Part shown: positions 1-64,000 of the stretch, one piece after another
Layout of the letters: every line of letters starts with the position of its first letter
Numbering within the stretch: position 1 is the first letter of the stretch
Origin: Caldivirga sp.
GTDB lineage: Archaea; Thermoproteota; Thermoprotei; Thermoproteales; Thermocladiaceae
DNA length: 64,000 nt
Reading direction: 5' to 3'
Assembly: GCF_023256255.1 (NCBI RefSeq)
Contig: NZ_JAGDXD010000014.1
Coordinates: 1 to 64,000, forward strand
Program-made: the position numbers and the translations under genes
The notes under the pieces: generated by a model
What the model saw: only the letters and a program-made list of their open reading frames with translations
The model's database searches: none
Told to the model about the DNA's origin: nothing

Positions 1-575
1 ATCTTCTGCTTAGCCTCCTCCAAATCACCAATATCCTCCCAAGTAACACGAGGTAGGTTAGTTTCCTGAACTGGCTTATCCTGCATTGTAACCTCAGTCT
101 CAGTACCAACGTAGGCTGCTGGAGCTGGGATTACTTGAGTTATCATGAATTTTAATGCGCCTGTATAGTATGGTAATTCGAAGACTGCGCCGCGCCAGAC
201 TGGTTTACCTACTAAGTATGATTTCTTTAAGTAGTCTGGGTCTATTTTAATTTCCTCACCAACGGGTGCTACTGTAACCCTCTGGGCCGGCCTTAAGTTA
301 GCCTTCCTAACCCTGACTAAATCATCCAATGAAACATCAATATTCTGCCTAATGAAACCATCCATCCTTATTATATCCTTATCCTCATCATCACTATAAG
401 CCGGCCAAACCTGAGCATAAGCCACACGCTTATTACCACTTATCTCAACGTAATCACCAGGCTCAATACCTATCCTCCTCATTAGTCTCATAGGCACCCT
501 AACAATACCCCTACCAACATCACGGCTCCTAGCCTCTGCTACACGAAGTGTCAATGAATCTTCACTGTTAACCAT
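1..575 (-). CDS. Cdc48/VAT-type AAA+ ATPase, N-terminal fragment (cut by window edge)
   Basis: I translated the reverse strand from the ATG at 573-575. The frame stays open for 191 codons to the window edge, so only the N-terminus is present. It begins MVNSEDSLTLRVAEARSRDV and carries the double-psi beta-barrel pattern of the Cdc48 N-domain (GRGIVRVP..RRIGIEPGDYVEI), then the second N-subdomain. It ends at the linker with LPRVTWEDIGDLEEAKQKI, the usual lead-in to the first AAA domain. The family unfolds ubiquitin-like-tagged or damaged proteins for the proteasome. The Walker motifs lie outside the window. Third-codon usage shifts inside the fragment, from A/C-ending at about 130-250 to T/G-ending at 1-60. 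Confidence 0.9.
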   Translation of the reverse strand, partial: MVNSEDSLTLRVAEARSRDVGRGIVRVPMRLMRRIGIEPGDYVEISGNKRVAYAQVWPAYSDDEDKDIIRMDGFIRQNIDVSLDDLVRVRKANLRPAQRVTVAPVGEEIKIDPDYLKKSYLVGKPVWRGAVFELPYYTGALKFMITQVIPAPAAYVGTETEVTMQDKPVQETNLPRVTWEDIGDLEEAKQK

Positions 576-818
576 ACGTACCTATTTCCTGATAGGGTGT
601 ATAAAAACCTTAGTTAACTATGCCCCTACAGAATCATCTAAGGAGACGCATTGTAATACTATATAGCGAAATTACCTACTAACGACGATTGAGGTGATTT
701 TCCTCGTGAATCAACAATACGATAACCTCTCCACTTAAGGCAGAAAGCCATTAGGAGCCTGTAGGTAACTACCACTGGCAATACGTTGGACATCCACGTG
801 CCAATAACTTAGGGAAAC

Positions 819-1862
819 CTAGTATTCCCCAGTCCTAACCTCATAGTGAGTGGGTAGGTTGTATATTGGCTTACCTTCAGTGACCCAGTACGCAATCCAC
901 TTAATCATGTGCCTTAAAGTAACCCTTGGGTAGCCAAATAATTCAAAGGCCCTTGAGGCATTACTAAGTAGGGCAGTATCGGATTCATTACCGGTAAGTA
1001 TGGGTTCTTTACCAAGTAATTTACCGAATTCCTCAGCAATCCACCTAACTGGAACTGTTTCTGGTCCAGTGATGTTGAGTACTAATGGTGGGTTTTGAGC
1101 ATACTTAAGGGATCTAAGCACCATATTGTTTACGTCACCTTGCCAAATAACATTAACATAGCCCATTGATAAATCAATAGGTTCACCTTTAGCAACCTTC
1201 AATGCTATATCAAGTAAAACACCATACCTAAGTTCATTCGCGTAGTTTAGCCTGATTATAACAGCCTTATTGCCATTAATTTTAAAGAAATAGTTGAAGA
1301 TTCTCTCCCTTGCTAATGCTGCCCACGCATATTCACCAATCGGCCCAGTCTTAGTTGACTCACTAGCACCACCGGAATGCACTGGTACTAGGGGGTAAAC
1401 GTTACCTGTTGAGAATACTATGAACCTAGACTTAGGGAACCTCTTAGCCACTAGTGCAGGTACGTAGGTGTTAGTTATCCAGGTTAATTCAGGTTCGCTA
1501 CTTGTCCCAAACTTCCTACCGACCATGAATATTACATTCTCAGCGTCAGGTAACTTAGCAACATCATCTTCATTGGTTAAGTCAGCGCTTATAACATCAA
1601 TACCCATTTCCTTAAGCCTACTGGGTAATTCACCCCTACTGAACCTGGAAACTGCAATTACCCTCCTCTTAAGGCCACTAGCCCTAATAGTTTTAGCCGC
1701 CATTATGCTTAATGATGGGCCTATCTTACCACCAGCGCCAAGTATCATTATGTCACCGTCAACTTCACTTAGGTCACTTATGGTTTCAGGGTATGGTGTC
1801 GACAGTAAATCCTCAAGTTCATCAATAGTACTCACCCTATCAGGTAACTTCAAGTACTGCAC
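819..1862 (-). CDS. Extended SDR, NAD-dependent epimerase/dehydratase family, atypical active site
   Basis: The start is a GTG at 1860-1862 and the product is 347 aa. A Rossmann nucleotide-binding motif GAGGKIGPSL lies near residue 42, followed by the acidic end of the second strand and the family motif STGNVYP near residue 150. This fits sugar-nucleotide epimerases and dehydratases. The catalytic YxxxK is not intact. The tyrosine is in the expected place (EYAWAALARE), but the position four residues on is alanine instead of lysine. The substrate cannot be told. It probably shares a transcript with the upstream gene at 1901-2284, 38 nt away. It may be a catalytically altered SDR. Confidence 0.75.
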   Translation of the reverse strand: MQYLKLPDRVSTIDELEDLLSTPYPETISDLSEVDGDIMILGAGGKIGPSLSIMAAKTIRASGLKRRVIAVSRFSRGELPSRLKEMGIDVISADLTNEDDVAKLPDAENVIFMVGRKFGTSSEPELTWITNTYVPALVAKRFPKSRFIVFSTGNVYPLVPVHSGGASESTKTGPIGEYAWAALARERIFNYFFKINGNKAVIIRLNYANELRYGVLLDIALKVAKGEPIDLSMGYVNVIWQGDVNNMVLRSLKYAQNPPLVLNITGPETVPVRWIAEEFGKLLGKEPILTGNESDTALLSNASRAFELFGYPRVTLRHMIKWIAYWVTEGKPIYNLPTHYEVRTGEY

Positions 1863-1900
1863 GCCGTTAATGCGTTAATAGGCTTAATTAACTTAACCGG

Positions 1901-2284
1901 TTAATCAGCAGTGACTACATCAAACTGATAACCACCAATAATCATTAAGCCCCTTCTAATTAAATTAACCCTAATAGGGTTGAGGTGAACATTTATTTCA
2001 GGGTCAACATAATATATTAATGTACCTTTAATGCATTGCCCATTGTCTAGACTTAAAACTGGGGTTGATTCATTACCTTCACCAACCATTATCCCATTAT
2101 CAAATACAAGCCTGACACCCTTAACATACTTCTCAAGGCCAGTTTTAGTGAACGCACCCAGGTAAATCACCCTCACTTTAATCACTGAGCCACCTTGGTT
2201 GCAGAACCTAACTGCATCAATATACTTAGCTTCACCGCCCAAGTCCCTCGTTACATACACTATGAACCTCCTTAATACGCTCAT
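1901..2284 (-). CDS. Hypothetical protein, 127 aa
   Basis: I do not recognise this protein. The ATG start MSVLRRFIVYVTRDLGG leads into a soluble sequence rich in beta-strand-forming residues (Val, Ile, Gly, Tyr), with no clear membrane segment and only two cysteines. It sits directly upstream of the SDR gene on the same strand with a 38-nt gap, so the two may be co-transcribed. Codon use matches its neighbours, which supports a real gene. Confidence 0.6.
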   Translation of the reverse strand: MSVLRRFIVYVTRDLGGEAKYIDAVRFCNQGGSVIKVRVIYLGAFTKTGLEKYVKGVRLVFDNGIMVGEGNESTPVLSLDNGQCIKGTLIYYVDPEINVHLNPIRVNLIRRGLMIIGGYQFDVVTAD

Positions 2285-2522
2285 ACTGGGCCTAGTGACT
2301 GTAACTTAATTTAATTTTTAGTGAATTCATACTGTCGCCAGTTCATCATGCATCAGTAGTAAGTCTCAAATCACTGCATTAGTTCCCTAACCTAGTAACT
2401 TAAACATTACTCTCATTTAATCATTAAACCGAATCGCCAATACCCATAGTAAGGTGATAATTAAGTCGCCTAGCTTTTATCCCATTGAATTACCTGCATT
2501 ATGCAATTAAGTTTAAGGGTAA

Positions 2523-2530
2523 TGCTTTTA
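2523..2530 (+). promoter_or_regulatory. TATA-like box for the SLC13-type permease
   Basis: GCTTTTAA is centred about 27 nt before the ATG at 2554, the spacing expected for a leaderless archaeal transcript. It favours the second ATG over the one at 2548. Confidence 0.45.
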
Positions 2531-2553
2531 ACTAAATTCACGCACTAATGATT

Positions 2554-4251
2554 ATGCACATAACCTTTGGTTTAACATTTACGCAGTACTACGTTATCTC
2601 AATTCTCATATTATCCACAATACTTCTGCTACTTAGAGTCATTAGGCATGATATAGTGGGTTTATTAACCATTGTGCTCCTTACAATCGGTGGTGTAGTA
2701 CCAGTTGATGATGCATTATCGTTCTTTGGTTCCACCGCTATTATAGTATTGGCCAGTATAATGGTAATTAGTAAGGTTCTTGAAGAGTCTGGGTTCATAG
2801 ATAGGTTGGCTGATGATTCAACACGATACCTTAAGAACAGTATCATCCTTATTCTAGTAATACTTACCATAGTTTCATTCGCATCAGGTTTTATCAGTGA
2901 TGTTGCGTTAACGGCAATATTCATACCTTACATGTATGTGGTTTCCAGGAACCTGAAGAAGAGGATCTCGAAGTTCATGATTCCATTATCTTACGCTGCT
3001 ATAGTTGGTGGTAGGTACACTATCTTTGGAACCTCCACAAACCTCTTCATTGATCAATTATGGTTTGAGAAATTTAATGAGTACTTATCTGTTTTTCAAT
3101 TCATTAAAGTAGGGATTGCGATAATTGCAGTATCAATACCCACGCTCCTATTCATATACTTAATAATGCCCAGTAGGGAAAACATTGTAACTAGCATAGA
3201 GGACCTTAAGGTCGGTGGATACATAATAGAGGCTGAGGTTGACAACCAATGTGAATGGGTCGGTAAGACCCGCTCATATATTGAGAAAAATTATAACGTT
3301 AAGATTAGGGCAATCCTACCTAGAAGAATGGCCAGGAGACGTGTAATAACTGGTGGCATGACCCTAGTGCTTGAGGTGCCTGTTGAGAAGATACCATCAT
3401 TGACCTCAATAGGTGGATTAAAGATAACGCCAATCGAGGAGTCAAAGCAAGCTGGAGAGTTAACAGAGGTTTTAGTCCCAAATGGTTCAAGGTTAATCGG
3501 TTCCAATATATCAAGTGAATACGTCATGAGTAGATACGGTGTAAGCGTAATAGGTATTTCATCAAGTGGGAGGAGGATATACGGTAGGATAAGCCACATG
3601 ACTATTAAACCTGGTGATGCATTACTATTAATGGGTAATGAGGATTCAGTTTCAAGATTCATGAGCGACTATGGTTTATTACCACTTGGCGCAAAGGGTG
3701 CTAGAATATTTAATGTGAGGAAGGGTATGGCAGCCCTAGTGGCTTTGATTGCTGCGACAGTTCTCTCCTTAATAGGATTCAACACTGCTTTGTCATTCAT
3801 GTTAGCAACAGTGGCGTTAATAATCAGTGGCGCGGCTAATTATAGGAGGATATACCAGTACATAGAATGGCCTATACTAGTTTTCATGGTTGGATACTTA
3901 TCGTTAGGTTACGCTATTGAATCATCAGGCTTATCCTCACTAATATTTAATCTGATAAGAGGTAACCTAGTTGCATTATTCCTATTAACATCACTCTTGG
4001 CTAACTTCATTAATAATATGGCTGCCGCAGCAATAATGGGGCCTGTTGCATTAAGCTTTAGGAATCCACTTGAAGCCTTAACAATAGTTGCAATGGCATC
4101 ATCATCAACGTTCCTAACACCCTACAGTCACCCAGCCAACCTACTCGTGTACAATATTGGGAGTTACAAGGTTAAGGACTATTTAATAGCGGGCTCAATA
4201 ATGCTTGTAGTAGTGATGATAGTATCACTTATAATTATTAAAGCTGCATAA
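2554..4251 (+). CDS. SLC13-type (CitT/ArsB-like) ion permease with internal RCK_C domains
   Basis: About 565 aa. Hydrophobic helices occupy roughly residues 1-205 and 395-565. Between them, residues about 210-385, is a soluble stretch with two TrkA-C/RCK_C-like repeats (for example EVLVPNGSRLIGSNI and GDALLLMG). This order (membrane half, paired RCK_C, membrane half) is that of SLC13/DASS-related permeases for dicarboxylates, sulfate or similar anions. The closing repeat has the family's SSSTFLTPYSHPANLLVY segment. I chose the ATG at 2554 because a TATA-like GCTTTTAA at 2523-2530 lies about 27 nt upstream. An in-frame ATG at 2548 is the alternative. The substrate is unknown. Confidence 0.82.
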   Translation: MHITFGLTFTQYYVISILILSTILLLLRVIRHDIVGLLTIVLLTIGGVVPVDDALSFFGSTAIIVLASIMVISKVLEESGFIDRLADDSTRYLKNSIILILVILTIVSFASGFISDVALTAIFIPYMYVVSRNLKKRISKFMIPLSYAAIVGGRYTIFGTSTNLFIDQLWFEKFNEYLSVFQFIKVGIAIIAVSIPTLLFIYLIMPSRENIVTSIEDLKVGGYIIEAEVDNQCEWVGKTRSYIEKNYNVKIRAILPRRMARRRVITGGMTLVLEVPVEKIPSLTSIGGLKITPIEESKQAGELTEVLVPNGSRLIGSNISSEYVMSRYGVSVIGISSSGRRIYGRISHMTIKPGDALLLMGNEDSVSRFMSDYGLLPLGAKGARIFNVRKGMAALVALIAATVLSLIGFNTALSFMLATVALIISGAANYRRIYQYIEWPILVFMVGYLSLGYAIESSGLSSLIFNLIRGNLVALFLLTSLLANFINNMAAAAIMGPVALSFRNPLEALTIVAMASSSTFLTPYSHPANLLVYNIGSYKVKDYLIAGSIMLVVVMIVSLIIIKAA

Positions 4252-4344
4252 TAAGATCTACTTCCTCCAATTATGGTACAGTGGTAGTTTAGCGTAGGTA
4301 ATAACAAATAAGCAAGTGCGCTAAAGATTAAGTCCCAGCTGTGC

Positions 4345-4390
4345 TGACGGCTCCCCACCCTAAAGGAGTGGGGCTTCTTAGAATTGGGCA
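4345..4390 (-). mobile_element. IS200/IS605-like right-end hairpin remnant
   Basis: Read on the minus strand, AGAAGCCCCACTCCTTTAGG and the bases after it form an 8-bp stem (4353-4360 with 4366-4373) with a short loop. The pair at 4359/4367 is a G-U wobble only on the minus strand. This wording, AGAAGCCCCAC..TTTAGGGTGGGGAG, resembles the 3' ends of archaeal IS200/IS605 elements, where the end of the omega RNA lies. No tnpA or tnpB is nearby, so it would be an orphan end or small derivative. The alternative is a 3'-UTR hairpin of the MBL-fold gene that ends at 4395. The resemblance is from memory, not from a search. Confidence 0.4.
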
Positions 4391-4394
4391 TGTG

Positions 4395-5084
4395 CTATAA
4401 TGCAGGTAACTTAGTACTAATCCCTGTTTTAACATTGCAATACTTATTTGAATAATTGCTCTTCACATAGTTTCTTGCCTCATCACCAGAACAGTGGGCT
4501 GGACATATGTATCTTGAGTATTCTGCAACAACATCAAGTTGACGCCTTGATGGTTCATGGAATCCACCAATTACTAAGTATATGTTACCGAACATTTCAT
4601 GTACTTTCCTAACAATATTATCAATACCAGGGTGGGAACAGCCTACAATCACCACTGAACCATAGTTACTTAATTTAACTACTAGAGAATGCTCATTAAT
4701 ACCCATGCCCCTCATAGTACCTGTAGTCACTGCGTCCTTCAGTATCTCCCTAGGCGAATTAACAGTAACTGGGGTAAGACCCCACTTAGTCAGCACCTTA
4801 TCAGTCTCAGGTACATAAACAATGAGACCACTCCTAACCTTACCAATGTACTCAAAACCACCATAGTGATCCCGGTGGTAGTGGCTTAGGAATGCTGCAT
4901 CTACTTTGCTGAGATTAATACCTAAGACATTAATGTTATTTTCCATAATTCTTGACTCAGTATCGGCATCATACAGTAAGGTCCATTGATCAGTCTCAAC
5001 TAAAACACTCCATCCCCAATCATTCAGTAGTGGTGGATTAGGCTTATTATCGTTGATTACTGTAAGATTCACCCACTCAACCAT
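4395..5084 (-). CDS. MBL-fold metallo-hydrolase (DHPS-like subgroup)
   Basis: 229 aa from ATG 5082-5084. Metallo-beta-lactamase motifs are clear: SHYHRDHYGG (HxHxDH), GCSHPGIDN and, near the C-terminus, GGFHEPSRR and CPAHCSG. The GCSHPG plus CPAHCSG set marks the subgroup that includes the enzyme annotated as 7,8-dihydropterin-6-methyl-4-(ribofuranosyl)aminobenzene 5'-phosphate synthase. This organism need not make methanopterin, so the exact reaction is open. It is a cytoplasmic metal-dependent hydrolase with no signal peptide. The minus-strand hairpin at 4353-4373 lies just past its stop. Confidence 0.8.
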   Translation of the reverse strand: MVEWVNLTVINDNKPNPPLLNDWGWSVLVETDQWTLLYDADTESRIMENNINVLGINLSKVDAAFLSHYHRDHYGGFEYIGKVRSGLIVYVPETDKVLTKWGLTPVTVNSPREILKDAVTTGTMRGMGINEHSLVVKLSNYGSVVIVGCSHPGIDNIVRKVHEMFGNIYLVIGGFHEPSRRQLDVVAEYSRYICPAHCSGDEARNYVKSNYSNKYCNVKTGISTKLPAL

Positions 5085-5344
5085 ATGCTTATACTAAACT
5101 TCAGCATTAAAAATTAACGCAATCCAACACATGCCAATGAATAACGTAATGACCGTACTCTTACTTATTAAGGTCCTTAATACATCATCATGATTCTAAG
5201 TTAACTCAATGGTAGCCACGGTACTTATTACATTTAACTCAATAATGAGATTAATTACTTCCACTATGATGCGATCTAACTAATTTTTAGTTAATATGCT
5301 TAATGATTACTGTAAGATTCTTAGTATTAATACCTCTGGTAATG

Positions 5345-5354
5345 CTTTAATAAA
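5345..5354 (+). promoter_or_regulatory. TATA-like box for the GH127 gene
   Basis: CTTTAATAAA is centred about 25 nt before the in-frame ATG at 5374. It lies inside the longest possible reading frame, which begins at 5296, and argues that the shorter start is the real one. Confidence 0.45.
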
Positions 5355-5373
5355 TCCAGTTGCCTACACTACA

Positions 5374-7287
5374 ATGGGAATCTTCATTGTTGATACATCA
5401 AGTAGTCCACACGCTAGGTTAAGACCTGTTTCAATGAGTAATGTTAAGCTTACTGATAGTTTTTGGTCGCCTAGGTTGGATATCCTAATTAACGTAACAT
5501 TACCCACAATGTATTCTCTACTTGAGGAAACTGGAAGAATAGATAACTTCAGAAGAGTTTCGGGAAAGGTTAAGAACCCATTTAGGGGATTACTCTACAA
5601 TGATTCTGACGTTTACAAGTGGATTGAGGCTACTGCATGGGCCTTAGTTAGTAGGCATAGTGAACAGTTAACTAAGGTACTTAATGATGTGGTTAATATT
5701 ATTGCTGAAGCCCAATTGCCTGATGGGTACATTAACACCTACTTCTACGATAGGTTAGGGGAAAGGTATAGGTACCTTAGGCAATCACATGAATTATACT
5801 GTGCAGGCCACCTCATGCAGGCCGCCATCGCATGCAAGAGGAGTAATGCATGTCCAAGACTCTATAGTACAGCATTAAGGCTTGCCGATCACATAGCTGA
5901 TGTATTTAATGATAATGGAATAGTGGCTGTTGATGGACATCCTGAGATTGAAATAGCACTAGTCGAATTGTATAGGGAGAGTAGGGATATAAGATACCTT
6001 AATGAGGCAATTTTTCAATTAGAGAATAGGGGTAAGGGTGTTTTAAGAAGATTCAGAATGCCAGGTGCATGGGATGCAAGTGATGAGTACTTCATAGATC
6101 ATAAGCCAATTAAGGAATTGGAAAAGGTACCTATAGCTCATGCGGTAAGGTTCCTCTACCTTACATCAGGTGCCACTGACGTGTACATGGAAACTGGAGA
6201 TAGGGCTCTGTGGAGTGCACTTGAGAGACTATGGATTGACCTAACCAGTACCAGAATGTACGTCACCGGTGGTGTTGGATCAAGATATGAGGGCGAGTCT
6301 ATAGGTGAACCATATGAATTACCTAATGATAGGGCCTATTCGGAAACCTGCGCAGCAGTCGCTAATGTAATGTGGAATTACAGGATGCTGCTGGCTACTG
6401 GGGATGCTAAGTATGCGGATGTAATGGAGCTAACCCTCTATAATGCTGCATTGGCTGGAATATCCCTAGATGGTAAATCATACTTCTACGTTAACCCACT
6501 TGCAAGTAGGGGTGAACATAGGAGACAGCCTTGGTTTGAAACAGCATGTTGCCCACCAAATATTGCTAGGTTAATCGCATCATTACCTGGTTACCTATAC
6601 TCAATGTCTAGTGACGGCCTATGGATCCACTTGTACGTGGCATCAAGGGTTAATGTTAACCTTAATGGTAATGCCATAGAGCTTATAGTTGACACTGATT
6701 ATCCATGGAATGGGGAAATTAAGGTGATAGTTAACCCAAGTAAGGAGGATGAGTTTACACTATACATGAGAATACCTGGCTGGTGCCATGAAGGTAAATT
6801 ACTTATTAATGGTGAGGAGCAAGGTCTTGAACTGAGACCATCAACTTACGTGGGGGTTAGGAGGGTTTGGAGGACTGGGGATGAATTGACTTTAAGATTA
6901 CCCATGCGTATTGAATTTGCCGTTTCTCATCCGCATGTGTTAGCTAATACGTCTAGGGTTGCTATTAAGAGGGGTCCACTGGTTTATTGCCTTGAACAGA
7001 CCGATAATCCAAATGTTGATGTATGGGATATTGCCCTTAAGAGTACATGCCACCTTGAAGCTAGGTACGTTAGGGACTTACTTAATGGTGTAGTTGTGAT
7101 TGAGGGTGATGCCTATGAGGTGAGTAGTAGGCAGGCAGGGACATATATGTCACTTAACGATTTTAAACTCAGCTTAAGACCCATTAAGTTTAGGGCCATA
7201 CCATACTATGCATGGGCTAATAGGGAGCCGGGACCCATGACTGTTTGGATACCATTAATTGATTATTATAATGCAGTAAAGGGATAA
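5374..7287 (+). CDS. GH127 family glycosidase (beta-L-arabinofuranosidase type)
   Basis: 637 aa from ATG 5374. The frame is open from 5296, but the extra 26 residues look non-homologous and the TATA-like box favours 5374. GH127 (formerly DUF1680) landmarks run in order: VKLTDSFWSPR at the N-terminus, NDSDVYKWIEA, HPEIEIALVELY, TGGVGSRYEGE, ELPNDRAYSETCA and ACCPPNIARLI. The family's zinc-bound cysteine nucleophile corresponds to the first Cys of the CC pair, about C392 here. The other metal ligands match the Glu of GEPYELP and C326 of SETCA. The enzyme should release L-arabinofuranose from plant glycans or hydroxyproline-linked oligosaccharides. There is no signal peptide, so it is probably cytoplasmic and acts on imported oligosaccharides. 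Confidence 0.9.
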   Translation: MGIFIVDTSSSPHARLRPVSMSNVKLTDSFWSPRLDILINVTLPTMYSLLEETGRIDNFRRVSGKVKNPFRGLLYNDSDVYKWIEATAWALVSRHSEQLTKVLNDVVNIIAEAQLPDGYINTYFYDRLGERYRYLRQSHELYCAGHLMQAAIACKRSNACPRLYSTALRLADHIADVFNDNGIVAVDGHPEIEIALVELYRESRDIRYLNEAIFQLENRGKGVLRRFRMPGAWDASDEYFIDHKPIKELEKVPIAHAVRFLYLTSGATDVYMETGDRALWSALERLWIDLTSTRMYVTGGVGSRYEGESIGEPYELPNDRAYSETCAAVANVMWNYRMLLATGDAKYADVMELTLYNAALAGISLDGKSYFYVNPLASRGEHRRQPWFETACCPPNIARLIASLPGYLYSMSSDGLWIHLYVASRVNVNLNGNAIELIVDTDYPWNGEIKVIVNPSKEDEFTLYMRIPGWCHEGKLLINGEEQGLELRPSTYVGVRRVWRTGDELTLRLPMRIEFAVSHPHVLANTSRVAIKRGPLVYCLEQTDNPNVDVWDIALKSTCHLEARYVRDLLNGVVVIEGDAYEVSSRQAGTYMSLNDFKLSLRPIKFRAIPYYAWANREPGPMTVWIPLIDYYNAVKG

Positions 7288-7384
7288 GCCTTGACCCTGG
7301 TGGTGTGAGTCCATAGGGCTTCCTTATGGCAATTGGGGGCCTTGTTTTTAGAGTGAGGAAGGTCAGTGGAATTATTGAGTATAG

Positions 7385-7392
7385 TTTTAAAG
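7385..7392 (+). promoter_or_regulatory. TATA-like box for L10e
   Basis: TTTTAAAG is centred about 28 nt before ATG 7416. It sets the start of the ribosomal protein and excludes the upstream in-frame ATG at 7326. Confidence 0.55.
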
Positions 7393-7415
7393 GGGTACTG
7401 GGGCAGTGGTTACTT

Positions 7416-7943
7416 ATGCCATTAAGGCCCGCTAAATGCTATAAGAGGATTAAGAGACCGTACACTAGGTTGGAGTATATTCACGGTGCTCCCTACGTTC
7501 AGATACCTAGGTTTGAAATGGGGGCTACTAAGGCTAAGGATAGGGAGAGGTTCAGTTCAGTTGCCATACTTAGGGTTCTTGAAAGTGGGCAAATTAGGGT
7601 TAATGCCCTTGAGGCTGCTAGGCAAATGGCCTATAAGTACTTGTCCAAGGTTCTAACTGATCAGAACTTCTACCTAAAGATAGTTAAGTATCCTCATCAC
7701 GTTATTAGGGAGAATAAAATGTTGGCCATGGCTGGGGCTGACCGTTTACAGGAGGGTATGAGGCTTGCCTTCGGTGTGCCTACTGGTAGGGCGATTCAGA
7801 TTGAGCCAGGGGAAGTATTAATGATTGTTGAGGTGGAGGATAGGAATATTGCACATGCTAAGGAGGCTTTAAACAGAGCTAGGGCTAAGTTACCGTTACC
7901 GTGTAGAATTGAGCTGACTAGGAAGTCAGTAATCAAAGGCTAA
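7416..7943 (+). CDS. rpl10e: 50S ribosomal protein L10e (uL16 family)
   Basis: 175 aa starting MPLRPAKCYKRIKRPYTR, the conserved N-terminus of archaeal and eukaryotic L10e. The frame is open from 7326, but the first 30 residues are not part of the family and a TATA-like box sits at 7385-7392. Conserved internal blocks are EYIHGAPYVQIPRFEMG, PHHVIRENKMLAMAGADRLQEGMRLAFG and GRAIQIEPGEVLM. The protein binds 23S rRNA near the tRNA-accommodation corridor of the large subunit. Length matches archaeal homologues. It is followed by the convergent surface-protein gene. Confidence 0.96.
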   Translation: MPLRPAKCYKRIKRPYTRLEYIHGAPYVQIPRFEMGATKAKDRERFSSVAILRVLESGQIRVNALEAARQMAYKYLSKVLTDQNFYLKIVKYPHHVIRENKMLAMAGADRLQEGMRLAFGVPTGRAIQIEPGEVLMIVEVEDRNIAHAKEALNRARAKLPLPCRIELTRKSVIKG

Positions 7944-7999
7944 TTCACCAGTCATAATCGAGCTGCTTCATCATCAACCTTAGACTGCGCATAAGGCTT

Positions 8000-8031
8000 A
8001 AAAAAGATATCCCCACCCATTGGGTGAGGAT
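8000..8031 (-). terminator. Hairpin with U-run, minus-strand terminator candidate
   Basis: On the minus strand ATCCTCACCC-AAT-GGGTGGGGAT (8009-8031) gives a 10-bp stem with one G-U pair and a 3-nt loop, followed by TTTTTT (8000-8005 read in reverse). It lies 47 nt past the stop of the surface-protein gene. The wobble pair forms only on the minus strand, which supports this orientation. Confidence 0.5.
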
Positions 8032-8077
8032 TTAGATAATTGTGTGTTTAATTTTAAGTTGGATTTATTTTACTCAC

Positions 8078-10090
8078 TTACGTTGTCTCAACATGATAAG
8101 GCTTCCTTCTCTCTACAAGACTCTTTATGGCGTAGGCAACCCCTGCAACGGCAGGTATTCCAACAGCCCCAATTATCGCGTCACCTGTAGTTACTGGGAA
8201 GCCGTTTATTATGGTCAGTATGTTAGTCTTAATTAATGCGACCTCATCTGAGTTTACAGTTAGGAACCTACTGTACTTAGCGTGCCCATAAGATGCCGTT
8301 AACTGGTAGACTCCAGCTAAGACGCCATTTAACTGTGAGGCACCGTTTGGTCCAGTTAACTGAGAGTAAACTGGACCAGTGCCAATCCTATACATTGTTA
8401 CGTTAGCCTTACTTATCGCCTGGTTGAAGAAGCCCACCACAATGGCGGTTACATTATAGACTCCTAAGGTTACGTCTATCGGCTTCTTAATGAGCGTTGT
8501 AACTCCAATGTTGTATGTGTCGACTCCCTCATAGTATATTGATAGTGAAACAGGGTACGGGTTACTTACACTTACTAACGCTATACCGCTTGAGTTCGTG
8601 TTGAAGGTGCCATACACTTGTCCATTCTGTGATGCAGTTATTGTAGTGCTCACTGGTGAACCATAAGTATTGTGAACCCTAACCACTAATGGATCCCAAT
8701 GCACGTTAACAGTGTATAGACCTGGCTGAGACACACCTAGTGTGCTTACTGCAATGTAGGCTTCATGACCATCCGGTGATATTGAGATTAGCCTGAACTC
8801 ACTACCCCACGGTAACTCTGATGAAGTATACCCACTGTAGGTGGTACCACTTGGGGTAACTATACTGGTTATGGTTGCTGTCTCAGGTAACTGAACAACC
8901 AATGATGTCCACATGCCTTGGGCCACATCACTTTGGTAAACCTGAACCTGTAAGTTACCATTACTCCACTGCCCAACCGGCTTATAGATTATTGGCATGT
9001 ACTCAACAACCAGAGGCACATTCAGTGGGTTAACTACCTTGAATTGAGTATCGTAAATCACGTAAATCCCAATGATTGGCATGAACCTTATGAAGGGCGG
9101 CAGTATGTAACTAACACCATGCACTACAATTAGTTGACTCAGTGTATAGACTGGTGAAATTCTATTAGCCTCAACAATGAAGGTACCGCCATTTTCACCA
9201 ACTACTAGCGGCTGGACAGTGTAAACAGTAACAACGTAACCCATTATTGACCAGCCTGAGGGTATGCCGAAGTTGTTGGTGGTTATTATAACTTGGCTAT
9301 GTGCATCAACAGTAGTATTGTAGAATTGAGTACCCTTGACTAGCATTGCAAATGGCATTTCATACTGTGAACCCTGAAGTAACTCAACACTATAGTTGCC
9401 GGATGGTAGATACGACATATCTAGCTTAACGTGCTTGTAATCCAATTGAATGGCAGTCACATTACCACTCCACTTCTCAACCAATTGGCTGAAGGCGCTA
9501 CCGTTAGGTAACACTACATCCTGCACACTGAAGGGCGCATTATTGGGAATCGTTAACTCCACGTACTGGTCAGTAACGTACTGGTAAGTGTAGTCTGGTG
9601 CAGTTATGTTTATTGAAGCTTGGTTAGTTAGAGGTACGTAAATTGTCTTAACGAACACTGATGAAACCACTACGGTGCCATTAACGGTGTTCTGGCCTGA
9701 ATTAACCAACACTATTGAACCAGACGGTGAGTAAGCTGACGTTACAAAACCATACTCATTAACGCTCTTCAGAATGTTACCAGAGATGCCGATTGACGGT
9801 AGAGGCGTGGGGAAGTAAACCTCAAGGTACTCTAAACTGTAGCCAGGACCTGGAGGCAGAGGGGCAGTTATAGTGTATGTGCCACCTGCGGGTATTGATA
9901 AGCTAACAGTCTGGTTAATTACATCAATATACTGAACCTCTGCATAGTAAGGTAAGTTAATTGATATAGCTTGGTTTTGAGTTGGGGTTACTTGCTGGGT
10001 TATGGTAGCAACATAAATAGCCGTACTGTACAGTATTAAACCCGCTATTACTATTGCTATTGCTCCAAGTAACTTCCCTCTAAATGACAT
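8078..10090 (-). CDS. Large membrane-anchored surface protein with Ig/carboxypeptidase-regulatory-like repeats
   Basis: 670 aa from ATG 10088-10090, chosen because a TATA-like box (10112-10119) lies about 25 nt upstream. Four in-frame codons before it start with TTG. A hydrophobic helix at residues about 8-28 is a signal anchor. Another at about 640-660, followed by SLVERRKPYH, is a C-terminal anchor with a positively charged tail. Between them is a long Thr/Ser/Val/Tyr-rich beta-type region with several N-x-S/T sites. Near residues 480-630 are beta-sandwich repeats (for example YNVTAIVVGFFNQAISKANV) like carboxypeptidase-regulatory or transthyretin-like domains. It is most likely exposed on the cell envelope. 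No catalytic motif is visible. Confidence 0.75.
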   Translation of the reverse strand: MSFRGKLLGAIAIVIAGLILYSTAIYVATITQQVTPTQNQAISINLPYYAEVQYIDVINQTVSLSIPAGGTYTITAPLPPGPGYSLEYLEVYFPTPLPSIGISGNILKSVNEYGFVTSAYSPSGSIVLVNSGQNTVNGTVVVSSVFVKTIYVPLTNQASINITAPDYTYQYVTDQYVELTIPNNAPFSVQDVVLPNGSAFSQLVEKWSGNVTAIQLDYKHVKLDMSYLPSGNYSVELLQGSQYEMPFAMLVKGTQFYNTTVDAHSQVIITTNNFGIPSGWSIMGYVVTVYTVQPLVVGENGGTFIVEANRISPVYTLSQLIVVHGVSYILPPFIRFMPIIGIYVIYDTQFKVVNPLNVPLVVEYMPIIYKPVGQWSNGNLQVQVYQSDVAQGMWTSLVVQLPETATITSIVTPSGTTYSGYTSSELPWGSEFRLISISPDGHEAYIAVSTLGVSQPGLYTVNVHWDPLVVRVHNTYGSPVSTTITASQNGQVYGTFNTNSSGIALVSVSNPYPVSLSIYYEGVDTYNIGVTTLIKKPIDVTLGVYNVTAIVVGFFNQAISKANVTMYRIGTGPVYSQLTGPNGASQLNGVLAGVYQLTASYGHAKYSRFLTVNSDEVALIKTNILTIINGFPVTTGDAIIGAVGIPAVAGVAYAIKSLVERRKPYHVETT

Positions 10091-10111
10091 ATGAGTTATC
10101 AAATATCCATA

Positions 10112-10119
10112 TTTATAAG
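10112..10119 (-). promoter_or_regulatory. TATA-like box for the surface-protein gene
   Basis: On the minus strand CTTATAAA lies about 25 nt before ATG 10090 and decides that start. Confidence 0.5.
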
Positions 10120-10162
10120 ATAATCAGATAAAATAACCATTTACTATAAAAATGCGTTTAAA

Positions 10163-11167
10163 TTAACCATAATCCTCAATGCGTACACCCTCATAGTTAG
10201 CATCAATTAATATTACTTCACCGCCTGCTAACTTTACTGCAATCGCAACCTTATCCTCAACTCCTGGCGCTAATGCTATCACTGCACCACCCCCACCTCC
10301 ACCGCTTAACTTAGCCCCGAGGGCACCTGCCCTCCTAGCCATGTACACTATGTTGGATAACCTATGGTTAGATACCCCTAATGCCTCAAGTAGGCCTTGA
10401 TTAATATTCATTAATTCACCTAAGGCTACGTAATCGCTCTTGTTTAAGGCCGCCAATGCTTCATCAACAATGGCCCCTATTGAATCCATTACCTTCTCAA
10501 TAACTGCAGGATACTTGCCGTAAAGTGCTTTAACTCTCTTAACTAGTTCACTTGTGGTTGATTCCCTCTCAACATAACCAACCACTAGTGGTATTTTAAG
10601 TGAAGTGCTTAGCCTTTTTAATTCAATTCCAGGTTTAATGTACATTACGCCACCAATACTTGATGTTGCAGTATCCATAGGGCTTGCTGCGCCTTGAACC
10701 GTTAACTCCACTGAATGACTAATCTTGGCAATATCCTCCTTACTTAATTTAACGTTAATTAACCTTGCATAGGCCGCCACTGCGGCTACTGATACCGCTG
10801 CTGATGTTGCTAAACCAGCCCCAATGGGTAACTGACTCTCAATAATTACCCTGATACCTCTTAAATCGCCGCCATACTTCTCTGAGACAAGCCTCAACGC
10901 TGTTAAAGCGTATGAGGCAAGCCTACTTAATTGACCATCATCAATTACATTACCCTCAATTAAACCCCCAGTAACTCTTATTGCAATACCTTTAACTGAA
11001 AGATCCTTTGCCAGAATCACAAGCGAATCATCATTTGTCTCCTCAACAGTAACCTTAATACCTTTGTTTATAGCCATAGCTATGGCTGGTTTACCGTAAA
11101 CAACAGCGTGCTCCCCAAACAATTTAACAACTCCCGGCGCTGTGGCAGTTACCCTTAATACACTCAT
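10163..11167 (-). CDS. mvk: Mevalonate kinase (GHMP family)
   Basis: 334 aa from ATG 11165-11167, giving MSVLRVTATAPGVVKLFGEHAVVYGKPA, the standard GHMP N-terminus. The frame stays open upstream but that part is not family-like. Motif 2, PIGAGLATSAAVSVAA, is the ATP-binding GLxSSA loop, here with Thr-Ser. Motif 3 is KLSGGGGGGAVIAL near the C-terminus. It phosphorylates mevalonate in isoprenoid synthesis and so feeds the archaeal lipid steps encoded elsewhere in the window. It overlaps the end of the upstream gene (11124-11606) by 44 nt, so the pair is probably translationally coupled. Confidence 0.93.
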   Translation of the reverse strand: MSVLRVTATAPGVVKLFGEHAVVYGKPAIAMAINKGIKVTVEETNDDSLVILAKDLSVKGIAIRVTGGLIEGNVIDDGQLSRLASYALTALRLVSEKYGGDLRGIRVIIESQLPIGAGLATSAAVSVAAVAAYARLINVKLSKEDIAKISHSVELTVQGAASPMDTATSSIGGVMYIKPGIELKRLSTSLKIPLVVGYVERESTTSELVKRVKALYGKYPAVIEKVMDSIGAIVDEALAALNKSDYVALGELMNINQGLLEALGVSNHRLSNIVYMARRAGALGAKLSGGGGGGAVIALAPGVEDKVAIAVKLAGGEVILIDANYEGVRIEDYG

Positions 11168-11606
11168 TGACGTCACCTGGCTCCCTCTTCGCAATATTAA
11201 GTAGTACTGAACCAAGTAAATTAAGGTTGCTTAAGACATTATCCAATACTTCCCTAATACCCTCATCAGTATTACTACTTAGTAATGGTTTAAGCAATTC
11301 CTTAACATCACTAGGCATGAATGGGTATATTGCCGCGAAATCCCTTGATTTAATAGTAATCATTGTTTCCAAGAAGCCTTCAAGGAGTCTTCTGATCCTC
11401 CCCTCACTAACGACATAGAGGTTATAAAGGCTCTTAGCCTCATTCTGAGGCAACATTACGCATGATTTAGTTAACTCATAGTACTCTACTAATGACTCTA
11501 TATCCCTTACAGTACCCTTACCTACAGCCTTAATAAAGGTTCCACTGGAAGTCCTTTCCCTAAGTCTCTTAACTGACTCCTCAATGCTTCCCGAATTAAC
11601 AGCCAC
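11124..11606 (-). CDS. Hypothetical helical protein upstream of mevalonate kinase
   Basis: 160 aa. The start is GTG 11604-11606, supported by a TATA-like TTAATAAAC about 25 nt upstream (near 11627-11635). The sequence is mostly helical (RDIESLVEYYELTKSC, RIRRLLEGFLETMITIKSRDF) with four cysteines, three of them near the C-terminus (NECIKGNCHSAGSC). I considered a GINS-like A-domain because of the helical pattern but could not support it. The 44-nt overlap with mevalonate kinase suggests co-expression. Function unknown. Confidence 0.6.
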   Translation of the reverse strand: MAVNSGSIEESVKRLRERTSSGTFIKAVGKGTVRDIESLVEYYELTKSCVMLPQNEAKSLYNLYVVSEGRIRRLLEGFLETMITIKSRDFAAIYPFMPSDVKELLKPLLSSNTDEGIREVLDNVLSNLNLLGSVLLNIAKREPGDVNECIKGNCHSAGSC

Positions 11607-11665
11607 AGTTCAGTAAGGTAAGTTCAGTTTATTAATGCTTTAGGCGTGAATCTTAGGAAACTAGC

Positions 11666-13057
11666 TTACTTACCCCTAGCTATTGATGATGCTTCAGCGT
11701 AGATGAAGCCTATTATTAACCATCCTAGGAATAATTCTACGAACATTGGCTTAGTTGAGACTAATGCTGATGTTATTGAGTATCCTGCAAGAATTAAAGC
11801 CGCCGTTGCTAAGATTACTTGACCCATGTACTTCTCAACCTTCCTAATGCTAAGTCTCATTAGTGATACATCAGATACAACATGAACTAATAAGCCAGCC
11901 ATGGTTGATAAGCCTCCTAGAACTAGAAAAGCCATTAATGGTGATAATAGGCTTGATGAAATTAAACTAACAGCAATTATCCCAATGGATGATACTAAAG
12001 CAGCCAGCATTGGATTATTGGTGTTCACATTAATGTAGCTTAGAGGTTTAGGTACCCATCCATCAATAGACATTGCGAAGAGTACCCTTGATGATGCCAG
12101 ATTATAGGCCAACACACCTAATACACCATCATTAACAAGCGCCACTAAGACTGGTATATCTATAAGTACACCAAAGTACTCGTGAAGGAGGTAGAGTATA
12201 GGTGAGTTGAAGGCGCTCATACTAATCATTGACTTAATAAGGGATTCAAAACGCCCATAGGATTCAAACAATGCTAATCCAGCTGAGTTGAAGGCGAAAA
12301 GATCAAACACAGCAAGTAATCCGCCCGTTAGTATTACCGCAATAATAGCCTTAGGCACAGTCTTGCTTGCCATCTTAGTTTCACCTGAAAGGGGAGTTAT
12401 GGTACCATACCCAGTGGGTATTGCGGCAGCAAAGAGTGCGGCATACCCGAATTGCGCTAATGAGATACCTTGACCAGTGGTTAGGCTTAGGCTTATCTTG
12501 AAACCTGAAAGGTAAAGCAACACTATACCTATTACTACTAGTATTCCTAACTCAAGTGAACCGGCGAATACTGCATATTTGGCTGATGGTTTTATACCTA
12601 ATATAGCTAATACTGCTTGAACAATAAGTACCGCTATTAGGGTGTATGTAAAGTTAATGTGAAATAGAAACCACATTATACCCGCTGAGCCTATTGCATA
12701 CGCGCTTCCGTAGAGTATTGAGTAAAACAGGTATATGAACCCTGTCTCAATACCTACCCTATGGCTTATGAAGTGGTTAGCGTATGCATAATAGCCACCT
12801 GTCCTCGTTAATCGTCGTGATAACTGGTATACTACAAGCCCATTAACCAATACGATTAGTGTACCTACTAATGCGGCTAATGGGGCTAGTAAACCTGCGT
12901 AAAGTATTATAGCTGTACCGTAGGTTGTTATACTTAGGAATGGGGACTGACCACCCAATGATGCGAAGAACAGCTCTCTAAAGCTTAATACCCTCCTTAA
13001 CCCATTACTACTACTGTATTGCTTATGCTCACTGCTTGAACTTCCCGTAGTAACCAT
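11666..13057 (-). CDS. APC-family amino acid permease
   Basis: 463 aa from ATG 13055-13057, with TATA-like TTATAAAAG (13082-13090) 25-33 nt upstream. About 12 membrane helices follow a short polar N-terminus. The first helix region has LSFRELFFASLGGQSPFLSI, the unwound Gly-rich substrate-binding segment typical of APC transporters. FAAAIPTGYGTITPLSGETK matches the family's helix 6 to loop region. It should import amino acids or related amines by ion-coupled transport. The substrate is not predictable. A second APC permease lies at 52489-54081. Confidence 0.85.
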   Translation of the reverse strand: MVTTGSSSSEHKQYSSSNGLRRVLSFRELFFASLGGQSPFLSITTYGTAIILYAGLLAPLAALVGTLIVLVNGLVVYQLSRRLTRTGGYYAYANHFISHRVGIETGFIYLFYSILYGSAYAIGSAGIMWFLFHINFTYTLIAVLIVQAVLAILGIKPSAKYAVFAGSLELGILVVIGIVLLYLSGFKISLSLTTGQGISLAQFGYAALFAAAIPTGYGTITPLSGETKMASKTVPKAIIAVILTGGLLAVFDLFAFNSAGLALFESYGRFESLIKSMISMSAFNSPILYLLHEYFGVLIDIPVLVALVNDGVLGVLAYNLASSRVLFAMSIDGWVPKPLSYINVNTNNPMLAALVSSIGIIAVSLISSSLLSPLMAFLVLGGLSTMAGLLVHVVSDVSLMRLSIRKVEKYMGQVILATAALILAGYSITSALVSTKPMFVELFLGWLIIGFIYAEASSIARGK

Positions 13058-13081
13058 CTTGGTTAATCCACGTAATGCGTG

Positions 13082-13090
13082 CTTTTATAA
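13082..13090 (-). promoter_or_regulatory. TATA-like box for the APC permease
   Basis: TTATAAAAG read on the minus strand, 25-33 nt before ATG 13057. Confidence 0.45.
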
Positions 13091-13224
13091 ACCTTACCCA
13101 TTAATTACTCCTGTAATTGTTGAATTATTTAAGTATCATGATTATTATATACTATATCTTTATATAATATATTATAGTTTAATTAATATATGAGCAGATG
13201 ATTTTAGCTATAATTAAGTAATAT

Positions 13225-15150
13225 TTATTTTCTACTTACTTTAACAACCTTAAGCATCAGAACCACTACGCTCATAGCCACTAACACCACTCCAATGGCT
13301 AGATATGTTAAGTTAACTCCAGCCAAGTTAACTATTGAAAGTGATGCACCTGGTAATTGACCTTGAACCACATGCTGTGCGCTTGATACCGGCACGTATT
13401 GAAGCATTGTATAGTTAACAGTGTAATAGGCTATTGGGCATGCACCTAACTCATAGTAAAGTTGCCTTAAGAATAATGAATACGCTATAGATTCCTCGTA
13501 CAATGATAAAGCCTCCTCAAAGTAGCTTTGGCTTGATACTGATGAGGGGTTACCAGCAAGGCTACTATTGTACTGTCCAAACCAGTAGTCACCAAACTGC
13601 ACATAGGCGCTGGATAAAACTGGTAAACCATTGCACTGGGACACTAAGGCTTCATTATAGGTTGCAACGTTCCTAACAATGTTAAGTAAGTATAATGACG
13701 CATTGCTTCCTCCAATCAAGAACATTGTGTGAATTATGGCACTTGCTGAGGCTATTGTATCAAGGCTTACTGCTAACGCCTCCAGGTAAAGACCATTTTG
13801 ATAGTAGGCCTGCGCCTCGTTAGTTTGATTAATGAGCTGGTTAATCGTATTAATGACCCCTATGCTTGTGGTTAACCCCTCAGCACTAGCTAATGAATAT
13901 AAGTATGTTACAGTCGTGTATGCGTATGATGCATATAGTCCACTTAATTTACTTAAGTATGAGACCGGTATTGGGTTGCCACCACTAATAGCGTTAAGCA
14001 CATTAAACCAATACTTCAACGTAATCACCCTAACGTATAATTGAGCCAAATCACTGGGTAAACTGGCCGTATTGCCGGCTTGAATATCATTAACGGTGGT
14101 GTTTAACATTACCTGGGCAGTATATATCCTATCATAGATCCCTACCATTATGTCTAAGTTAGCGGTTGTGGGTTTAACACCATTAATCTCATTAATCATT
14201 TGATTCAATTGAGCAGACACATTAGCAACAAGAGCCTTAGCATAACTTAGTGTAGTATTCCTAAACATGTTAGTGTAGTAGCTTATTAGGGCATTGTAGA
14301 GTAAACTTGCTGCAGTATAGTAGTCACCATTATTGGCACTGCTTATGGCTGCCTCATAATCAGCCTGACTACCTAAGGCTGATTCATTACCATAATTAAC
14401 GTAAAGCGTCCTGTAGAGGTAATTACTTATAACTGAAATATTATTACTCACTTGAGGGGTTACTTGTAGAGATAGGTTAAAGCTACGGCCCGTGAAGTAC
14501 TGTATAGCCTGGTATACGGTAGCTACTGGAACCACATTAACGCCAAGCTGCTTGCCTAAGTTTACTAGGTTAATCACTTGGCCACTTGATGATACGTAGT
14601 TCTGTTGACCATAAGGTATTAACACCGTTGAGTAACCTAATTGGGCGGCAGCCCTAATCTTATCCGGTATCCCACCCACTGGGCCTATTGTCCCATCAGG
14701 CATAATCATTCCGGTCATTACTACGCTAGGGTTTAGGCTACTGTTGGTTATGAGCGAGTACATGCCCACGGTCATGTAGCCACTGGCTGATGGGCCACCT
14801 ATCTCTATAGTGCTGGAGTTAACATTGATAAGGAAGTTATAGCTTGTTAATGATTGACCGGCAATAGTTGTAGCTACAAATGCCGCTATTTGACTTGAAG
14901 AAATAAATGTACCACCCTCCCCTATAGGTAGTGGCATTGCCGATACATACACATTACCACCCAAGTAACTTGGAAGACCCTTAACAGCAGTTATAGTTAT
15001 GTTTATTACAGCACCCTGGCTTGGACCTGAAACCGCTAACGCATGAATAGTTACACTATTGGTAAATATTGACCCAGTGCTCCATGAATACGCTAACGCT
15101 GATGCAGCTATGGCTAGTGCTATTATTGGAAGTAGCCTATTAATCTTCAT
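13225..15150 (-). CDS. Membrane-anchored extracytoplasmic Lon-domain (S16) serine protease
   Basis: 641 aa from ATG 15148-15150, with TATA-like TTTATATAGG at 15171-15180. Residues about 5-22 are a signal anchor and about 605-630 a C-terminal membrane helix ending in KVVKVSRK. Residues about 35-200 are a Lon/S16 proteolytic domain. GGPSASG holds the nucleophile S121 and GGIPDK holds K164. Their 43-residue spacing equals that of the E. coli Lon Ser-Lys dyad (S679/K722). No AAA+ domain is present. The remaining ~400 residues are helical and Tyr/Asn-rich with glycosylation sites. The protease domain should sit outside the membrane, where ATP-driven unfolding is unlikely. Confidence 0.82.
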   Translation of the reverse strand: MKINRLLPIIALAIAASALAYSWSTGSIFTNSVTIHALAVSGPSQGAVINITITAVKGLPSYLGGNVYVSAMPLPIGEGGTFISSSQIAAFVATTIAGQSLTSYNFLINVNSSTIEIGGPSASGYMTVGMYSLITNSSLNPSVVMTGMIMPDGTIGPVGGIPDKIRAAAQLGYSTVLIPYGQQNYVSSSGQVINLVNLGKQLGVNVVPVATVYQAIQYFTGRSFNLSLQVTPQVSNNISVISNYLYRTLYVNYGNESALGSQADYEAAISSANNGDYYTAASLLYNALISYYTNMFRNTTLSYAKALVANVSAQLNQMINEINGVKPTTANLDIMVGIYDRIYTAQVMLNTTVNDIQAGNTASLPSDLAQLYVRVITLKYWFNVLNAISGGNPIPVSYLSKLSGLYASYAYTTVTYLYSLASAEGLTTSIGVINTINQLINQTNEAQAYYQNGLYLEALAVSLDTIASASAIIHTMFLIGGSNASLYLLNIVRNVATYNEALVSQCNGLPVLSSAYVQFGDYWFGQYNSSLAGNPSSVSSQSYFEEALSLYEESIAYSLFLRQLYYELGACPIAYYTVNYTMLQYVPVSSAQHVVQGQLPGASLSIVNLAGVNLTYLAIGVVLVAMSVVVLMLKVVKVSRK

Positions 15151-15170
15151 CAATCCATCAATGCGAATAG

Positions 15171-15180
15171 CCTATATAAA
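15171..15180 (-). promoter_or_regulatory. TATA-like box for the Lon-domain protease
   Basis: TTTATATAGG on the minus strand, about 26 nt before ATG 15150. It decides that start over the TTG one codon earlier. Confidence 0.5.
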
Positions 15181-15455
15181 TATTTTTCAGATCCAACTGA
15201 TATTTAAACGATCCACATTTATCTCTAATGCCTCAGTATTAACCAGGAAAAGCATTAACTTCATTAACACAGTTAAGGAGCTTATGACATTTCCTAACCT
15301 CAACACCCTTTACATTTCTTACATTGATCTTCAGTAAGTGGCTCTTGGTAATTTGCAGTTCTCTTCATAACCTTGTTTAATCATATCATAAAGCAATAGT
15401 AAATATTAGTAGCATCATAATCTTTAGGTTTGCATTATTAGATTTTATACGTAGC

Positions 15456-15464
15456 GTTTATAAG
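15456..15464 (+). promoter_or_regulatory. TATA-like box for the nuclease/ParA-like pair
   Basis: GTTTATAAG centred 27 nt before the GTG at 15487. It supports that non-ATG start and a two-gene leaderless transcript. Confidence 0.55.
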
Positions 15465-15486
15465 TAAATTATAATGAAATTAAAAG

Positions 15487-15858
15487 GTGACTACACGCTC
15501 TTTAATCGACTACATTAAGCATTGCCATGATGAAGAGTGTGTCAAGGACCAACTAGCCATTCTTACTAAGGGTAGGAGGGAAGTACCCATTGAGATTGAT
15601 GGGTTAAGGTTTCTGATTGATGTAGTTACTAGTGATGAAGCTTTCGAAGTTAAGTACGATGCGCAACCATATGATGGAATAGGCCAAGCATTAATATACG
15701 GTATTACAGGATATAGGGCATGGCTAATACATGTCCTAGATAATTATTCAAGGTTATTTAAAAATTACATTAAATTATTCAGAAGGCTTAATCTACCATT
15801 CTGTGTAGAGGTAATAGATAAGAGACTTGGCCTTAGTGAGGAAACATGCCCACAGTAA
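15487..15858 (+). CDS. Small PD-(D/E)xK (RecB-motif) nuclease-like protein
   Basis: 123 aa from GTG 15487. The core shows a PD-(D/E)xK-type active site: D45 in FLIDVV, then E54-V-K56 in AFEVKY, then Q67-x3-Y71 in GQALIY, the QxxxY motif of RecB/Cas4-like nucleases. The order and spacing (D, ExK, Q..Y) fit a minimal nuclease fold, and little else is present. The stop overlaps the start of the ParA-like ATPase by 13 nt, so the two are translationally coupled. The assignment rests on motif reading. It could also be a non-catalytic member of the superfamily. Confidence 0.55.
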   Translation: MTTRSLIDYIKHCHDEECVKDQLAILTKGRREVPIEIDGLRFLIDVVTSDEAFEVKYDAQPYDGIGQALIYGITGYRAWLIHVLDNYSRLFKNYIKLFRRLNLPFCVEVIDKRLGLSEETCPQ

Positions 15859-16799
15859 TACCTGTAATATCAGCTTCTGGAGGTGTAGGTAAGACAACCC
15901 TAGCATTATTAATTGCACACTACTTAGTTGAACATGGGGAAGACCCAGGGAAAATACTTGCAGTTGACACTGACCCAACTGCTGGCTTATCGCTTAAGAT
16001 ATATGAGGATGATTATGATAAAATTAACCAGCTTAGGAGGACACTATACCATATGTTTAAAGATTACGATAAGGGTAAGAACATTAATATTGAAGATTAC
16101 GTAAACTTACCTGGCGTAAGCATTAACGCAAGCACGTTACAGAATATAAGAATATTACCACCTGGTGAAGACGAAGAGGGTGATCTCAGTAACCTAGTAA
16201 CGTTGTGGCTGGGTGAATATGGTAGGGGTGATGCATTATTCACAATCCTCGATAAATCAGGTGCCTTAAATCACTTTAATTACATAATTATAGATACCGC
16301 GCCATTTTTTGATAAGAGGTACACCTCAATAGCGTTGGCTAAGACTGACCTAGTTAAGGTTGATAAGGCAGTTGTGCCACTGAGGCCTACTTTAACCGAT
16401 ATTAAAAGGACTAATAGGATGATTCAAGCGATTTTAAGGAAGATTAACAATGAGATTAAACCCATATTCGTCTTTAACTTTGATAAGGACATGCTAAGGC
16501 ATGAAGCCGCATCACTTAGGGAAGCTGGCGTAGAAGTCTTAGCTAAAGGAGGTGGTAGTTCTAAGAACCCAAGAGGTGTCACTTCCCTTGAAGAGGTGAT
16601 AAGGGCTATTAATAGCCTTAAGTCGGTGGGTAAAGTAGTAAATGTAGCCTTAACTTACATGGCCTCGTTAACTCGTTTCCCAGAGCATGAGCTTAAAAAC
16701 GAAGAAGCGTATACACCTAGGTGCGTAGTAACGTCCGTAATAAGTGAATTTAACCATAGTATTCAGCCTGACTGCTCAATACTGGTTGAAACAGAGTAA
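15846..16799 (+). CDS. ParA/MinD-like P-loop ATPase
   Basis: 317 aa from ATG 15846. The Walker A region is ISASGGVGKTTLA (K16). The ParA/MinD order follows: switch AVDTDPTAGLSLK, and Walker B at YIIIDTAPFFD. The deviant Walker A normally starts KGGxxK[ST]. Here the signature lysine is replaced by S11, so the inter-monomer Lys is missing. The C-terminal half is less conserved and contains cysteines (PRCVVTSV, QPDCSIL). ParA-like ATPases position DNA, proteins or complexes. With the overlapping nuclease-like gene it forms a compact two-gene unit whose role I do not know. No parB-like gene is next to it. Confidence 0.78.
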   Translation: MPTVIPVISASGGVGKTTLALLIAHYLVEHGEDPGKILAVDTDPTAGLSLKIYEDDYDKINQLRRTLYHMFKDYDKGKNINIEDYVNLPGVSINASTLQNIRILPPGEDEEGDLSNLVTLWLGEYGRGDALFTILDKSGALNHFNYIIIDTAPFFDKRYTSIALAKTDLVKVDKAVVPLRPTLTDIKRTNRMIQAILRKINNEIKPIFVFNFDKDMLRHEAASLREAGVEVLAKGGGSSKNPRGVTSLEEVIRAINSLKSVGKVVNVALTYMASLTRFPEHELKNEEAYTPRCVVTSVISEFNHSIQPDCSILVETE

Positions 16800-16836
16800 T
16801 CCATGGCCCTTAAGCAAGATATTGTTTTTAACCATT

Positions 16837-17844
16837 TTAGGAGTCCCCCTTAATGTTACTACCCAGCCACATCTCCATTACACCATCTGGTATAGTTAAA
16901 TCACCCTTGAAGTACCGCTCACCGCTACGACTCTTAACTACTACGCCTGGTTCACCATCAATTACCCTGCCGATGATTGATGCGTTTATTCTCATTTCCC
17001 TTAATTTCTCAATGAGTTTGCCTGCTTCATTTTCCTTAACACCTATTAATAATGATCCTGAGGAGAGCACTGTTAATGGGTTAAGATTAAAGGCATCAAG
17101 TACCTTTTTTGTTATTGGTAATACTGGAATATTGTCCTCATCAACGATTATTAGCTTCCCTGAAGAATACGCCATTTCAAGCAAACCTTGTAAGACTCCA
17201 CCCTCGGTTGGATCATGCATTGACGTAGCGTACTCAGCTGCAGTGAGGGCATCATTAACCACAGACACCATTTTATAGAGGCCTTCAGCCTCCTTAAACT
17301 CCTCCTCACTTAAAACACTCATTAACTTATCCTTGAAGTCGCTGGCTAAGACCGCCGTGGCTTCTAAGGCAGCGTACTTAGTCATAACTACAACGTCACC
17401 TGCTCTTAAGCCCCCTGTCCTTATGAACCTATCACCAACACCAATGACTGTTGTTACTGCAATAGGCCTAGTCACAGTATCGGACTTTTCAGTGTGTCCA
17501 CCTACTAGGGATGCATTAAGTTCAATTAATGCATCATTAACCTGTCTCATTATTCTAACGACATCATTCTCACTTGAATCAACAGGTAGTATTAATGCTA
17601 GTAAAAACCATCTAGGCCTAACACCCCTAGTTGCAATATCATTAGCAGCCACATGAACCGCTAACCAACCCAGTAAGTTACTTGAACCAGTAACTGGGTC
17701 AGTATGAACAGCCATATAGGAGCCATTAATTCTAATAACAGCTGCGTCTTCGCCAATGCCTGGACCTAAAACAACACTATTATCATGCGCACCCAGCATC
17801 GTTAAAATCTCCCTCTCAATGAAAGTGTTACTGAACTTAACCAT
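16837..17844 (-). CDS. PurM-like AIR synthase-related ATPase/kinase-fold protein (HypE/ThiL/SelD superfamily)
   Basis: 335 aa from ATG 17842-17844. The superfamily's N-terminal phosphate-binding region reads GPGIGEDAAVIRI, then HTDPVTGSSNLLGWLAVHVAANDIATRGVRPRW with the metal/ATP Asp residues. A Gly-rich GGHTEKS segment and MHDPTEGGVLQGL complete the PurM-like core. It lacks the HypE C-terminal PRIC-type cysteine, so it is not a standard HypE. It may be an archaeal AIR-synthase-related protein of unknown substrate. No hydrogenase maturation genes adjoin it. Confidence 0.78.
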   Translation of the reverse strand: MVKFSNTFIEREILTMLGAHDNSVVLGPGIGEDAAVIRINGSYMAVHTDPVTGSSNLLGWLAVHVAANDIATRGVRPRWFLLALILPVDSSENDVVRIMRQVNDALIELNASLVGGHTEKSDTVTRPIAVTTVIGVGDRFIRTGGLRAGDVVVMTKYAALEATAVLASDFKDKLMSVLSEEEFKEAEGLYKMVSVVNDALTAAEYATSMHDPTEGGVLQGLLEMAYSSGKLIIVDEDNIPVLPITKKVLDAFNLNPLTVLSSGSLLIGVKENEAGKLIEKLREMRINASIIGRVIDGEPGVVVKSRSGERYFKGDLTIPDGVMEMWLGSNIKGDS

Positions 17845-18017
17845 GTGAAACTTAGGTTATTTTAAGCCTATTAAGTGTTTAATTTCATCAAAAACATCAA
17901 TACTTCAAAGGGGACTAAGTATATTTATTTTACCCTAATGAGGCCAAGAAACCTAACTGAAGGAGGGGATAATTAAACCTCTTTGGGCATGTATTAAAAG
18001 AATCAGGATACAGATAC

Positions 18018-18026
18018 CTTTATATT
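18018..18026 (+). promoter_or_regulatory. TATA-like box for the DUF1641 gene
   Basis: CTTTATATT lies 23-31 nt before ATG 18049 and excludes the in-frame upstream ATG at 18025. Confidence 0.5.
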
Positions 18027-18048
18027 GGTTATATTTAATCCTCTAGTT

Positions 18049-18411
18049 ATGAGTCAAGCCGACTTCAATGATTTAATTAACGCTGTGGCAGTTGCCTTAT
18101 CTCAGATGAGTAAAGATGAGTTAAGCTCAACAGTACAAGAGGCTGTTCAATGTGTACTTTGTTCTCTTTATGGGGTATCATCAAATGTTAAACATGAGGT
18201 TAAACCCATTAATGGACTTGAGGACATATTAAGGGCATTGAATGATCCATATGTTAGGAAAGGCATAGGATTACTCATTGAATTACTTAGAAGTATGGGT
18301 AAGTGCCTTGATACTGCAGAGAAGGTTAAGAAAATGAACGAGAATGGTACATGCAACATTAATTTACCCTGCCACATAATAGCCCATGGTAATGGTGCAA
18401 ACACTACCTAG
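18049..18411 (+). CDS. DUF1641-family protein
   Basis: 120 aa from ATG 18049. The helical core has LEDILRALNDPYVRKGIGLLIELLRSMGKCL, which matches the DUF1641 pattern (RAL.DP.V..G...LLELLR..G). In other archaea and bacteria DUF1641 genes accompany sulfide:quinone-type or formate dehydrogenase-like oxidoreductases. None is adjacent here. Five cysteines (QCVLC, GKCL, GTCNINLPCH) are unusual for a small protein and could bind metal or act in redox chemistry. Role unknown. Confidence 0.65.
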   Translation: MSQADFNDLINAVAVALSQMSKDELSSTVQEAVQCVLCSLYGVSSNVKHEVKPINGLEDILRALNDPYVRKGIGLLIELLRSMGKCLDTAEKVKKMNENGTCNINLPCHIIAHGNGANTT

Positions 18412-18480
18412 TGATCGCGAAAATGAGTTAATTTAAGTGCAATTTAGCATTATCAATAATGTGGTGGCAAGGTACCTTAC

Positions 18481-19362
18481 TTAAGCGCTGATGAATAGTA
18501 ATAGTGAACTAAGCATTAAACCAGTTAAGGTTAATCCCATTGCCAGTAGGCTTAATTCCCTAAAACCCCTTAGGTTACCGTTAAGAACCCTAATGGAGAG
18601 ATTTACCATTAGTGCATCAGTCAATACAACGAATGACGTAAATATTAAGCTGAATTTACCTAACACCACCATTGATACCGCAATAAGTGGTACTGATGAT
18701 GCAACCGCAATCAACATAATTACTGAACCCACCCTATTAGCTACCTCAGGCCCATACTTAGTGGCTATTGTTGATATACCGGCCTTTAAGTCACCATCAT
18801 GGTCTAGGGAACCCTTAACTATCTCTCTACCTAAGGTTGCAATGAATGATGTAAGAAAGAGCAACAGCATAAATTCCAGTACCTGATACTTAATCATAAT
18901 TACTGACGCTAAGCCATATAAGTACGTTAATGAAGTCACTAAAGCGACTAAGATATTATTAATCACTGCAACACGCTTAAGCCTTGAATTATACAAATAA
19001 CCAAGTATCAACGCTGAAAGCAATACAGCTAGAGAGAACAGGTTAGTTAACCCCATTAACACTGGTATTACTTGAATAAGTGATAATGCAAGTGAAATTA
19101 AGGCTACCCATGAAGCTTCCTTGAGGGAGATAACGCCTGTAATTAAGGGTGCATTAGGTCTATTTAACCTATCCTCATTAATGTTATGAATATCATTAGT
19201 TACGAATAAGAATACCTCTGCGAAAAATGAGGATAATAGTAGGGTTAAGGCTACGTAGCCATTACGGCCACCAGACACGTAGTATGAAGATACAACGGTT
19301 ATGGCTGTTAATAATCCATGCTCCATCCTACCTAACCTAATAATGCCAGTAACCTTACTCAT
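18481..19362 (-). CDS. UbiA-type prenyltransferase, likely DGGGP synthase
   Basis: 293 aa from ATG 19360-19362, with a TATA-like CTTAAATA about 24 nt upstream. About 8-9 membrane helices. The two Asp-rich UbiA motifs are present as TNDIHNINEDRLNRPNAPL and GREIVKGSLDHDGDLKAG. The second, with REI.KD/KG and D..GD, is typical of digeranylgeranylglyceryl phosphate synthase. That enzyme adds the second geranylgeranyl chain to GGGP in archaeal membrane lipid synthesis. It works downstream of the GGGP synthase at 50850-51662. A quinone prenyltransferase is less likely. Confidence 0.85.
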   Translation of the reverse strand: MSKVTGIIRLGRMEHGLLTAITVVSSYYVSGGRNGYVALTLLLSSFFAEVFLFVTNDIHNINEDRLNRPNAPLITGVISLKEASWVALISLALSLIQVIPVLMGLTNLFSLAVLLSALILGYLYNSRLKRVAVINNILVALVTSLTYLYGLASVIMIKYQVLEFMLLLFLTSFIATLGREIVKGSLDHDGDLKAGISTIATKYGPEVANRVGSVIMLIAVASSVPLIAVSMVVLGKFSLIFTSFVVLTDALMVNLSIRVLNGNLRGFRELSLLAMGLTLTGLMLSSLLLFISA

Positions 19363-19611
19363 TGCTTAAGGCGCCTAAGTTCATTATTTAAGCATTGGTG
19401 AGCATTAAACCATAATCATAGTTTCCTCTTCATAAAAGCTAAAAGAAGCCTCACCATGAATGGTAGGGATGAGTTTATCAGCCCATATTGTATTTTAGGA
19501 GCCGATGCGTAATGAGCTTAATAGACAATTAGCCATACACCACGAGTTAATGAACTGCTACGAATAATTATGCTACCTCCATGAAGGGGTACGTAAACCA
19601 TAAAAGATACC

Positions 19612-19710
19612 CTAGGGTATAACCCTTACTCTTCAGGACGAGGGAGCCACTGGCCTGAGGAAAGTGTCAAGTTGTAAAAGCTATAAGTCCCGCAGGCACC
19701 CACACCCTAG
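19612..19710 (+). ncRNA. Possible small structured RNA upstream of the 112-aa gene
   Basis: A GC-rich island in AT-rich DNA. CTAGGGT (19612-19618) can pair with ACCCTAG (19704-19710) to close it. Inside are CAGG/CCTG (19634-19637 with 19653-19656) and the string CTGAGGAAAGTGTC, which recalls conserved region I of RNase P RNA. A TATA-like CATAAAAGA lies near 19599. Against this, no conserved region V partner is visible, the span is very short, and GCTATAAG at 19680-19687 fits a promoter for the following gene. Low confidence. Confidence 0.2.
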
Positions 19711-19712
19711 TA

Positions 19713-20051
19713 ATGCAGCCTACTGACCCAATAGTGGTGGAGTATATTAATGAGTTAATGAGGAGGGGGCTTAGGCAATATGTTGACTTAATAATACCTA
19801 GTGATGATGTGTTTAAGATTGGTAGGGAGTATGCTGAATCTAGAAGGAGCTACGCTGAACTGCTTGATTCGCTCACACAGTACGTTAAGCCTAGGATTAA
19901 TAGTGATGTTGCTGAACACGTGGTTAAGAACTACATCGGTAACGTTAACGTTGACTACGTTGACATAGTAGCTAGGAGCGTGGCTAAATGGTACATTAGC
20001 ATACTTAGGTTATTCAACGTAGTCTCCTTCTCTGGATACCAGCCTCCTTAA
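19713..20051 (+). CDS. Hypothetical protein, 112 aa
   Basis: Not recognised. The ATG at 19713 has a TATA-like GCTATAAG (19680-19687) about 29 nt upstream. The sequence is soluble and alpha-helical with many charged residues (EYINELMRRGLRQYVDL, AEHVVKNYIGNVNVDYVDIVARSVAKWY). It overlaps the convergent gene at 20010-20921 by 42 nt at their 3' ends. Its codon use matches neighbours. Confidence 0.6.
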   Translation: MQPTDPIVVEYINELMRRGLRQYVDLIIPSDDVFKIGREYAESRRSYAELLDSLTQYVKPRINSDVAEHVVKNYIGNVNVDYVDIVARSVAKWYISILRLFNVVSFSGYQPP

Positions 20052-20921
20052 CCTACTCATCCTTAGGCCTGACTCATTAATCAGCTTCTCAAGGTAGTCA
20101 AAGCCCATTAAGATCACTGAGTCCTTTACCCTAACCCCATTACCGCCCGTTATTATTAACACAGTGTTGAATTTCCTATAGTATGGGTCCCACATAGTGG
20201 GCTTACCCTGAATCCTAATTAAGTACCTGCCGAAACCGTAAACCTCAAGGTCACTTACTCTCTTGCCTGGAACAACCAAGTAGCCCATTCTCCTTAATCC
20301 ACTCCAAAGCATGTAAGTAACCTCCATGCTTCTAACTGGCCTCACAGACCTACTGCCAATTAGGCTTACTGACCCTAGTATTTTCTTTAAAGATTCCCCA
20401 GCAATCATGATCCTGTAGTACTTTGGTTCATTTAAGTAGTCAACCTTAAGTTTAACAGCATCCTTAAGGTTATTATCAAGGGACACAACCATTGGGTTAA
20501 TGCCCATACTCCTAAGCCTACTAATCCTGTATAGGTCCTTTCTACTCGCCTTATACCCAATTATAATCACTGGCGCGTGGAAAGTACCCATACTTATTGT
20601 TAAGTCTACCGGCTGGCCGTAGAGCATTGGTGAAACATACCCAGATAAGCCCATTTCCTCAAGGGATTCCCTGAGTAGAAATGGCAAAACCTTCTCTATA
20701 CTACCCCTCCCAGGCATGTGTTGATTTATATTACTCATAAGTCTACTCATTATTCTTTCCCTATAGGATAATACTAGGCGCTCTGCTAACTCATCAGAGT
20801 ACCCACTCTTCACGTAGTAGCCTAACTCACTTACAACATCATCAACTACATCCTCAGGAATATCATCAACCATAACCATTTCCTCCACTAATTTCCTAAC
20901 CTTCAACTTAAGCTCCCTCAT
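20010..20921 (-). CDS. Hypothetical protein, 303 aa
   Basis: Not recognised. 303 aa from ATG 20919-20921. The N-terminal third is helical and charged (KLKVRKLVEEMVMVDDIPEDVVDDVVSELG). The middle and C-terminal parts alternate beta-strand and loop with many Arg residues (SLIGSRSVRPVRSMEV, VRVKDSVILMGFDYLEKL), which suggests a nucleic-acid-binding or nuclease-like fold, but no catalytic motif is clear. It converges on the 112-aa gene and diverges from the methyltransferase at 20992. Confidence 0.6.
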   Translation of the reverse strand: MRELKLKVRKLVEEMVMVDDIPEDVVDDVVSELGYYVKSGYSDELAERLVLSYRERIMSRLMSNINQHMPGRGSIEKVLPFLLRESLEEMGLSGYVSPMLYGQPVDLTISMGTFHAPVIIIGYKASRKDLYRISRLRSMGINPMVVSLDNNLKDAVKLKVDYLNEPKYYRIMIAGESLKKILGSVSLIGSRSVRPVRSMEVTYMLWSGLRRMGYLVVPGKRVSDLEVYGFGRYLIRIQGKPTMWDPYYRKFNTVLIITGGNGVRVKDSVILMGFDYLEKLINESGLRMSRLRRLVSREGDYVE

Positions 20922-20991
20922 TACTGGTGCTTAAGCTACCAATGCAACGTGAGCTTTAAAACCGTTTTTCTAAAATACCTAGGATCAAATA

Positions 20992-21741
20992 TTGAGGATC
21001 ATTAACTTTAAACCGAAATCAAGCAGCACGTACACTTACTGGGACATTAAAGAGGAATCAGTAATAGTGAAGTATATGCATGAGCAGTGTAAACCCCTCT
21101 TTATTAAGAATGGTGAATCACTTACTAGACTTTACATAGAGTCAGGTGGCCATAGTTACAAACTATGCTCCTCGAATAGGGGGTGGGCACCAACATTAGT
21201 GATTGATGGGATCGTAATGCACACCGTTATGAATGACCCATTAAAGTACAGTTACGTTAAGATAAGTGGGGTAAGGATACGTGGGGTTGTCCTAGACTGC
21301 TGCACTGGATTAGGGTACACTACCTTAGTAGCACTTAGGAAGGGCGCTAGGAGGGTTGTAACAGTGGAGGCTGATGATAATGTTATTGAATTAGCGAGCT
21401 ACAATCCCTGGAGCATCCACTTGGCTGATCCAAGGGTTGACTTAATGCTTGGGGATATTTATGAAGTCTCCGGGTGGATTAGGGATTCCGCATTTGATGT
21501 TATAATCCATGACCCACCTAGACCCACTAAAAGATTCACTGCACTGTACTCTGAGGAGCTTTATAGGATTTACAGTAGGTTACTGAGGAAGGGTGGTTTA
21601 CTGTACCACTATGTGCCAATGACTGGGGTTAAGTATAGGGGGCGTAATGTTAGGCGTGGGGTTATTGAAAGGTTAAGGAGCGTAGGCTTCATTATAATTG
21701 GTGAGAATGAGTATGGCTTATTAGCCAGGAAGGGTAGTTAA
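20992..21741 (+). CDS. Archaeal class I SAM-dependent methyltransferase (COG2521-like)
   Basis: 249 aa from TTG 20992. Motif I is VLDCCTGLGYTTLVALRKGA, the acidic end of strand 2 is VVTVEAD, and motif IV is DVIIHDPPRPTKRF. This set (DCCTGLGYT plus HDPPR) matches the predicted archaeal methyltransferases of COG2521. The DPPR motif resembles enzymes acting on amino groups of bases, but the target is unknown. The N-terminal ~70 residues may form a substrate-binding domain. No start closer to motif I is better. Confidence 0.78.
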   Translation: MRIINFKPKSSSTYTYWDIKEESVIVKYMHEQCKPLFIKNGESLTRLYIESGGHSYKLCSSNRGWAPTLVIDGIVMHTVMNDPLKYSYVKISGVRIRGVVLDCCTGLGYTTLVALRKGARRVVTVEADDNVIELASYNPWSIHLADPRVDLMLGDIYEVSGWIRDSAFDVIIHDPPRPTKRFTALYSEELYRIYSRLLRKGGLLYHYVPMTGVKYRGRNVRRGVIERLRSVGFIIIGENEYGLLARKGS

Positions 21742-21758
21742 CAATATTGAAAAGCATC

Positions 21759-22964
21759 CTAATACCAAATGCCAAGTATATCAACCTCAATGGGAATAAC
21801 CTTAACACCCAATGTACCTGATATCGATGGTTCTGTCCCCTCACTCGTAATAAACCTTCTTATACTGAAGCCACCTTGCGTATCTATTATTAATTCAAGG
21901 ACGCTGCCGGATACAGGGATCACCTTTAAACCGTAAATTAACTTAACCCTTTTACCTCTACCCATGCTTTGCCTAATCTGCCTATTACTGAAGTAATCCT
22001 CAAGGCTCTTTAACTGTTCATCATTGACATTACCGTATAATTTGACTAGGACCCTGTAAACCCTTCTTAATTCACCCGCCTTGGACTTAATTTCCCTAAC
22101 CTGAACCTTACCTGCCGCCTTAAGGTTAAGTAGCTGAACTCCATTTTTGATAATAGTACCTTCACGTATATTTCTGCTTAGTGGCCTAATAGCCTCAATA
22201 ACCATTGGCCTTCCTAACCCAAGCACCCTCACCTCAGGTCCCTCAACACCAGCGAAGTGAAGCACCACATCCAGTGGCTTTAACTCAATTACAGTTTCCT
22301 TAGCAACACTTGCCACTGAAGCATCCCCAACCTGTGGTATTCCTCTAATTAATTTCCTATACCTAGCCTCAATGTAGACTGGCATTACTTCAACACTTAC
22401 TGAACCATCACCGGTATTTACCCTCACCACTACGTCAGGATTCAACCTACTATACCTTTTACCTAGGCTATCCGCCAATGCTTTACCAATCATCCTGTTT
22501 ATCTCCCTCTTAATCGATTCACTGCTTGTTATGCCTAATTCCGTTGATACCTTAACCTCATTATCAATTATCATTCTACTAACCACCGAACCCACTTGAA
22601 AACTACCGAACTCAATACCCTGTTCATTAATTATCTCCTTAACCCTATTAACAATACTATTAATATTGATTTTATCAAATAGATTACCGCAGATGAAGCA
22701 TGACTGTGGTTCAACAGCCTTACCTATTCTCCTCATGAATAATAAGCTCCCCCTATGTCCACTTCTAGCTAGTGCAGTGAGGACACCCTCATCATACGTA
22801 CCGGCTGAGGAGTTTAAAGCCTCCATGAAAAGCACGTTCTTTATAGACCTACCACGCTCCTCATTACTAATCATGAAGCCCCTTGAAGCAAATAACCTAC
22901 CTAAGCAGTGGTCACATAATGGGTACTTTAACAGCGCTTTCTTAGCCTCCTCAATTATACTCAT
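21759..22964 (-). CDS. pus10: Divergent Pus10-family tRNA pseudouridine synthase with altered catalytic motifs
   Basis: 401 aa from ATG 22962-22964. The N-terminal zinc-binding part has CDHCLGRLFA and CFIC, followed by the THUMP-like region. The C-terminal half aligns by eye with the Pus10 catalytic domain (PVYIEARYRKLIRGIPQ, VLGLGRPMVIEAIRPLSR). Canonical Pus10 reads GREDVDVRMLG, with the catalytic Asp after Glu. Here it is GVEGPEVRVLG, with Gly at residue 242. The later GGTYxKEF motif is GGFSIRRF, so the conserved Tyr is also lost. Pus10 makes pseudouridine 54/55 in archaeal tRNA. This copy may be inactive, a binding protein, or changed in chemistry. Confidence 0.82.
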   Translation of the reverse strand: MSIIEEAKKALLKYPLCDHCLGRLFASRGFMISNEERGRSIKNVLFMEALNSSAGTYDEGVLTALARSGHRGSLLFMRRIGKAVEPQSCFICGNLFDKININSIVNRVKEIINEQGIEFGSFQVGSVVSRMIIDNEVKVSTELGITSSESIKREINRMIGKALADSLGKRYSRLNPDVVVRVNTGDGSVSVEVMPVYIEARYRKLIRGIPQVGDASVASVAKETVIELKPLDVVLHFAGVEGPEVRVLGLGRPMVIEAIRPLSRNIREGTIIKNGVQLLNLKAAGKVQVREIKSKAGELRRVYRVLVKLYGNVNDEQLKSLEDYFSNRQIRQSMGRGKRVKLIYGLKVIPVSGSVLELIIDTQGGFSIRRFITSEGTEPSISGTLGVKVIPIEVDILGIWY

Positions 22965-23043
22965 ATGTGTTAATCGTGAATTAGGCTAAGTTAATAACTA
23001 TTCCCGAAACTTAGGTTCAAGCCTATTTCCGTTTGTCCCTACA

Positions 23044-23052
23044 CTTTTATTT
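23044..23052 (+). promoter_or_regulatory. TATA-like box for the candidate ncRNA
   Basis: CTTTTATTT lies about 18-26 nt before the predicted 5' end of the folded RNA at about 23066-23070. No protein start follows at leaderless distance. Confidence 0.45.
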
Positions 23053-23065
23053 CAATCATGGTTGA

Positions 23066-23184
23066 GTGTGGGGGGCTTGGTCCTCGGCCACATGTTCATC
23101 ACGTATGGGTCATGGGGTCCAGTTGAGGCCAATGGCATGGGCCTCCCATCTCCACCATCACCCCCACACCTTAGGGCAGTGCCC
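23066..23184 (+). ncRNA. Candidate structured non-coding RNA of unknown class
   Basis: A GC-rich island between the divergent Pus10 and kinase-like genes. A 9-bp helix closes it: GTGTGGGGG (23066-23074) with CCCCCACAC (23161-23169). Inside, TTGG-CCTC (23077-23085, one bulged T) pairs with GAGGCCAA (23125-23132). Within that, CC-CATG (88-94) pairs with CATGGG (23111-23116). A further hairpin ATGGG-CCT-CCCAT spans 23137-23149, with TGG/CCA outside it. A small hairpin GGGC-AGT-GCCC follows at 23174-23184. A TATA-like box sits correctly upstream. I see no tRNA T-loop, no box C/D, no SRP or 5S motif, and no RNase P region I. The 3' end is uncertain. Confidence 0.5.
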
Positions 23185-23463
23185 ACATCGGTGCGGGAGA
23201 TCAGTAAAACCAAACACGAACAAATATGAAAAGACTTCTATTAACGTAAAAGGATTCAGCCCATTCATCACTATACTTAATCCTACATTCCGCCATCTAC
23301 TTATTCTAACTTTTCCCACTCTATAGTGCACTCTCAGAAATACGCAATATCTATGTAAGTGAATAAGAGCCTTAACCTAAATCTAAGGGAAAACACCTAA
23401 AAATAAAGATATTCATAGTAGCTAAGAAAAACATGTCGTGGCTTTAAAAACCACCAATTAAGA

Positions 23464-24207
23464 GTGTTACTAGTGTACGAATTGTTCATTAAATTATGCA
23501 GTAATATTGGCTGCCCAAGTAGTTATAGTGAGGAAGTACTTAAGCAATTAAGGAATCTAGGAGTTACTGAGTTGGTTAATGAGGGGCCTGTTGAATTCAT
23601 AGGTGGCCTTAGACTACTTGGTAAGGGGCAGAATAGCTTCGTTTTTAAGTGCAAAATCAGGAACCTTGAAGGCTACTACGCATGTAAGGTAAGGAGGTTT
23701 GATTCATCAAGGCCTAGCCTACTTAATGAGGCGTACAGTGTTAAGTTAGCTAATGAGGTTAACGTGGGTCCTCTTTTAATTAACTACACCAGTGATGTCT
23801 TAGTTATGGAGTACGTTAACGGGGTACCACTAGGTGCATATCTTAAGCAGGCTGATTACGATTCAATTAAGGCAGTGGTTAAGGATTTATTAATGCAGGG
23901 TTTTAAACTTGATTCAATAGGGTTAATTCACGGTGAGTTAAGTAGGATTCGGGAACACGTAATTATTAGTAATAGGGTTTATATAATTGACTTCGAGAGT
24001 GCAAGTAGGCTTACTAAATCAACAACTAATGTTACTCAACTCACTAGTGCACTCATGCTTAGTAAAGGAACAATACAGGCTAAGGTTAAGGAGGCCCTTG
24101 GCCTGCGGGACGCCAATACGTTAATTAAACTACTTCAATTATATAAGGTTAAGCCAAGTCAAGATTCATTTAACCTAATTCTTAGATTCCTAGGCTTACT
24201 AAATTAA
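23464..24207 (+). CDS. Archaeal Ser/Thr protein kinase-like protein (COG2112-like)
   Basis: 247 aa from GTG 23464. A GTG at 23473 suits the TATA-like CTTTAAAAA near 23440 slightly better. Kinase landmarks run in order: LGKGQNSFVFK (Gly loop), YYACKVRR (ATP Lys), VLVMEYVNG (hinge), GLIHGELSRIREHVII (catalytic loop) and VYIIDFESAS (metal loop). The catalytic HxD is HGE here, and DFG is DFE. I recall HGxLS..HV as a trait of this archaeal family, so activity cannot be excluded. A 40-residue helical N-terminus precedes the fold. The phosphorylation target is unknown. Confidence 0.72.
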   Translation: MLLVYELFIKLCSNIGCPSSYSEEVLKQLRNLGVTELVNEGPVEFIGGLRLLGKGQNSFVFKCKIRNLEGYYACKVRRFDSSRPSLLNEAYSVKLANEVNVGPLLINYTSDVLVMEYVNGVPLGAYLKQADYDSIKAVVKDLLMQGFKLDSIGLIHGELSRIREHVIISNRVYIIDFESASRLTKSTTNVTQLTSALMLSKGTIQAKVKEALGLRDANTLIKLLQLYKVKPSQDSFNLILRFLGLLN

Positions 24208-24350
24208 GGTGTAGGGAGTGCTTATTCACATGTAATTATGATAATGGGATGCGGACCTATAGTGAGTTATTCACTTAAAATGCACCCTAATGCGTACTAG
24301 TGATTAATGTTTAGAAAACCTTATTAACGATTATTAAATACTCCTAATGT

Positions 24351-24821
24351 ATGCAGGAGGATAAATGCGTCTTCATTGGTGTAAGGGTCATTGCTGGTCA
24401 AGAGTATAATGTTGCAGCTATAATTAGGACCAGACTGGAGTTGATGGAGAAGGATAAGAAGAAGTACTATAATGTACCATCCATAGTTGTTCCACCTAAT
24501 GTACAGGGGCAAGTGTACCTAGAGACACCGCACTCTTATGTGGCTATTGACTTATCAACAGGTATAAAGCAATACAGGGGGTTAATGATGGGTAAAGTTC
24601 CTTTAAGTGAATTAATGAAGATGATTAAGAGGGAGATTAAGGTTCAGATTAATGATGTTGTGGAGATAATAACGGAACCATTCAGGGGCTTTAAGGCTAA
24701 GGTAGTTGATGTTGATGAGAAGAGTAACACCGTTAAACTCCTACTATTCGATACTGCAACCAATATACCGGTAACATTACCCATTAAGTCAGTTAGAGTC
24801 ATTGAGGAGAAGCAGCAATAA
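24351..24821 (+). CDS. spt5: Transcription elongation factor Spt5 (NusG-like)
   Basis: 156 aa from ATG 24351, with a TATA-like CCTTATTAAC near 24319. Residues about 5-90 form the NGN domain (VFIGVRVIAGQEYNVAAII, then GQVYLETPH and YRGLMMGKVPLSE). Residues about 98-150 form the KOW domain (NDVVEIITEPFRGFKAKVVDVDEKSNTVKLLL). It binds the RNA polymerase clamp with Spt4 and raises processivity. Length and domain order match archaeal Spt5. It stands alone here, not beside secE or ribosomal proteins L11/L1. Confidence 0.93.
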   Translation: MQEDKCVFIGVRVIAGQEYNVAAIIRTRLELMEKDKKKYYNVPSIVVPPNVQGQVYLETPHSYVAIDLSTGIKQYRGLMMGKVPLSELMKMIKREIKVQINDVVEIITEPFRGFKAKVVDVDEKSNTVKLLLFDTATNIPVTLPIKSVRVIEEKQQ

Positions 24822-24907
24822 TTGGTTAACTGCATGTGCCCTTAATTGATCTTTATTTCGTAAGCTTTCTTGGCTAGGCATAAGGCTATATTGTTAAGAA
24901 ACAAGGC

Positions 24908-25885
24908 TTAGGCTAAGTTTGCCCTAATAACCCTTAACGCATTTTTATAAAGCAACCCATTCACCTCCTCCTCATTAAATCCAGCGTTCAATAGGCCATT
25001 AATTAGCTTATTAATGTCTTTAATGCTTTCAAGACCTTGAGGAGTACTTCCAATGCCTAGGTAATCTGTGCCTAACGCTAATATTTCTGCCCCAAACGCA
25101 TCACGTATGTGCTTAGCATGCAGTATTAATGAGTCAACCGTTGGCTTAGCCCCAATGGTTTCAGGTATCATTGTTATGCCTATTACTCCACCATTGCTTT
25201 TAAGCAAGCCAAGAACCTCATCGTCGGTATTCCTTGGATGATTATTAACAGCCCTAGAGTTACTGTGACTTATCACGATAGGTTTCCTGGAGGTTGACAA
25301 TGCATCAATCATCGTTCTTCTACTTGCGTGCGCTAGATCAACAATAACCCCAATCCTATTAGCTAACTTAATTAACTCTTCCCCATAGTTAGTTAACCCA
25401 TAGTCCTTCTTAGTGAAGCATGATGCCCCATACTTATTATCGAAATTCCACGTTATGCCTATGGAATTAACCCCAAGCTTGTGAAACATCACTAAGTCGT
25501 ATGGTTCCTCTAGGGCATCAGCACCCTCCATTGATATTAGGAGACCTATCTTATCCGTATTGAAAACATCATTAACGTCCTTAACATTATTAACAAGCAT
25601 TAAATCATCACTAAACCTGTCAATAAGCCTATAATATGCTTTAACCATCTCAAGGGCGATACCCTTAGTTGAGTAGGGTGATGATGAGCGTACTGCCTCG
25701 CCTTGACTAGGGTTATACGTGGTTATTATGGGGAACACTGAAGCGAAGACTAATTTAACATTAGCCTGCTTAAGTTTAGGGATATCTGACTGCCTACCTT
25801 CAGCATCAATATTGAAGTCCTGAACCCTGGAACCAAACATTAAGTGATACGCTATGTCCTCATGTAGATCAATTACCGGATACAT
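24908..25885 (-). CDS. Membrane dipeptidase family (M19) metallopeptidase
   Basis: 325 aa from ATG 25883-25885. M19 landmarks: the N-terminal HxD-type VIDLHED, the bridging-Glu region SMEGADALEE, GVNSIGITWNFDNKYG, VDLAHASRRTM, VISHSNSRAVNNHPRN and LGTDYLGIG. Together these bind two zinc ions in a TIM barrel that hydrolyses dipeptides. There is no signal peptide, so it is cytoplasmic. It lies 32 nt downstream of the M42 aminopeptidase on the same strand, so the two form a peptide-degradation unit. Confidence 0.9.
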   Translation of the reverse strand: MYPVIDLHEDIAYHLMFGSRVQDFNIDAEGRQSDIPKLKQANVKLVFASVFPIITTYNPSQGEAVRSSSPYSTKGIALEMVKAYYRLIDRFSDDLMLVNNVKDVNDVFNTDKIGLLISMEGADALEEPYDLVMFHKLGVNSIGITWNFDNKYGASCFTKKDYGLTNYGEELIKLANRIGVIVDLAHASRRTMIDALSTSRKPIVISHSNSRAVNNHPRNTDDEVLGLLKSNGGVIGITMIPETIGAKPTVDSLILHAKHIRDAFGAEILALGTDYLGIGSTPQGLESIKDINKLINGLLNAGFNEEEVNGLLYKNALRVIRANLA

Positions 25886-25917
25886 TAATTTAATTAACCT
25901 GGTAAGTTATTAAGTTT

Positions 25918-27036
25918 TCAGGTTACCTTAAGCCCAATTCCCTTAATTACCTTACTCCTAAGGTTATTTACTAGTTCCTCACCAGCACCCTGTACTACAA
26001 GGGTAAGTAGCCTCGATGCATTAAGCGCATCACTCACCTTAAGTACCTCAACAGGTGAGTGAACATACCTGGTGGGTATTGAGATTGTTGATGCAGGTAT
26101 ACCATCCTTCCTAAAGGCTATCCCAGCGGCATCAGTAGTACCGCCAATCAATACCTCCAATTGATATGGAATATTATTAGCCTTAGCAGTGTTAATAATG
26201 TAGTTGGTTAAACCTGGGTGCGCTATGAATAAGCCACCCCTTCCACCATCCATTATTTTTAATGCTGGACCTGCACCAAGCCTAGACACGTATTCACGTT
26301 CTGATACACCTGGCACATCAGCCGCTATGGTTGTGTCCAAGGCTATTGCGAAGTCTGGGTAAACTCTCTCAGCGGCCACCTGCGCACCCTTTAAACCAAC
26401 TTCCTCCTGTACCGTGGCGACAGTATAAACGGTGACTTCATGACTCTTCAACTGCCTAAGGGCCCACAGCATTACAGCTAACCCAACCCTATCATCAAAC
26501 GCCTTACCAGTCACAGTATCATTATTAAGGACCTCAAATGACCTATCTAAGACGGCTACTGAACCAATCCTTACTCCAAGCTTTTCAACGTCACTTAAGC
26601 TGTATGCTCCAATGTCAATAAATAATTCCTTCATTTCAGGAGCCTCCTTTTCTTTACCTTGCGGAGTTATGTGGGGTGGTCTTGAACCGACAACACCCTT
26701 AATCTTATTACCATCCTGCGTCTTAATCACTACTCTTTGGCCAACTAATGTAACCTCATTCCACCCTCCAATCCCCCTAAACCTTAAGAAGCCATTCCTG
26801 TCAATACTATCAATCATTAACCCTATCTCATCCATGTGTGCCGCAACCATTACTTTAAGATCCTTCCTACTACCATACTTAACGCCAACAACATTACCCC
26901 ACTTATCCACCTCCAACTCATCAACATAGGGTTCCATTTCCCTAATAACTAATTCCCTAACCTCATCCTCAAAGCCGGAGGGGCCGAAGGCTTCGGATAG
27001 TTCCCTTAGTAGGGTTAAGAAACCCTCATAGTCCAT
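25918..27036 (-). CDS. M42-family aminopeptidase (TET/glutamyl aminopeptidase type)
   Basis: 372 aa from ATG 27034-27036. The metal ligands and catalytic residues are visible: AAHMDEIG (His), GKAFDDRVG (bridging Asp), QEEVGLKGA (catalytic Glu and Glu ligand), ALDTT (Asp) and the C-terminal PTRYVHSPVE (His). GGTTDAAG is the usual substrate-side loop. M42 enzymes form dodecameric tetrahedra that trim peptides from the proteasome or from imported protein. It probably shares a transcript with the dipeptidase downstream. An archaeal deblocking aminopeptidase or endoglucanase label in databases would be the same family. Confidence 0.93.
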   Translation of the reverse strand: MDYEGFLTLLRELSEAFGPSGFEDEVRELVIREMEPYVDELEVDKWGNVVGVKYGSRKDLKVMVAAHMDEIGLMIDSIDRNGFLRFRGIGGWNEVTLVGQRVVIKTQDGNKIKGVVGSRPPHITPQGKEKEAPEMKELFIDIGAYSLSDVEKLGVRIGSVAVLDRSFEVLNNDTVTGKAFDDRVGLAVMLWALRQLKSHEVTVYTVATVQEEVGLKGAQVAAERVYPDFAIALDTTIAADVPGVSEREYVSRLGAGPALKIMDGGRGGLFIAHPGLTNYIINTAKANNIPYQLEVLIGGTTDAAGIAFRKDGIPASTISIPTRYVHSPVEVLKVSDALNASRLLTLVVQGAGEELVNNLRSKVIKGIGLKVT

Positions 27037-27422
27037 AAGGACTAAGCCTAACTTAGTTTTTAATTGTTAACCTTCAATAACGGTTACTTCATTTTAATAA
27101 ACTAAGATAAATATTTAAGTTACCTTATTTTAACTAATTTCATTAATTATGATTACCATTAATTATTTATAAACAATTAATTACAATTATATTATTAAAA
27201 TAATAATATGATTGATTATGAGTGAAAGTGAAATAGTACTTACTACTTAAAATTAATAGTTAATAACACAATTCGCCTTTCTACATAAACTAAATATATA
27301 TTGGTGAAGTCTAAATAATTATAATTATGGAATACAACTTAGTTTTATTCATTATGTTCACTTCCACTAATTACACCATGCTAAGATAAAAGGGAATAAT
27401 TCTAAATAACACTTGACCACGC
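27037..27422. other. AT-rich divergent promoter region
   Basis: 386 bp between the divergent M42 peptidase and pyrophosphatase genes, nearly all A and T with runs of TTAATTA and ATAATAAT. Several TATA-like strings occur, the best placed for the pyrophosphatase being near 27394-27402. I see no gene, palindrome or repeat. The strong AT bias could ease strand opening or bind chromatin proteins. Confidence 0.4.
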
Positions 27423-29720
27423 ATGATTAACCCCCTAGTACTAGTAGGATTATCAGCCGGCTTAGTAGGGATACTTATCTCCATCTTCATTTACCTATGG
27501 ATTCAGAGGCAGCCACTTGGCGACGAAAACATGGTTAATGTGTGGAGTGCAATAAGGGAAGGCGCCAATGCGTATATGAAGAGGCAAATAAGGACTATAC
27601 TACTCTTCTCAGCGGTAATATCAGTTGTAGTAGCCTTGAGTGTTTATGCTGGTTACAGTATTAAGGTTTTACCTGCACACCCTGAACTGAAGAGTGAGGT
27701 TACCCTTGAGTCTATATTAATTGGTGTATCCGTTTTACTTGGCAGTGCAGCATCATTAACCGCAGCATTCCTAAGCATGGATGCGTCCACTAAGGCTAAC
27801 GTGAGAACCACTGAAGCCGCTAAGAAAGGCGTGAAGTATGCCCTAAAGGTTGCTGTACTCGGTGGTAGTGTGCTTGGATTCTCAGTACCCTCAGTGAGCG
27901 TTTTCGCCTTGGCTTTACTCTTCATAGTTTACTCAATTATTGTTGGAGGAGCGGCAACGCCATTTAATTTAAGGGTTGTTTTAGATGGCTTAGCAGGTTT
28001 CGCATTTGGTGCTAGTTTATCAGCACTATTCGCCCAAATAGGTGGTGGAATATACACTAAGGCTGCAGATGTTGGAGCTGACCTAGTGGGTAAGGTTGAG
28101 GTAGGGATCCCTGAGGATGACCCAAGGAATCCAGCTGTAATAGCTGACCAGGTTGGTGATAATGTTGGTGACTGCGCTGGGAGAGGTGCTGATATATTTG
28201 AGTCCGTTACTGCAGAGTTGCTTGGAACAATGATAGTTGGTTGGACAGTCTACTTCTTCCTAGTTGAGGCTGGTTACCCAATTACCGAAGCCTTAAGTTT
28301 CGTATTCCTACCATTCCTAACAGGAGCAGTAAGAGTTATTGCAACTATTCCAGGGGTTCTGGTATCAGCCTATCAAGGTGACTTTAAGGATCCCATGGAG
28401 CCATTAAGGAATGGGGTAGTTGCATCAGCGGTAACTGCAGTAGTGGGATTCTTCCTAGTGTTCTACTTCCTAATGCCGAAGGTATGGGCTTACTTCTTCA
28501 TGGCGTCATTAGCTGGGATAGTGGCCGCAATAATAATAGTCCTAGTCACTAACTACTATACGGGTAGGGAGGCTAAGCCGGTGGTTGAGATTGCTGAGGC
28601 ATCTAGGGTAAGTCCAGCATTAACGATACTTCAAGGCTTAACAACAGGCATGAACGCAACCTTCATACCAATCATAGTTATTGCGCTAACCTTACTGGCG
28701 TCATTTGCCCTAGGCATGACTGCACCCCTACCGGTAATAATGAGCAATTACACCATAGGTAGTATTCCCATTGCAAGATTCATCTACGGCATATACGGCA
28801 CTGCAGCAGCAACCCTGGGTATGTTATCCCTGGCTGGAATAATAATGACACTTGATGGGGCAGGCCCAATAACTGATAACGCCAGTGGTATTGCTGAGAT
28901 GAGTGAATTAAGCCCGGAGGTTAGGGGTAGGCTTGATCCACTGGACTCAATAGGTAATGTGACTAAGGCTCTCACTAAGGGTTACGCCATGGGTTCAGCG
29001 GCATTAGCGGCGCTCCTACTATTCCAAGCCTTCATACAGGATTACGTGGCAAGGAACCCAGCTGTAATACAAGTTACAGGCACTGATGCGTCACTTAACC
29101 TGGGGAGTTTCATAAGCGTTATGGATTACCTCCTCAACCACTTAATGCTAATGAGGGCTGACATACTGGTAAGCGTCCTAGTAGGTGCAATGCTTCCCTT
29201 CCTCTTCAGTTCACTAGCCTTAAGGGCTGTGACCAAGGCTGCTTGGAATATGGTTGAGGAGGTTAGGAGGCAATTCAGGGAGAGACCTGGAATACTGAAG
29301 GGTATTGAGAAGCCTGATTACTATAGGGCAGTAGACATAAGTACCCAATTCGCGCTGAGAAACATGGTAACACCAACATTATCCGTAATACTAACACCCC
29401 TAATAATAGGGTTATTATTCGGCGGACCAGCAGTAGGTGCCTTAGTCATAGGTGCAACCACAAGTGGTATTGTATTGGCCATAACCATGATGTGGGGTGG
29501 TGCAGCCTGGGACAACGCTAAGAAGTACATTGAGGCAGGGCATCTTGGAGGAAAGGGATCAACAGCTCATGCTGCTGCAGTTATAGGTGATACCGTAGGT
29601 GATCCATTAAAGGATACTGCAGGCCCATCCCTGCACATAGTGATTAAGCTACTTAACACAATATCCCTAGTTTTCATACCACTTTACATGATATGGCTAC
29701 TTCAAGGTGTATTCCCATAA
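27423..29720 (+). CDS. hppA: Membrane-bound proton-pumping pyrophosphatase, K+-independent type
   Basis: 765 aa from ATG 27423, with about 16 membrane helices. The pyrophosphate-binding motif [13 protein letters not shown] appears as [13 protein letters not shown], then [20 protein letters not shown] (residues about 231-250). The second acidic motif is in the C-terminal third ([15 protein letters not shown]). [10 protein letters not shown] carries Lys at residue 515 and Thr at 518. Lys at this place, where K+-dependent enzymes have Ala, marks the K+-independent H+-pumping class. The enzyme couples PPi hydrolysis to proton export, saving energy from biosynthesis. Gene length is normal for the family. 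Confidence 0.95.
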
Positions 29721-29822
29721 AAATACAAACTACATGAAGGAACACATGTTAAAATCCTGCAAAATCCTTGCCCAAGACTTATGTGTTGAAGTAAAACGCA
29801 ACAACCAAGGATTAACCCCCTG

Positions 29823-29881
29823 CACGCACCCACACCATTTACTTGCTGGGTTTCCCCAGCTTTCAATGGTATGAACGCGTG
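29823..29881 (-). ncRNA. Candidate hairpin RNA with GNRA-type loop
   Basis: Three stacked helices share one axis: CACGC/GCGTG, ACCATT/AATGGT and GCTGGG/CCCAGC, with internal loops of 6/6 and 4/5 nt. On the minus strand the terminal loop is GAAA, a stable GNRA tetraloop, so that strand is the likelier transcript. A TATA-like AGTTATTTAAAG (about 29918-29929, minus) is suitably placed. No known RNA family is recognised. Confidence 0.35.
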
Positions 29882-30018
29882 TAGGTTTGGGCTCCTTAAC
29901 CAGCATTACTAAGTTTTACTTTAAATAACTTATTTTTATTTAAAATTAAAATACTAGTGAATTACTCAATAACACTATGCTATTATTCCCTAATAACCTT
30001 AAACTTAGTAAAATTAAA

Positions 30019-30048
30019 AGGGTGGAGACCCCATGGGGTCTCCACCCT
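30019..30048 (-). terminator. Perfect 30-nt palindrome with U-rich tail on minus strand
   Basis: Each 15-nt half is the exact complement of the other (left arm AGGGTGGAGACCCCA). On the minus strand it is followed by TTTAATTTTAC, so it could end a minus-strand transcript. As DNA it could also be a binding site or cruciform. Confidence 0.4.
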
Positions 30049-30329
30049 GGTGCAGGTGCGTGCAGGGGTCACTACTATTAGCCTTGCTTATTAATTTAAA
30101 ACTATCAGTTACCAACCTTGCCTTAATGTACTTAAAGTCTTGTCTTTTAAGGCAGGGCACTTGCTTAAAAACAATGAAATAATCAATGAGGCATCGGCTC
30201 ATCACAATAATCGAGAAGAAACTGAACCCCGCAGTAACCTCCACTATCTTACTAGTCTATGTATTTATAATATTGGCTACATAATACAATGAGTTAGTAC
30301 TTATTAACCCTTAAGAGCTTCAACTAAAT

Positions 30330-31148
30330 ATGGTGCACGTAAGGATAGGTATTAACGCCTGGAGTTATCCTTCAACCATCAATATGCATGATGCCATTAA
30401 GCATGCTAAGAGTGCTGGTTTTGAATTATTTGAGCCAGTTATTGATGAATCGGACCTAAATTCTTTCAATTCATCCGACTTCTCTAGAAAGTGGAGTAAT
30501 GTTAAGGAGATTGCTGAAGGTGTTGGAATAGGTCTATACACGATTGCCACGGGCCTATACTGGAGGTTCAACATGATTCTTGAGGATCAGTTTGAGAAAG
30601 TTTCAAGGGTCCTGGAAACTCAGGCTAAGGCGGCAAGCATAATTGGGGCTAAGGTTCTCCTCGTAGTTCCAGGGGTTGCAGTACCTGAATTAAGCTATGA
30701 GAAGCATATTGAGAGGGCTAAGGCAACATTATCTAAGTTAGCCAAGATGGCGGAGAATTATGGTGTGGTTATTGGGGTTGAGAATGTTTGGAACAGGATG
30801 CTTGCTAGCCCATTGGACATGAGGATGCTGCTTAATGAACTAGACCCGAAGGTTGTTGGGGTATACTTAGATGTTGGCAATACTCTACCCCATAGTTTAC
30901 CGGAGCATTGGATAATGACGCTTAAGGATAGGATAGTTGCTATGCATGCTAAGGATTTCCTAGCAGAACCCAATAGGTGCACATTTGGTATACCATTAAC
31001 AGGCAGTGTTAATTGGAGTAATGTTAAGAAGTTGCTTAATGAGTTAGGGTATGGGGGACCCTTAACAGCCGAGATACCACCATACCCTGGTGACCCATTA
31101 AAGGCCGCTGAGGATACTGCATCATCCCTTAAGAGAATTTTTGGGTGA
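30330..31148 (+). CDS. Sugar phosphate isomerase/epimerase-like TIM-barrel protein
   Basis: 272 aa from ATG 30330. The xylose isomerase-like AP-endonuclease-2 fold is shown by GINAWSYPSTINMHDAIKHAKSAGFELFEP at the N-terminus, GVVIGVENVWNRM with the metal Glu, VGVYLDVGNTLPHS with Asp, AMHAKDF with His/Lys and GPLTAEIPPYP with the last Glu. These are the usual metal ligands of sugar isomerases and epimerases. The stop overlaps the next gene's GTG start by 4 nt (GTGA). The pair suggests a small sugar or inositol-type catabolic step, substrate unknown. Confidence 0.85.
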   Translation: MVHVRIGINAWSYPSTINMHDAIKHAKSAGFELFEPVIDESDLNSFNSSDFSRKWSNVKEIAEGVGIGLYTIATGLYWRFNMILEDQFEKVSRVLETQAKAASIIGAKVLLVVPGVAVPELSYEKHIERAKATLSKLAKMAENYGVVIGVENVWNRMLASPLDMRMLLNELDPKVVGVYLDVGNTLPHSLPEHWIMTLKDRIVAMHAKDFLAEPNRCTFGIPLTGSVNWSNVKKLLNELGYGGPLTAEIPPYPGDPLKAAEDTASSLKRIFG

Positions 31149-32116
31149 TTAACTTGGTTAGCATAGGCTTAATAGGAGTTGGTGGAATGGGGAGTACACA
31201 CTTTAAGATGATTAATGATCTTGGAGTTAAGGTTACCGCCGTCTCCGATATTGATGAAGTAAGATTAACGGAATACTCTAAGCTAGGTATTAGGACCTAT
31301 AAGGATTACATTAAGATGCTTGATGATGGCGGATTCGACGGGGTTATAATAGCTACCCCACCGAGCCTGCATACTGAGCAGGCTATTTACGCGCTTAGGA
31401 AGGGTTACTACGTATTCCTTGAGAAGCCAATGGCTAGTGATCTTGAGGGGGCTAGGCAAATATACAATGAGGCTAAGGGTAAGGGTAGGTTAATGATTGG
31501 TTTTACGCTTAGATTCCATAAACTCTACATCATGGTTAAAGGCATGCTTGATTCTAAGTTAGGTAAACCGGTAGCAATGTGGCACATAGCCCTAGGTACA
31601 ATGCCCACCACTGGCTGGCTTAAGGATAAGAAGGTAAGTGGAGGCATCCTTAATGAACATGGGGTTCATGTCCTCCACCAATACTACTGGTATGCAGGCA
31701 AGGTCAAGGAGGTTTACGCTGATGCAGTCACAATAACCAGTGGAATAACTGTTGAGGATAATGTTACCGTATTCATGAAGCATGAGGGTGGGGCTTCCTC
31801 AATATTCCACCTAAGCTGGAGTGGAGGACATAGTTGGAGAAAATGGGGATTAACCGCCGAGAAGGGTAGAGTTACGGTTGAGGGCTACGTTACAGGTAAC
31901 TACGTAGTCTCTGACCTCAATGGTAACATTATTGAAAAAGGCGATTTCGAGGAATCAATAATGCATGCATATATTGATGAGGTTAAACACTTCATAAAAT
32001 GCATTGAGAATCACGAGAGACCAATAGTTAATGAGGAGGATGGCTACCATATTCAGCAGATTGTTGATGCTGCGTATAAATCAGCATTAACCCATAGTAA
32101 AGTAATAATTAGTTAA
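31145..32116 (+). CDS. Gfo/Idh/MocA-family NAD(P)-dependent oxidoreductase
   Basis: 323 aa from GTG 31145, overlapping the isomerase gene by 4 nt. The Rossmann motif GLIGVGGMGSTHFKMI lies at the N-terminus. DGVIIATPPSLHTEQA and VFLEKPMASD follow, the latter with the family's EKP catalytic Lys. GGILNEHGVHVLHQYYWYAG holds the later His of the active site. The C-terminal half is the alpha/beta substrate domain. It likely oxidises or reduces a sugar or polyol processed by the coupled isomerase. Substrate not predictable. Confidence 0.9.
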   Translation: MINLVSIGLIGVGGMGSTHFKMINDLGVKVTAVSDIDEVRLTEYSKLGIRTYKDYIKMLDDGGFDGVIIATPPSLHTEQAIYALRKGYYVFLEKPMASDLEGARQIYNEAKGKGRLMIGFTLRFHKLYIMVKGMLDSKLGKPVAMWHIALGTMPTTGWLKDKKVSGGILNEHGVHVLHQYYWYAGKVKEVYADAVTITSGITVEDNVTVFMKHEGGASSIFHLSWSGGHSWRKWGLTAEKGRVTVEGYVTGNYVVSDLNGNIIEKGDFEESIMHAYIDEVKHFIKCIENHERPIVNEEDGYHIQQIVDAAYKSALTHSKVIIS

Positions 32117-32196
32117 TAAGCACCATAGCGTTCATTAGAACTGAACTCTAGAAATCCTAGACTAAGCTTAAAAACACTTAACCCCGTAACCCCCTA

Positions 32197-32535
32197 ATGC
32201 CGGAGAAGGTTAAGTTAAGGGACCTTAAGAACATGAGCAGGGAGGATAGGTTAAGGCTACTTAATGACCTTAGAAGCGAGTTAATTAGGCTAGAGACCCA
32301 GAGGGGTAGGGGCGTTGTTGATAATCCTGGGAGAATGAGATATGTTAAGAGACTAATAGCCAGAATACTCACCATTGAACATGAGGCTGAGTTAATGGAA
32401 CTACGCAATAAGATTAATGAACTTGTTAAAAAGGGATTAACCTTAGATAAAATCTCAATGCAGTTGGGCATTGAGAAGACTATTATAAAGAAGCTTCTTA
32501 GAACTGCTAAGACGGCAGCAACACCAGCTAAGTAA
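32197..32535 (+). CDS. rpl29: 50S ribosomal protein L29 with C-terminal HTH-like extension
   Basis: 112 aa from ATG 32197, with a TATA-like AGCTTAAAAA about 28 nt upstream. Residues 1-70 are L29: VKLRDLKNMSREDRLRLLNDL, then VDNPGRMRYVKRLIARILTIEHE. L29 binds 23S rRNA near the exit tunnel and contacts SRP. The family is usually about 65-75 residues. Here about 40 extra residues (MELRNKINELVKKGLTLDKISMQLGIEKTIIKKLLRTAKT) form a helix-turn-helix-like unit. The gene stands alone, outside the usual S3-L29 ribosomal cluster. Confidence 0.85.
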   Translation: MPEKVKLRDLKNMSREDRLRLLNDLRSELIRLETQRGRGVVDNPGRMRYVKRLIARILTIEHEAELMELRNKINELVKKGLTLDKISMQLGIEKTIIKKLLRTAKTAATPAK

Positions 32536-32995
32536 ATTAAGGTTCCCTGGTAACTCCGGGGTTCCTGATAAGGGTCTGATTAATAATGGTGTGAAGATTT
32601 AAATTTAGGAATGTAGGGAAATAATGTGGGAAACAGATGGTTTTTGAATCATGGTTACGTAAGGCTGATGTAGCTAAAGTATCAACTACTGCTTTATACT
32701 TCCTCTTCATTATTCACTTAACCTAAAGCTATAGGCGGTTGAATCATAATCCACAAGTACAGGGATTGCACCAATAATCATTCTATTGTTTAATGCCCTC
32801 TAGCATATGGCCTATGTTTAGTTAGATGATTAACGATATCTCTCACATACTTTACGGCTTTAGCACCATTGCAAAATAGTGCTTAGATACGATATTATTA
32901 AGAAAATTTTCTAAGCCATTCACACCGCTACCATAAATGGTGAATCCTAGCAATAGAGCAATAAATATAAATTATACCACTCTTTATTCTATCAG
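32536..32995. other. Non-coding gap between L29 and threonine dehydratase
   Basis: 460 bp. Just after L29 is GGTTCCC..GGGGTTCC at about 32541-32566, two similar GGTTCC strings rather than a good hairpin. The TATA-like AATAAATATAAAT near 32961 belongs to the next gene. I see no tRNA, box C/D pair or coding frame. Confidence 0.4.
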
Positions 32996-34246
32996 GTGAA
33001 CTATATTTCAGGAATCATCGATAAAATATATGAGCTTAGCAAGGAAGCTTTAATACACATAAAGGATGCACAGTCCAGAGGTATGATACATAGGACACCA
33101 TTGTATAGGTCCGATACATTAAGTTCCTTCACTAACGCTAACGTTTACCTTAAGCTTGAAGCCTTGCAAAAAACCGGGTCTTTTAAGGTTAGGGGAGCAT
33201 TTAACGCAATAACCCACTATGTGAATAGTGAGAATACTAGGCATGTCATAACAGCATCTGCTGGAAACCATGCACAGGGTGTTGCCTATGTGGCTAAGAT
33301 CTATGACTTAAAGGCAACAATAGTTATGCCTAAGTATACACCTTGGATTAAAGTAAGTAACACTAAGAAGTATGGCGCAGATGTTATTCTCGAGGGCCAA
33401 TCGTACTATGAGGCTGAGAAGCATGCCGTGGAGTTGGCTAAGGAACTTAATGCTAAGATGATACATGCGTATAATGATCCATTCGTTATCGCTGGCCAGG
33501 GAACCATAGGTTGGGAAATCATTGAGGACCTTAAGGACGTTGATTACGTTATAGTACCAGTGGGTGGTGGAGGGTTAATATCTGGAATCGCCTCAGTAAT
33601 TAAAGCCATTAAACCAAGTACTAAAATAATTGGTGTACAGACTGAGACAACGCCATCGGCTTACCTGTCTCTTAGGCAGGGTAAGGTTACTACCGTGGAT
33701 AATACCGACACTATAGCTGATGGTATAGCAGTTAAGAGGATAGGGGACTTAACCTTCGAAATAATGAGGAATACCATTGATGATATAGTGCTTGTTAATG
33801 ACCAGGAAATAGTTAACGCTATATTAATGCTGGCTGAGTCAGCTAAAGTAATAGCGGAAGGGGCAGGTGCAGTGGCTGCAGCGGCTTTGCTAAGTGGTAA
33901 AATTAACGTGAAAGGTAACGTGGCGGTGATTATTAGTGGAGGCAATATTGATGTTACTATGCTTGCTAAAGTCCTCTACAAGGGTCTTGTTCAAACAGGT
34001 AGATTAATAATGCTTAAGGGACTCATACCTGATAGGCCTGGTATGCTTGCCCAAGTCACTGGTGTTTTAGGTAAACTTGGGGTTAACATAGTTGAGATTA
34101 GGCATGAAAGGTATAATCCATTAATAAAACCCAGCTATACTGAAGTCAACATAGTGGTGGAAATGCCTCCTGAAGAGGGAGCTGTAGATAAGGTATTGAA
34201 CGAGTTAAGTAAACTAGGCTTTAACTTCAAGGTTGAGGTACCTTAG
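32996..34246 (+). CDS. ilvA: Threonine ammonia-lyase (threonine dehydratase) with ACT domain
   Basis: 416 aa from GTG 32996, with a TATA-like box near 32961-32973. The PLP enzyme of fold type II has the cofactor Lys64 in GSFKVRGAFNA, the phosphate-binding loop VPVGGGGLISG, and ITASAGNHAQGVAYVAK. Residues about 330-416 form an ACT-type regulatory domain (LIPDRPGMLAQVTGVLGKLGVNIVEI). It deaminates threonine (and serine) to 2-oxobutyrate for isoleucine synthesis or catabolism. The single ACT domain and length fit the TdcB-like archaeal form, so allosteric control by an amino acid is likely. Confidence 0.93.
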   Translation: MNYISGIIDKIYELSKEALIHIKDAQSRGMIHRTPLYRSDTLSSFTNANVYLKLEALQKTGSFKVRGAFNAITHYVNSENTRHVITASAGNHAQGVAYVAKIYDLKATIVMPKYTPWIKVSNTKKYGADVILEGQSYYEAEKHAVELAKELNAKMIHAYNDPFVIAGQGTIGWEIIEDLKDVDYVIVPVGGGGLISGIASVIKAIKPSTKIIGVQTETTPSAYLSLRQGKVTTVDNTDTIADGIAVKRIGDLTFEIMRNTIDDIVLVNDQEIVNAILMLAESAKVIAEGAGAVAAAALLSGKINVKGNVAVIISGGNIDVTMLAKVLYKGLVQTGRLIMLKGLIPDRPGMLAQVTGVLGKLGVNIVEIRHERYNPLIKPSYTEVNIVVEMPPEEGAVDKVLNELSKLGFNFKVEVP

Positions 34247-34440
34247 CATTAACCTAAGGGGAGGAATCATCGCCTTCTTATGATCTGGATATTGTTTTAA
34301 ACTCCTGGAATTATCTTGTGTACATTAATATATTAATCTATATGTTATATTAATGTTATATTATAGCTTTAACCCCATAGGGTAAGAAGCTTAACAAAAC
34401 AAGAGAACCTAAGCTAACGCTTAATCTCTCGGCTCTTAAA

Positions 34441-34854
34441 TCATAAGTGAAGTAACGCTGGTAGCACAAATATAGCTAACATTAGGTTAATGAACACTAC
34501 TACTGTTATCACTACGTAAAGCCAATCCTTCTCCATGGCAAAGGACGCTATGCCTAAGGCAACCCTAAGCACCGGGGTGGCTATTAATACCATCAAACCA
34601 AGTACAATGAATGATAAGCCATCAGCCTGCGTTAATCCACTTAATGCGGTTAATGGCGGTATTACCGTTGTGTTAACATAAGATCTAACACTCATTATCT
34701 GAACATCATAGAAGCCTAATCCCTTACCTTCTATCACTAACAGTACTACACCAATAAGTATCAATATGACGCTTATTACTACTCCGATCCTTAACGTTAA
34801 CCCTATTACGTAATCCATATCCCACTTAACCACGTACCTCACCTCTGCGTGCAT
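34441..34854 (-). CDS. DUF1634-like small membrane protein, partner of TSUP transporter
   Basis: 137 aa or shorter. Three membrane helices (about residues 17-43, 68-92 and 108-135). It resembles the C-terminal third of the fused protein at 37565-38974 (LRIGVVISVILILIGVVLLVIEG here, LKYGVLVSVSLMGIGLLIMVVTG there). The longest start is ATG 34854, overlapping the TSUP gene by 29 nt. GTG 34833 or ATG 34818 are as likely. It probably works with the adjacent transporter. Confidence 0.72.
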   Translation of the reverse strand: MHAEVRYVVKWDMDYVIGLTLRIGVVISVILILIGVVLLVIEGKGLGFYDVQIMSVRSYVNTTVIPPLTALSGLTQADGLSFIVLGLMVLIATPVLRVALGIASFAMEKDWLYVVITVVVFINLMLAIFVLPALLHL

Positions 34855-35824
34855 TTACCTTGCTACTTAGTCCATATTTATAAAACAGCGTGACCATAAC
34901 TATTGCAGTAAAGATTAGACTTAGAGTATACTGTAACGCTATTGGTACCACCAGCAGATGATTTAAGTATAATCCCCTAAGGAGCATTTCCATGCCTAGG
35001 AAGGCTAATATTGCTAAGAAAACCCACCTAACTTGCTTATTAGTTATTTTAACCAATATCTTTGTACCAGCCATGGCACCTAATAACACGCCAACAGCCG
35101 TTGCAGCAGCTATGAAGGGTTGTATATAGCCTAGGTACCAGTATATGCTGCTTCCTGTGGCTGCTGTTACTCCTATCATGAAGTTGCTTGTTGTTGTGCT
35201 TACCTTCATTGGTAGGTTCATTGCCCAATCCATGCCAAGAACCTTCAAAGCACCACTACCAATACCAAGCAAACCACTAATAAAACCAGCAAAAAACATA
35301 ATCAACTCACCCAACCACCAACGAACACCCCAATACTTAACTTCTGTTTTTAAGGCATCATCATAATAACTACCATGCAATTTAAACACTTTAGTTGTCC
35401 AATCAGGTGGTTTAGGGTCAGGAATCTCATACTTACCTCTCTGCGCAGTTGGTATTATTGACATTAGTATAACGACGCCGAATACAACGTACACTATCCA
35501 TTCTAGGTTATGAGAGTAAATGTAGGCGACAGTTAATGACCCAACTATTGAACCAGTGGTTGTGGCTATTTCAAGACCCATGCCAATCCTAATGTTAGTT
35601 ATCTTATCCTTTATGTATGCACTAGCCGCACCACTGGATGTTGATATTGTTGAAATTAAGGCTGCACCAGCCGCGTAGGCTATTGGTATGCCTAGGAAGA
35701 GCGTGAGTACAGGAACCAGAACCGTACCACCCCCTAGTCCTGTTAATGATCCTAACAAACCAGCGAATATGCTTGCTATAAGTATTTCCATGAACGTCAA
35801 TAGCCTTGCAGCTATACTTAACAT
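34826..35824 (-). CDS. TSUP (TauE/SafE) family anion transporter, copy 1
   Basis: 332 aa from ATG 35822-35824. Two half-repeats of membrane helices each begin with the TSUP Gly-rich motif: LLGSLTGLGGGTVLVPVLTLFLGIP near residue 20 and FISGLLGIGSGALKVLG near residue 185. TSUP proteins carry sulfite, sulfoacetate, thiosulfate or related sulfur compounds. A 120-nt soluble loop lies between the halves. A 184-bp stretch (35156-35339) is identical to copy 3. The downstream DUF1634 gene overlaps it. Confidence 0.85.
   Translation of the reverse strand: MLSIAARLLTFMEILIASIFAGLLGSLTGLGGGTVLVPVLTLFLGIPIAYAAGAALISTISTSSGAASAYIKDKITNIRIGMGLEIATTTGSIVGSLTVAYIYSHNLEWIVYVVFGVVILMSIIPTAQRGKYEIPDPKPPDWTTKVFKLHGSYYDDALKTEVKYWGVRWWLGELIMFFAGFISGLLGIGSGALKVLGMDWAMNLPMKVSTTTSNFMIGVTAATGSSIYWYLGYIQPFIAAATAVGVLLGAMAGTKILVKITNKQVRWVFLAILAFLGMEMLLRGLYLNHLLVVPIALQYTLSLIFTAIVMVTLFYKYGLSSKVNARRGEVRG
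35156..35339 (-). repeat. 184-bp block identical to 38306-38489 (TSUP paralogues)
   Basis: Base-for-base identity with copy 3 across 184 bp, ending abruptly on both sides in diverged sequence. It encodes the second TSUP motif region from KYWGVRWWLGEL to MIGVTAAT. Recent gene conversion is the simplest cause. Confidence 0.9.
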
Positions 35825-36070
35825 ATGAAGTAAACTGACTATCTACGGTTTAAAAATCAAACCTTATTATGCCTATTATTATAAGGTATGATATGCATTA
35901 CACGTAATGCAATGGATTATTTCTTATTATCGCAAGTGCTATTTATACTATATTTCACAATTAACTTACTTGTAGTTCAAAAAATTAATCATGTAGCATT
36001 GATCATAAGCTCTATTGCTAATGATTATTCAATAATTTATCATTTAAAGTAGTACAAATGAGAATCTTAA

Positions 36071-36472
36071 TTAACTTAGGTTAATATTAATGATGCCTAA
36101 GGCCGATATTAATAGTATAGCTACTAACGCTAATGAGATTATGGCATATATCGTATCCTTCCTTAACATTAATACTATGGTTGTTAATAACAACCCTATT
36201 ATAACTGTTGAACCAAAGATAGTCATACCTATGTTCTCAAGTTCATTAAGCCCTGCCATAATTACACCCGTATAACATGATTTCAATTCATTAGGAGGAT
36301 CACCACTAAGTAATCCACCTATTGTGCAGAAAGTGGCATTACTATGCCTTAACATAACTGTTACACAACCTATTATGAGCAATAATATGCTCACCAAGAC
36401 GAGCACGTAAACTACATCACCATATATTCTTGATCCAGACTCCTCCCTAATGGCAGACTTCTCGATACTCAC
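36071..36472 (-). CDS. DUF1634-like small membrane protein, second copy
   Basis: 133 aa from GTG 36470-36472, which overlaps the upstream TSUP stop by 4 nt (GTGA). A longer frame to 36562 exists but would run deep into the TSUP gene. Three membrane helices (VVYVLVLVSILLLIIGCVTV, then IFGSTVIIGLLLTTIVL and IISLALVAILLISALGI) and the loop between the first two match the DUF1634 partner of copy 1 in layout, though the sequence is more diverged. It is probably an accessory subunit of the transporter upstream. Confidence 0.68.
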   Translation of the reverse strand: MSIEKSAIREESGSRIYGDVVYVLVLVSILLLIIGCVTVMLRHSNATFCTIGGLLSGDPPNELKSCYTGVIMAGLNELENIGMTIFGSTVIIGLLLTTIVLMLRKDTIYAIISLALVAILLISALGIININLS

Positions 36473-37407
36473 GGCAACCACCCCACCAATAATGGTAACG
36501 ATTGCTGTATTAGCCTTAAACCAGCAATAATCATAACTATTATTACCAATATTCTTATCCAACTAACCTTCACCTTAGGCATTATTCTTGATCCAAGGCG
36601 AGCACCAATTATAATACCTAGTAGGCATGGTATTGCAAAGAGCGGAATGAATGCTCCACTGTTAATGTAGACCCACATTGCTGCAGTGTCACCAATACCT
36701 ATTAGTACTATGCTTGATGCGCTGGCTACCTTTAAAGGAAGGTACATTAGCATGTTGTAGACGGGAACAATGGCCCAACCAGCCCCTAGCCCGAACATAC
36801 CTGATACTAATCCAACACCCATTAGGCTCAATAAACCCCACTGAAGATTAACTACCCTATATTCAATAAGCATGTTAAGCGATCCCTCCCTATACGCTGA
36901 GTTAAGCCTAAGTGACTCAGCCAACTTATCCCTATTTCTGGGAGGTTTCGGTATATCAGTCTTATTACCCCTTACCATGAATAATGCAGCTATGGCTAAA
37001 ACAAGTATACCAAGACTTAGCCTTATGATCGACTTACCCACTGAACCAAAGACGCTGGTTATGTGAAGCCCTATTATTGATCCAATTATTGCGAAGAGTG
37101 TATATGGAACTGACGACACTAGTACTAACCTGAAGTTAGCTAAGTTACCGTGTAAATATGGTCTTGCACTTACCAGGGAACTCATGGTAGCTATGGCTAA
37201 TCCTGTGCTTCTAACAACATCAGGATTAATGGATGTGAACGCCATCATTATTGGTGTAAATAAGACACCACCACCTACGCCAGCCAATGATGCAATAAAA
37301 CCTATGACAATACATAGGCACATTAATGATGTGAAGAAGAGCCATGGGTTAGCTAAGAGTGCTGTTGTTACCATCGTTGCATACATTAGTAGAGTTATTA
37401 TTGTCAT
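36469..37407 (-). CDS. TSUP (TauE/SafE) family anion transporter, copy 2
   Basis: Up to 312 aa from ATG 37405-37407. The TATA-like GAGTATAAAC near 37413 would suit the in-frame ATG at 37386 (MYATMVTTALL) better. TSUP motifs: FIASLAGVGGGVLFTPIMMAF in the first half and LVSGMFGLGAGWAIVPVYN in the second. It is more diverged than copies 1 and 3 and does not share their identical block. Eight or so membrane helices. It likely exports or imports a sulfur oxyanion or organosulfonate. Confidence 0.83.
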   Translation of the reverse strand: MTIITLLMYATMVTTALLANPWLFFTSLMCLCIVIGFIASLAGVGGGVLFTPIMMAFTSINPDVVRSTGLAIATMSSLVSARPYLHGNLANFRLVLVSSVPYTLFAIIGSIIGLHITSVFGSVGKSIIRLSLGILVLAIAALFMVRGNKTDIPKPPRNRDKLAESLRLNSAYREGSLNMLIEYRVVNLQWGLLSLMGVGLVSGMFGLGAGWAIVPVYNMLMYLPLKVASASSIVLIGIGDTAAMWVYINSGAFIPLFAIPCLLGIIIGARLGSRIMPKVKVSWIRILVIIVMIIAGLRLIQQSLPLLVGWLP

Positions 37408-37564
37408 ATTGTTTATACTCTTTTCAACATGACTTAGTAAATGTTACTTTTATTAAATTAACCATAAACTCTTTCATGCATGCCCCTTATAAATTCACGG
37501 TCATTTCAAGTGAATATTTCACATTTTATATAATGCTAAAACACATGAGAATGAAATTGAATAA

Positions 37565-38974
37565 CTATGAAATAAATAACGGTAATACGAATACTGCAAG
37601 CGATAAGTTAATAATAACTACTATAGTGAACGCTAAATAGAGCATATCATGCTCAAGCATGAACCTAACCATATTAAGAACCACCATTAGTATTGGTATG
37701 GCTATTAATGCAAGCAATCCAGTTAACATTACACATAATCCATCAAGCTTGATTAAGCCGCCTATTATAGTGAAGACTCCTATCAATGACGTATTCAATT
37801 GACTCGATGGGTCAGTAATCATACTTATTGAGTAGTGGAGCCCACTTCCAGTTACCACCATTATTAATAAGCCTATCCCCATTAATGACACGCTTACTAG
37901 TACACCATATTTAAGTAGACTACTGGTTATGTTTATGAACCTCTCCTCCACTGGATTAGTACCATTGGGTTGCGTACGGTACATTATAACCGTCTCATCA
38001 GCCTCGCTACTATACCTATGTGTAATGATTAAGTATAGCGTGCTGATTACTATGATTGAGAAGACTATTGCAATAACGTTACGTTCAGGGGAGGTTAATG
38101 GTAATAAATGCTCCCTATTTAAGCCTCTAAGTACCATTCTTAATCCAAAGTAAGCCAATATGGTTACGAACACCCACCTTATTTGCCTGTTAGTGATATG
38201 TATTAGTAATCTTGTACCCATTGATGAACCTGCTAGCACTCCCACTGCTGCGGCTACGGCTACGAATGGTTGAATATAACCAAAGTGCCAGTATAATGAG
38301 CTACTTGTGGCTGCTGTTACTCCTATCATGAAGTTGCTTGTTGTTGTGCTTACCTTCATTGGTAGGTTCATTGCCCAATCCATGCCAAGAACCTTCAAAG
38401 CACCACTACCAATACCAAGCAAACCACTAATAAAACCAGCAAAAAACATAATCAACTCACCCAACCACCAACGAACACCCCAATACTTATACCAAATCTT
38501 AAGGGCTGGATCATAACAGACACCATATAGCCTAAGTAGTCTAGTGGACTTATCAGGGTTACGTAATGGTGGTAATTCACACGTGCTCCTCTGTATTGTT
38601 GGTATTATTGAAAACAGTAGTATTACCCCAAATATTGTGTATATTATCCATGTTAATCCATGTTGATACACATAATTAGCAGTTAATGAACCAACTATTG
38701 CTCCCCCAGTGGTTGCTGTAACTAGGCTTATTCCGATTCTATCGTTAGCCAACTTCCTCTTAATATAGACGCTGGCTGAGCCAGCTGATGTGGCTATTGT
38801 TGATATAAGCGCTGAACCTGATGCATACATCATCGGTATACCTATGAATAAGGTGAGGACTGGTGTGAGCACTACCCCACCACCTAAGCCGGCTAGTGAG
38901 CCAAGAATACCTGCGCATAAGCCTGCCAATAGTATCTCCATGAATTTAATCAATACTAATAGTCCCTCAATCAT
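37565..38974 (-). CDS. TSUP-DUF1634 fusion transporter, copy 3
   Basis: 469 aa from ATG 38972-38974, with a TATA-like CTTTAAAAG about 25 nt upstream. Residues 1-300 are a TSUP transporter (GILGSLAGLGGGVVLTPVLTLFIG, FISGLLGIGSGALKVLG). A linker of about 30 polar residues (MYRTQPNGTNPVEERF) leads to residues 335-469, a DUF1634-like domain with three helices. The fused order equals the gene order of copies 1 and 2, which supports a working complex of the two parts. It contains the second copy of the 184-bp identical block (38306-38489). Confidence 0.87.
   Translation of the reverse strand: MIEGLLVLIKFMEILLAGLCAGILGSLAGLGGGVVLTPVLTLFIGIPMMYASGSALISTIATSAGSASVYIKRKLANDRIGISLVTATTGGAIVGSLTANYVYQHGLTWIIYTIFGVILLFSIIPTIQRSTCELPPLRNPDKSTRLLRLYGVCYDPALKIWYKYWGVRWWLGELIMFFAGFISGLLGIGSGALKVLGMDWAMNLPMKVSTTTSNFMIGVTAATSSSLYWHFGYIQPFVAVAAAVGVLAGSSMGTRLLIHITNRQIRWVFVTILAYFGLRMVLRGLNREHLLPLTSPERNVIAIVFSIIVISTLYLIITHRYSSEADETVIMYRTQPNGTNPVEERFINITSSLLKYGVLVSVSLMGIGLLIMVVTGSGLHYSISMITDPSSQLNTSLIGVFTIIGGLIKLDGLCVMLTGLLALIAIPILMVVLNMVRFMLEHDMLYLAFTIVVIINLSLAVFVLPLFIS
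38306..38489 (-). repeat. 184-bp block identical to 35156-35339
   Basis: Second copy of the identical block. Its coding strand switches from T/G-ending codons (first ~100 nt) to A-ending codons (last ~70 nt), and the switch is shared by both copies. Confidence 0.9.
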
Positions 38975-39090
38975 CCTTAACTTGCGATTTCACTAGCTTT
39001 AAAAGATATATTTCACAATATAAGATGAATATACTGAAATCAATATTAACATAAGTCTAAGATAAACTATTTCACATACTAACTAATAAG

Positions 39091-39390
39091 TTACCTCTCA
39101 TACTCTATAAATAGGTATGTTGACTCTCTGCCGAAGTTCAATAGTTTACCACCTAATAATGGCACAGCTCTCTTAACCATGATAAAGCAAGTGTAGTCGT
39201 CTAGTAACACTCTATATCTCTTATTGGATTTACTCAACTGGTAATTAATTATGAATTTCTTAAGCGCATCACACCCAAGGCCCCTTAGATCAATAACCTC
39301 AGTTTGCTCATTCTGTTTGCTCCCTGAGGCTAATATTTCTCTAATCAACCTCTTTTTTAATTGATCTAACTCATCATTCTCATTTCTCAT
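39091..39390 (-). CDS. Divergent TusA-like (SirA-fold) sulfur-carrier protein
   Basis: 99 aa from ATG 39388-39390. A charged helical N-terminus of 30 residues precedes a TusA-like beta-alpha-beta core: VIDLRGLGCDALKKFIINYQ, then a strand-rich middle and LLNFGRESTYLFIEY. In TusA the N-terminal motif is xxxRGxxCPxP with the sulfur-bearing Cys. Here Cys40 is kept in RGLGC but the following PxP is Asp-Ala-Leu. Placement beside three TSUP transporters fits sulfur metabolism. It could instead be an unrelated small protein with a similar motif. Confidence 0.5.
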   Translation of the reverse strand: MRNENDELDQLKKRLIREILASGSKQNEQTEVIDLRGLGCDALKKFIINYQLSKSNKRYRVLLDDYTCFIMVKRAVPLLGGKLLNFGRESTYLFIEYER

Positions 39391-39449
39391 AACTAATTAA
39401 TTTAAGTTAAGGAATATTTTAGTCATGTGGTTAATGCATTATATGCATT

Positions 39450-41672
39450 TTAGGCAAATGTTGAAATGTAATCCTCAATCTTAGGTAGCTCCTTAGGCAA
39501 TCCCTTCTTCTCCCTTATAGACAGTATTAGGCTTTCACGGAGGCTTTCAGGCACTGGTGCCCAACGTGAGAACTGCAGACTCCAGAAAACTCTACCTGTC
39601 GTTGCGCTTCTAAGCTCATCACTTATGTTAAATGACTCTATTACAGGTATCTCACCCTTAATGACCACCTCCATGGTCTCAGTCTGAGTAACGTCAATAA
39701 CCCTACCCCTATGCCTAGTTATCACGCTGGTTACAGGGCCCATGTTATCAACAGTGGTCTTAGCATCAATTAACAGGAGGGGCTCAAGTAGAGTTGGGTC
39801 GGCTGAAAGTAGGCTGGCGAATATTGCGTTCTTGGTTGCTGGCATTATTTGAGCTGGACCCCTATGGGCTGGATCCTCGTGAACAACCGCATCATGTAGT
39901 ATTACCTTAACACCCCTTATTGGCTCCTGGGCTAATGGCCCGGCTGACATTGACCATCTGAAGCCTTGAACTATGTAATCCCTAATCTCCCTAAGGTGCT
40001 GAATACCGCTGGTCTTATCAATGAGTACATTAATGTATTGGTTATCTATTGCCCAAATTCCCCTAGCCTCATCAGTATCCCAGTTAGCCTTTTCCCTAAG
40101 TATCCTAGCCCTCTCCCTTGGATCCATATCCTCCGTTATTTCACTGTACTGTATTAGGCTAATGGACTCCTCATCAAGTGGCTCAACACTTATGTACAGC
40201 CTATTATGCTTATTAGGTGACTTACCCTCAAAGACCTGGGACTTAGCTCTAACGGTCTCCCTGAACCTAACTAATGGTTGTGAAACTACAAAGTCTAAGC
40301 CAGTCCTATCCTTTAATAGCCATGTGGCTATCTCAAGGTGCAATGTACCTACACCGCTTAGCAGTATTTGCCCAGTCTCCTCATCGATCTTCAGGCTTAA
40401 CGTTGGATCCTCAATCACTAAGTCCCTAAGACCCTCAACGAGTTTAGCTAAGTCATTGGGATTCTTAGGCTCTATGGCTACCGTAACAACAGGCTCTGAT
40501 ACATACCTCATCTTCTCGAATGGTGGAATATCCTTAAGTGATGTTGCCACAAGCGTATCACCGGCTCTAGCCTCATCAACACCCATTAGTGCAACTATGT
40601 TACCAGCCATAACCTCAGGCACTATTATCCTATTTGGACCCATGTACAGGTAGGTTTGAAGAACTCTCTTAGTAATCTTCTGCCCAATTATGTAAACCTC
40701 ATCACCCTCCCTAATTGTTCCACTGAAGACCCTACCGGTGGCTATTAGGCCGGCGTGGGGATCCTTATTTATCTTGCTTATAGCTATGACTAATGGACCA
40801 TTTGGGTCAGCGTCAAGTAACGCCTTACCCACTGGACTATTCAAGTCACCCTTCCAGAGCTTAGGTACTCTGTACTTCTGGGCAACATCAGGTGGTGGAA
40901 TGTGCTCTATAATCATGGTTAGCAACGTCTTGTAAAGCGGGAACTCTTGGGCAAGCTCATCAACCGCATTCCTCTCGTAGGCATCCATTATGTAACTGAA
41001 CTTAATGCCCTTCTCCTGCATCATTGGAATTGTTAAACCCCATTTGCTTAAGGCAGAACCAAAGGCAACCTGCCCCTTATTAACACTAACTTTCCACTTC
41101 TCCTTGAACTCAGGTGGTGCGTAGGAATCGATGAGTGAGTTGAACTCCTTAGTAATGTAAATTATCCTATTACCAATATCCTGCGGAGATAGCCTAAGCT
41201 CCTTGATTAACCTATCTATTTTATTAATGAATAATACTGGTCTAACCATCTCCTCCATTGCCTGCTTAACCACGGTCTCTGTTTGGGTCATTACACCCTC
41301 AACTGCATCAACAACAACAAGGGCACCATCCATTACCCTAAGTGACCTAGTCACATGCCCAGTGAAGTCAACGTGCCCTGGCGTATCAACGAAGTTTATT
41401 AAGTAAGGCTTACCACCATACTCGAAGTATAGGCTTATGTTAGCTGCCTTAACCGTCATTTGCCTTATTTGCTCAATTTCAACATAATCCAACGCAAGCG
41501 CCTTACCGGCAACCTTAGGGCTAAGTAAACCAGCACCCATGAGTAGTGAGTCTGTTGTAGTCGTTTTCCCATGGTCAACGTGAGCCAGTGTACCAACATT
41601 CCTAATTTGCGATGGATTCCTCATTATCTCTAGAATATCCTCTATCCTCTTCTCAACAACTCTAACTGACAT
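39450..41672 (-). CDS. fusA: Translation elongation factor EF-2
   Basis: 740 aa from ATG 41670-41672, with TATA-like CTTTATATAAG about 27-37 nt upstream. The GTPase domain has AHVDHGKTTTTDSLL, the switch II FVDTPGHVDF and FINKIDRL. The diphthamide loop is VVHEDPAHRGPAQIMPA with the modified His at 603. Domain IV/V sequence continues to SFNISDELRSATTGRVFWSLQF. It drives tRNA-mRNA translocation, and the His is the diphtheria-toxin-type target. The gene is single and uninterrupted. Confidence 0.97.
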   Translation of the reverse strand: MSVRVVEKRIEDILEIMRNPSQIRNVGTLAHVDHGKTTTTDSLLMGAGLLSPKVAGKALALDYVEIEQIRQMTVKAANISLYFEYGGKPYLINFVDTPGHVDFTGHVTRSLRVMDGALVVVDAVEGVMTQTETVVKQAMEEMVRPVLFINKIDRLIKELRLSPQDIGNRIIYITKEFNSLIDSYAPPEFKEKWKVSVNKGQVAFGSALSKWGLTIPMMQEKGIKFSYIMDAYERNAVDELAQEFPLYKTLLTMIIEHIPPPDVAQKYRVPKLWKGDLNSPVGKALLDADPNGPLVIAISKINKDPHAGLIATGRVFSGTIREGDEVYIIGQKITKRVLQTYLYMGPNRIIVPEVMAGNIVALMGVDEARAGDTLVATSLKDIPPFEKMRYVSEPVVTVAIEPKNPNDLAKLVEGLRDLVIEDPTLSLKIDEETGQILLSGVGTLHLEIATWLLKDRTGLDFVVSQPLVRFRETVRAKSQVFEGKSPNKHNRLYISVEPLDEESISLIQYSEITEDMDPRERARILREKANWDTDEARGIWAIDNQYINVLIDKTSGIQHLREIRDYIVQGFRWSMSAGPLAQEPIRGVKVILHDAVVHEDPAHRGPAQIMPATKNAIFASLLSADPTLLEPLLLIDAKTTVDNMGPVTSVITRHRGRVIDVTQTETMEVVIKGEIPVIESFNISDELRSATTGRVFWSLQFSRWAPVPESLRESLILSIREKKGLPKELPKIEDYISTFA

Positions 41673-41698
41673 TTATGATCACGCGGACTTTCCTATAA

Positions 41699-41709
41699 GC
41701 TTATATAAA
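41699..41709 (-). promoter_or_regulatory. TATA-like box for EF-2
   Basis: CTTTATATAAG on the minus strand, 27-37 nt before ATG 41672. It is one of the best TATA matches in the window, as expected for a highly expressed gene. Confidence 0.55.
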
Positions 41710-41747
41710 GTTTTCTCAGGCAAGACCAGGTTACATTAAGATCATGA

Positions 41748-42356
41748 TTAGAAGTACCTATACCTAAGCCTAGTGCCATACCTAATCATCCTCCTGTACC
41801 AAATGTAGCCGTAAATTATCCCAACTATGAAACCTAGTAAATGACCTAAGTAAGCTATACCGAAGCTCGCCGCGAAGGGCGTTAGGAGGAATATTATTGC
41901 TATTATGTTCCATGGATTAGATAATATTACCCACCTATCCGGTAAGGCAAGTATGAAGCCTATCATGCCGAATAAGGCCCCTGAGGCACCTGCAATGAAA
42001 GTATTAGGCCCATATATGAAAACTGATAACGCAGAGAAGAACCCTGAAATTAAGTAAACCTTCCACATCATGCCTCTTCCATATCTGCGTTCGAAGAATG
42101 GACCAATGAAGAATAAGGTAAGCATATTAAACACGTAGTCAAGTATGGTTGGGTCAAAGAACATTGACGTAACTAATCCAAGAGGCCAAGGTAAATATGG
42201 TGCTATTAAGTAGTCTGATAGAAGAACACCCATTAACGCCGCAGCCCTCCCTAAGCCTAGGTAACTGAACACTAGGTATGGTATTGATAGGGCACTGTTT
42301 ATTATTATTATCAGTGCCGTTGTCCTGGCATTAACGTGAAGTGGTTGACCAGCCAT
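41748..42356 (-). CDS. Rhomboid-family intramembrane serine protease
   Basis: 202 aa from ATG 42354-42356, six membrane helices. The catalytic Ser125 lies in FIAGASGALFGMIGF (GxSG) and the partner His172 in IAYLGHLLGFIVGIIYGYIW. Asn77 in DYVFNML matches the oxyanion Asn of helix 2. Rhomboids cleave membrane protein helices within the bilayer. There is no extra soluble domain, so it is a minimal archaeal form. No obvious substrate gene adjoins. Confidence 0.9.
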   Translation of the reverse strand: MAGQPLHVNARTTALIIIINSALSIPYLVFSYLGLGRAAALMGVLLSDYLIAPYLPWPLGLVTSMFFDPTILDYVFNMLTLFFIGPFFERRYGRGMMWKVYLISGFFSALSVFIYGPNTFIAGASGALFGMIGFILALPDRWVILSNPWNIIAIIFLLTPFAASFGIAYLGHLLGFIVGIIYGYIWYRRMIRYGTRLRYRYF

Positions 42357-42417
42357 TAATACTCAATGAGCCTAATGAGGCATTACTTTAAAACTTTATT
42401 CCTAGAGAAGCAACTTA

Positions 42418-44220
42418 ATGTTCCTAATAGGCTTAAACTACTGGAGTAAGAACGGTGGACCATTAATGTGGAGGTTCTTCAATGAGGAGATTGTTGATAA
42501 GGAATTAGCCCAGATCAGGGAGCTAGGTGTCGATGTGATTAGGGCCTTCGTCTATTGGCCTGACTTCCAGAGGGAGCCTGGGAAGGTTGATGAGGAGATG
42601 CTTAGGAGACTGGGGAGATTCCTTGACCTTGCCCATAAGCACGATGTTGGGGTTTACTTAACATTCATCGTCGGCCACATGTCAGGTGAGAACTGGGATC
42701 CTCAATGGAGGGGTAGTAGGGACTTCTTTGAGCTTAAAAGTGAGGTTAAGGTTCTTATTGATACTATAGTGTCAAGGTTCAGGGGTCACCCAGCCATTAG
42801 AGGCTGGATACTTAGCAATGAGTTACCGATATATGCAACATCAAGTGAAGATAAGGTTACCGATTGGATTAAGGAAATGTCAAGCCTAGTTAAGTCACTT
42901 GACGGTGGACATTGGGTTAGTACAGGGGATGGATGCTGGGGTATTATGGGTGCGTTCAATGGCTTTAACCCATATAGGTATAAGGATTACGTCGACTACA
43001 TGGGGCCTCACTTCTACACGCCTGACACTGATGCAATTAGGCATACAATAATGCCTCAATTAATAATTAAGGCCTGCAGGGGATTAGGGAAGCCAACTAT
43101 ACTTGAGGAGTTTGGGGCATCATCAACGCTTAGTTCTGATGAACACATAGCAGGCTACTATAGGACTGTGTTAATGGGGTCATTAATCAGTGGAGCTGTG
43201 GGGGCATGGGGCTGGTGTTACAGTGACTTCCCATTAATTAACCAGAGGCCGTATTCCCATCATCCTCATGAGCTCAGGTATGGTGTAACTACAATTGATT
43301 GGGGAGTTAAGCCGCAGGGTGATGAATTAACCAGGTTCTCTAGGTTAATTTCAACGCTTGGTGACGTGGAGCCAGTGGAGGATCCCGTTGCCTTACTCAT
43401 CCCATCATACGTCTACTGGAGTTACCCATTCACCTCAAGGGAGGAATCCCGTAAAATATCCACTGCGCTCCTCTCCTCATACGTTATGCTTATTCAAAAC
43501 GGCTTAAACCCAAGGGTCATTATTGAGGAGCCTTTAACAGATGGAGTAATAATAGAGGAAGGTAAGACTAAGATTAGCAGTGACATTAAGGTACTCTTCC
43601 TACCATGTGCATTAAGGTATCTTGCCCAAACACAGGAGGAGGTTAGGAAATTTGTTGAAAGAGGTGGGGTTGCGGTGATTTCATACTGCTACGGCTTCTG
43701 GATGAACATTGATTGGGCCATTAAGCTAGACCTCTACTACAATTATCCTGTACTTTCTGATGGTTTAAGCACAACTATTGATAACGTTAATATCAATGTA
43801 CCGGCAATGGGTTACACGTACGATAGGGCTATAGCTAAGGTAAGTGGAGGGGACGTATTGCTTAAGGATTCGGCAGGTAATCCAGTAATAGTCTACTCTA
43901 ACGTTGGCTCAGGCAGGGTATACTTCATAACTTACCCATTGGAGTACTGGTTAGGCCTAAGTCCAAAACCCTTTGAGAATTATGATGCGCACCTGCTCTA
44001 TAACATGATATTGAGAAGGGAGGGGGTTGGGGCATCAACACCTAATAAGTGGGTTCAAGTGGCTAGGCTTAAGTCAAGTAGGTACAACTACACAGCTTAC
44101 ATTAACCATGGGTGGAGTGATGCTAGGATAAATGTAAGTGGTGTTAATATTGAAACAGGTGAGAAAATAAGCGGTGAGTATGTTCTTAGAGGTAAAGACT
44201 ACCTCATTGTAAGGGAGTAG
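42418..44220 (+). CDS. GH5-like glycoside hydrolase with C-terminal accessory domains
   Basis: 600 aa from ATG 42418, with a TATA-like CTTTAAAAC at about 42387-42395. Residues 1-310 are a GH5/GH-A TIM barrel: FLIGLNYWSKNGGP, DVIRAFVYWPDFQ, the acid/base Glu135 in GWILSNELP and the nucleophile Glu231 in TILEEFGASS. Residues about 320-540 look like a glutamine-amidotransferase-like beta-galactosidase domain (KVLFLPCALRYLAQ, KFVERGGVAVISYCYG). The C-terminus is a beta-sandwich. Beta-mannanase or beta-glycosidase activity is likely. There is no signal peptide. The neighbouring aldolase points to sugar breakdown. Confidence 0.83.
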   Translation: MFLIGLNYWSKNGGPLMWRFFNEEIVDKELAQIRELGVDVIRAFVYWPDFQREPGKVDEEMLRRLGRFLDLAHKHDVGVYLTFIVGHMSGENWDPQWRGSRDFFELKSEVKVLIDTIVSRFRGHPAIRGWILSNELPIYATSSEDKVTDWIKEMSSLVKSLDGGHWVSTGDGCWGIMGAFNGFNPYRYKDYVDYMGPHFYTPDTDAIRHTIMPQLIIKACRGLGKPTILEEFGASSTLSSDEHIAGYYRTVLMGSLISGAVGAWGWCYSDFPLINQRPYSHHPHELRYGVTTIDWGVKPQGDELTRFSRLISTLGDVEPVEDPVALLIPSYVYWSYPFTSREESRKISTALLSSYVMLIQNGLNPRVIIEEPLTDGVIIEEGKTKISSDIKVLFLPCALRYLAQTQEEVRKFVERGGVAVISYCYGFWMNIDWAIKLDLYYNYPVLSDGLSTTIDNVNINVPAMGYTYDRAIAKVSGGDVLLKDSAGNPVIVYSNVGSGRVYFITYPLEYWLGLSPKPFENYDAHLLYNMILRREGVGASTPNKWVQVARLKSSRYNYTAYINHGWSDARINVSGVNIETGEKISGEYVLRGKDYLIVRE

Positions 44221-44378
44221 TATTATTAATAATTCTCTACGGTATTTAAATTACTTATTTTTCCTAGATAACAAGCATTCATGTAGATTGGAACATGGCT
44301 GAGTTCGACTAGTGAAGCATGTTGAGAATACCGCCTCATTCCGGAAGTATTTTTAAGCAAACGAACTAGTAGGTTACT

Positions 44379-45260
44379 ATGGAGGGCGTATTGGTTGCTT
44401 TAGCAATACCTTTTAAGAATGGGAAAGTTGATGCCAATGGCTTGATTACTCACGTCTCATCCCTTGTTAAAGATGGGGTTGATGGATTCTTCCCCCTTGG
44501 CACCACTGGTATAGGTGTTTTGCTTAATCTTGAGGAGAGGGAGACTGTTGTTAAGGCTGTAGCTGAGGCTTCAGGTGGTAAACCTATTGTTGTTCAGGTT
44601 GGTTCACTGGATTGGGATACCGTCTCCGGTACTGTCAAGCTTGCTGAGAGGTATGGTGCATCAGCTATTGCTTCAATAGTGCCAATTTACTATAGGCCGG
44701 ATTACGAAACCATAAGAAGGTACTTCATGAAGCTGAACCAGTTGACTGAACTCCCAACCTTCATATATAATATTCCAGGCAACACTGGGTTTAACGTAAC
44801 TCCAGATATTGTCGCCAGGTTGATTAAGGATGGCGTTAGGATTACGGGAGTAAAGGATAGTAGTGGTGACTTAGGTCAAGTGATGCAGTTCATTGAGATG
44901 GGCCTAGAGGTGTTTAATGGTTCAGACCACATGATAGCGCCATCAATAATAGTGGGGGCTAAGGGATGCATTTCAGCGTTATCTAACTCAATAACCAATT
45001 TAATCATTGATACTTATAGGAAGGCAAGGAATGGCAATGTTAATGATGCATTGAAGACGCAGGCCTTAGTCACTAAGGTAAGGGATACTGCCAACAAGTA
45101 CCCAAGACCAGCGGTGCATTATAGTTTAGTGAAACTACTTAAGTATGACTTTGGAAGTGTTAAGGAGCCATTAGTGAGGGGGTTAACGAGTGAAGAAGAG
45201 GAGTCCCTTGCTTCAGAGTTAAGTAAGCTGGGCTTAAGGGTAAGGTATTCGAGGTCTTGA
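44379..45260 (+). CDS. DapA-family aldolase, likely 2-keto-3-deoxy-gluconate aldolase
   Basis: 293 aa from ATG 44379. The DHDPS/NAL superfamily residues are present: GTTGIGVLL after a FFPL strand, Tyr130 in FIYNIPGNTG and the Schiff-base Lys159 in ITGVKDSSGDL. Crenarchaeal KD(P)G aldolases have the same GTTG[IL]G and YNIPG. The enzyme splits 2-keto-3-deoxy-gluconate (or its phosphate) into pyruvate and glyceraldehyde in the branched Entner-Doudoroff pathway. The alternatives are dihydrodipicolinate synthase or a related keto-deoxy-sugar aldolase. The GH5-like gene upstream fits sugar catabolism. Confidence 0.82.
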   Translation: MEGVLVALAIPFKNGKVDANGLITHVSSLVKDGVDGFFPLGTTGIGVLLNLEERETVVKAVAEASGGKPIVVQVGSLDWDTVSGTVKLAERYGASAIASIVPIYYRPDYETIRRYFMKLNQLTELPTFIYNIPGNTGFNVTPDIVARLIKDGVRITGVKDSSGDLGQVMQFIEMGLEVFNGSDHMIAPSIIVGAKGCISALSNSITNLIIDTYRKARNGNVNDALKTQALVTKVRDTANKYPRPAVHYSLVKLLKYDFGSVKEPLVRGLTSEEEESLASELSKLGLRVRYSRS

Positions 45261-45262
45261 TA

Positions 45263-45808
45263 CTAAACGTAGACATTATACTTAACAATAGCCATTGGTT
45301 CAATGCTCCTCATTATGTAAACCTCCTTATAGAAGCCCTTGTTTAAAACCCCCATGAATAGGAAATCCTTAATATCATTTATTCTTATTGAGTAGGAGAA
45401 CATGAATCTATTAAGCCCGTAGGCTGATGAAACCAGTTCATTAAGTCCCTCATCAGGCTTCACCTCGTATACTGGATTGGGTTCAGCATTGTTTTGTATT
45501 AAACTTGGCAATAAGGCTGGCTCCACAGGCCAGGGTTCAGGACCAGCATTACCCTGCTTAAGCCTGTATGCAAACACCTTCTCTATCGTCTTCCTACCGA
45601 GCTTGCTCTCGTCAATCCTCTTAATTAACTCATCAGTATTTTTGAAATCCAATACAGCCTCAAGGTAAACTAACTCATCCTCAGCGAAGTACCTTATGTA
45701 AGGTACCTCAAAGCTCGTGACTTCAACACCATTAATGTTCTCAACATGGTACTTAGTCCTCCTCACATACTCCAATTCACCAGCCTTTCTCTCACCCTCA
45801 CTCAACAT
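45263..45808 (-). CDS. Hypothetical protein, 181 aa
   Basis: Not recognised. ATG 45806-45808 starts a soluble protein of mixed alpha/beta sequence, many charged residues, and no cysteine cluster or membrane helix. A stretch RFMFSYSIRINDIKDFLFMGVLNKGFYKEVYIMRSIEPMAIVKY near the C-terminus is the most ordered part. It ends 2 nt from the aldolase stop (convergent) and lies 63 nt downstream of nicotinate phosphoribosyltransferase on the same strand. Confidence 0.6.
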   Translation of the reverse strand: MLSEGERKAGELEYVRRTKYHVENINGVEVTSFEVPYIRYFAEDELVYLEAVLDFKNTDELIKRIDESKLGRKTIEKVFAYRLKQGNAGPEPWPVEPALLPSLIQNNAEPNPVYEVKPDEGLNELVSSAYGLNRFMFSYSIRINDIKDFLFMGVLNKGFYKEVYIMRSIEPMAIVKYNVYV

Positions 45809-45871
45809 GAATCACCCATTGCGCCAGTAACACGTTTGTGAGCTTTAAACTATACGTTACTCTTTAAAAAC

Positions 45872-47113
45872 TTAGCCCCCTGATGGGATAAGGTACGTGT
45901 ACACTGAACCATTACCCTTCTTTAATTCGCTCAACTGCGCAAGTACACGATCCCTGACGTCACTTGGCTTAGTGTTAACTAATACACCCTCTGACTCATC
46001 ATAAACCTTCCTAATTAATGCCTCAGGCTCTGAACCATCAGGGCATTTAACTGTAGAGTAGAATGGGGTAACGTAGTCCTTGAAGCCACTGCACCTGTAG
46101 ACCTGCTTAAAACCAGGTATCTTACCCCTCTTAGTGAGTGGTACCCATTTACCTGACTCCTCATCATAGTACTCCACAATGTCCATACTTATGTCGACAC
46201 TGGGTGGAAACGCTATTGATGTTCCAACCCCGAAGGAATCCACTAAATCACTTAACTCACCTATAGTCTCCTCATCAAGTCCACCGCTCACTATTATTTT
46301 GACATTCCTATACCCAGCTAGTTCAAGGGTCCACTTAACCTCCTCAACTATGGCTCTCATGTTCCCCCTCCTACTGCTTGGTGTATCTAACCTTACGCCA
46401 CTTAACCTATCACCCAGTAGCTTAGCGGCCATTAAGGCCTCTTCCCTCTCATCAAGGAAAGTATCGACCAACACTATTCTAGGTATATTCCCTGAAACCA
46501 CCTTATCAAACCAAACCCACGCTAAAGTGTGGTCCTTCTTAATAGCCTTGAAGACTATCATTAATGCATGCGGCATAGTGCCTGACGCCGGTATACCAAG
46601 GAACCTTGCTCCAACGACATTAGCGACGCCATCGCATCCACCCATGTAAGCCGCCTTATCAGCCATCGGCTGTATTACTGGGTGAAGCGCCCTTGCCCCA
46701 AAGAATAGGCACTGCTTGTTCATCGCCCTATACTTTACTCTAGCTGCCTTTGAAGATATTGAGGAGTAATGCCTAAGTATACCTAATATTGGTGTTTCAT
46801 AGACTGCGAAGTCAATGTAGTTACCCTCAATAACCATTAGTGGTTCCTTAGCCTGAAACACCGTCCCCTCCGGCATTGAGTATACGTTCACCTTAAGTCC
46901 AGCCCTCTTCACTAACTCAAGAACCTCACTTAACCCGGTGTAGACTGCCCACTCATAATCCTTCGGTAGATTCATTACGTGGAACTCAGCCCTAACCTTA
47001 ACTTTATCTAATCCAGCTGCCTTAAGTACATCAACAGTCCTAACGAAGTAAACGTCAGTTACCTCACCTCTAATTACCTCATCCTCATTAGCGACGGCGA
47101 AGGCCCTCTCCAT
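45872..47113 (-). CDS. pncB: Nicotinate phosphoribosyltransferase
   Basis: 413 aa from ATG 47111-47113. The family's TDVYFVRTVDVLK opens the protein. PEGTVFQAKEPLMVIEG, FGARALHPVIQPMADKAAYMGGCDGVANVVGARFLGIPASGTMPHA and later VRLDTPSSRRGN with IIVSGGLDEETI match its PRPP- and nicotinate-binding regions (His of SGTMPHA included). It joins nicotinate and PRPP to make nicotinate mononucleotide in NAD salvage. Length is in the archaeal range. It is followed by a hypothetical gene on the same strand. Confidence 0.93.
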   Translation of the reverse strand: MERAFAVANEDEVIRGEVTDVYFVRTVDVLKAAGLDKVKVRAEFHVMNLPKDYEWAVYTGLSEVLELVKRAGLKVNVYSMPEGTVFQAKEPLMVIEGNYIDFAVYETPILGILRHYSSISSKAARVKYRAMNKQCLFFGARALHPVIQPMADKAAYMGGCDGVANVVGARFLGIPASGTMPHALMIVFKAIKKDHTLAWVWFDKVVSGNIPRIVLVDTFLDEREEALMAAKLLGDRLSGVRLDTPSSRRGNMRAIVEEVKWTLELAGYRNVKIIVSGGLDEETIGELSDLVDSFGVGTSIAFPPSVDISMDIVEYYDEESGKWVPLTKRGKIPGFKQVYRCSGFKDYVTPFYSTVKCPDGSEPEALIRKVYDESEGVLVNTKPSDVRDRVLAQLSELKKGNGSVYTYLIPSGG

Positions 47114-47260
47114 AAGTAAGGGTACTTAATCAGAGCAGTTATAAGTAGTAATGTGCAATTTTAGATTATTAACACTAGGCCCGTTAAGTAGACCTGATTC
47201 TGAAATCCTCTGATTCAAGCAAGTTAGGTTACTAAAGGGTTAAATAGTGAGGATTCCACA

Positions 47261-47545
47261 TTAACCAACAATATCCTTTACTTGTTCTAGAACAGCAATA
47301 ATCTGCAGTATTAGAACCCTACTGTAGGTAGGCATATTTGGGTCGGATAATGCATCATCAAGCAGGCTAACGACTGTTGATGCCCTTAAACCTGGGCTCA
47401 TTTGATTATTCCTAAGAATCCTAGCAGCCTCACTGGCAGCCCTCCTTATGTTCCTCGGTATACCCATATCGTGAATTATCCTCTCCAGGTAGTAGAGCGC
47501 TTGGGCTATCTTCTCATTAGCCTCATCACTAGCCAGTGATGACAT
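47261..47545 (-). CDS. UPF0147 family protein
   Basis: 94 aa from ATG 47543-47545. The all-helical sequence with LYYLERIIHDMGIPRNIRRAASEAARIL and LDDALSDPNMPTYSRVLILQIIAVLEQ matches the archaeal UPF0147 family closely, in length as well. No biochemical role is established for the family. It is a single cytoplasmic protein gene with no clear operon partner here. Confidence 0.88.
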   Translation of the reverse strand: MSSLASDEANEKIAQALYYLERIIHDMGIPRNIRRAASEAARILRNNQMSPGLRASTVVSLLDDALSDPNMPTYSRVLILQIIAVLEQVKDIVG

Positions 47546-47790
47546 AACCTATAGGGTACTCCTATAGCTTAATAAGCTTTTTACCTCATGCATTAATCCT
47601 TCAACATCAACCATTACATATAACCCAACTACCAACACCAGTAAGGCTAAGATCCATAGCCTACTGAAAAAGTAGATTCAAGAAAACTTACCTTACTCAT
47701 AAAGAATAGGGGACTCCTCTTTAAAGTGATGGCGATCCACATGTTTAAGACTATTTATTACTTAAATACACTAACTCAGGGGTTTTAGTG

Positions 47791-50298
47791 ATGTTCGTTA
47801 ATGGGAAGTACCTTATTGGCAGGGACTTCGCATTCCCAGACTATAAACCAAGGTTCCCTGAATCATACCCATACACGATTAGGCGTTTAATAGCCCAGTT
47901 AGAGGTCTTCATTAGTGAAGGTAAGCTTAGGGGTAGGGTTATTTACGAGATTATACCAAGGAGACGACTCAGCTACATTGAGTTAAACGCAGAGGAAATG
48001 AATATACTATCCACAAGCCACCAGAGGGATTACGACGGCTCCATATTAAGGCTATACTTCAACCCACCCCTGGAGGCTTCCCAAAACACAATTATTGAGG
48101 TTTCTTACGAAACTAAGCCTAGGAAGGGCGCCTACTTCATAAGGCCTGATAAGGAAAAAGGAAACACTGCGCTCATGGTTTGGACTCAGGGTGAAAGTGA
48201 AGATAATAGGTATTGGTTACCGCTACCAGATAATCCTAACATAAAATTCCCAACTGAACTAGAGATAACGGTTCCAAGGGGCATGATCGCCATCTCCAAT
48301 GGTGTGTTAATGGATGTTAGGGATCTCAACGATAAATCTACGTGGCGTTGGGTCTTTGATTACCCGCATTCCCCATACTTAATAGCCTTCGCTGCCGGTG
48401 AATTTGAGAAGCTTGAATCAGACTGCAATGGGGTTAAGCTAGAGTATTATTGGCCCAAGGGTAGGTACGGGGACCCACAGGTAACCTTTGCCGCTACCTG
48501 TGATGCCGTGAAATTCTTCAGTGAGTACACTGGGGTTAAGTACCCGTATCCTGTTTATAAACAGGTAGCTGTTCATGAATTCATTTACGGTGGTATGGAG
48601 AACACTACTGTGACAATACTAACTGATACGACTCTACATACGAGGAGGGAGGAGTGCCCCTATGATGAGTGGCCGTGTAGGGGTAGGGAGGATTTTTCTT
48701 CTGATGGTTTGGTTGCTCATGAGTTGGCTCATCAGTGGTTTGGGGATTTGGTTACTACTAGGGATTGGGGTAATATTTGGCTTAATGAGGCTTTCGCAAC
48801 CTACTTTGATGCATTATACACGCTTCACAGTAGGGGTTTCGATGAATTTGTGTATAGGCTTTACGGTAACCTTAAGTCCTACCTAGATGAGTATAGGCGA
48901 TACTCAAGGCCAATAGTCACTAACCTATACTCAATACCTGAGGAGATGTTTGATAGGCACACCTACGAGAAGGGATCACTAGTACTACACACGTTAAAGA
49001 ACATAATAGGAGAAGAAAACTTCAGGAAGGGTATTGAGGATTACTTGAATAAGCATAGGTTCAGTAATGCTGATACTGAGGATTTAAGGAAGGCCATGGA
49101 GGAGGCTTACGGTGAAGACTTAACCTGGTTCTTTAAACAATTCGTCTACTCAGCTGGTCATCCAGTTCTTAAGGTTTCCTGGAGTTGGCTCCCTGATGAA
49201 TCTGCAATTAGGTTAAGTATAAGTCAGGCTCAGGGTGATGACTCATACCCTATCTATAAAATACCACTGGAGGTTAAGATAGTTTACGAGGGTAATAGTG
49301 AAGTTAGGTTACTAAACATTGAGGAGAAGGAGCATGTGCTTCACTTGAATGCGCCCAGTAAGCCAAAGTACATTTGCATCGACCCCAAGTTCAAGGTGCT
49401 TAAAGTAACACAGTTCGATAAACCACTTGAGGAGGCAATAGGGGAATTAAATGATGAGGACGTAATGTGTAGGATTGAGGCCATTAATGCACTAGCCAAG
49501 AACGCAAGCCCAAGGGCTGTTGAAGCCTTGGCTTTAACAGTAGAGAGGGATCCATTCTGGGGTGTTGCAGTTGAGGCTGCTAATGCATTAGGTAGAATAG
49601 GTGGTGAATCAGCTAAAGTGGAACTACTTAGGTTACTTAAAAGGGTCACGCATCCGAGGGTTAGGAGAAGCATAATTGATGCCTTAGGTAACTTCAGGGG
49701 TGATGCGGAAGTGGCTAAGGTTCTCCTCAACATTGCTAACGATGGTAAGGAATCAGACTACGTTAGGTACGCTGCCCTAGTGAGCCTAGGTAAACTGAGG
49801 ATTAGGGATTTTGAAAATGAGTTAATTAAAGCCCTTAACTATGGGGGCTTTAACTACGTTATAACGCAGGGTGCATTAAGGGGATTGAGCGAACTAGGTA
49901 CTGATAATGCATTCAAGGTAGTACTCAGCCACACTGAGCCTAATAAACCAACACTAGTTAGGGCTACTGCGGTAATGGCCCTCGGTAAGTTTATTGATAG
50001 AAGGGAGGCAATCGACAGGTTAATTGAACTGGCCAAGGATGAGCAATTCAGGGTTAGGTTCGCTGTTGTTGCGACAGCCGATGAGGTTAAGCACCCGGCA
50101 TTATTACCTACACTTGATGAATTAGCATCAAGGGATCCTGATGGGAGGATTAGGAGACTTGCTAGGGAAACAGCAAAGAGGATTAGGGACCAACTTGAGA
50201 AGGGTGTTGAGTATCAGAGACTTAGGGAGGAGATTGAGCAGATTAGGGAGGAGCATAGGCGCATCATGGAGGAGATTGGTAAATTGGAGAGGAGGTAA
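47791..50298 (+). CDS. M1-family zinc aminopeptidase with C-terminal HEAT-like repeats
   Basis: 835 aa from ATG 47791 (GTG 47788 is one codon earlier). A TATA-like box is near 47757-47768. The exopeptidase motif is YGGMENTTVTIL and the zinc site is VAHELAHQWFGDL..NIWLNEAF (HExxHx18E). Residues about 560-800 are alpha-helical HEAT-like repeats (ALALTVERDPFWGVAVEAANALGRIGG, then AALVSLGKL and ATAVMALGKF). The C-terminal 30 residues are a charged coiled coil. It trims peptides, perhaps products of a proteasome or tricorn system. T/G-rich codons at about 48690-48790 differ from the rest of the gene. Confidence 0.92.
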   Translation: MFVNGKYLIGRDFAFPDYKPRFPESYPYTIRRLIAQLEVFISEGKLRGRVIYEIIPRRRLSYIELNAEEMNILSTSHQRDYDGSILRLYFNPPLEASQNTIIEVSYETKPRKGAYFIRPDKEKGNTALMVWTQGESEDNRYWLPLPDNPNIKFPTELEITVPRGMIAISNGVLMDVRDLNDKSTWRWVFDYPHSPYLIAFAAGEFEKLESDCNGVKLEYYWPKGRYGDPQVTFAATCDAVKFFSEYTGVKYPYPVYKQVAVHEFIYGGMENTTVTILTDTTLHTRREECPYDEWPCRGREDFSSDGLVAHELAHQWFGDLVTTRDWGNIWLNEAFATYFDALYTLHSRGFDEFVYRLYGNLKSYLDEYRRYSRPIVTNLYSIPEEMFDRHTYEKGSLVLHTLKNIIGEENFRKGIEDYLNKHRFSNADTEDLRKAMEEAYGEDLTWFFKQFVYSAGHPVLKVSWSWLPDESAIRLSISQAQGDDSYPIYKIPLEVKIVYEGNSEVRLLNIEEKEHVLHLNAPSKPKYICIDPKFKVLKVTQFDKPLEEAIGELNDEDVMCRIEAINALAKNASPRAVEALALTVERDPFWGVAVEAANALGRIGGESAKVELLRLLKRVTHPRVRRSIIDALGNFRGDAEVAKVLLNIANDGKESDYVRYAALVSLGKLRIRDFENELIKALNYGGFNYVITQGALRGLSELGTDNAFKVVLSHTEPNKPTLVRATAVMALGKFIDRREAIDRLIELAKDEQFRVRFAVVATADEVKHPALLPTLDELASRDPDGRIRRLARETAKRIRDQLEKGVEYQRLREEIEQIREEHRRIMEEIGKLERR

Positions 50299-50351
50299 GC
50301 TACTAAGCCTTAACACGGTTCCTTTTTAAACGATTAATTACCGGCAGTGGA

Positions 50352-50401
50352 TAATTACGGCTGAAGGCCTCGTTCTTTAGGGTAAGGAGCCGGATCGAAT
50401 T
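50352..50401 (+). ncRNA. Possible small structured RNA upstream of Elf1
   Basis: TAATT (50352-50356) pairs with AATTA (50397-50401) and CGGCT (50358-50362) with AGCCG (50388-50392), leaving a 25-nt loop region with CCT/AGG. TATA-like CTTTTTAAAC at 50320-50329 lies about 25-30 nt upstream, and the Elf1 gene has its own box at 50418-50428. No box C/D is visible. It could instead be a 3' structure of the aminopeptidase mRNA. Confidence 0.25.
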
Positions 50402-50444
50402 ACTTGAGGGAAAGTATTTTAAACTGCTTTATGCTCTTTGAATC

Positions 50445-50816
50445 ATGGGTAAGAGGAGGAAGACCCGTAAATTGCTAGTAAGGCCTAAGAAGAGGCTACC
50501 GACCGTGTTTCAATGCCCCTACTGTGGGTCAGTTGCAGTTAACGTTTCCGTGATTAAGAAGGAGAATAAGGTTAAGGTTACATGTGGCGTATGTGGGCTT
50601 GAGGCAATATTCGACAGAGTTAATGGCTTATTACCCGTGGATTACTATAATAAGTTCGTTGATAAGTACTTTGCGGGTGAATTAAAGCCTGCTAGGCAGG
50701 TGGAGGTTAAAGTTAACACCACTAACACTAACCAACAGAATCAGGGCATAATAGATAGTGATGAAGGCATAGAATACTTAGATGCCCCTGAACCCGACGC
50801 AGACATTGAGGAGTAA
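50445..50816 (+). CDS. Elf1-like zinc-ribbon transcription elongation factor
   Basis: 123 aa from ATG 50445, with a TATA-like ATTTTAAAC (50419-50427). A basic N-terminus (MGKRRKTRKLLVRPKKRL) precedes the ribbon CPYC...CGVC, then GLEAIFDRVNGLLPVDYYNKFVDKYF, which matches Elf1. The C-terminal ~35 residues are acidic and low in complexity (DSDEGIEYLDAPEPDADIEE). Elf1 binds RNA polymerase during elongation. The gene lies directly before GGGP synthase on the same strand, but that gene has its own promoter. Confidence 0.85.
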   Translation: MGKRRKTRKLLVRPKKRLPTVFQCPYCGSVAVNVSVIKKENKVKVTCGVCGLEAIFDRVNGLLPVDYYNKFVDKYFAGELKPARQVEVKVNTTNTNQQNQGIIDSDEGIEYLDAPEPDADIEE

Positions 50817-50849
50817 TAACTTAAAACTCCACTGGCTGAAAAATGATTA

Positions 50850-51662
50850 ATGACAGTGTTTGAATCCTTAATGGACAAACTTGCAGAGAAAGGCACCTTA
50901 CACTTCTCATTACTGGATCCTGATAAAGTAACGGTGGATAAATTCATTGAACTCGCTAAGGGTGCTGAGAAGGCTGGATCCGATGCATTAATGATTGGTG
51001 GTAGTTACGGTGTTAATGAGAGTACGCTGGATAATTATATTGACGCCGTTAAGCAGGAGGTTAAATTACCTGTAATACTGTTTCCAGGTAGTGTAGCTGG
51101 GTTAAGTAAAAGGGCAGATGCGGTTCTCTTCCTATCAGTATTAAACTCAACCGACCCATACTATATTATTGGGGCCCAAGTACAGGCAGCGGTACTTATG
51201 GCTAAACGCTTCAGTAACCTTGAATCAATACCAATGGCATACATAATAGTTGGGGAAGGGGGAGCTGTGGGTTTCGCTAGTTACGCTAAGCCGATACCAT
51301 TCCACATGGAGGATGTTATAGTGGCATACGCGCTAGCCGCATACTACATGGGCTTCTCAATAGTTTACCTTGAGGCTGGGTCAGGGGCTAGGGAACCGGT
51401 GCCATCTAGCGTGGTGGCTAAGGTCAAGAGAGCTGTGAGGAATAAGGTACTTATGGTTGGGGGAGGTATAAGGAGCCCTGAGGCGGCTTACTCAATAGCC
51501 TTAGCGGGGGCTGACGTGGTAATAACTGGGACTGTTATTGAGGAATCACCAGCCATAGTGCTCAAGGACATTGTTGATGCTGTCCATAGGGGTGGTCAAA
51601 GGAAACTAAACAATAGTGGTGAAAACACTAATAGGCAAGTCAACGTTAAGAGGAATAACTAG
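50850..51662 (+). CDS. Geranylgeranylglyceryl phosphate synthase
   Basis: 270 aa from ATG 50850, with a TATA-like ACTTAAAAC about 25 nt upstream. The TIM-barrel family motifs are HFSLLDPDKVTVDKF, DALMIGGSYGV, VILFPGSVAGLSKRADAVLFLSVLNS, YIIVGEGGAVG and YLEAGSGAREPV. The last two hold the phosphate and prenyl-diphosphate sites. It joins glycerol-1-phosphate and geranylgeranyl diphosphate, the first ether-bond step of archaeal lipids. It works before the DGGGP synthase at 18481-19362. The C-terminal 20 residues are polar and probably disordered. Confidence 0.94.
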   Translation: MTVFESLMDKLAEKGTLHFSLLDPDKVTVDKFIELAKGAEKAGSDALMIGGSYGVNESTLDNYIDAVKQEVKLPVILFPGSVAGLSKRADAVLFLSVLNSTDPYYIIGAQVQAAVLMAKRFSNLESIPMAYIIVGEGGAVGFASYAKPIPFHMEDVIVAYALAAYYMGFSIVYLEAGSGAREPVPSSVVAKVKRAVRNKVLMVGGGIRSPEAAYSIALAGADVVITGTVIEESPAIVLKDIVDAVHRGGQRKLNNSGENTNRQVNVKRNN

Positions 51663-51688
51663 TACAACTGTTTAAGCGTAAACGTGTG

Positions 51689-52456
51689 TTAGGGCTTCTT
51701 GGCAACTATTATGAAGCCTGTGTGCGATAGATTCCATGTCTTAGGCCTAACCTCATTAATGGTTGTCTTCCACTCCCTCCAATTAACCTCAATCATCTTA
51801 ATGTCTATGAAGTTTGAATCAACCATACTCCTAATAACCTTCTCCACCTGGCTAATGGTGGGTACGTAAACTGCTAAATTACCACCATGCTTTAAAGCCT
51901 TTATAACAATGGGTATTGCCCTCCATGGATCACCCAGGTCCAGTAAAGCTGAGTCAAAGTATTCCTCAGGTAAGGCTAATTCAACTATATCCCCATTAAT
52001 GATATCAACAGCATCATTAACCCCCATGGTTCTCAACGTCTTCTTAGCCGCTGCAATATACCTACTATTCCTCTCAATAGATATTAATTGACCTAATGGC
52101 TTCAAATGCATAGCCAATAATGATGCTGCATAGCCACTGCCAAGGCCAGCTTCAAGGATTCTACTGCCTGGCCTAACATTAAGCATTATTATTAAGGCTG
52201 ACGTATCCTTAGGATAGATTGGTTGAGTCACCCTAGGCATCTTAAGCAGTATGTCTGTAATGTCTGGTTTAGTAATATAAAATGTGTGGCCAAGGTTCGT
52301 AACTATCCTTGAACCATAAGGCTTACCGAGAATATCATCAAATCTTAAAATACCCCTAACCGTACCAATCACTAGCCCCCTTTTAGCAACAGCAATAACC
52401 TTAATCTCATTACTATGCCACAGTAGGACATAGTCACCTTCCTTAACAACATCCAT
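51689..52456 (-). CDS. trmI: tRNA (adenine-N1)-methyltransferase TrmI
   Basis: 255 aa from ATG 52454-52456. Residues 1-75 form the small N-terminal beta domain (VVKEGDYVLLWHSN). The SAM domain has ILEAGLGSGYAASLLAMHL, SIERNSRYIAAAKK and FDSALLDLGDPWRAIP. MPRVTQPIYPKDTSALIIML before motif I is typical of TrmI. The archaeal enzyme makes 1-methyladenosine at positions 57/58 of tRNA, acting as a tetramer. Its T-loop target region is also that of Pus10, whose divergent copy lies at 21759-22964. Confidence 0.92.
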   Translation of the reverse strand: MDVVKEGDYVLLWHSNEIKVIAVAKRGLVIGTVRGILRFDDILGKPYGSRIVTNLGHTFYITKPDITDILLKMPRVTQPIYPKDTSALIIMLNVRPGSRILEAGLGSGYAASLLAMHLKPLGQLISIERNSRYIAAAKKTLRTMGVNDAVDIINGDIVELALPEEYFDSALLDLGDPWRAIPIVIKALKHGGNLAVYVPTISQVEKVIRSMVDSNFIDIKMIEVNWREWKTTINEVRPKTWNLSHTGFIIVAKKP

Positions 52457-52488
52457 TGTTAACCCATGTTAATCAAACTTTATTAAGT

Positions 52489-54081
52489 TTAAACACCGCC
52501 AAGATCCTTAATGTGGATTTCGAAATTCCTCTGCCTAAGACCAAGCTTAATGCCCAATGGGTAAAACACCGCTAACGCAACAACCACCGTTATAACCGTT
52601 GCCCAAGTGTATGGTATTAAGTTTAATGCACCATCCGAGCCGATATAGGTCATTAAGGTTAAGAAGGCTATGAAGCCTATGTACCAAGTAGCCTCAAGCC
52701 AACCCTCCTTAACCCTGTACAGTAACCCAAATAGTAACGTGGCTACCGTAATCAACGCAACAGAGTATGGTACGGCAGGCCATCCACTCCAAAACACTAT
52801 TAACGATGAAACCGCAAAGGCTATGATTGATATCGCCCAACCTCCAGGTACATTAAACTTTGACGCTCCCTGCTTCTTAAGAACCATCATTGCTATGGGA
52901 TTAGTGGCAAACCCTATGTACCCTGCAACAGTTGTGTAGCTCACTAATGCATATAGTCCTGGAATTGGAGCGAATAGAAATGATATTAAGGCGCCAATTA
53001 GACCAAAGGCTATTAAGGCCCAATAGGGAACGTAGTACCTTGGGTGTATTTCACCCATCTTCTGGCTAACCAGCCTTGACCTAGCAACGGCAAGCATTAC
53101 CCTGGTCCCAGCACCCATGTACACGAAGCCAACCATGAATAATGCAACCACTAGGTATACCATTGGTAGAGCATACATTATGGGGAGGTGATACGCTGAT
53201 GCCAATATGTAGTAGGGGTTCTTGGCTATGTTAAGTAATGCACCCCAGTCACCCTCCGGTAACCCTAGGGCCCTCCAGTCAGTGCTTAGGACAAATAATG
53301 CAGCAAAGGTAATGTAGATTGCAGCCTCCCCAATTACAGTGAATATTAAGCCCCAAATTAGGTTTCGCCTATTCTTAACCTCCTCAGCGAAGTCAGGTAT
53401 AGTCCTTGACCCACCGAAGGAGAACATGGCTATAGGCATGGCTGCAAAAAGCCCCGTTACACCATAGGGCATGAAACCACCGTAATGCGTCAGGTTCTTT
53501 AAGGCATATGGATTAAACTTCAAGGCAACAATGATGAAGATGATCGCCATGGATATGTATAAAACGTACTTAATCCACCCCATGACTCTGCTGGAGGCGG
53601 TGAATACCTCTATACCGTAGTAGTTTAAGGGAACCATAAGCAGTATTACTGCAACCGCAATAATTCCCCCCATGAGGGTTAAGTTACCTGTGACTGGGTT
53701 AAGAACCTGTGGAAAGAATTCATGAACCACTAGGGCTACGAACACGTATGACTCCAGTGGTGGTATGAAGAGGTACCATATTAAATCCGCCATACCATTT
53801 ATAAGACTTGTAGCTTGGCCATGACTGTATATTGCGAATCTCGAAGGACCACCAGCCTCAGGAAAGTCCATTGCTATATCAAGGTATGTTAATGCCACGA
53901 ATATGTAAAGTATTGGTGCAAGTACATAAGCCAATATGCCAGCTGGACCAGCATTAGCAGCGACCTTTTGTGCACCGTAGAATATTGCACCGCCTATTGA
54001 TCCAGCTATACCGATGAATAATAGGTCGCTTAAACCAAGGTGTTTCTTTAACCTTACTGGGTTTCGATTTTGAGAAGCCAT
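52489..54081 (-). CDS. APC-family amino acid permease, second copy
   Basis: 530 aa from ATG 54079-54081, about 12-14 membrane helices. The N-terminal helix has LKKHLGLSDLLFIGIAGSIGGAIFYGAQ with the APC unwound Gly motif. The helix 6 region reads PIAMFSFGGSRTIPDFAEEVKNRR. The C-terminal tail is basic (KLGLRQRNFEIHI). It probably carries amino acids or amines by ion coupling. Identity with the APC permease at 11666-13057 is low, so the substrates may differ. Confidence 0.85.
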   Translation of the reverse strand: MASQNRNPVRLKKHLGLSDLLFIGIAGSIGGAIFYGAQKVAANAGPAGILAYVLAPILYIFVALTYLDIAMDFPEAGGPSRFAIYSHGQATSLINGMADLIWYLFIPPLESYVFVALVVHEFFPQVLNPVTGNLTLMGGIIAVAVILLMVPLNYYGIEVFTASSRVMGWIKYVLYISMAIIFIIVALKFNPYALKNLTHYGGFMPYGVTGLFAAMPIAMFSFGGSRTIPDFAEEVKNRRNLIWGLIFTVIGEAAIYITFAALFVLSTDWRALGLPEGDWGALLNIAKNPYYILASAYHLPIMYALPMVYLVVALFMVGFVYMGAGTRVMLAVARSRLVSQKMGEIHPRYYVPYWALIAFGLIGALISFLFAPIPGLYALVSYTTVAGYIGFATNPIAMMVLKKQGASKFNVPGGWAISIIAFAVSSLIVFWSGWPAVPYSVALITVATLLFGLLYRVKEGWLEATWYIGFIAFLTLMTYIGSDGALNLIPYTWATVITVVVALAVFYPLGIKLGLRQRNFEIHIKDLGGV

Positions 54082-54378
54082 ATGAGGGTATTTACATGGG
54101 GTTTATAAATGTTTTGATACATTTTTATATTCTTTATTAATACTTTTGGCATTTTTAATAAATAATAATTAACCTATGGGATAGGATGATTATTCCCTAC
54201 ATTATTTATTATTATTTACTTATATGGTAATATTTCTTTACTTAGTATATTTTATATTATTTGGCATAGTTTAATTAAATTGAACAATTAATGGTACAGC
54301 CTCTCACGATATGAATAAATGCTACTGTACGCAATACGTAAGGCCAATTATGATGCCTCTTAAAATGAGCGAACTATC

Positions 54379-54666
54379 CTACTGTTGAATATTCATTAGG
54401 TCTTTAAGTGTGTTGGCTAAATTCCTAATGTGCTTATATGCGGGTGTATCTTTGTTTAGTTTAATTATTCTCATTCTACCTATTGTAACTTCTTTAACTA
54501 TTCCAACCTTCTCAAGGGCCTTAACGTGCTTTAATGTTAATGTGTAGTTTGAGCCTATTATTTTAGCTAACTGAGTTATGTTTAGTTCACCTAACTCATA
54601 AAGTGCTAGAATTACCTTAATCCTTACTTTAGATTCCATTATTTCATCAACTAGGTTCATGGCCAT
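54379..54666 (-). CDS. Winged-helix DNA-binding protein coupled to cdc6
   Basis: 95 aa from ATG 54664-54666, which shares one base with the stop of the Cdc6 gene (TGATG). A GTG one codon earlier gives a 4-nt overlap. The sequence is an ArsR/MarR-like winged helix: SKVRIKVILALYELGELNITQLAKIIGSNYTLTLKHVKALEKVGIVKEVTIGRMRIIKL. It has no extra sensor domain. The tight coupling to a replication initiator gene suggests a shared role or autoregulation. Confidence 0.78.
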   Translation of the reverse strand: MAMNLVDEIMESKVRIKVILALYELGELNITQLAKIIGSNYTLTLKHVKALEKVGIVKEVTIGRMRIIKLNKDTPAYKHIRNLANTLKDLMNIQQ

Positions 54667-55859
54667 CACCTAACAGCCAACTCGTAATCAAGCATCCTTG
54701 TTAATTCTTGAGCCAGCACATTGAGGGATTCATAGGGTATTGATATTAGCGTCGTCCTGCCTCTCATACCCTTACCCGATAACCTAGTTTCAATAATCCT
54801 CCATGTGCTCTCCATATCCTTTAAGTAATGCCATAATTGACCATGACTGCGCTTAGTCCTTAAGCCATACCTCTCACAGAGCATTATGTACTCTTCCTCA
54901 GCTTCACCAAAGGTTATGTATGGTACATCCCTCTTCTTACGTAACGCCTCAACTATGGCTAGTAGGAATAACTTCTCATGAAGATCCATACCCTTTAATT
55001 CACCTATGTGTACAGGCAGCGTGTTCTTAATTGCAACCCTAACATGCTCCGGCAATATCCTCCTAGAGCCTTGCTGTTGCGCAGTTAATGCAGCCTTCCA
55101 CAGTATTTCAATAGCCTGCTTAGCGTTACCCCTACCTCCATCATTATCCCTGGCTCCAGCAACATCACTAATCATCTCGAGGATCTCATCATTGTACGCG
55201 TTTTGATGAAGAGCCTCCTGCGCCCTATCCCTAAGGATCTCGTAAATCTGGTCCTTAGTGTATGGTGGGAACTTAATAATGTTCCTACCTAGGGTGCTCC
55301 TAGCCCCAGCGTCAAGCTTATCTAACAGAGACTCATCCCTATCAATTAGTATTAATGAGAAGTGGTAATCATGTTCCCCTATGTGCTCATCGTAGAACCT
55401 TATTAATATCCCAAGTGAATCAGCGCCACTATTATTAACTATGTGAAATACATCATCAAGCACTATGACTACGTACATGTCATTATCCTTCAAGTAATCG
55501 TAAATTATCTCGAGTAGTTCATCTGATGAGAAGCCACGCCTAGGTATACTCATTTTTAATGATTCACCAATATGCCTAACCGCAGAGTGCAGTGTCCTAT
55601 GGGTCCAGCATGGTACGTAAATGAATCTAACAGTGGATGAGAATGAGGCATACTCCTTAAACTTAAGGCTAGTTATAGTCTTACCGGTACCAGTGCTACC
55701 TACAAGTAGGGCTCTAGCGTAGAATGAGCCAGGGGACTTAATGTAATCATTGAAAATCATCTTAAGTGCATTCATCTGCTCCTCTCTATCAACTAGCCTA
55801 GGTGGTATGAAATCTGGCGTTAAGGCCGCTGGGTTCCTAATTATGCTTGATTCCCCCAC
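54666..55859 (-). CDS. cdc6: Orc1/Cdc6-family replication initiator (AAA+), divergent
   Basis: 397 aa from GTG 55857-55859, with a TATA-like TTTAAAGCAG box region near 55876-55889. The N-terminus FIPPRLVDREEQMNALKMIF precedes Walker A VGSTGTGKTIT, Walker B VVIVLDDVF and the arginine-region IIKFPPYTKDQIYEILRDRAQEAL. The C-terminal ~110 residues are the winged-helix DNA-binding domain. Walker B is usually LDE; here it is LDD. Cdc6 binds origin repeats and loads MCM. No clear origin-recognition repeat is visible nearby. Confidence 0.88.
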   Translation of the reverse strand: MGESSIIRNPAALTPDFIPPRLVDREEQMNALKMIFNDYIKSPGSFYARALLVGSTGTGKTITSLKFKEYASFSSTVRFIYVPCWTHRTLHSAVRHIGESLKMSIPRRGFSSDELLEIIYDYLKDNDMYVVIVLDDVFHIVNNSGADSLGILIRFYDEHIGEHDYHFSLILIDRDESLLDKLDAGARSTLGRNIIKFPPYTKDQIYEILRDRAQEALHQNAYNDEILEMISDVAGARDNDGGRGNAKQAIEILWKAALTAQQQGSRRILPEHVRVAIKNTLPVHIGELKGMDLHEKLFLLAIVEALRKKRDVPYITFGEAEEEYIMLCERYGLRTKRSHGQLWHYLKDMESTWRIIETRLSGKGMRGRTTLISIPYESLNVLAQELTRMLDYELAVR

Positions 55860-55977
55860 GCGTATATGTGTTCTTTCTGCTTTAAAACTTTAATGCTTAT
55901 GAAGTAGTAAACTTCTCTAGTACCCTGAAACTTTTAATTTCTTAACACATACCTATATAATAAACGGTTAATTTAAT

Positions 55978-56490
55978 TCATTGCTTTATATTTATAAGCG
56001 CATACTCTTTAATTGAGTCAATCTTATCCATAAGAACACCGCATCCCTGCTCCCAACACTCAATTAATAGTAGGCAACCAGGTGACCTAACACCAACATT
56101 AATACCCCTTTCCTTAAGCATCCTAGCCAACTTAAGCTCACAGTCCGAGTCACTGACCCCACGACCCCTGGCCCTGCACCTAACCAGTAGTTTTTGGCCA
56201 CTGCATTGGTTAACTCTACGCAATACCCAGTCCACTAAGTCCCCTAGGTTTAGTTCATTAATGCGTTCAATAAGTGGGATAACCCTAAACAATGCCGTAC
56301 CTGCGAATGGGCTCTTTAATATAACCCTAGATACTACTATGGGATCAGTTTCAGTCTCTATTATGAGCAAGCCGCTGAATCGTGACCTAGTAACCTTAAC
56401 ATTACCTAACTTAACGGTAAGGTAGTCCTCAAGGTCCTTGGCGATTCTACTATTCCTAGGTCTAGTTGTAGCTAGGATTACATTAATCAT
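55978..56490 (-). CDS. THUMP-domain RNA-binding protein
   Basis: 170 aa from ATG 56488-56490. The N-terminal part is a ferredoxin-like subdomain (MINVILATTRPRNSRIAKDLEDYL) and residues about 95-155 are THUMP (LLVRCRARGRGVSDSDCELKLARMLKERGINV, LLLIEC). It has no catalytic domain, as in Tan1-like tRNA acetylation partners, and may bring a modification enzyme to tRNA. Its start overlaps the stop of the methyltransferase gene by 8 nt, so they are co-expressed. Confidence 0.78.
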   Translation of the reverse strand: MINVILATTRPRNSRIAKDLEDYLTVKLGNVKVTRSRFSGLLIIETETDPIVVSRVILKSPFAGTALFRVIPLIERINELNLGDLVDWVLRRVNQCSGQKLLVRCRARGRGVSDSDCELKLARMLKERGINVGVRSPGCLLLIECWEQGCGVLMDKIDSIKEYALINIKQ

Positions 56491-57187
56491 GGTTCCACTT
56501 CCTCATTACAATTATATTAACTAATCCAAGGGCTTCATCCCTATACTGAACAAGCCTTAAACAACCCTCAGCGGTATTCCTGAACTCATCATTTGGTGGT
56601 AATCGTCCATATATGTTATGTATAGTGTAGAAGTATGAAACATACCTTGGCCCAGCAAACACAAGGGCTATTAATGGTACTGCAATAACCGTGTATAACC
56701 AGCCTAAGGCACGGTAAACCTTGTTAGTGGGCTTACCAATACTGATACTGGCTAACACTCCCCCATTATTAAGTACCCTGGATATTTCACAGTAAGTCCC
56801 CCTCAGGTCATGGACAGCGTGGAGTGAGAAGCCCATTATAACCATGTCGAACACAGAACTTCTAAATGGCATGAGCTCGAAGGAGCCGCACACTTTATCA
56901 ATGTAGTTAAGGTTCGGCGCTGAATTCAGCATTGGTACTGATTGATCAAGCAACACGACACGCCTCGGCTTAACTCCACTTCTAATCAGTTCAATAGTCA
57001 TATTGCCTGGGCCTGAACCAGCATCAAGGACGCTAGGCGTATTCCCTAAGTCATTGAGTACTCTAAGGCCTAGGTTAAGGGTCTTCCTTCTCCATTCGTT
57101 TAGGAATCCAAGGGTTATTGCCTTACTAGTCCTCTCATATACTGGTATTATCGCGTTGTACGTTTCATACAGTGAATCCTTAACCAT
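56483..57187 (-). CDS. UbiE/MenG-like class I SAM methyltransferase
   Basis: 234 aa from ATG 57185-57187. Motif I is VLDAGSGPGNMTIELI, motif II VVLLDQSVPML and motif III GSFELMPFRSSVFDMVIMGFSLHAVHDLRGTYCEISRVLNNGG. The N-terminal TYNAIIPVYERTSKAITLGFLNEWRRKT is typical of quinone-ring UbiE/MenG enzymes, so a C-methylation in menaquinone-like synthesis is likely. Lying between the RFC and THUMP genes, an RNA or protein target cannot be excluded. It follows rfcL by 3 nt. Confidence 0.78.
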   Translation of the reverse strand: MVKDSLYETYNAIIPVYERTSKAITLGFLNEWRRKTLNLGLRVLNDLGNTPSVLDAGSGPGNMTIELIRSGVKPRRVVLLDQSVPMLNSAPNLNYIDKVCGSFELMPFRSSVFDMVIMGFSLHAVHDLRGTYCEISRVLNNGGVLASISIGKPTNKVYRALGWLYTVIAVPLIALVFAGPRYVSYFYTIHNIYGRLPPNDEFRNTAEGCLRLVQYRDEALGLVNIIVMRKWNHD

Positions 57188-57190
57188 AGT

Positions 57191-58447
57191 TTACTCCTGC
57201 CCCTCACTGGCCTCAGGGCTTATAACAAGTTTAATGGATCTCTCAGATACCCCCAGTGATTTGGCGAGCACCTCAATAACTCTGCCATTACTCTCCACTA
57301 GTGTCCTGATTAACGGTAGGTAATCCCTTATTATGGTTGCTGTTGATTCATGGAGCTGAACCCTAAGCACATGCATAACATGGTCCCTAGTATCCCTAAT
57401 CTCCCTAGTCCTAGCCAGTAGCCTAATCTTCTCAGGGAATCTCATACCTCTTATGAAGAATGGTAGTTTAGGCTTATCCCTAACTAAGGCAACTCCCGTT
57501 GTCATTAACTCAAGCACATATGGCATTAGTTCCCATTCCTGCCTACTACTCATTATGCCCTTAAGTACGTCAGCCTTAGATAAATTATCGTACGCATCAC
57601 TCATAGCCACTGGTGATGATGAGTAGGCCACGGCAGCATTCTCAACAAGCCAAAGTAGGAAGCTCTCCCAATCAAAGCTAGGTAACCTAGTTACCCCAGT
57701 AGCTGATGCCACAGTATTAGCCTTAAGCACCATGTCAACCATCCTAAACATATCGTATTGATGAGCCCTACTACTCAATAATGAAACCCTATCCCTAGTT
57801 ACTGGACCCGTTTCAGCAACAGTCTGAAGATCATTTATAGCTGACCTCATATCACCCATTGATGATTCTGCAATAAGCCTTAAGGCATCCTCCTCACACT
57901 TAACCTTCTCTGCACTGCATATGCGTTTAAGCATTTCAATGATGTCCCTATTCTTAAGTGGCTTAACTTGAACAACAATGCAAATGTCCCTAAGGGGCCT
58001 AAGCTTAGGGTCCCATGGATCATTAGCAGTCATGGCTATTGGAACCTTAGCCTCCTTAACAATGTCAACTATTTCATATATTCCACCCTGGTCAGCCTTC
58101 ACGTTAATACCGTCAACCTCATCGAAGAGCACTAGCTTACCCCTAAAGCCGAATAATGAACCCTGTGTTAAAGCCTTACCAATAGTCTCCCTAATCCTAG
58201 AGGCAGTCCTAACATCACTGGCGTTCATCTCGTATAACTCTAGTCCATAATCATGAGCCAAGGCATGAACCATTGTTGTCTTCCCAGTGCCCGGTGGACC
58301 TGAGAGCAGTATTGCCCTCTTCTCCTTTCCGCTTAACCACCTGCTTACCCAATCCTCCATAGTCTTCTTAACCTCCTCCTGGTCAACAACATCCTTAAGG
58401 CTCCTTGGCCTATACTTCTCAAACCAAGGTAACCTGCGCGTGCTCAT
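57191..58447 (-). CDS. rfcL: Replication factor C large subunit
   Basis: 418 aa from ATG 58445-58447, overlapping the rfcS stop by 4 nt. AAA+ motifs: LPWFEKYRPRSLKDVVDQ, Walker A LSGPPGTGKTTMVHAL, Walker B LVLFDEVDGIN, sensor 1 IAMTANDPWDPKLRPLRD. SSMGDMRSAINDLQTVA follows, then the helical collar. With RFC-S it loads the PCNA clamp. The C-terminus ends SPEASEGQE. I see no PCNA-interacting box (Qxx[IL]xx[FW][FW]), which many euryarchaeal RFC-L proteins carry. Confidence 0.95.
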   Translation of the reverse strand: MSTRRLPWFEKYRPRSLKDVVDQEEVKKTMEDWVSRWLSGKEKRAILLSGPPGTGKTTMVHALAHDYGLELYEMNASDVRTASRIRETIGKALTQGSLFGFRGKLVLFDEVDGINVKADQGGIYEIVDIVKEAKVPIAMTANDPWDPKLRPLRDICIVVQVKPLKNRDIIEMLKRICSAEKVKCEEDALRLIAESSMGDMRSAINDLQTVAETGPVTRDRVSLLSSRAHQYDMFRMVDMVLKANTVASATGVTRLPSFDWESFLLWLVENAAVAYSSSPVAMSDAYDNLSKADVLKGIMSSRQEWELMPYVLELMTTGVALVRDKPKLPFFIRGMRFPEKIRLLARTREIRDTRDHVMHVLRVQLHESTATIIRDYLPLIRTLVESNGRVIEVLAKSLGVSERSIKLVISPEASEGQE

Positions 58448-59490
58448 TTACGCGTCCCTTTCCTAGCAGGCTTCTCACTTGGTTTTGCCTCAGGCTCCTT
58501 TACAGTCCTTAAGCCATACTTAGAGCCTATGAAAGCCAACTTAGCTATTAATGCCGTTAACTGAATCTCCTCATCACTACCTGTCACAAGTCTATTATCA
58601 ATATCAGCCACCAGTTCACTAACCTCAACCTTAGCGTCAACAGGCAACTTAAACCTATCATTGATGAGTAACTCATCCTCAATGTACTTAAGTAACTCAA
58701 CACCGGATACACCGTACGTGTACATTATGTTCCTCAACAATTTACGTGAATCCTCAAACCTACCACTTAACGCGTTCTCAATAAACTCATCAATAACCTT
58801 AAACTCAACCCTACCCACAACCCTATACACTGTTTCCCTATCTACTTTTTTGTTTGTTGTGGTTGTTGTTTGTAGTGTGTTTATTGCTTTTCTCATGTCT
58901 CCTTGGCTTACTTCCCATATTGCCTCTAGTCCATCCTCAGTTACCTCTACTCCTGCTTCCTTGGCTATTTGCCTTAGCCTCTCTATTACTGCTTCCTTTG
59001 GTAGTGGGTTGAATCTGAATATTGCGCATCTTGACTGTATTGGTTCTATTATTCCGCTTATGTAGTTTGCCAGTAGTATGAATCTTGTTGTTGATGCGTA
59101 CATTTCCATAATCCTCCTTAATGCTTGCTGCGCGTCACTAGTCATGTTATCAGCCTCATCAAGTATAACGAGCTTGAATGGTACTGGGCCGCTTGGCATT
59201 GTCCTAGCGAACTCCTTAACCTTCTCCCTAATAACATCAATACCCCTCTCATCACTAGCATTAAGCTCAAGAACACTACCACGCCAAGCCTCACCGTAAA
59301 GCTCCCTAGCCAAAGCCAAGGCAGCAGTAGTCTTACCAACACCAGGAGGACCATAGAAGAGTAGGTGAGGCAAATCACCACGCCTAACAAACTCAAGCAA
59401 ACCAGCCTTAACACCCTCCTGATCAACCAAATCAACAAGCCTAACAGGCCTAAAACGCTCCACCCAAAGCAATTCCTTAAGCTCAGACAT
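58444..59490 (-). CDS. rfcS: Replication factor C small subunit
   Basis: 348 aa from ATG 59488-59490, with a TATA-like ATTTAAAAC at about 59512-59520. RFC boxes: LLWVERFRPVRLVDLVDQ, Walker A FYGPPGVGKTTAALALAREL, the SRC box IIEPIQSRCAIFRF, Walker B KLVILDEADNMT and sensor 1 RFILLANYI. A Lys/Glu/Pro-rich tail ends the protein. Four small subunits with one large form the clamp loader. The gene is a mosaic of codon styles, T/G-ending at 59205-59470 and 58770-58846 but A-ending at 58848-59105. Paralogue gene conversion is one possible cause. Confidence 0.96.
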   Translation of the reverse strand: MSELKELLWVERFRPVRLVDLVDQEGVKAGLLEFVRRGDLPHLLFYGPPGVGKTTAALALARELYGEAWRGSVLELNASDERGIDVIREKVKEFARTMPSGPVPFKLVILDEADNMTSDAQQALRRIMEMYASTTRFILLANYISGIIEPIQSRCAIFRFNPLPKEAVIERLRQIAKEAGVEVTEDGLEAIWEVSQGDMRKAINTLQTTTTTNKKVDRETVYRVVGRVEFKVIDEFIENALSGRFEDSRKLLRNIMYTYGVSGVELLKYIEDELLINDRFKLPVDAKVEVSELVADIDNRLVTGSDEEIQLTALIAKLAFIGSKYGLRTVKEPEAKPSEKPARKGTRK

Positions 59491-59871
59491 TTCACTAATT
59501 TCAGTTCCCCTGTATTTAAAACCTTAATCCTTGCACTTTTGATTGTTGTGAATTAAACAAGCCAAGAACCCAACCTCAAGTTAAGGAATATGGGTTTAAT
59601 AATGCACCCTATGGCTTTCCTTAAGTTAAAATCATCCACTAGCCCCAGTTACTATAATCGTAATTTATTATCTTGTATCCGGTACTTAAGACACGAATTG
59701 CCTGTTTAGGACCTTAACTGAAATAAAGCATGAACATTCGTTAACTTACGTAACGCTAATTGATTAAACTGAGCGAGAATGATAATGTGGGAAACGCTAC
59801 ATGAGTATTGTGAGTGATTCATGGAGCTTAATGGTAATAAAGGTTTAAACCTTAACATAAATGCACTAGTG
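59491..59871. other. Non-coding gap before the DUF1537 kinase gene
   Basis: About 380 bp between divergent genes, holding the rfcS promoter (59512-59520) and the kinase promoter (59843-59850). An in-frame ATG at 59821 lies upstream of the chosen kinase start. I see no RNA gene, hairpin with a tail, or repeat. Confidence 0.45.
59843..59850 (+). promoter_or_regulatory. TATA-like box for the DUF1537 kinase
   Basis: GTTTAAAC centred about 25 nt before ATG 59872. It lies inside the longer possible frame from 59821 and supports the shorter start, which also matches the family's N-terminus. Confidence 0.5.
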
Positions 59872-60912
59872 ATGGTTAAGTTCCTGGTTATTTCAGATGA
59901 CTTAACGGGTGCCAATGGAGTTGCCGGTATGATGACTGGTCACTGTAACACCGTAGTGATTAGCTACAAGTCAATTGAGTTAATTCCAAGTGATGCGGAT
60001 TGCGTCGTTGTTAATACTGAGAGTAGGCTTATTGAGGCAAGTGCTGCTGAGAGCAGGGTTAAGTTAGTTGCTGATTACGCTGAGGCTAAGGGTTTCATTA
60101 TTGGGAAGAGGATTGATAGTGCATTGAGGGGTAATATTGAAGCTGAGTTAAGGCCATTACTTAAGCGAACTATTGTTGTTACGGATACAATACCTGAGTA
60201 CGGTAGGTTCACTGAGGGGGGTTACACGATCTTAGGTGATTCCCGGGTAAGCATTATTGAGAAACTTGGCGGCATTAAGGCTAGGGTGATGAGTATTAAT
60301 GAATTTAGAGTGAGTGCCGGTAACTTAAACGGTGCAGTCATTGTTGATTCAAGAACAGTAGGTGACATTATTGAAATAGCGCAGGTAATACATAATAATG
60401 GCTTTACTTCAGTGGATCCAGGGCCATTAAACGCCCAGGTTTCTAGACTCTACGTTAAGGGGAAATTAAGGAAACCTAGTATTAATGAGGTTAAGAGAAT
60501 ATGCTTCATAGTAGGTAGCACGCATGAAAACACTATTAGGCAGATTGAGAAAGCCAGGAGAAGCGGCATTAAGGTCATTAATATTAAGGATTCCAACAGT
60601 CTACAAAGCTATGATGAGGTAATTGTAAGCTTCGATTTGATGAAAGATAGGGACTACTTAAATGAGGATTTCGTAAGACAAGTAGCCCAATTTGACGCAT
60701 TAGTTGTTAGTGGCGGTGAGACCGCGAATTCACTAATTAACACGTCTAAGGCTAATTACCTAGAGTCGATAGGTGAAGTAATGCCTCTTGTTGGCGTAAG
60801 CCTGATTAAGGGAGGCTTACTTGATGGTAAGGTTATTATAACTAAGGGAGGCATAATTGGAGGGGAGGACGCTTACTTAAGGATAAGGGACTACTTAAGA
60901 ACCCTGACTTAA
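59872..60912 (+). CDS. Four-carbon acid sugar kinase family protein (DUF1537, OtnK-like)
   Basis: 346 aa from ATG 59872, opening with VKFLVISDDLTGANGVAG, the family's DDLTGA motif. The upstream 17 residues are excluded by the TATA-like box. KRIDSALRGNIEAELRPLL (KxDSxLRGN) marks the sugar-acid site. VVSGGETANSLI and the C-terminal ITKGGIIGGEDAYL match the ATP-binding half. Members phosphorylate 3-oxo- or keto-sugar acids such as erythronate and threonate derivatives. The protein is shorter than bacterial forms (~420 aa), so it may be a compact archaeal version. No dehydrogenase partner adjoins it. Confidence 0.78.
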   Translation: MVKFLVISDDLTGANGVAGMMTGHCNTVVISYKSIELIPSDADCVVVNTESRLIEASAAESRVKLVADYAEAKGFIIGKRIDSALRGNIEAELRPLLKRTIVVTDTIPEYGRFTEGGYTILGDSRVSIIEKLGGIKARVMSINEFRVSAGNLNGAVIVDSRTVGDIIEIAQVIHNNGFTSVDPGPLNAQVSRLYVKGKLRKPSINEVKRICFIVGSTHENTIRQIEKARRSGIKVINIKDSNSLQSYDEVIVSFDLMKDRDYLNEDFVRQVAQFDALVVSGGETANSLINTSKANYLESIGEVMPLVGVSLIKGGLLDGKVIITKGGIIGGEDAYLRIRDYLRTLT

Positions 60913-61029
60913 GCATCATTAATATTAATGAACCCTTAACTAGAGTATAATGAACTAACTTAAATCATTAATGAGAATCCCTATAGGTGCTGAATACTAC
61001 TGAATTACTCACTGGCTATGGTGTAATGC

Positions 61030-61037
61030 TTTTAAAT
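61030..61037 (+). promoter_or_regulatory. TATA-like box for the alcohol dehydrogenase
   Basis: TTTTAAAT at 20-27 nt before ATG 61057. Confidence 0.45.
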
Positions 61038-61056
61038 TTCATTAATAATAGTTAGT

Positions 61057-62106
61057 ATGCCTGATTTTATGCGTGCAATGAGGCTTGTGGAGTTTGGTAA
61101 ACCTCTTCAACTTCAGGAGGTTCCAATACCTAAGCCTAAGGGTACTGAGGTTTTAATTAAGGTTGAGGGTGCGGGGGTTTGTCATAGTGTTGTCCACTTC
61201 GTTGATGGTAGGTTCGGTAAGATTGATGTTAAGGCCCTTGGCTTAAGAATACCAGTAACCCCTGGCCATGAGATTGCTGGTACTGTAACGGCTATTGGGG
61301 ATAAGGTAGAGGGGGTGAGAGAGGGGGATAAGGTTACTGTTGATCCATGGATAGGGGACGGAACCTGCTACTACTGTAAACTAGGTGAGGAGCAATTATG
61401 TGAGCATCCTATTAAAATTGGTGAAAACGTTGATGGTGGCTTCGCTGAGTATGTTTTAATTCCACACTACAAGTACCTTTATAGGTTAAGGAACCTTGAT
61501 ACTGTTAACGCGTCTCCATTACCCTGTGCAGGCTTAACCCCCTACAGGGCCTTAGTTAAGAAGGCTCAGGTTAAGCCGTCTGAGTACGTTGCTGTAATAG
61601 GTGCTGGGGGTGGTTTAGGAACTATGGCTGTTCAAATCGCTAAGGCCATGGGCGCCATCGTTATTGGTATTGATGTTAGGGAGGAGGCGCTTAAGGAGAT
61701 TGAGAAAGCCGGGGCTGATTTCATAATTAACGGTAGAGGCGGCGTCATTGATGATATTAAGAAAATTACAGACGGCAGGGGGGTTAATGTCATAGTTGAT
61801 ACTGTGGGTTCAGGTGAAACCTTAGGTACGTATATTGATGCATTAGATAAGTTAGGTAGGTACATCATCCTTGGTCTATATGGTGGTGACTTAATTTACC
61901 ATGCACCTTACATTACTCAAAGGGAAATACAAATAATGGGTAGCTTAACAGGTAACCTAAGTGACTTCATGAGTGTTATGAGGCTTGCTGATAGTGGTAA
62001 AATTAAGCCTCTTGTTACCAAAGTAATGAAGCTTGAGGAGGCTAATGACGCTCTTGATAATCTTAGGTACGCGAGGGTAACTGCCCGGCAGGTTCTAGTG
62101 CCTTAA
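61057..62106 (+). CDS. Zinc-dependent medium-chain alcohol dehydrogenase
   Basis: 349 aa from ATG 61057, with TATA-like TTTTAAAT at 61030-61037. The catalytic zinc ligands are Cys42 (GAGVCHSV), His71 and Glu72 (PGHEIAGT). The structural zinc site is WIGDGTCYYCKLGEEQLC: Asp101, Cys104, Cys107, Cys115. Three Cys plus an acidic residue is known for the Sulfolobus enzyme, which uses Glu where this one has Asp. The cofactor motif is GAGGGLGTMAVQIAK, with Asp at the end of strand 2 (VIGIDVRE) favouring NAD(H). It interconverts alcohols and aldehydes. It converges on the next gene with a 4-nt overlap. Confidence 0.9.
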   Translation: MPDFMRAMRLVEFGKPLQLQEVPIPKPKGTEVLIKVEGAGVCHSVVHFVDGRFGKIDVKALGLRIPVTPGHEIAGTVTAIGDKVEGVREGDKVTVDPWIGDGTCYYCKLGEEQLCEHPIKIGENVDGGFAEYVLIPHYKYLYRLRNLDTVNASPLPCAGLTPYRALVKKAQVKPSEYVAVIGAGGGLGTMAVQIAKAMGAIVIGIDVREEALKEIEKAGADFIINGRGGVIDDIKKITDGRGVNVIVDTVGSGETLGTYIDALDKLGRYIILGLYGGDLIYHAPYITQREIQIMGSLTGNLSDFMSVMRLADSGKIKPLVTKVMKLEEANDALDNLRYARVTARQVLVP

Positions 62107-62780
62107 ATCATTACCTTAAGTCCACGTAACATTAAAGATAATCCTATTAATAATAGTACAATGCCTACTATTGGTATTATCCCAAGGGCAATACTGATTG
62201 CTATAATTATTGAAGCGTTCCTCACTGTTTTAGCACTGCCAATTAACTTACCCACCTTAATTAATGAGAACGAACACATTAGTATTCCTACGACACCAGC
62301 CACCATGGCCATAGCCATTATTATAGACACGTAGACCGGCATAATGACAATGAATGAACCCGTTGGTATACGGTTAATAAGTGATGAAATCGACACTATA
62401 GGTTGAAAGATAGGCTGCGTTGCCGTAACCAGAATTGAGTTCAGTACCCATAGTATGTAGGCGGCCACGAGAATGAGAGACCCAATCCTCCCCCACTTCA
62501 GATTAATTGCAGCATCCAGTTCACTAAATCCCCTGTAAATAAGAAGTATTACAGGAGTGTACGTTAAGGCTATTATTAATGAAGGCCACATACTTGTGGC
62601 AAGTAGAAAAGCAGCATATATCACCATTGTTATGAAGTCTACTGAACCAGCCTTAGCGTATATGCCGGTTAATAATCCTAGCACCACTGAGGCTGATATT
62701 ATGGCAAGCAAGTCAGGTATAGTTAACGTTATAGCAACTCTAATTGAGTAAAGCATCTTATCTAATTCTGAGTATTGCAT
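62103..62780 (-). CDS. Multi-spanning membrane protein of unknown function, 225 aa
   Basis: ATG 62778-62780 with a TATA-like TTTTAAAAG about 20-28 nt upstream. Six membrane helices (for example LLAIISASVVLGLLTGIYA, MVIYAAFLLATSMWPSLIIALTYTPVILLI, IGSLILVAAYILWVLNSILV, and three more to the C-terminus). No charged pore motif or family signature is clear to me. It overlaps the alcohol dehydrogenase stop by 4 nt on the opposite strand. A transporter or envelope protein is possible. Confidence 0.7.
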   Translation of the reverse strand: MQYSELDKMLYSIRVAITLTIPDLLAIISASVVLGLLTGIYAKAGSVDFITMVIYAAFLLATSMWPSLIIALTYTPVILLIYRGFSELDAAINLKWGRIGSLILVAAYILWVLNSILVTATQPIFQPIVSISSLINRIPTGSFIVIMPVYVSIIMAMAMVAGVVGILMCSFSLIKVGKLIGSAKTVRNASIIIAISIALGIIPIVGIVLLLIGLSLMLRGLKVMI

Positions 62781-63002
62781 TGGGCTTTAGTTTAAAGACT
62801 TTTAAAACACTTACGTTAACTAGCTAACTTTACGATTCCAGCAACATGAAGCCAGCACCACTATTTGGCCCCACTGGCTGTATTGAGGAGACTAGAACCC
62901 ATAATCCATTAAGCTTACTCTACATTGATGGCCTAAGGCATCCAAGATATGAAGCTCAGATCCACTTTAAGGCATTAATCCTCCTTATCAATAGCTTATT
63001 GA

Positions 63003-63584
63003 TTAACCCTGCGTTACCCTTACAACGTACCTAAGTAATACGACGTAAATTATAAGAAATATTACAAGGGCCGTCACCGGGTCAATAACGGTAACTGCTA
63101 CTGAACTAACCAGTAGGTAGACTAGTATTGAGATTGCTAATACAATTAACGACATGCTCATTACGTTCTTAGTGAATTCACTTAACTCACTTTTAACCTC
63201 ATCCTCACTATAGCCCTTGCCTGTTAATTCACCATACATTCTATTATACATCCTAAGCATCATGGATGCTACTATTGCTAATTCAACAAGTCCAATGGAG
63301 TAACCAAGCATTGTTAATCCAATTGGGTTAATGTAAAGTATGTATGTACTGGTTGAGTAAACTAGGTAACCGGATGATAATACTGAAGCTAGTGAGATGA
63401 ATATCACTGCTATTAATGACTCAGCAAGGGGATTACCCCTCATTACACCCACTACACCAATGACTAGTGATAAGCCCATGAAGATTAGTGAAATAACCCT
63501 AGCTACTGAGTCACCGTAAAGGAACACTATCAAATAGGGGATTAGGGGTAGTATTATTGACATGAGGCTTAGTTGAGTCCTCAC
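63003..63584 (-). CDS. Multi-spanning membrane protein of unknown function, 193 aa
   Basis: GTG 63582-63584 is the chosen start because it overlaps the stop of the upstream gene by 4 nt (GTGA). A longer frame from 63641 would run 61 nt into that gene. Six membrane helices (LSLMSIILPLIPYLIVFLYGD, ISLIFMGLSLVIGVVGVM and so on) with a short charged loop between helices 4 and 5 (LTGKGYSEDEVKSELSEF). No family recognised. It probably shares a transcript with the upstream gene. Confidence 0.68.
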   Translation of the reverse strand: MRTQLSLMSIILPLIPYLIVFLYGDSVARVISLIFMGLSLVIGVVGVMRGNPLAESLIAVIFISLASVLSSGYLVYSTSTYILYINPIGLTMLGYSIGLVELAIVASMMLRMYNRMYGELTGKGYSEDEVKSELSEFTKNVMSMSLIVLAISILVYLLVSSVAVTVIDPVTALVIFLIIYVVLLRYVVRVTQG

Positions 63585-64000
63585 ACGCTCCACCCTATGT
63601 TGGATAATACCTTCACTGTAATTGGGCCAATTCCATCGCAAACAGGGTCCCAGGCAAGTATCCTGAATCTACTTGGCATTAACCCATACAGCCTCACCCT
63701 ATCTAGTGCTAATGCCTTAGCGCACTTAATATCAGGTAAGCTCATCTTCATGATTATGCTATGGGGTATTATATCAAGAAGAATACCGTACGTAGGTAAT
63801 GACCTTAGGAAACCGCTTAACCAGTTCACATTATCATTATTGACGCTGGTCACCATTATTACTAGGGGCCTTGTCTCATTAACCATAACCCTTAAGGCTG
63901 GGTCATTTATGTATGCGGCTGGCTTAGCCTCAATACCCATTAATGCCCTTTGAATCTTATAATAATGCCCCATGCCTGAACTTGGGTAAACCCTACCCAT
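63581..64000 (-). CDS. Hypothetical protein, reaching the window edge
   Basis: 139 aa if the ATG at the last three bases of the window is the start, but the frame may continue beyond the edge. Soluble, mixed alpha/beta, with IEAKPAAYINDPALRVMVNETRPLVIMVTSVNNDNV and RFRILAWDPVCDGIGPITVKVL as the most structured parts. No family recognised. It is coupled by a 4-nt overlap to the membrane protein downstream (63003-63584). Confidence 0.6.
   Translation of the reverse strand: MGRVYPSSGMGHYYKIQRALMGIEAKPAAYINDPALRVMVNETRPLVIMVTSVNNDNVNWLSGFLRSLPTYGILLDIIPHSIIMKMSLPDIKCAKALALDRVRLYGLMPSRFRILAWDPVCDGIGPITVKVLSNIGWSV

Follow-up and report, generated by a model that had tools for sequence, protein, structure and literature searches.

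Pus10 is regarded as the archaeal enzyme that makes pseudouridine (Ψ) at positions 54 and 55 of tRNA. To our knowledge, all known pseudouridine synthases require a catalytic aspartate. What, then, does a Pus10 protein do in an archaeon where this residue appears to be missing? The question is raised by a gene of Caldivirga sp., found in a window of 64,000 nt (assembly GCF_023256255.1, contig NZ_JAGDXD010000014.1, positions 1-64,000). The open reading frame is uninterrupted and encodes a 401-residue protein (Table). Its match to TIGR01213, the NCBI equivalog for archaeal Pus10, is full-length and scores 246.2 bits, above the curated cut-off of 200. The Pfam domains Pus10_THUMP_arc and Pus10_C are both recognized. 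No other Pus10 homologue occurs in this 97%-complete assembly. Among named relatives, Caldivirga sp. UBA161 is the nearest, with 85% identity in the Pus10-like protein.

Table. Features of the Pus10-like gene and its upstream region (coordinates in the 64,000-nt window)
Feature	Position	Strand	Evidence or remark
Pus10-like protein without catalytic residues, 401 aa	21759..22964	-	TIGR01213, 246 bits; PF22023 and PF21238; AlphaFold2; PDB match 2v9k
First CxxC (C17, C20) of N-terminal Zn-type module	22905..22916	-	Invariant in 55-sequence alignment
Second CxxC (C89, C92)	22689..22700	-	Invariant in 55-sequence alignment
THUMP domain, residues 115-183	22416..22622	-	PF22023, E 2.7e-17
Catalytic-fold domain Pus10_C, residues 197-397	21774..22376	-	PF21238, E 1e-16
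Gly242 codon GGA, position of the catalytic Asp	22239..22241	-	Alignment and codon position
Ser367 codon AGT, position of the conserved Tyr	21864..21866	-	Alignment and codon position
Shortened thumb loop QSMGRGKRVKLIYG, 14 residues	21930..21971	-	Canonical loop: 22 residues, 9-10 basic
Probable promoter element TTTCGGGAATAGTTATTAA (also given as TTCGGGAATAGTTATTAA), 5' of the gene	22991..23009	-	Sequence comparison

An earlier note on this DNA had claimed that the catalytic aspartate is replaced by Gly242 and that the conserved tyrosine motif is lost. Both readings hold. The segment GVEGPEVRVLG starts at residue 239, and GVEGPEVR pairs without gap with GREDVDVR of human PUS10 (PDB 2v9k). The segment GGFSIRRF starts at residue 364, which places Ser367 at the tyrosine position. 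In archaeal Pus10 as modeled by TIGR01213, by contrast, the aspartate belongs to a GREDxD motif and the tyrosine to GGxYxKE; both residues are present in all 63 canonical homologues aligned. The Gly242/Ser367 pair is also found in four other Caldivirga genomes, that is, in all five examined. Further changes affect the active site: Lys369 and Glu370 are both replaced by Arg, and a second Asp by Glu. The thumb loop carries 4 basic residues and departs from the canonical TPxRxxRR... loop. Full-length homology, the Zn-type CxxC motifs, the THUMP domain, the PUS fold, the single gene copy and vertical descent are shared with archaeal Pus10, from which the Caldivirga protein differs by its shortened thumb and forefinger loops and by a genome devoid of TrmY (see below). 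An aspartate located elsewhere in the active site would have been another way to keep activity, but the only aspartates conserved in the catalytic domain in Caldivirga are D323 and the family-wide D395. A glutamate might also act in place of the aspartate, so that the protein would still be a pseudouridine synthase: Caldivirga shares Glu241, next to the lost residue, with canonical Pus10, and Glu375 and Glu378 are invariant in the genus. Given the aspartate requirement of the known synthases, the concurrent alteration of Tyr, Lys, Glu and thumb loop and the lack of any new conserved Asp near the site, we consider this highly improbable. The inferred lack of pseudouridine synthase activity in the Caldivirga protein is well supported.

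The gene has nevertheless been maintained. Because the Gly/Ser pair recurs in five Caldivirga genomes, pairwise dN/dS values over the whole gene are 0.11-0.18, and the predicted structure is well folded, the gene is neither an error nor a decaying relic. The AlphaFold2 model, calculated with 55 sequences, has a pLDDT of 94.6 and its best Foldseek match in the PDB is human PUS10 (2v9k, E 7.8e-24, TM 0.68). The idea of a functionless gene heading for loss would fit the catalytic half, which diverges faster than in canonical groups. It has little chance of being correct in view of the low dN/dS, the fold, the reading frame intact in all Caldivirga examined and the upstream element, which is conserved in two other Caldivirga and is probably a promoter element; moreover, homologues without Asp are kept throughout a Sulfolobaceae-like family (f27). 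Constraint is unevenly distributed along the protein, as seen from mean percentages of identity for the N-terminus, the THUMP domain and the catalytic half, respectively. Comparisons between canonical groups give 43/36/42 (f3-g2) and 39/31/38 (f3-class). Against canonical f3, the values are 41/36/31 for Caldivirga and 44/33/32 for genus g4; against f14, they are 39/34/24 for degenerate f21 members and 35/32/18 for f27. Within groups, identities are 74/67/56 in g4 and 82/75/72 in Caldivirga, to be compared with 59/58/71 in g2 and 50/49/57 in f14. Therefore, in lineages without the aspartate, the RNA-binding half has been kept while the catalytic half has been relaxed.

The Pus10 tree places the canonical genus g2 in one family group with g4, g3 and Caldivirga; there, Caldivirga and g3 are neighbors (89/79), and g4 is next to the pair (83/80). 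The Cbf5 tree also supports the grouping of g3 with Caldivirga (100/99). The trees thus show vertical inheritance of the protein and its decay in place. In g4, pus10 still adjoins the L21e and DUF655 genes, a neighborhood known for archaeal pus10 (PMC2584109). The sister genus g3 has lost the tyrosine and the thumb loop and has kept TrmY. Its aspartate is possibly retained in R-DSEAR, where one residue is deleted. This genus could be an intermediate or a sign that TrmY loss is a separate event. The frame breaks seen in two g3 genomes (G012 and G013), one NN gap and one single frame shift, are probable assembly problems. Likewise, the apparent pseudogene of one g4 genome (G016) was not used; stops and frame changes occur in this 67%-complete draft, where TruD also carries a stop.

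The earlier note had presented the loss as a feature of one odd protein. The loss itself was correctly spotted, but it is genus-wide and has several origins in Thermoproteota. In an alignment of 109 Pus10 proteins, comprising the 63 canonical ones, the residue in the aspartate column is Gly for Caldivirga; g4 has Pro, Ala, Val or Ser, f27 has Pro, Ala or Arg, and genera g111 and g113 of f21 have Glu. Gly or Ser also occurs in f22, f18 and f60, each time in a single member. If the groups are monophyletic, the aspartate would have been lost at least three times, in Thermoproteales, f21 and f27. A third state is observed in f15, f48, f46, f54, f61 and f62: the aspartate is kept in nearly all members, the tyrosine is replaced, mostly by Pro, and there is no canonical thumb loop. 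Among these, the Nitrososphaeria-like proteins of f15, f48 and f46 (L147, L148, L150, L152, L197 and L198) keep the aspartate as GGEDxxS; no TrmY was found in these three families. We take g4 to be a Vulcanisaeta-like genus, with Vulcanisaeta distributa and V. moutnovskia, and f21 to be Acidilobus/Caldisphaera-like, with Acidilobus saccharovorans and Caldisphaera lagunensis. The f27 family presumably includes Sulfolobus acidocaldarius, S. tokodaii and Metallosphaera sedula, and one of the compared Caldivirga genomes is presumably that of Caldivirga maquilingensis. If these identities hold, thermoacidophily is common to the named lineages that lack Asp, and a link with acidophily is a lead. Thermoplasma, also an acidophile, has Ψ54, which counts against a strict rule.

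The Sulfolobaceae-like family resembles Caldivirga in that the Pus10 N-terminus and THUMP domain are kept, the aspartate is lost and TrmY is not found. Its catalytic half is however far more eroded, with 18-19% identity in proteins of about 360 residues, whereas Caldivirga retains the full Pus10_C fold. One such relative without Asp (L172:1471-2541) is modeled by the NCBIfam equivalog NF011139, named "pseudouridylate synthase"; the Caldivirga protein, with 93.8 bits for a curated cut-off of 428, falls below this model. The predicted f27 structure has a Pus10-like fold (pLDDT 88.6, pTM 0.58) and again 2v9k as best match (E 3e-8). In the control set, the Sulfolobus acidocaldarius protein matches TIGR01213 below the curated cut-off. 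Because a Cbf5 segment also matches TIGR01213 weakly, the full-length alignment is better evidence that the f27 protein is a Pus10. In S. acidocaldarius tRNA, position 54 is thiolated, and tRNA-Val carries a methylthio U/Ψ54, the authors reporting no Pus10 (PMC7668247).

Which other enzymes could act on the T-arm? U54 and U55 are encoded (GTTCRA) in all 28 readable tRNA genes of this genome. Cbf5, with an intact GTLDP motif containing its Asp, is present in 5/5 Caldivirga. It is the only TruB-type synthase found in this genome, and a second Pus10, the other candidate that the earlier note had in mind, is not found there; the remaining weak matches to the Cbf5 model cover its C-terminal part only. 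TruD is present in four of the five Caldivirga. Synthases of the RluA/RsuA type are missing from this genome, and a TrmA-type m5U54 enzyme was found in none of the 45 genomes of the order.

TrmY, the m1Ψ54 methylase, acts on Ψ54 and therefore requires an enzyme that produces it. TrmY (PF04013) was found in none of the five Caldivirga and none of the 12 g4 genomes, and in all of the 28 remaining genomes of the order. In the phylum sample, 130 of 397 genomes encode it. Among genomes with a weakly scoring Pus10, a hand count gives one with TrmY out of about 142, namely G012 of genus g3. In family f21, the genera with canonical Pus10 scores have TrmY; none was found in g111 or g113. The genome that we take to be Aeropyrum pernix combines a canonical Pus10 score with TrmY, and TrmY is also present in the presumed Ignicoccus hospitalis. 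In the latter species, m1s4Ψ54 is known (PMC7912444). Many genomes with canonical Pus10 are likewise without TrmY, so that TrmY absence alone is weak evidence. A strict coupling of Pus10 and TrmY was rejected, as g3 has kept TrmY after losing the tyrosine and the thumb loop. A Fisher p-value for TrmY against Pus10 class was set aside, since it takes no account of relatedness among the genomes. Most Thermoproteales except Caldivirga and g4 have two TrmY-like (DUF358) genes (L015:2758-3237 and L060:1462-2016), of which the shorter directly adjoins pus10, after SRP54. In f3, each covers a different half of the TrmY model, so that together they may form a two-subunit enzyme.

We favor the view, with a probability of about 60%, that the Caldivirga protein is a selectively kept Pus10 pseudoenzyme, non-catalytic on tRNA, with Ψ55 made by Cbf5 and Ψ54/m1Ψ54 not made. 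The earlier note had offered an inactive protein, another enzyme or an unmodified tRNA as alternatives; a combination of the three now seems preferable, the protein being inactive, Cbf5 being available for Ψ55 and Ψ54/m1Ψ54 being probably absent because TrmY is gone as well. The pseudoenzyme would retain the Zn-type N-terminus and the THUMP domain, the parts by which Pus10 holds tRNA. Most likely it works on tRNA in a non-catalytic way, for instance as a tRNA-folding chaperone or as an adaptor for another enzyme. We infer tRNA binding, this role and the takeover of Ψ55 by the H/ACA enzyme Cbf5; there are precedents. Human PUS10, although it has a catalytic Asp and cytoplasmic activity, offers one parallel. 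Like the protein proposed here, nuclear human PUS10 binds tRNA without pseudouridylation activity, and PUS10 takes part in miRNA processing in a role without catalysis (PMC9957541). In Thermococcus kodakarensis, growth suffers more from the loss of pus10 than from that of cbf5 (PMC6138745). Cbf5 forms Ψ55 in vitro, its guide-free activity being aided by partner proteins (PMC7912444). In Sulfolobales, the Ψ35 synthase (TruD/Pus7) is similarly a stand-alone tRNA enzyme that is deficient, a guide RNA being used instead (PMC4652768). The enzyme and the site differ, and the takeover of Ψ55 in Caldivirga is by comparison conjectural.

A close variant is that the Pus10-like protein delivers Cbf5-Nop10-Gar1 to the tRNA T-arm, Ψ55 formation still depending on it. 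Cbf5 as sole TruB-type synthase found and the help given by partner proteins to guide-free activity (PMC7912444) agree with this scheme, and the location of pus10 and cbf5 on separate contigs of this genome speaks against it; we regard it as unlikely, though worth keeping in mind. Much less credit is given to a pocket rebuilt for another substrate or reaction. The near fixation of the motifs GVEG(P) and GGFS(I/V)RRF in Caldivirga points to some constraint on the former pocket. However, the aspartate is replaced differently in each lineage and constraint is loosest in the catalytic domain, a pattern more in line with loss than with a new chemistry common to them.

Some observations count against the pseudoenzyme reading. 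The methylthio U/Ψ54 of S. acidocaldarius tRNA-Val indicates some modification of position 54 where Pus10 is degenerate, and the g3 case indicates that the link between TrmY loss and Pus10 decay is not strict. An extension to thermoacidophilic Thermoproteota is put forward tentatively, at somewhat less than even odds: Pus10 may have become a non-catalytic tRNA binder at least three times independently, with Ψ54/m1Ψ54 abandoned and Ψ55 left to Cbf5, and Sulfolobus, from which Pus10 has been reported missing, would carry a pseudo-Pus10.

A relation of the gene to a neighboring structured RNA (about 23060-23200), left undecided in the earlier note, was rejected. This region has no Rfam match and is no stabler than shuffled sequence (z -0.65 and -0.56). 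It overlaps a GC-rich element of 150 bp (23007-23153) between pus10 and a kinase gene. A second copy, 82% identical, adjoins a tRNA-Ser gene elsewhere in this genome (L085:1042-1190), and the corresponding spacer of other Caldivirga lacks the element. The element is a dispersed repeat or a small mobile element. The adjoining gene (23464-24207) encodes a RIO/Bud32-like kinase and keeps this place in all Caldivirga examined. On the other side, a 303-residue protein without Pfam or NCBIfam match (20010-20921) is also conserved in position in all of them.

In the literature searched, we found no paper describing an inactive crenarchaeal Pus10; an earlier mention is possible in the core papers (Roovers 2006, Gurha 2008, Blaby 2011, Joardar 2013, Fitzek 2018). 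Automatic annotation labels the Caldivirga and Sulfolobaceae-like forms as pseudouridine synthases despite the missing catalytic residues. The names given by the NCBI models look wrong, and that of NF011139 is probably misleading. Deletion of pus10 reportedly failed to give a mutant in Haloferax, and it slows growth in Thermococcus. If an inactive Pus10 has indeed been kept repeatedly, it would be a natural experiment that separates the tRNA-binding role of the protein from its chemistry. The identity of the Ψ55 maker in these archaea, and a role of Pus10 other than modification, would then become directly testable.
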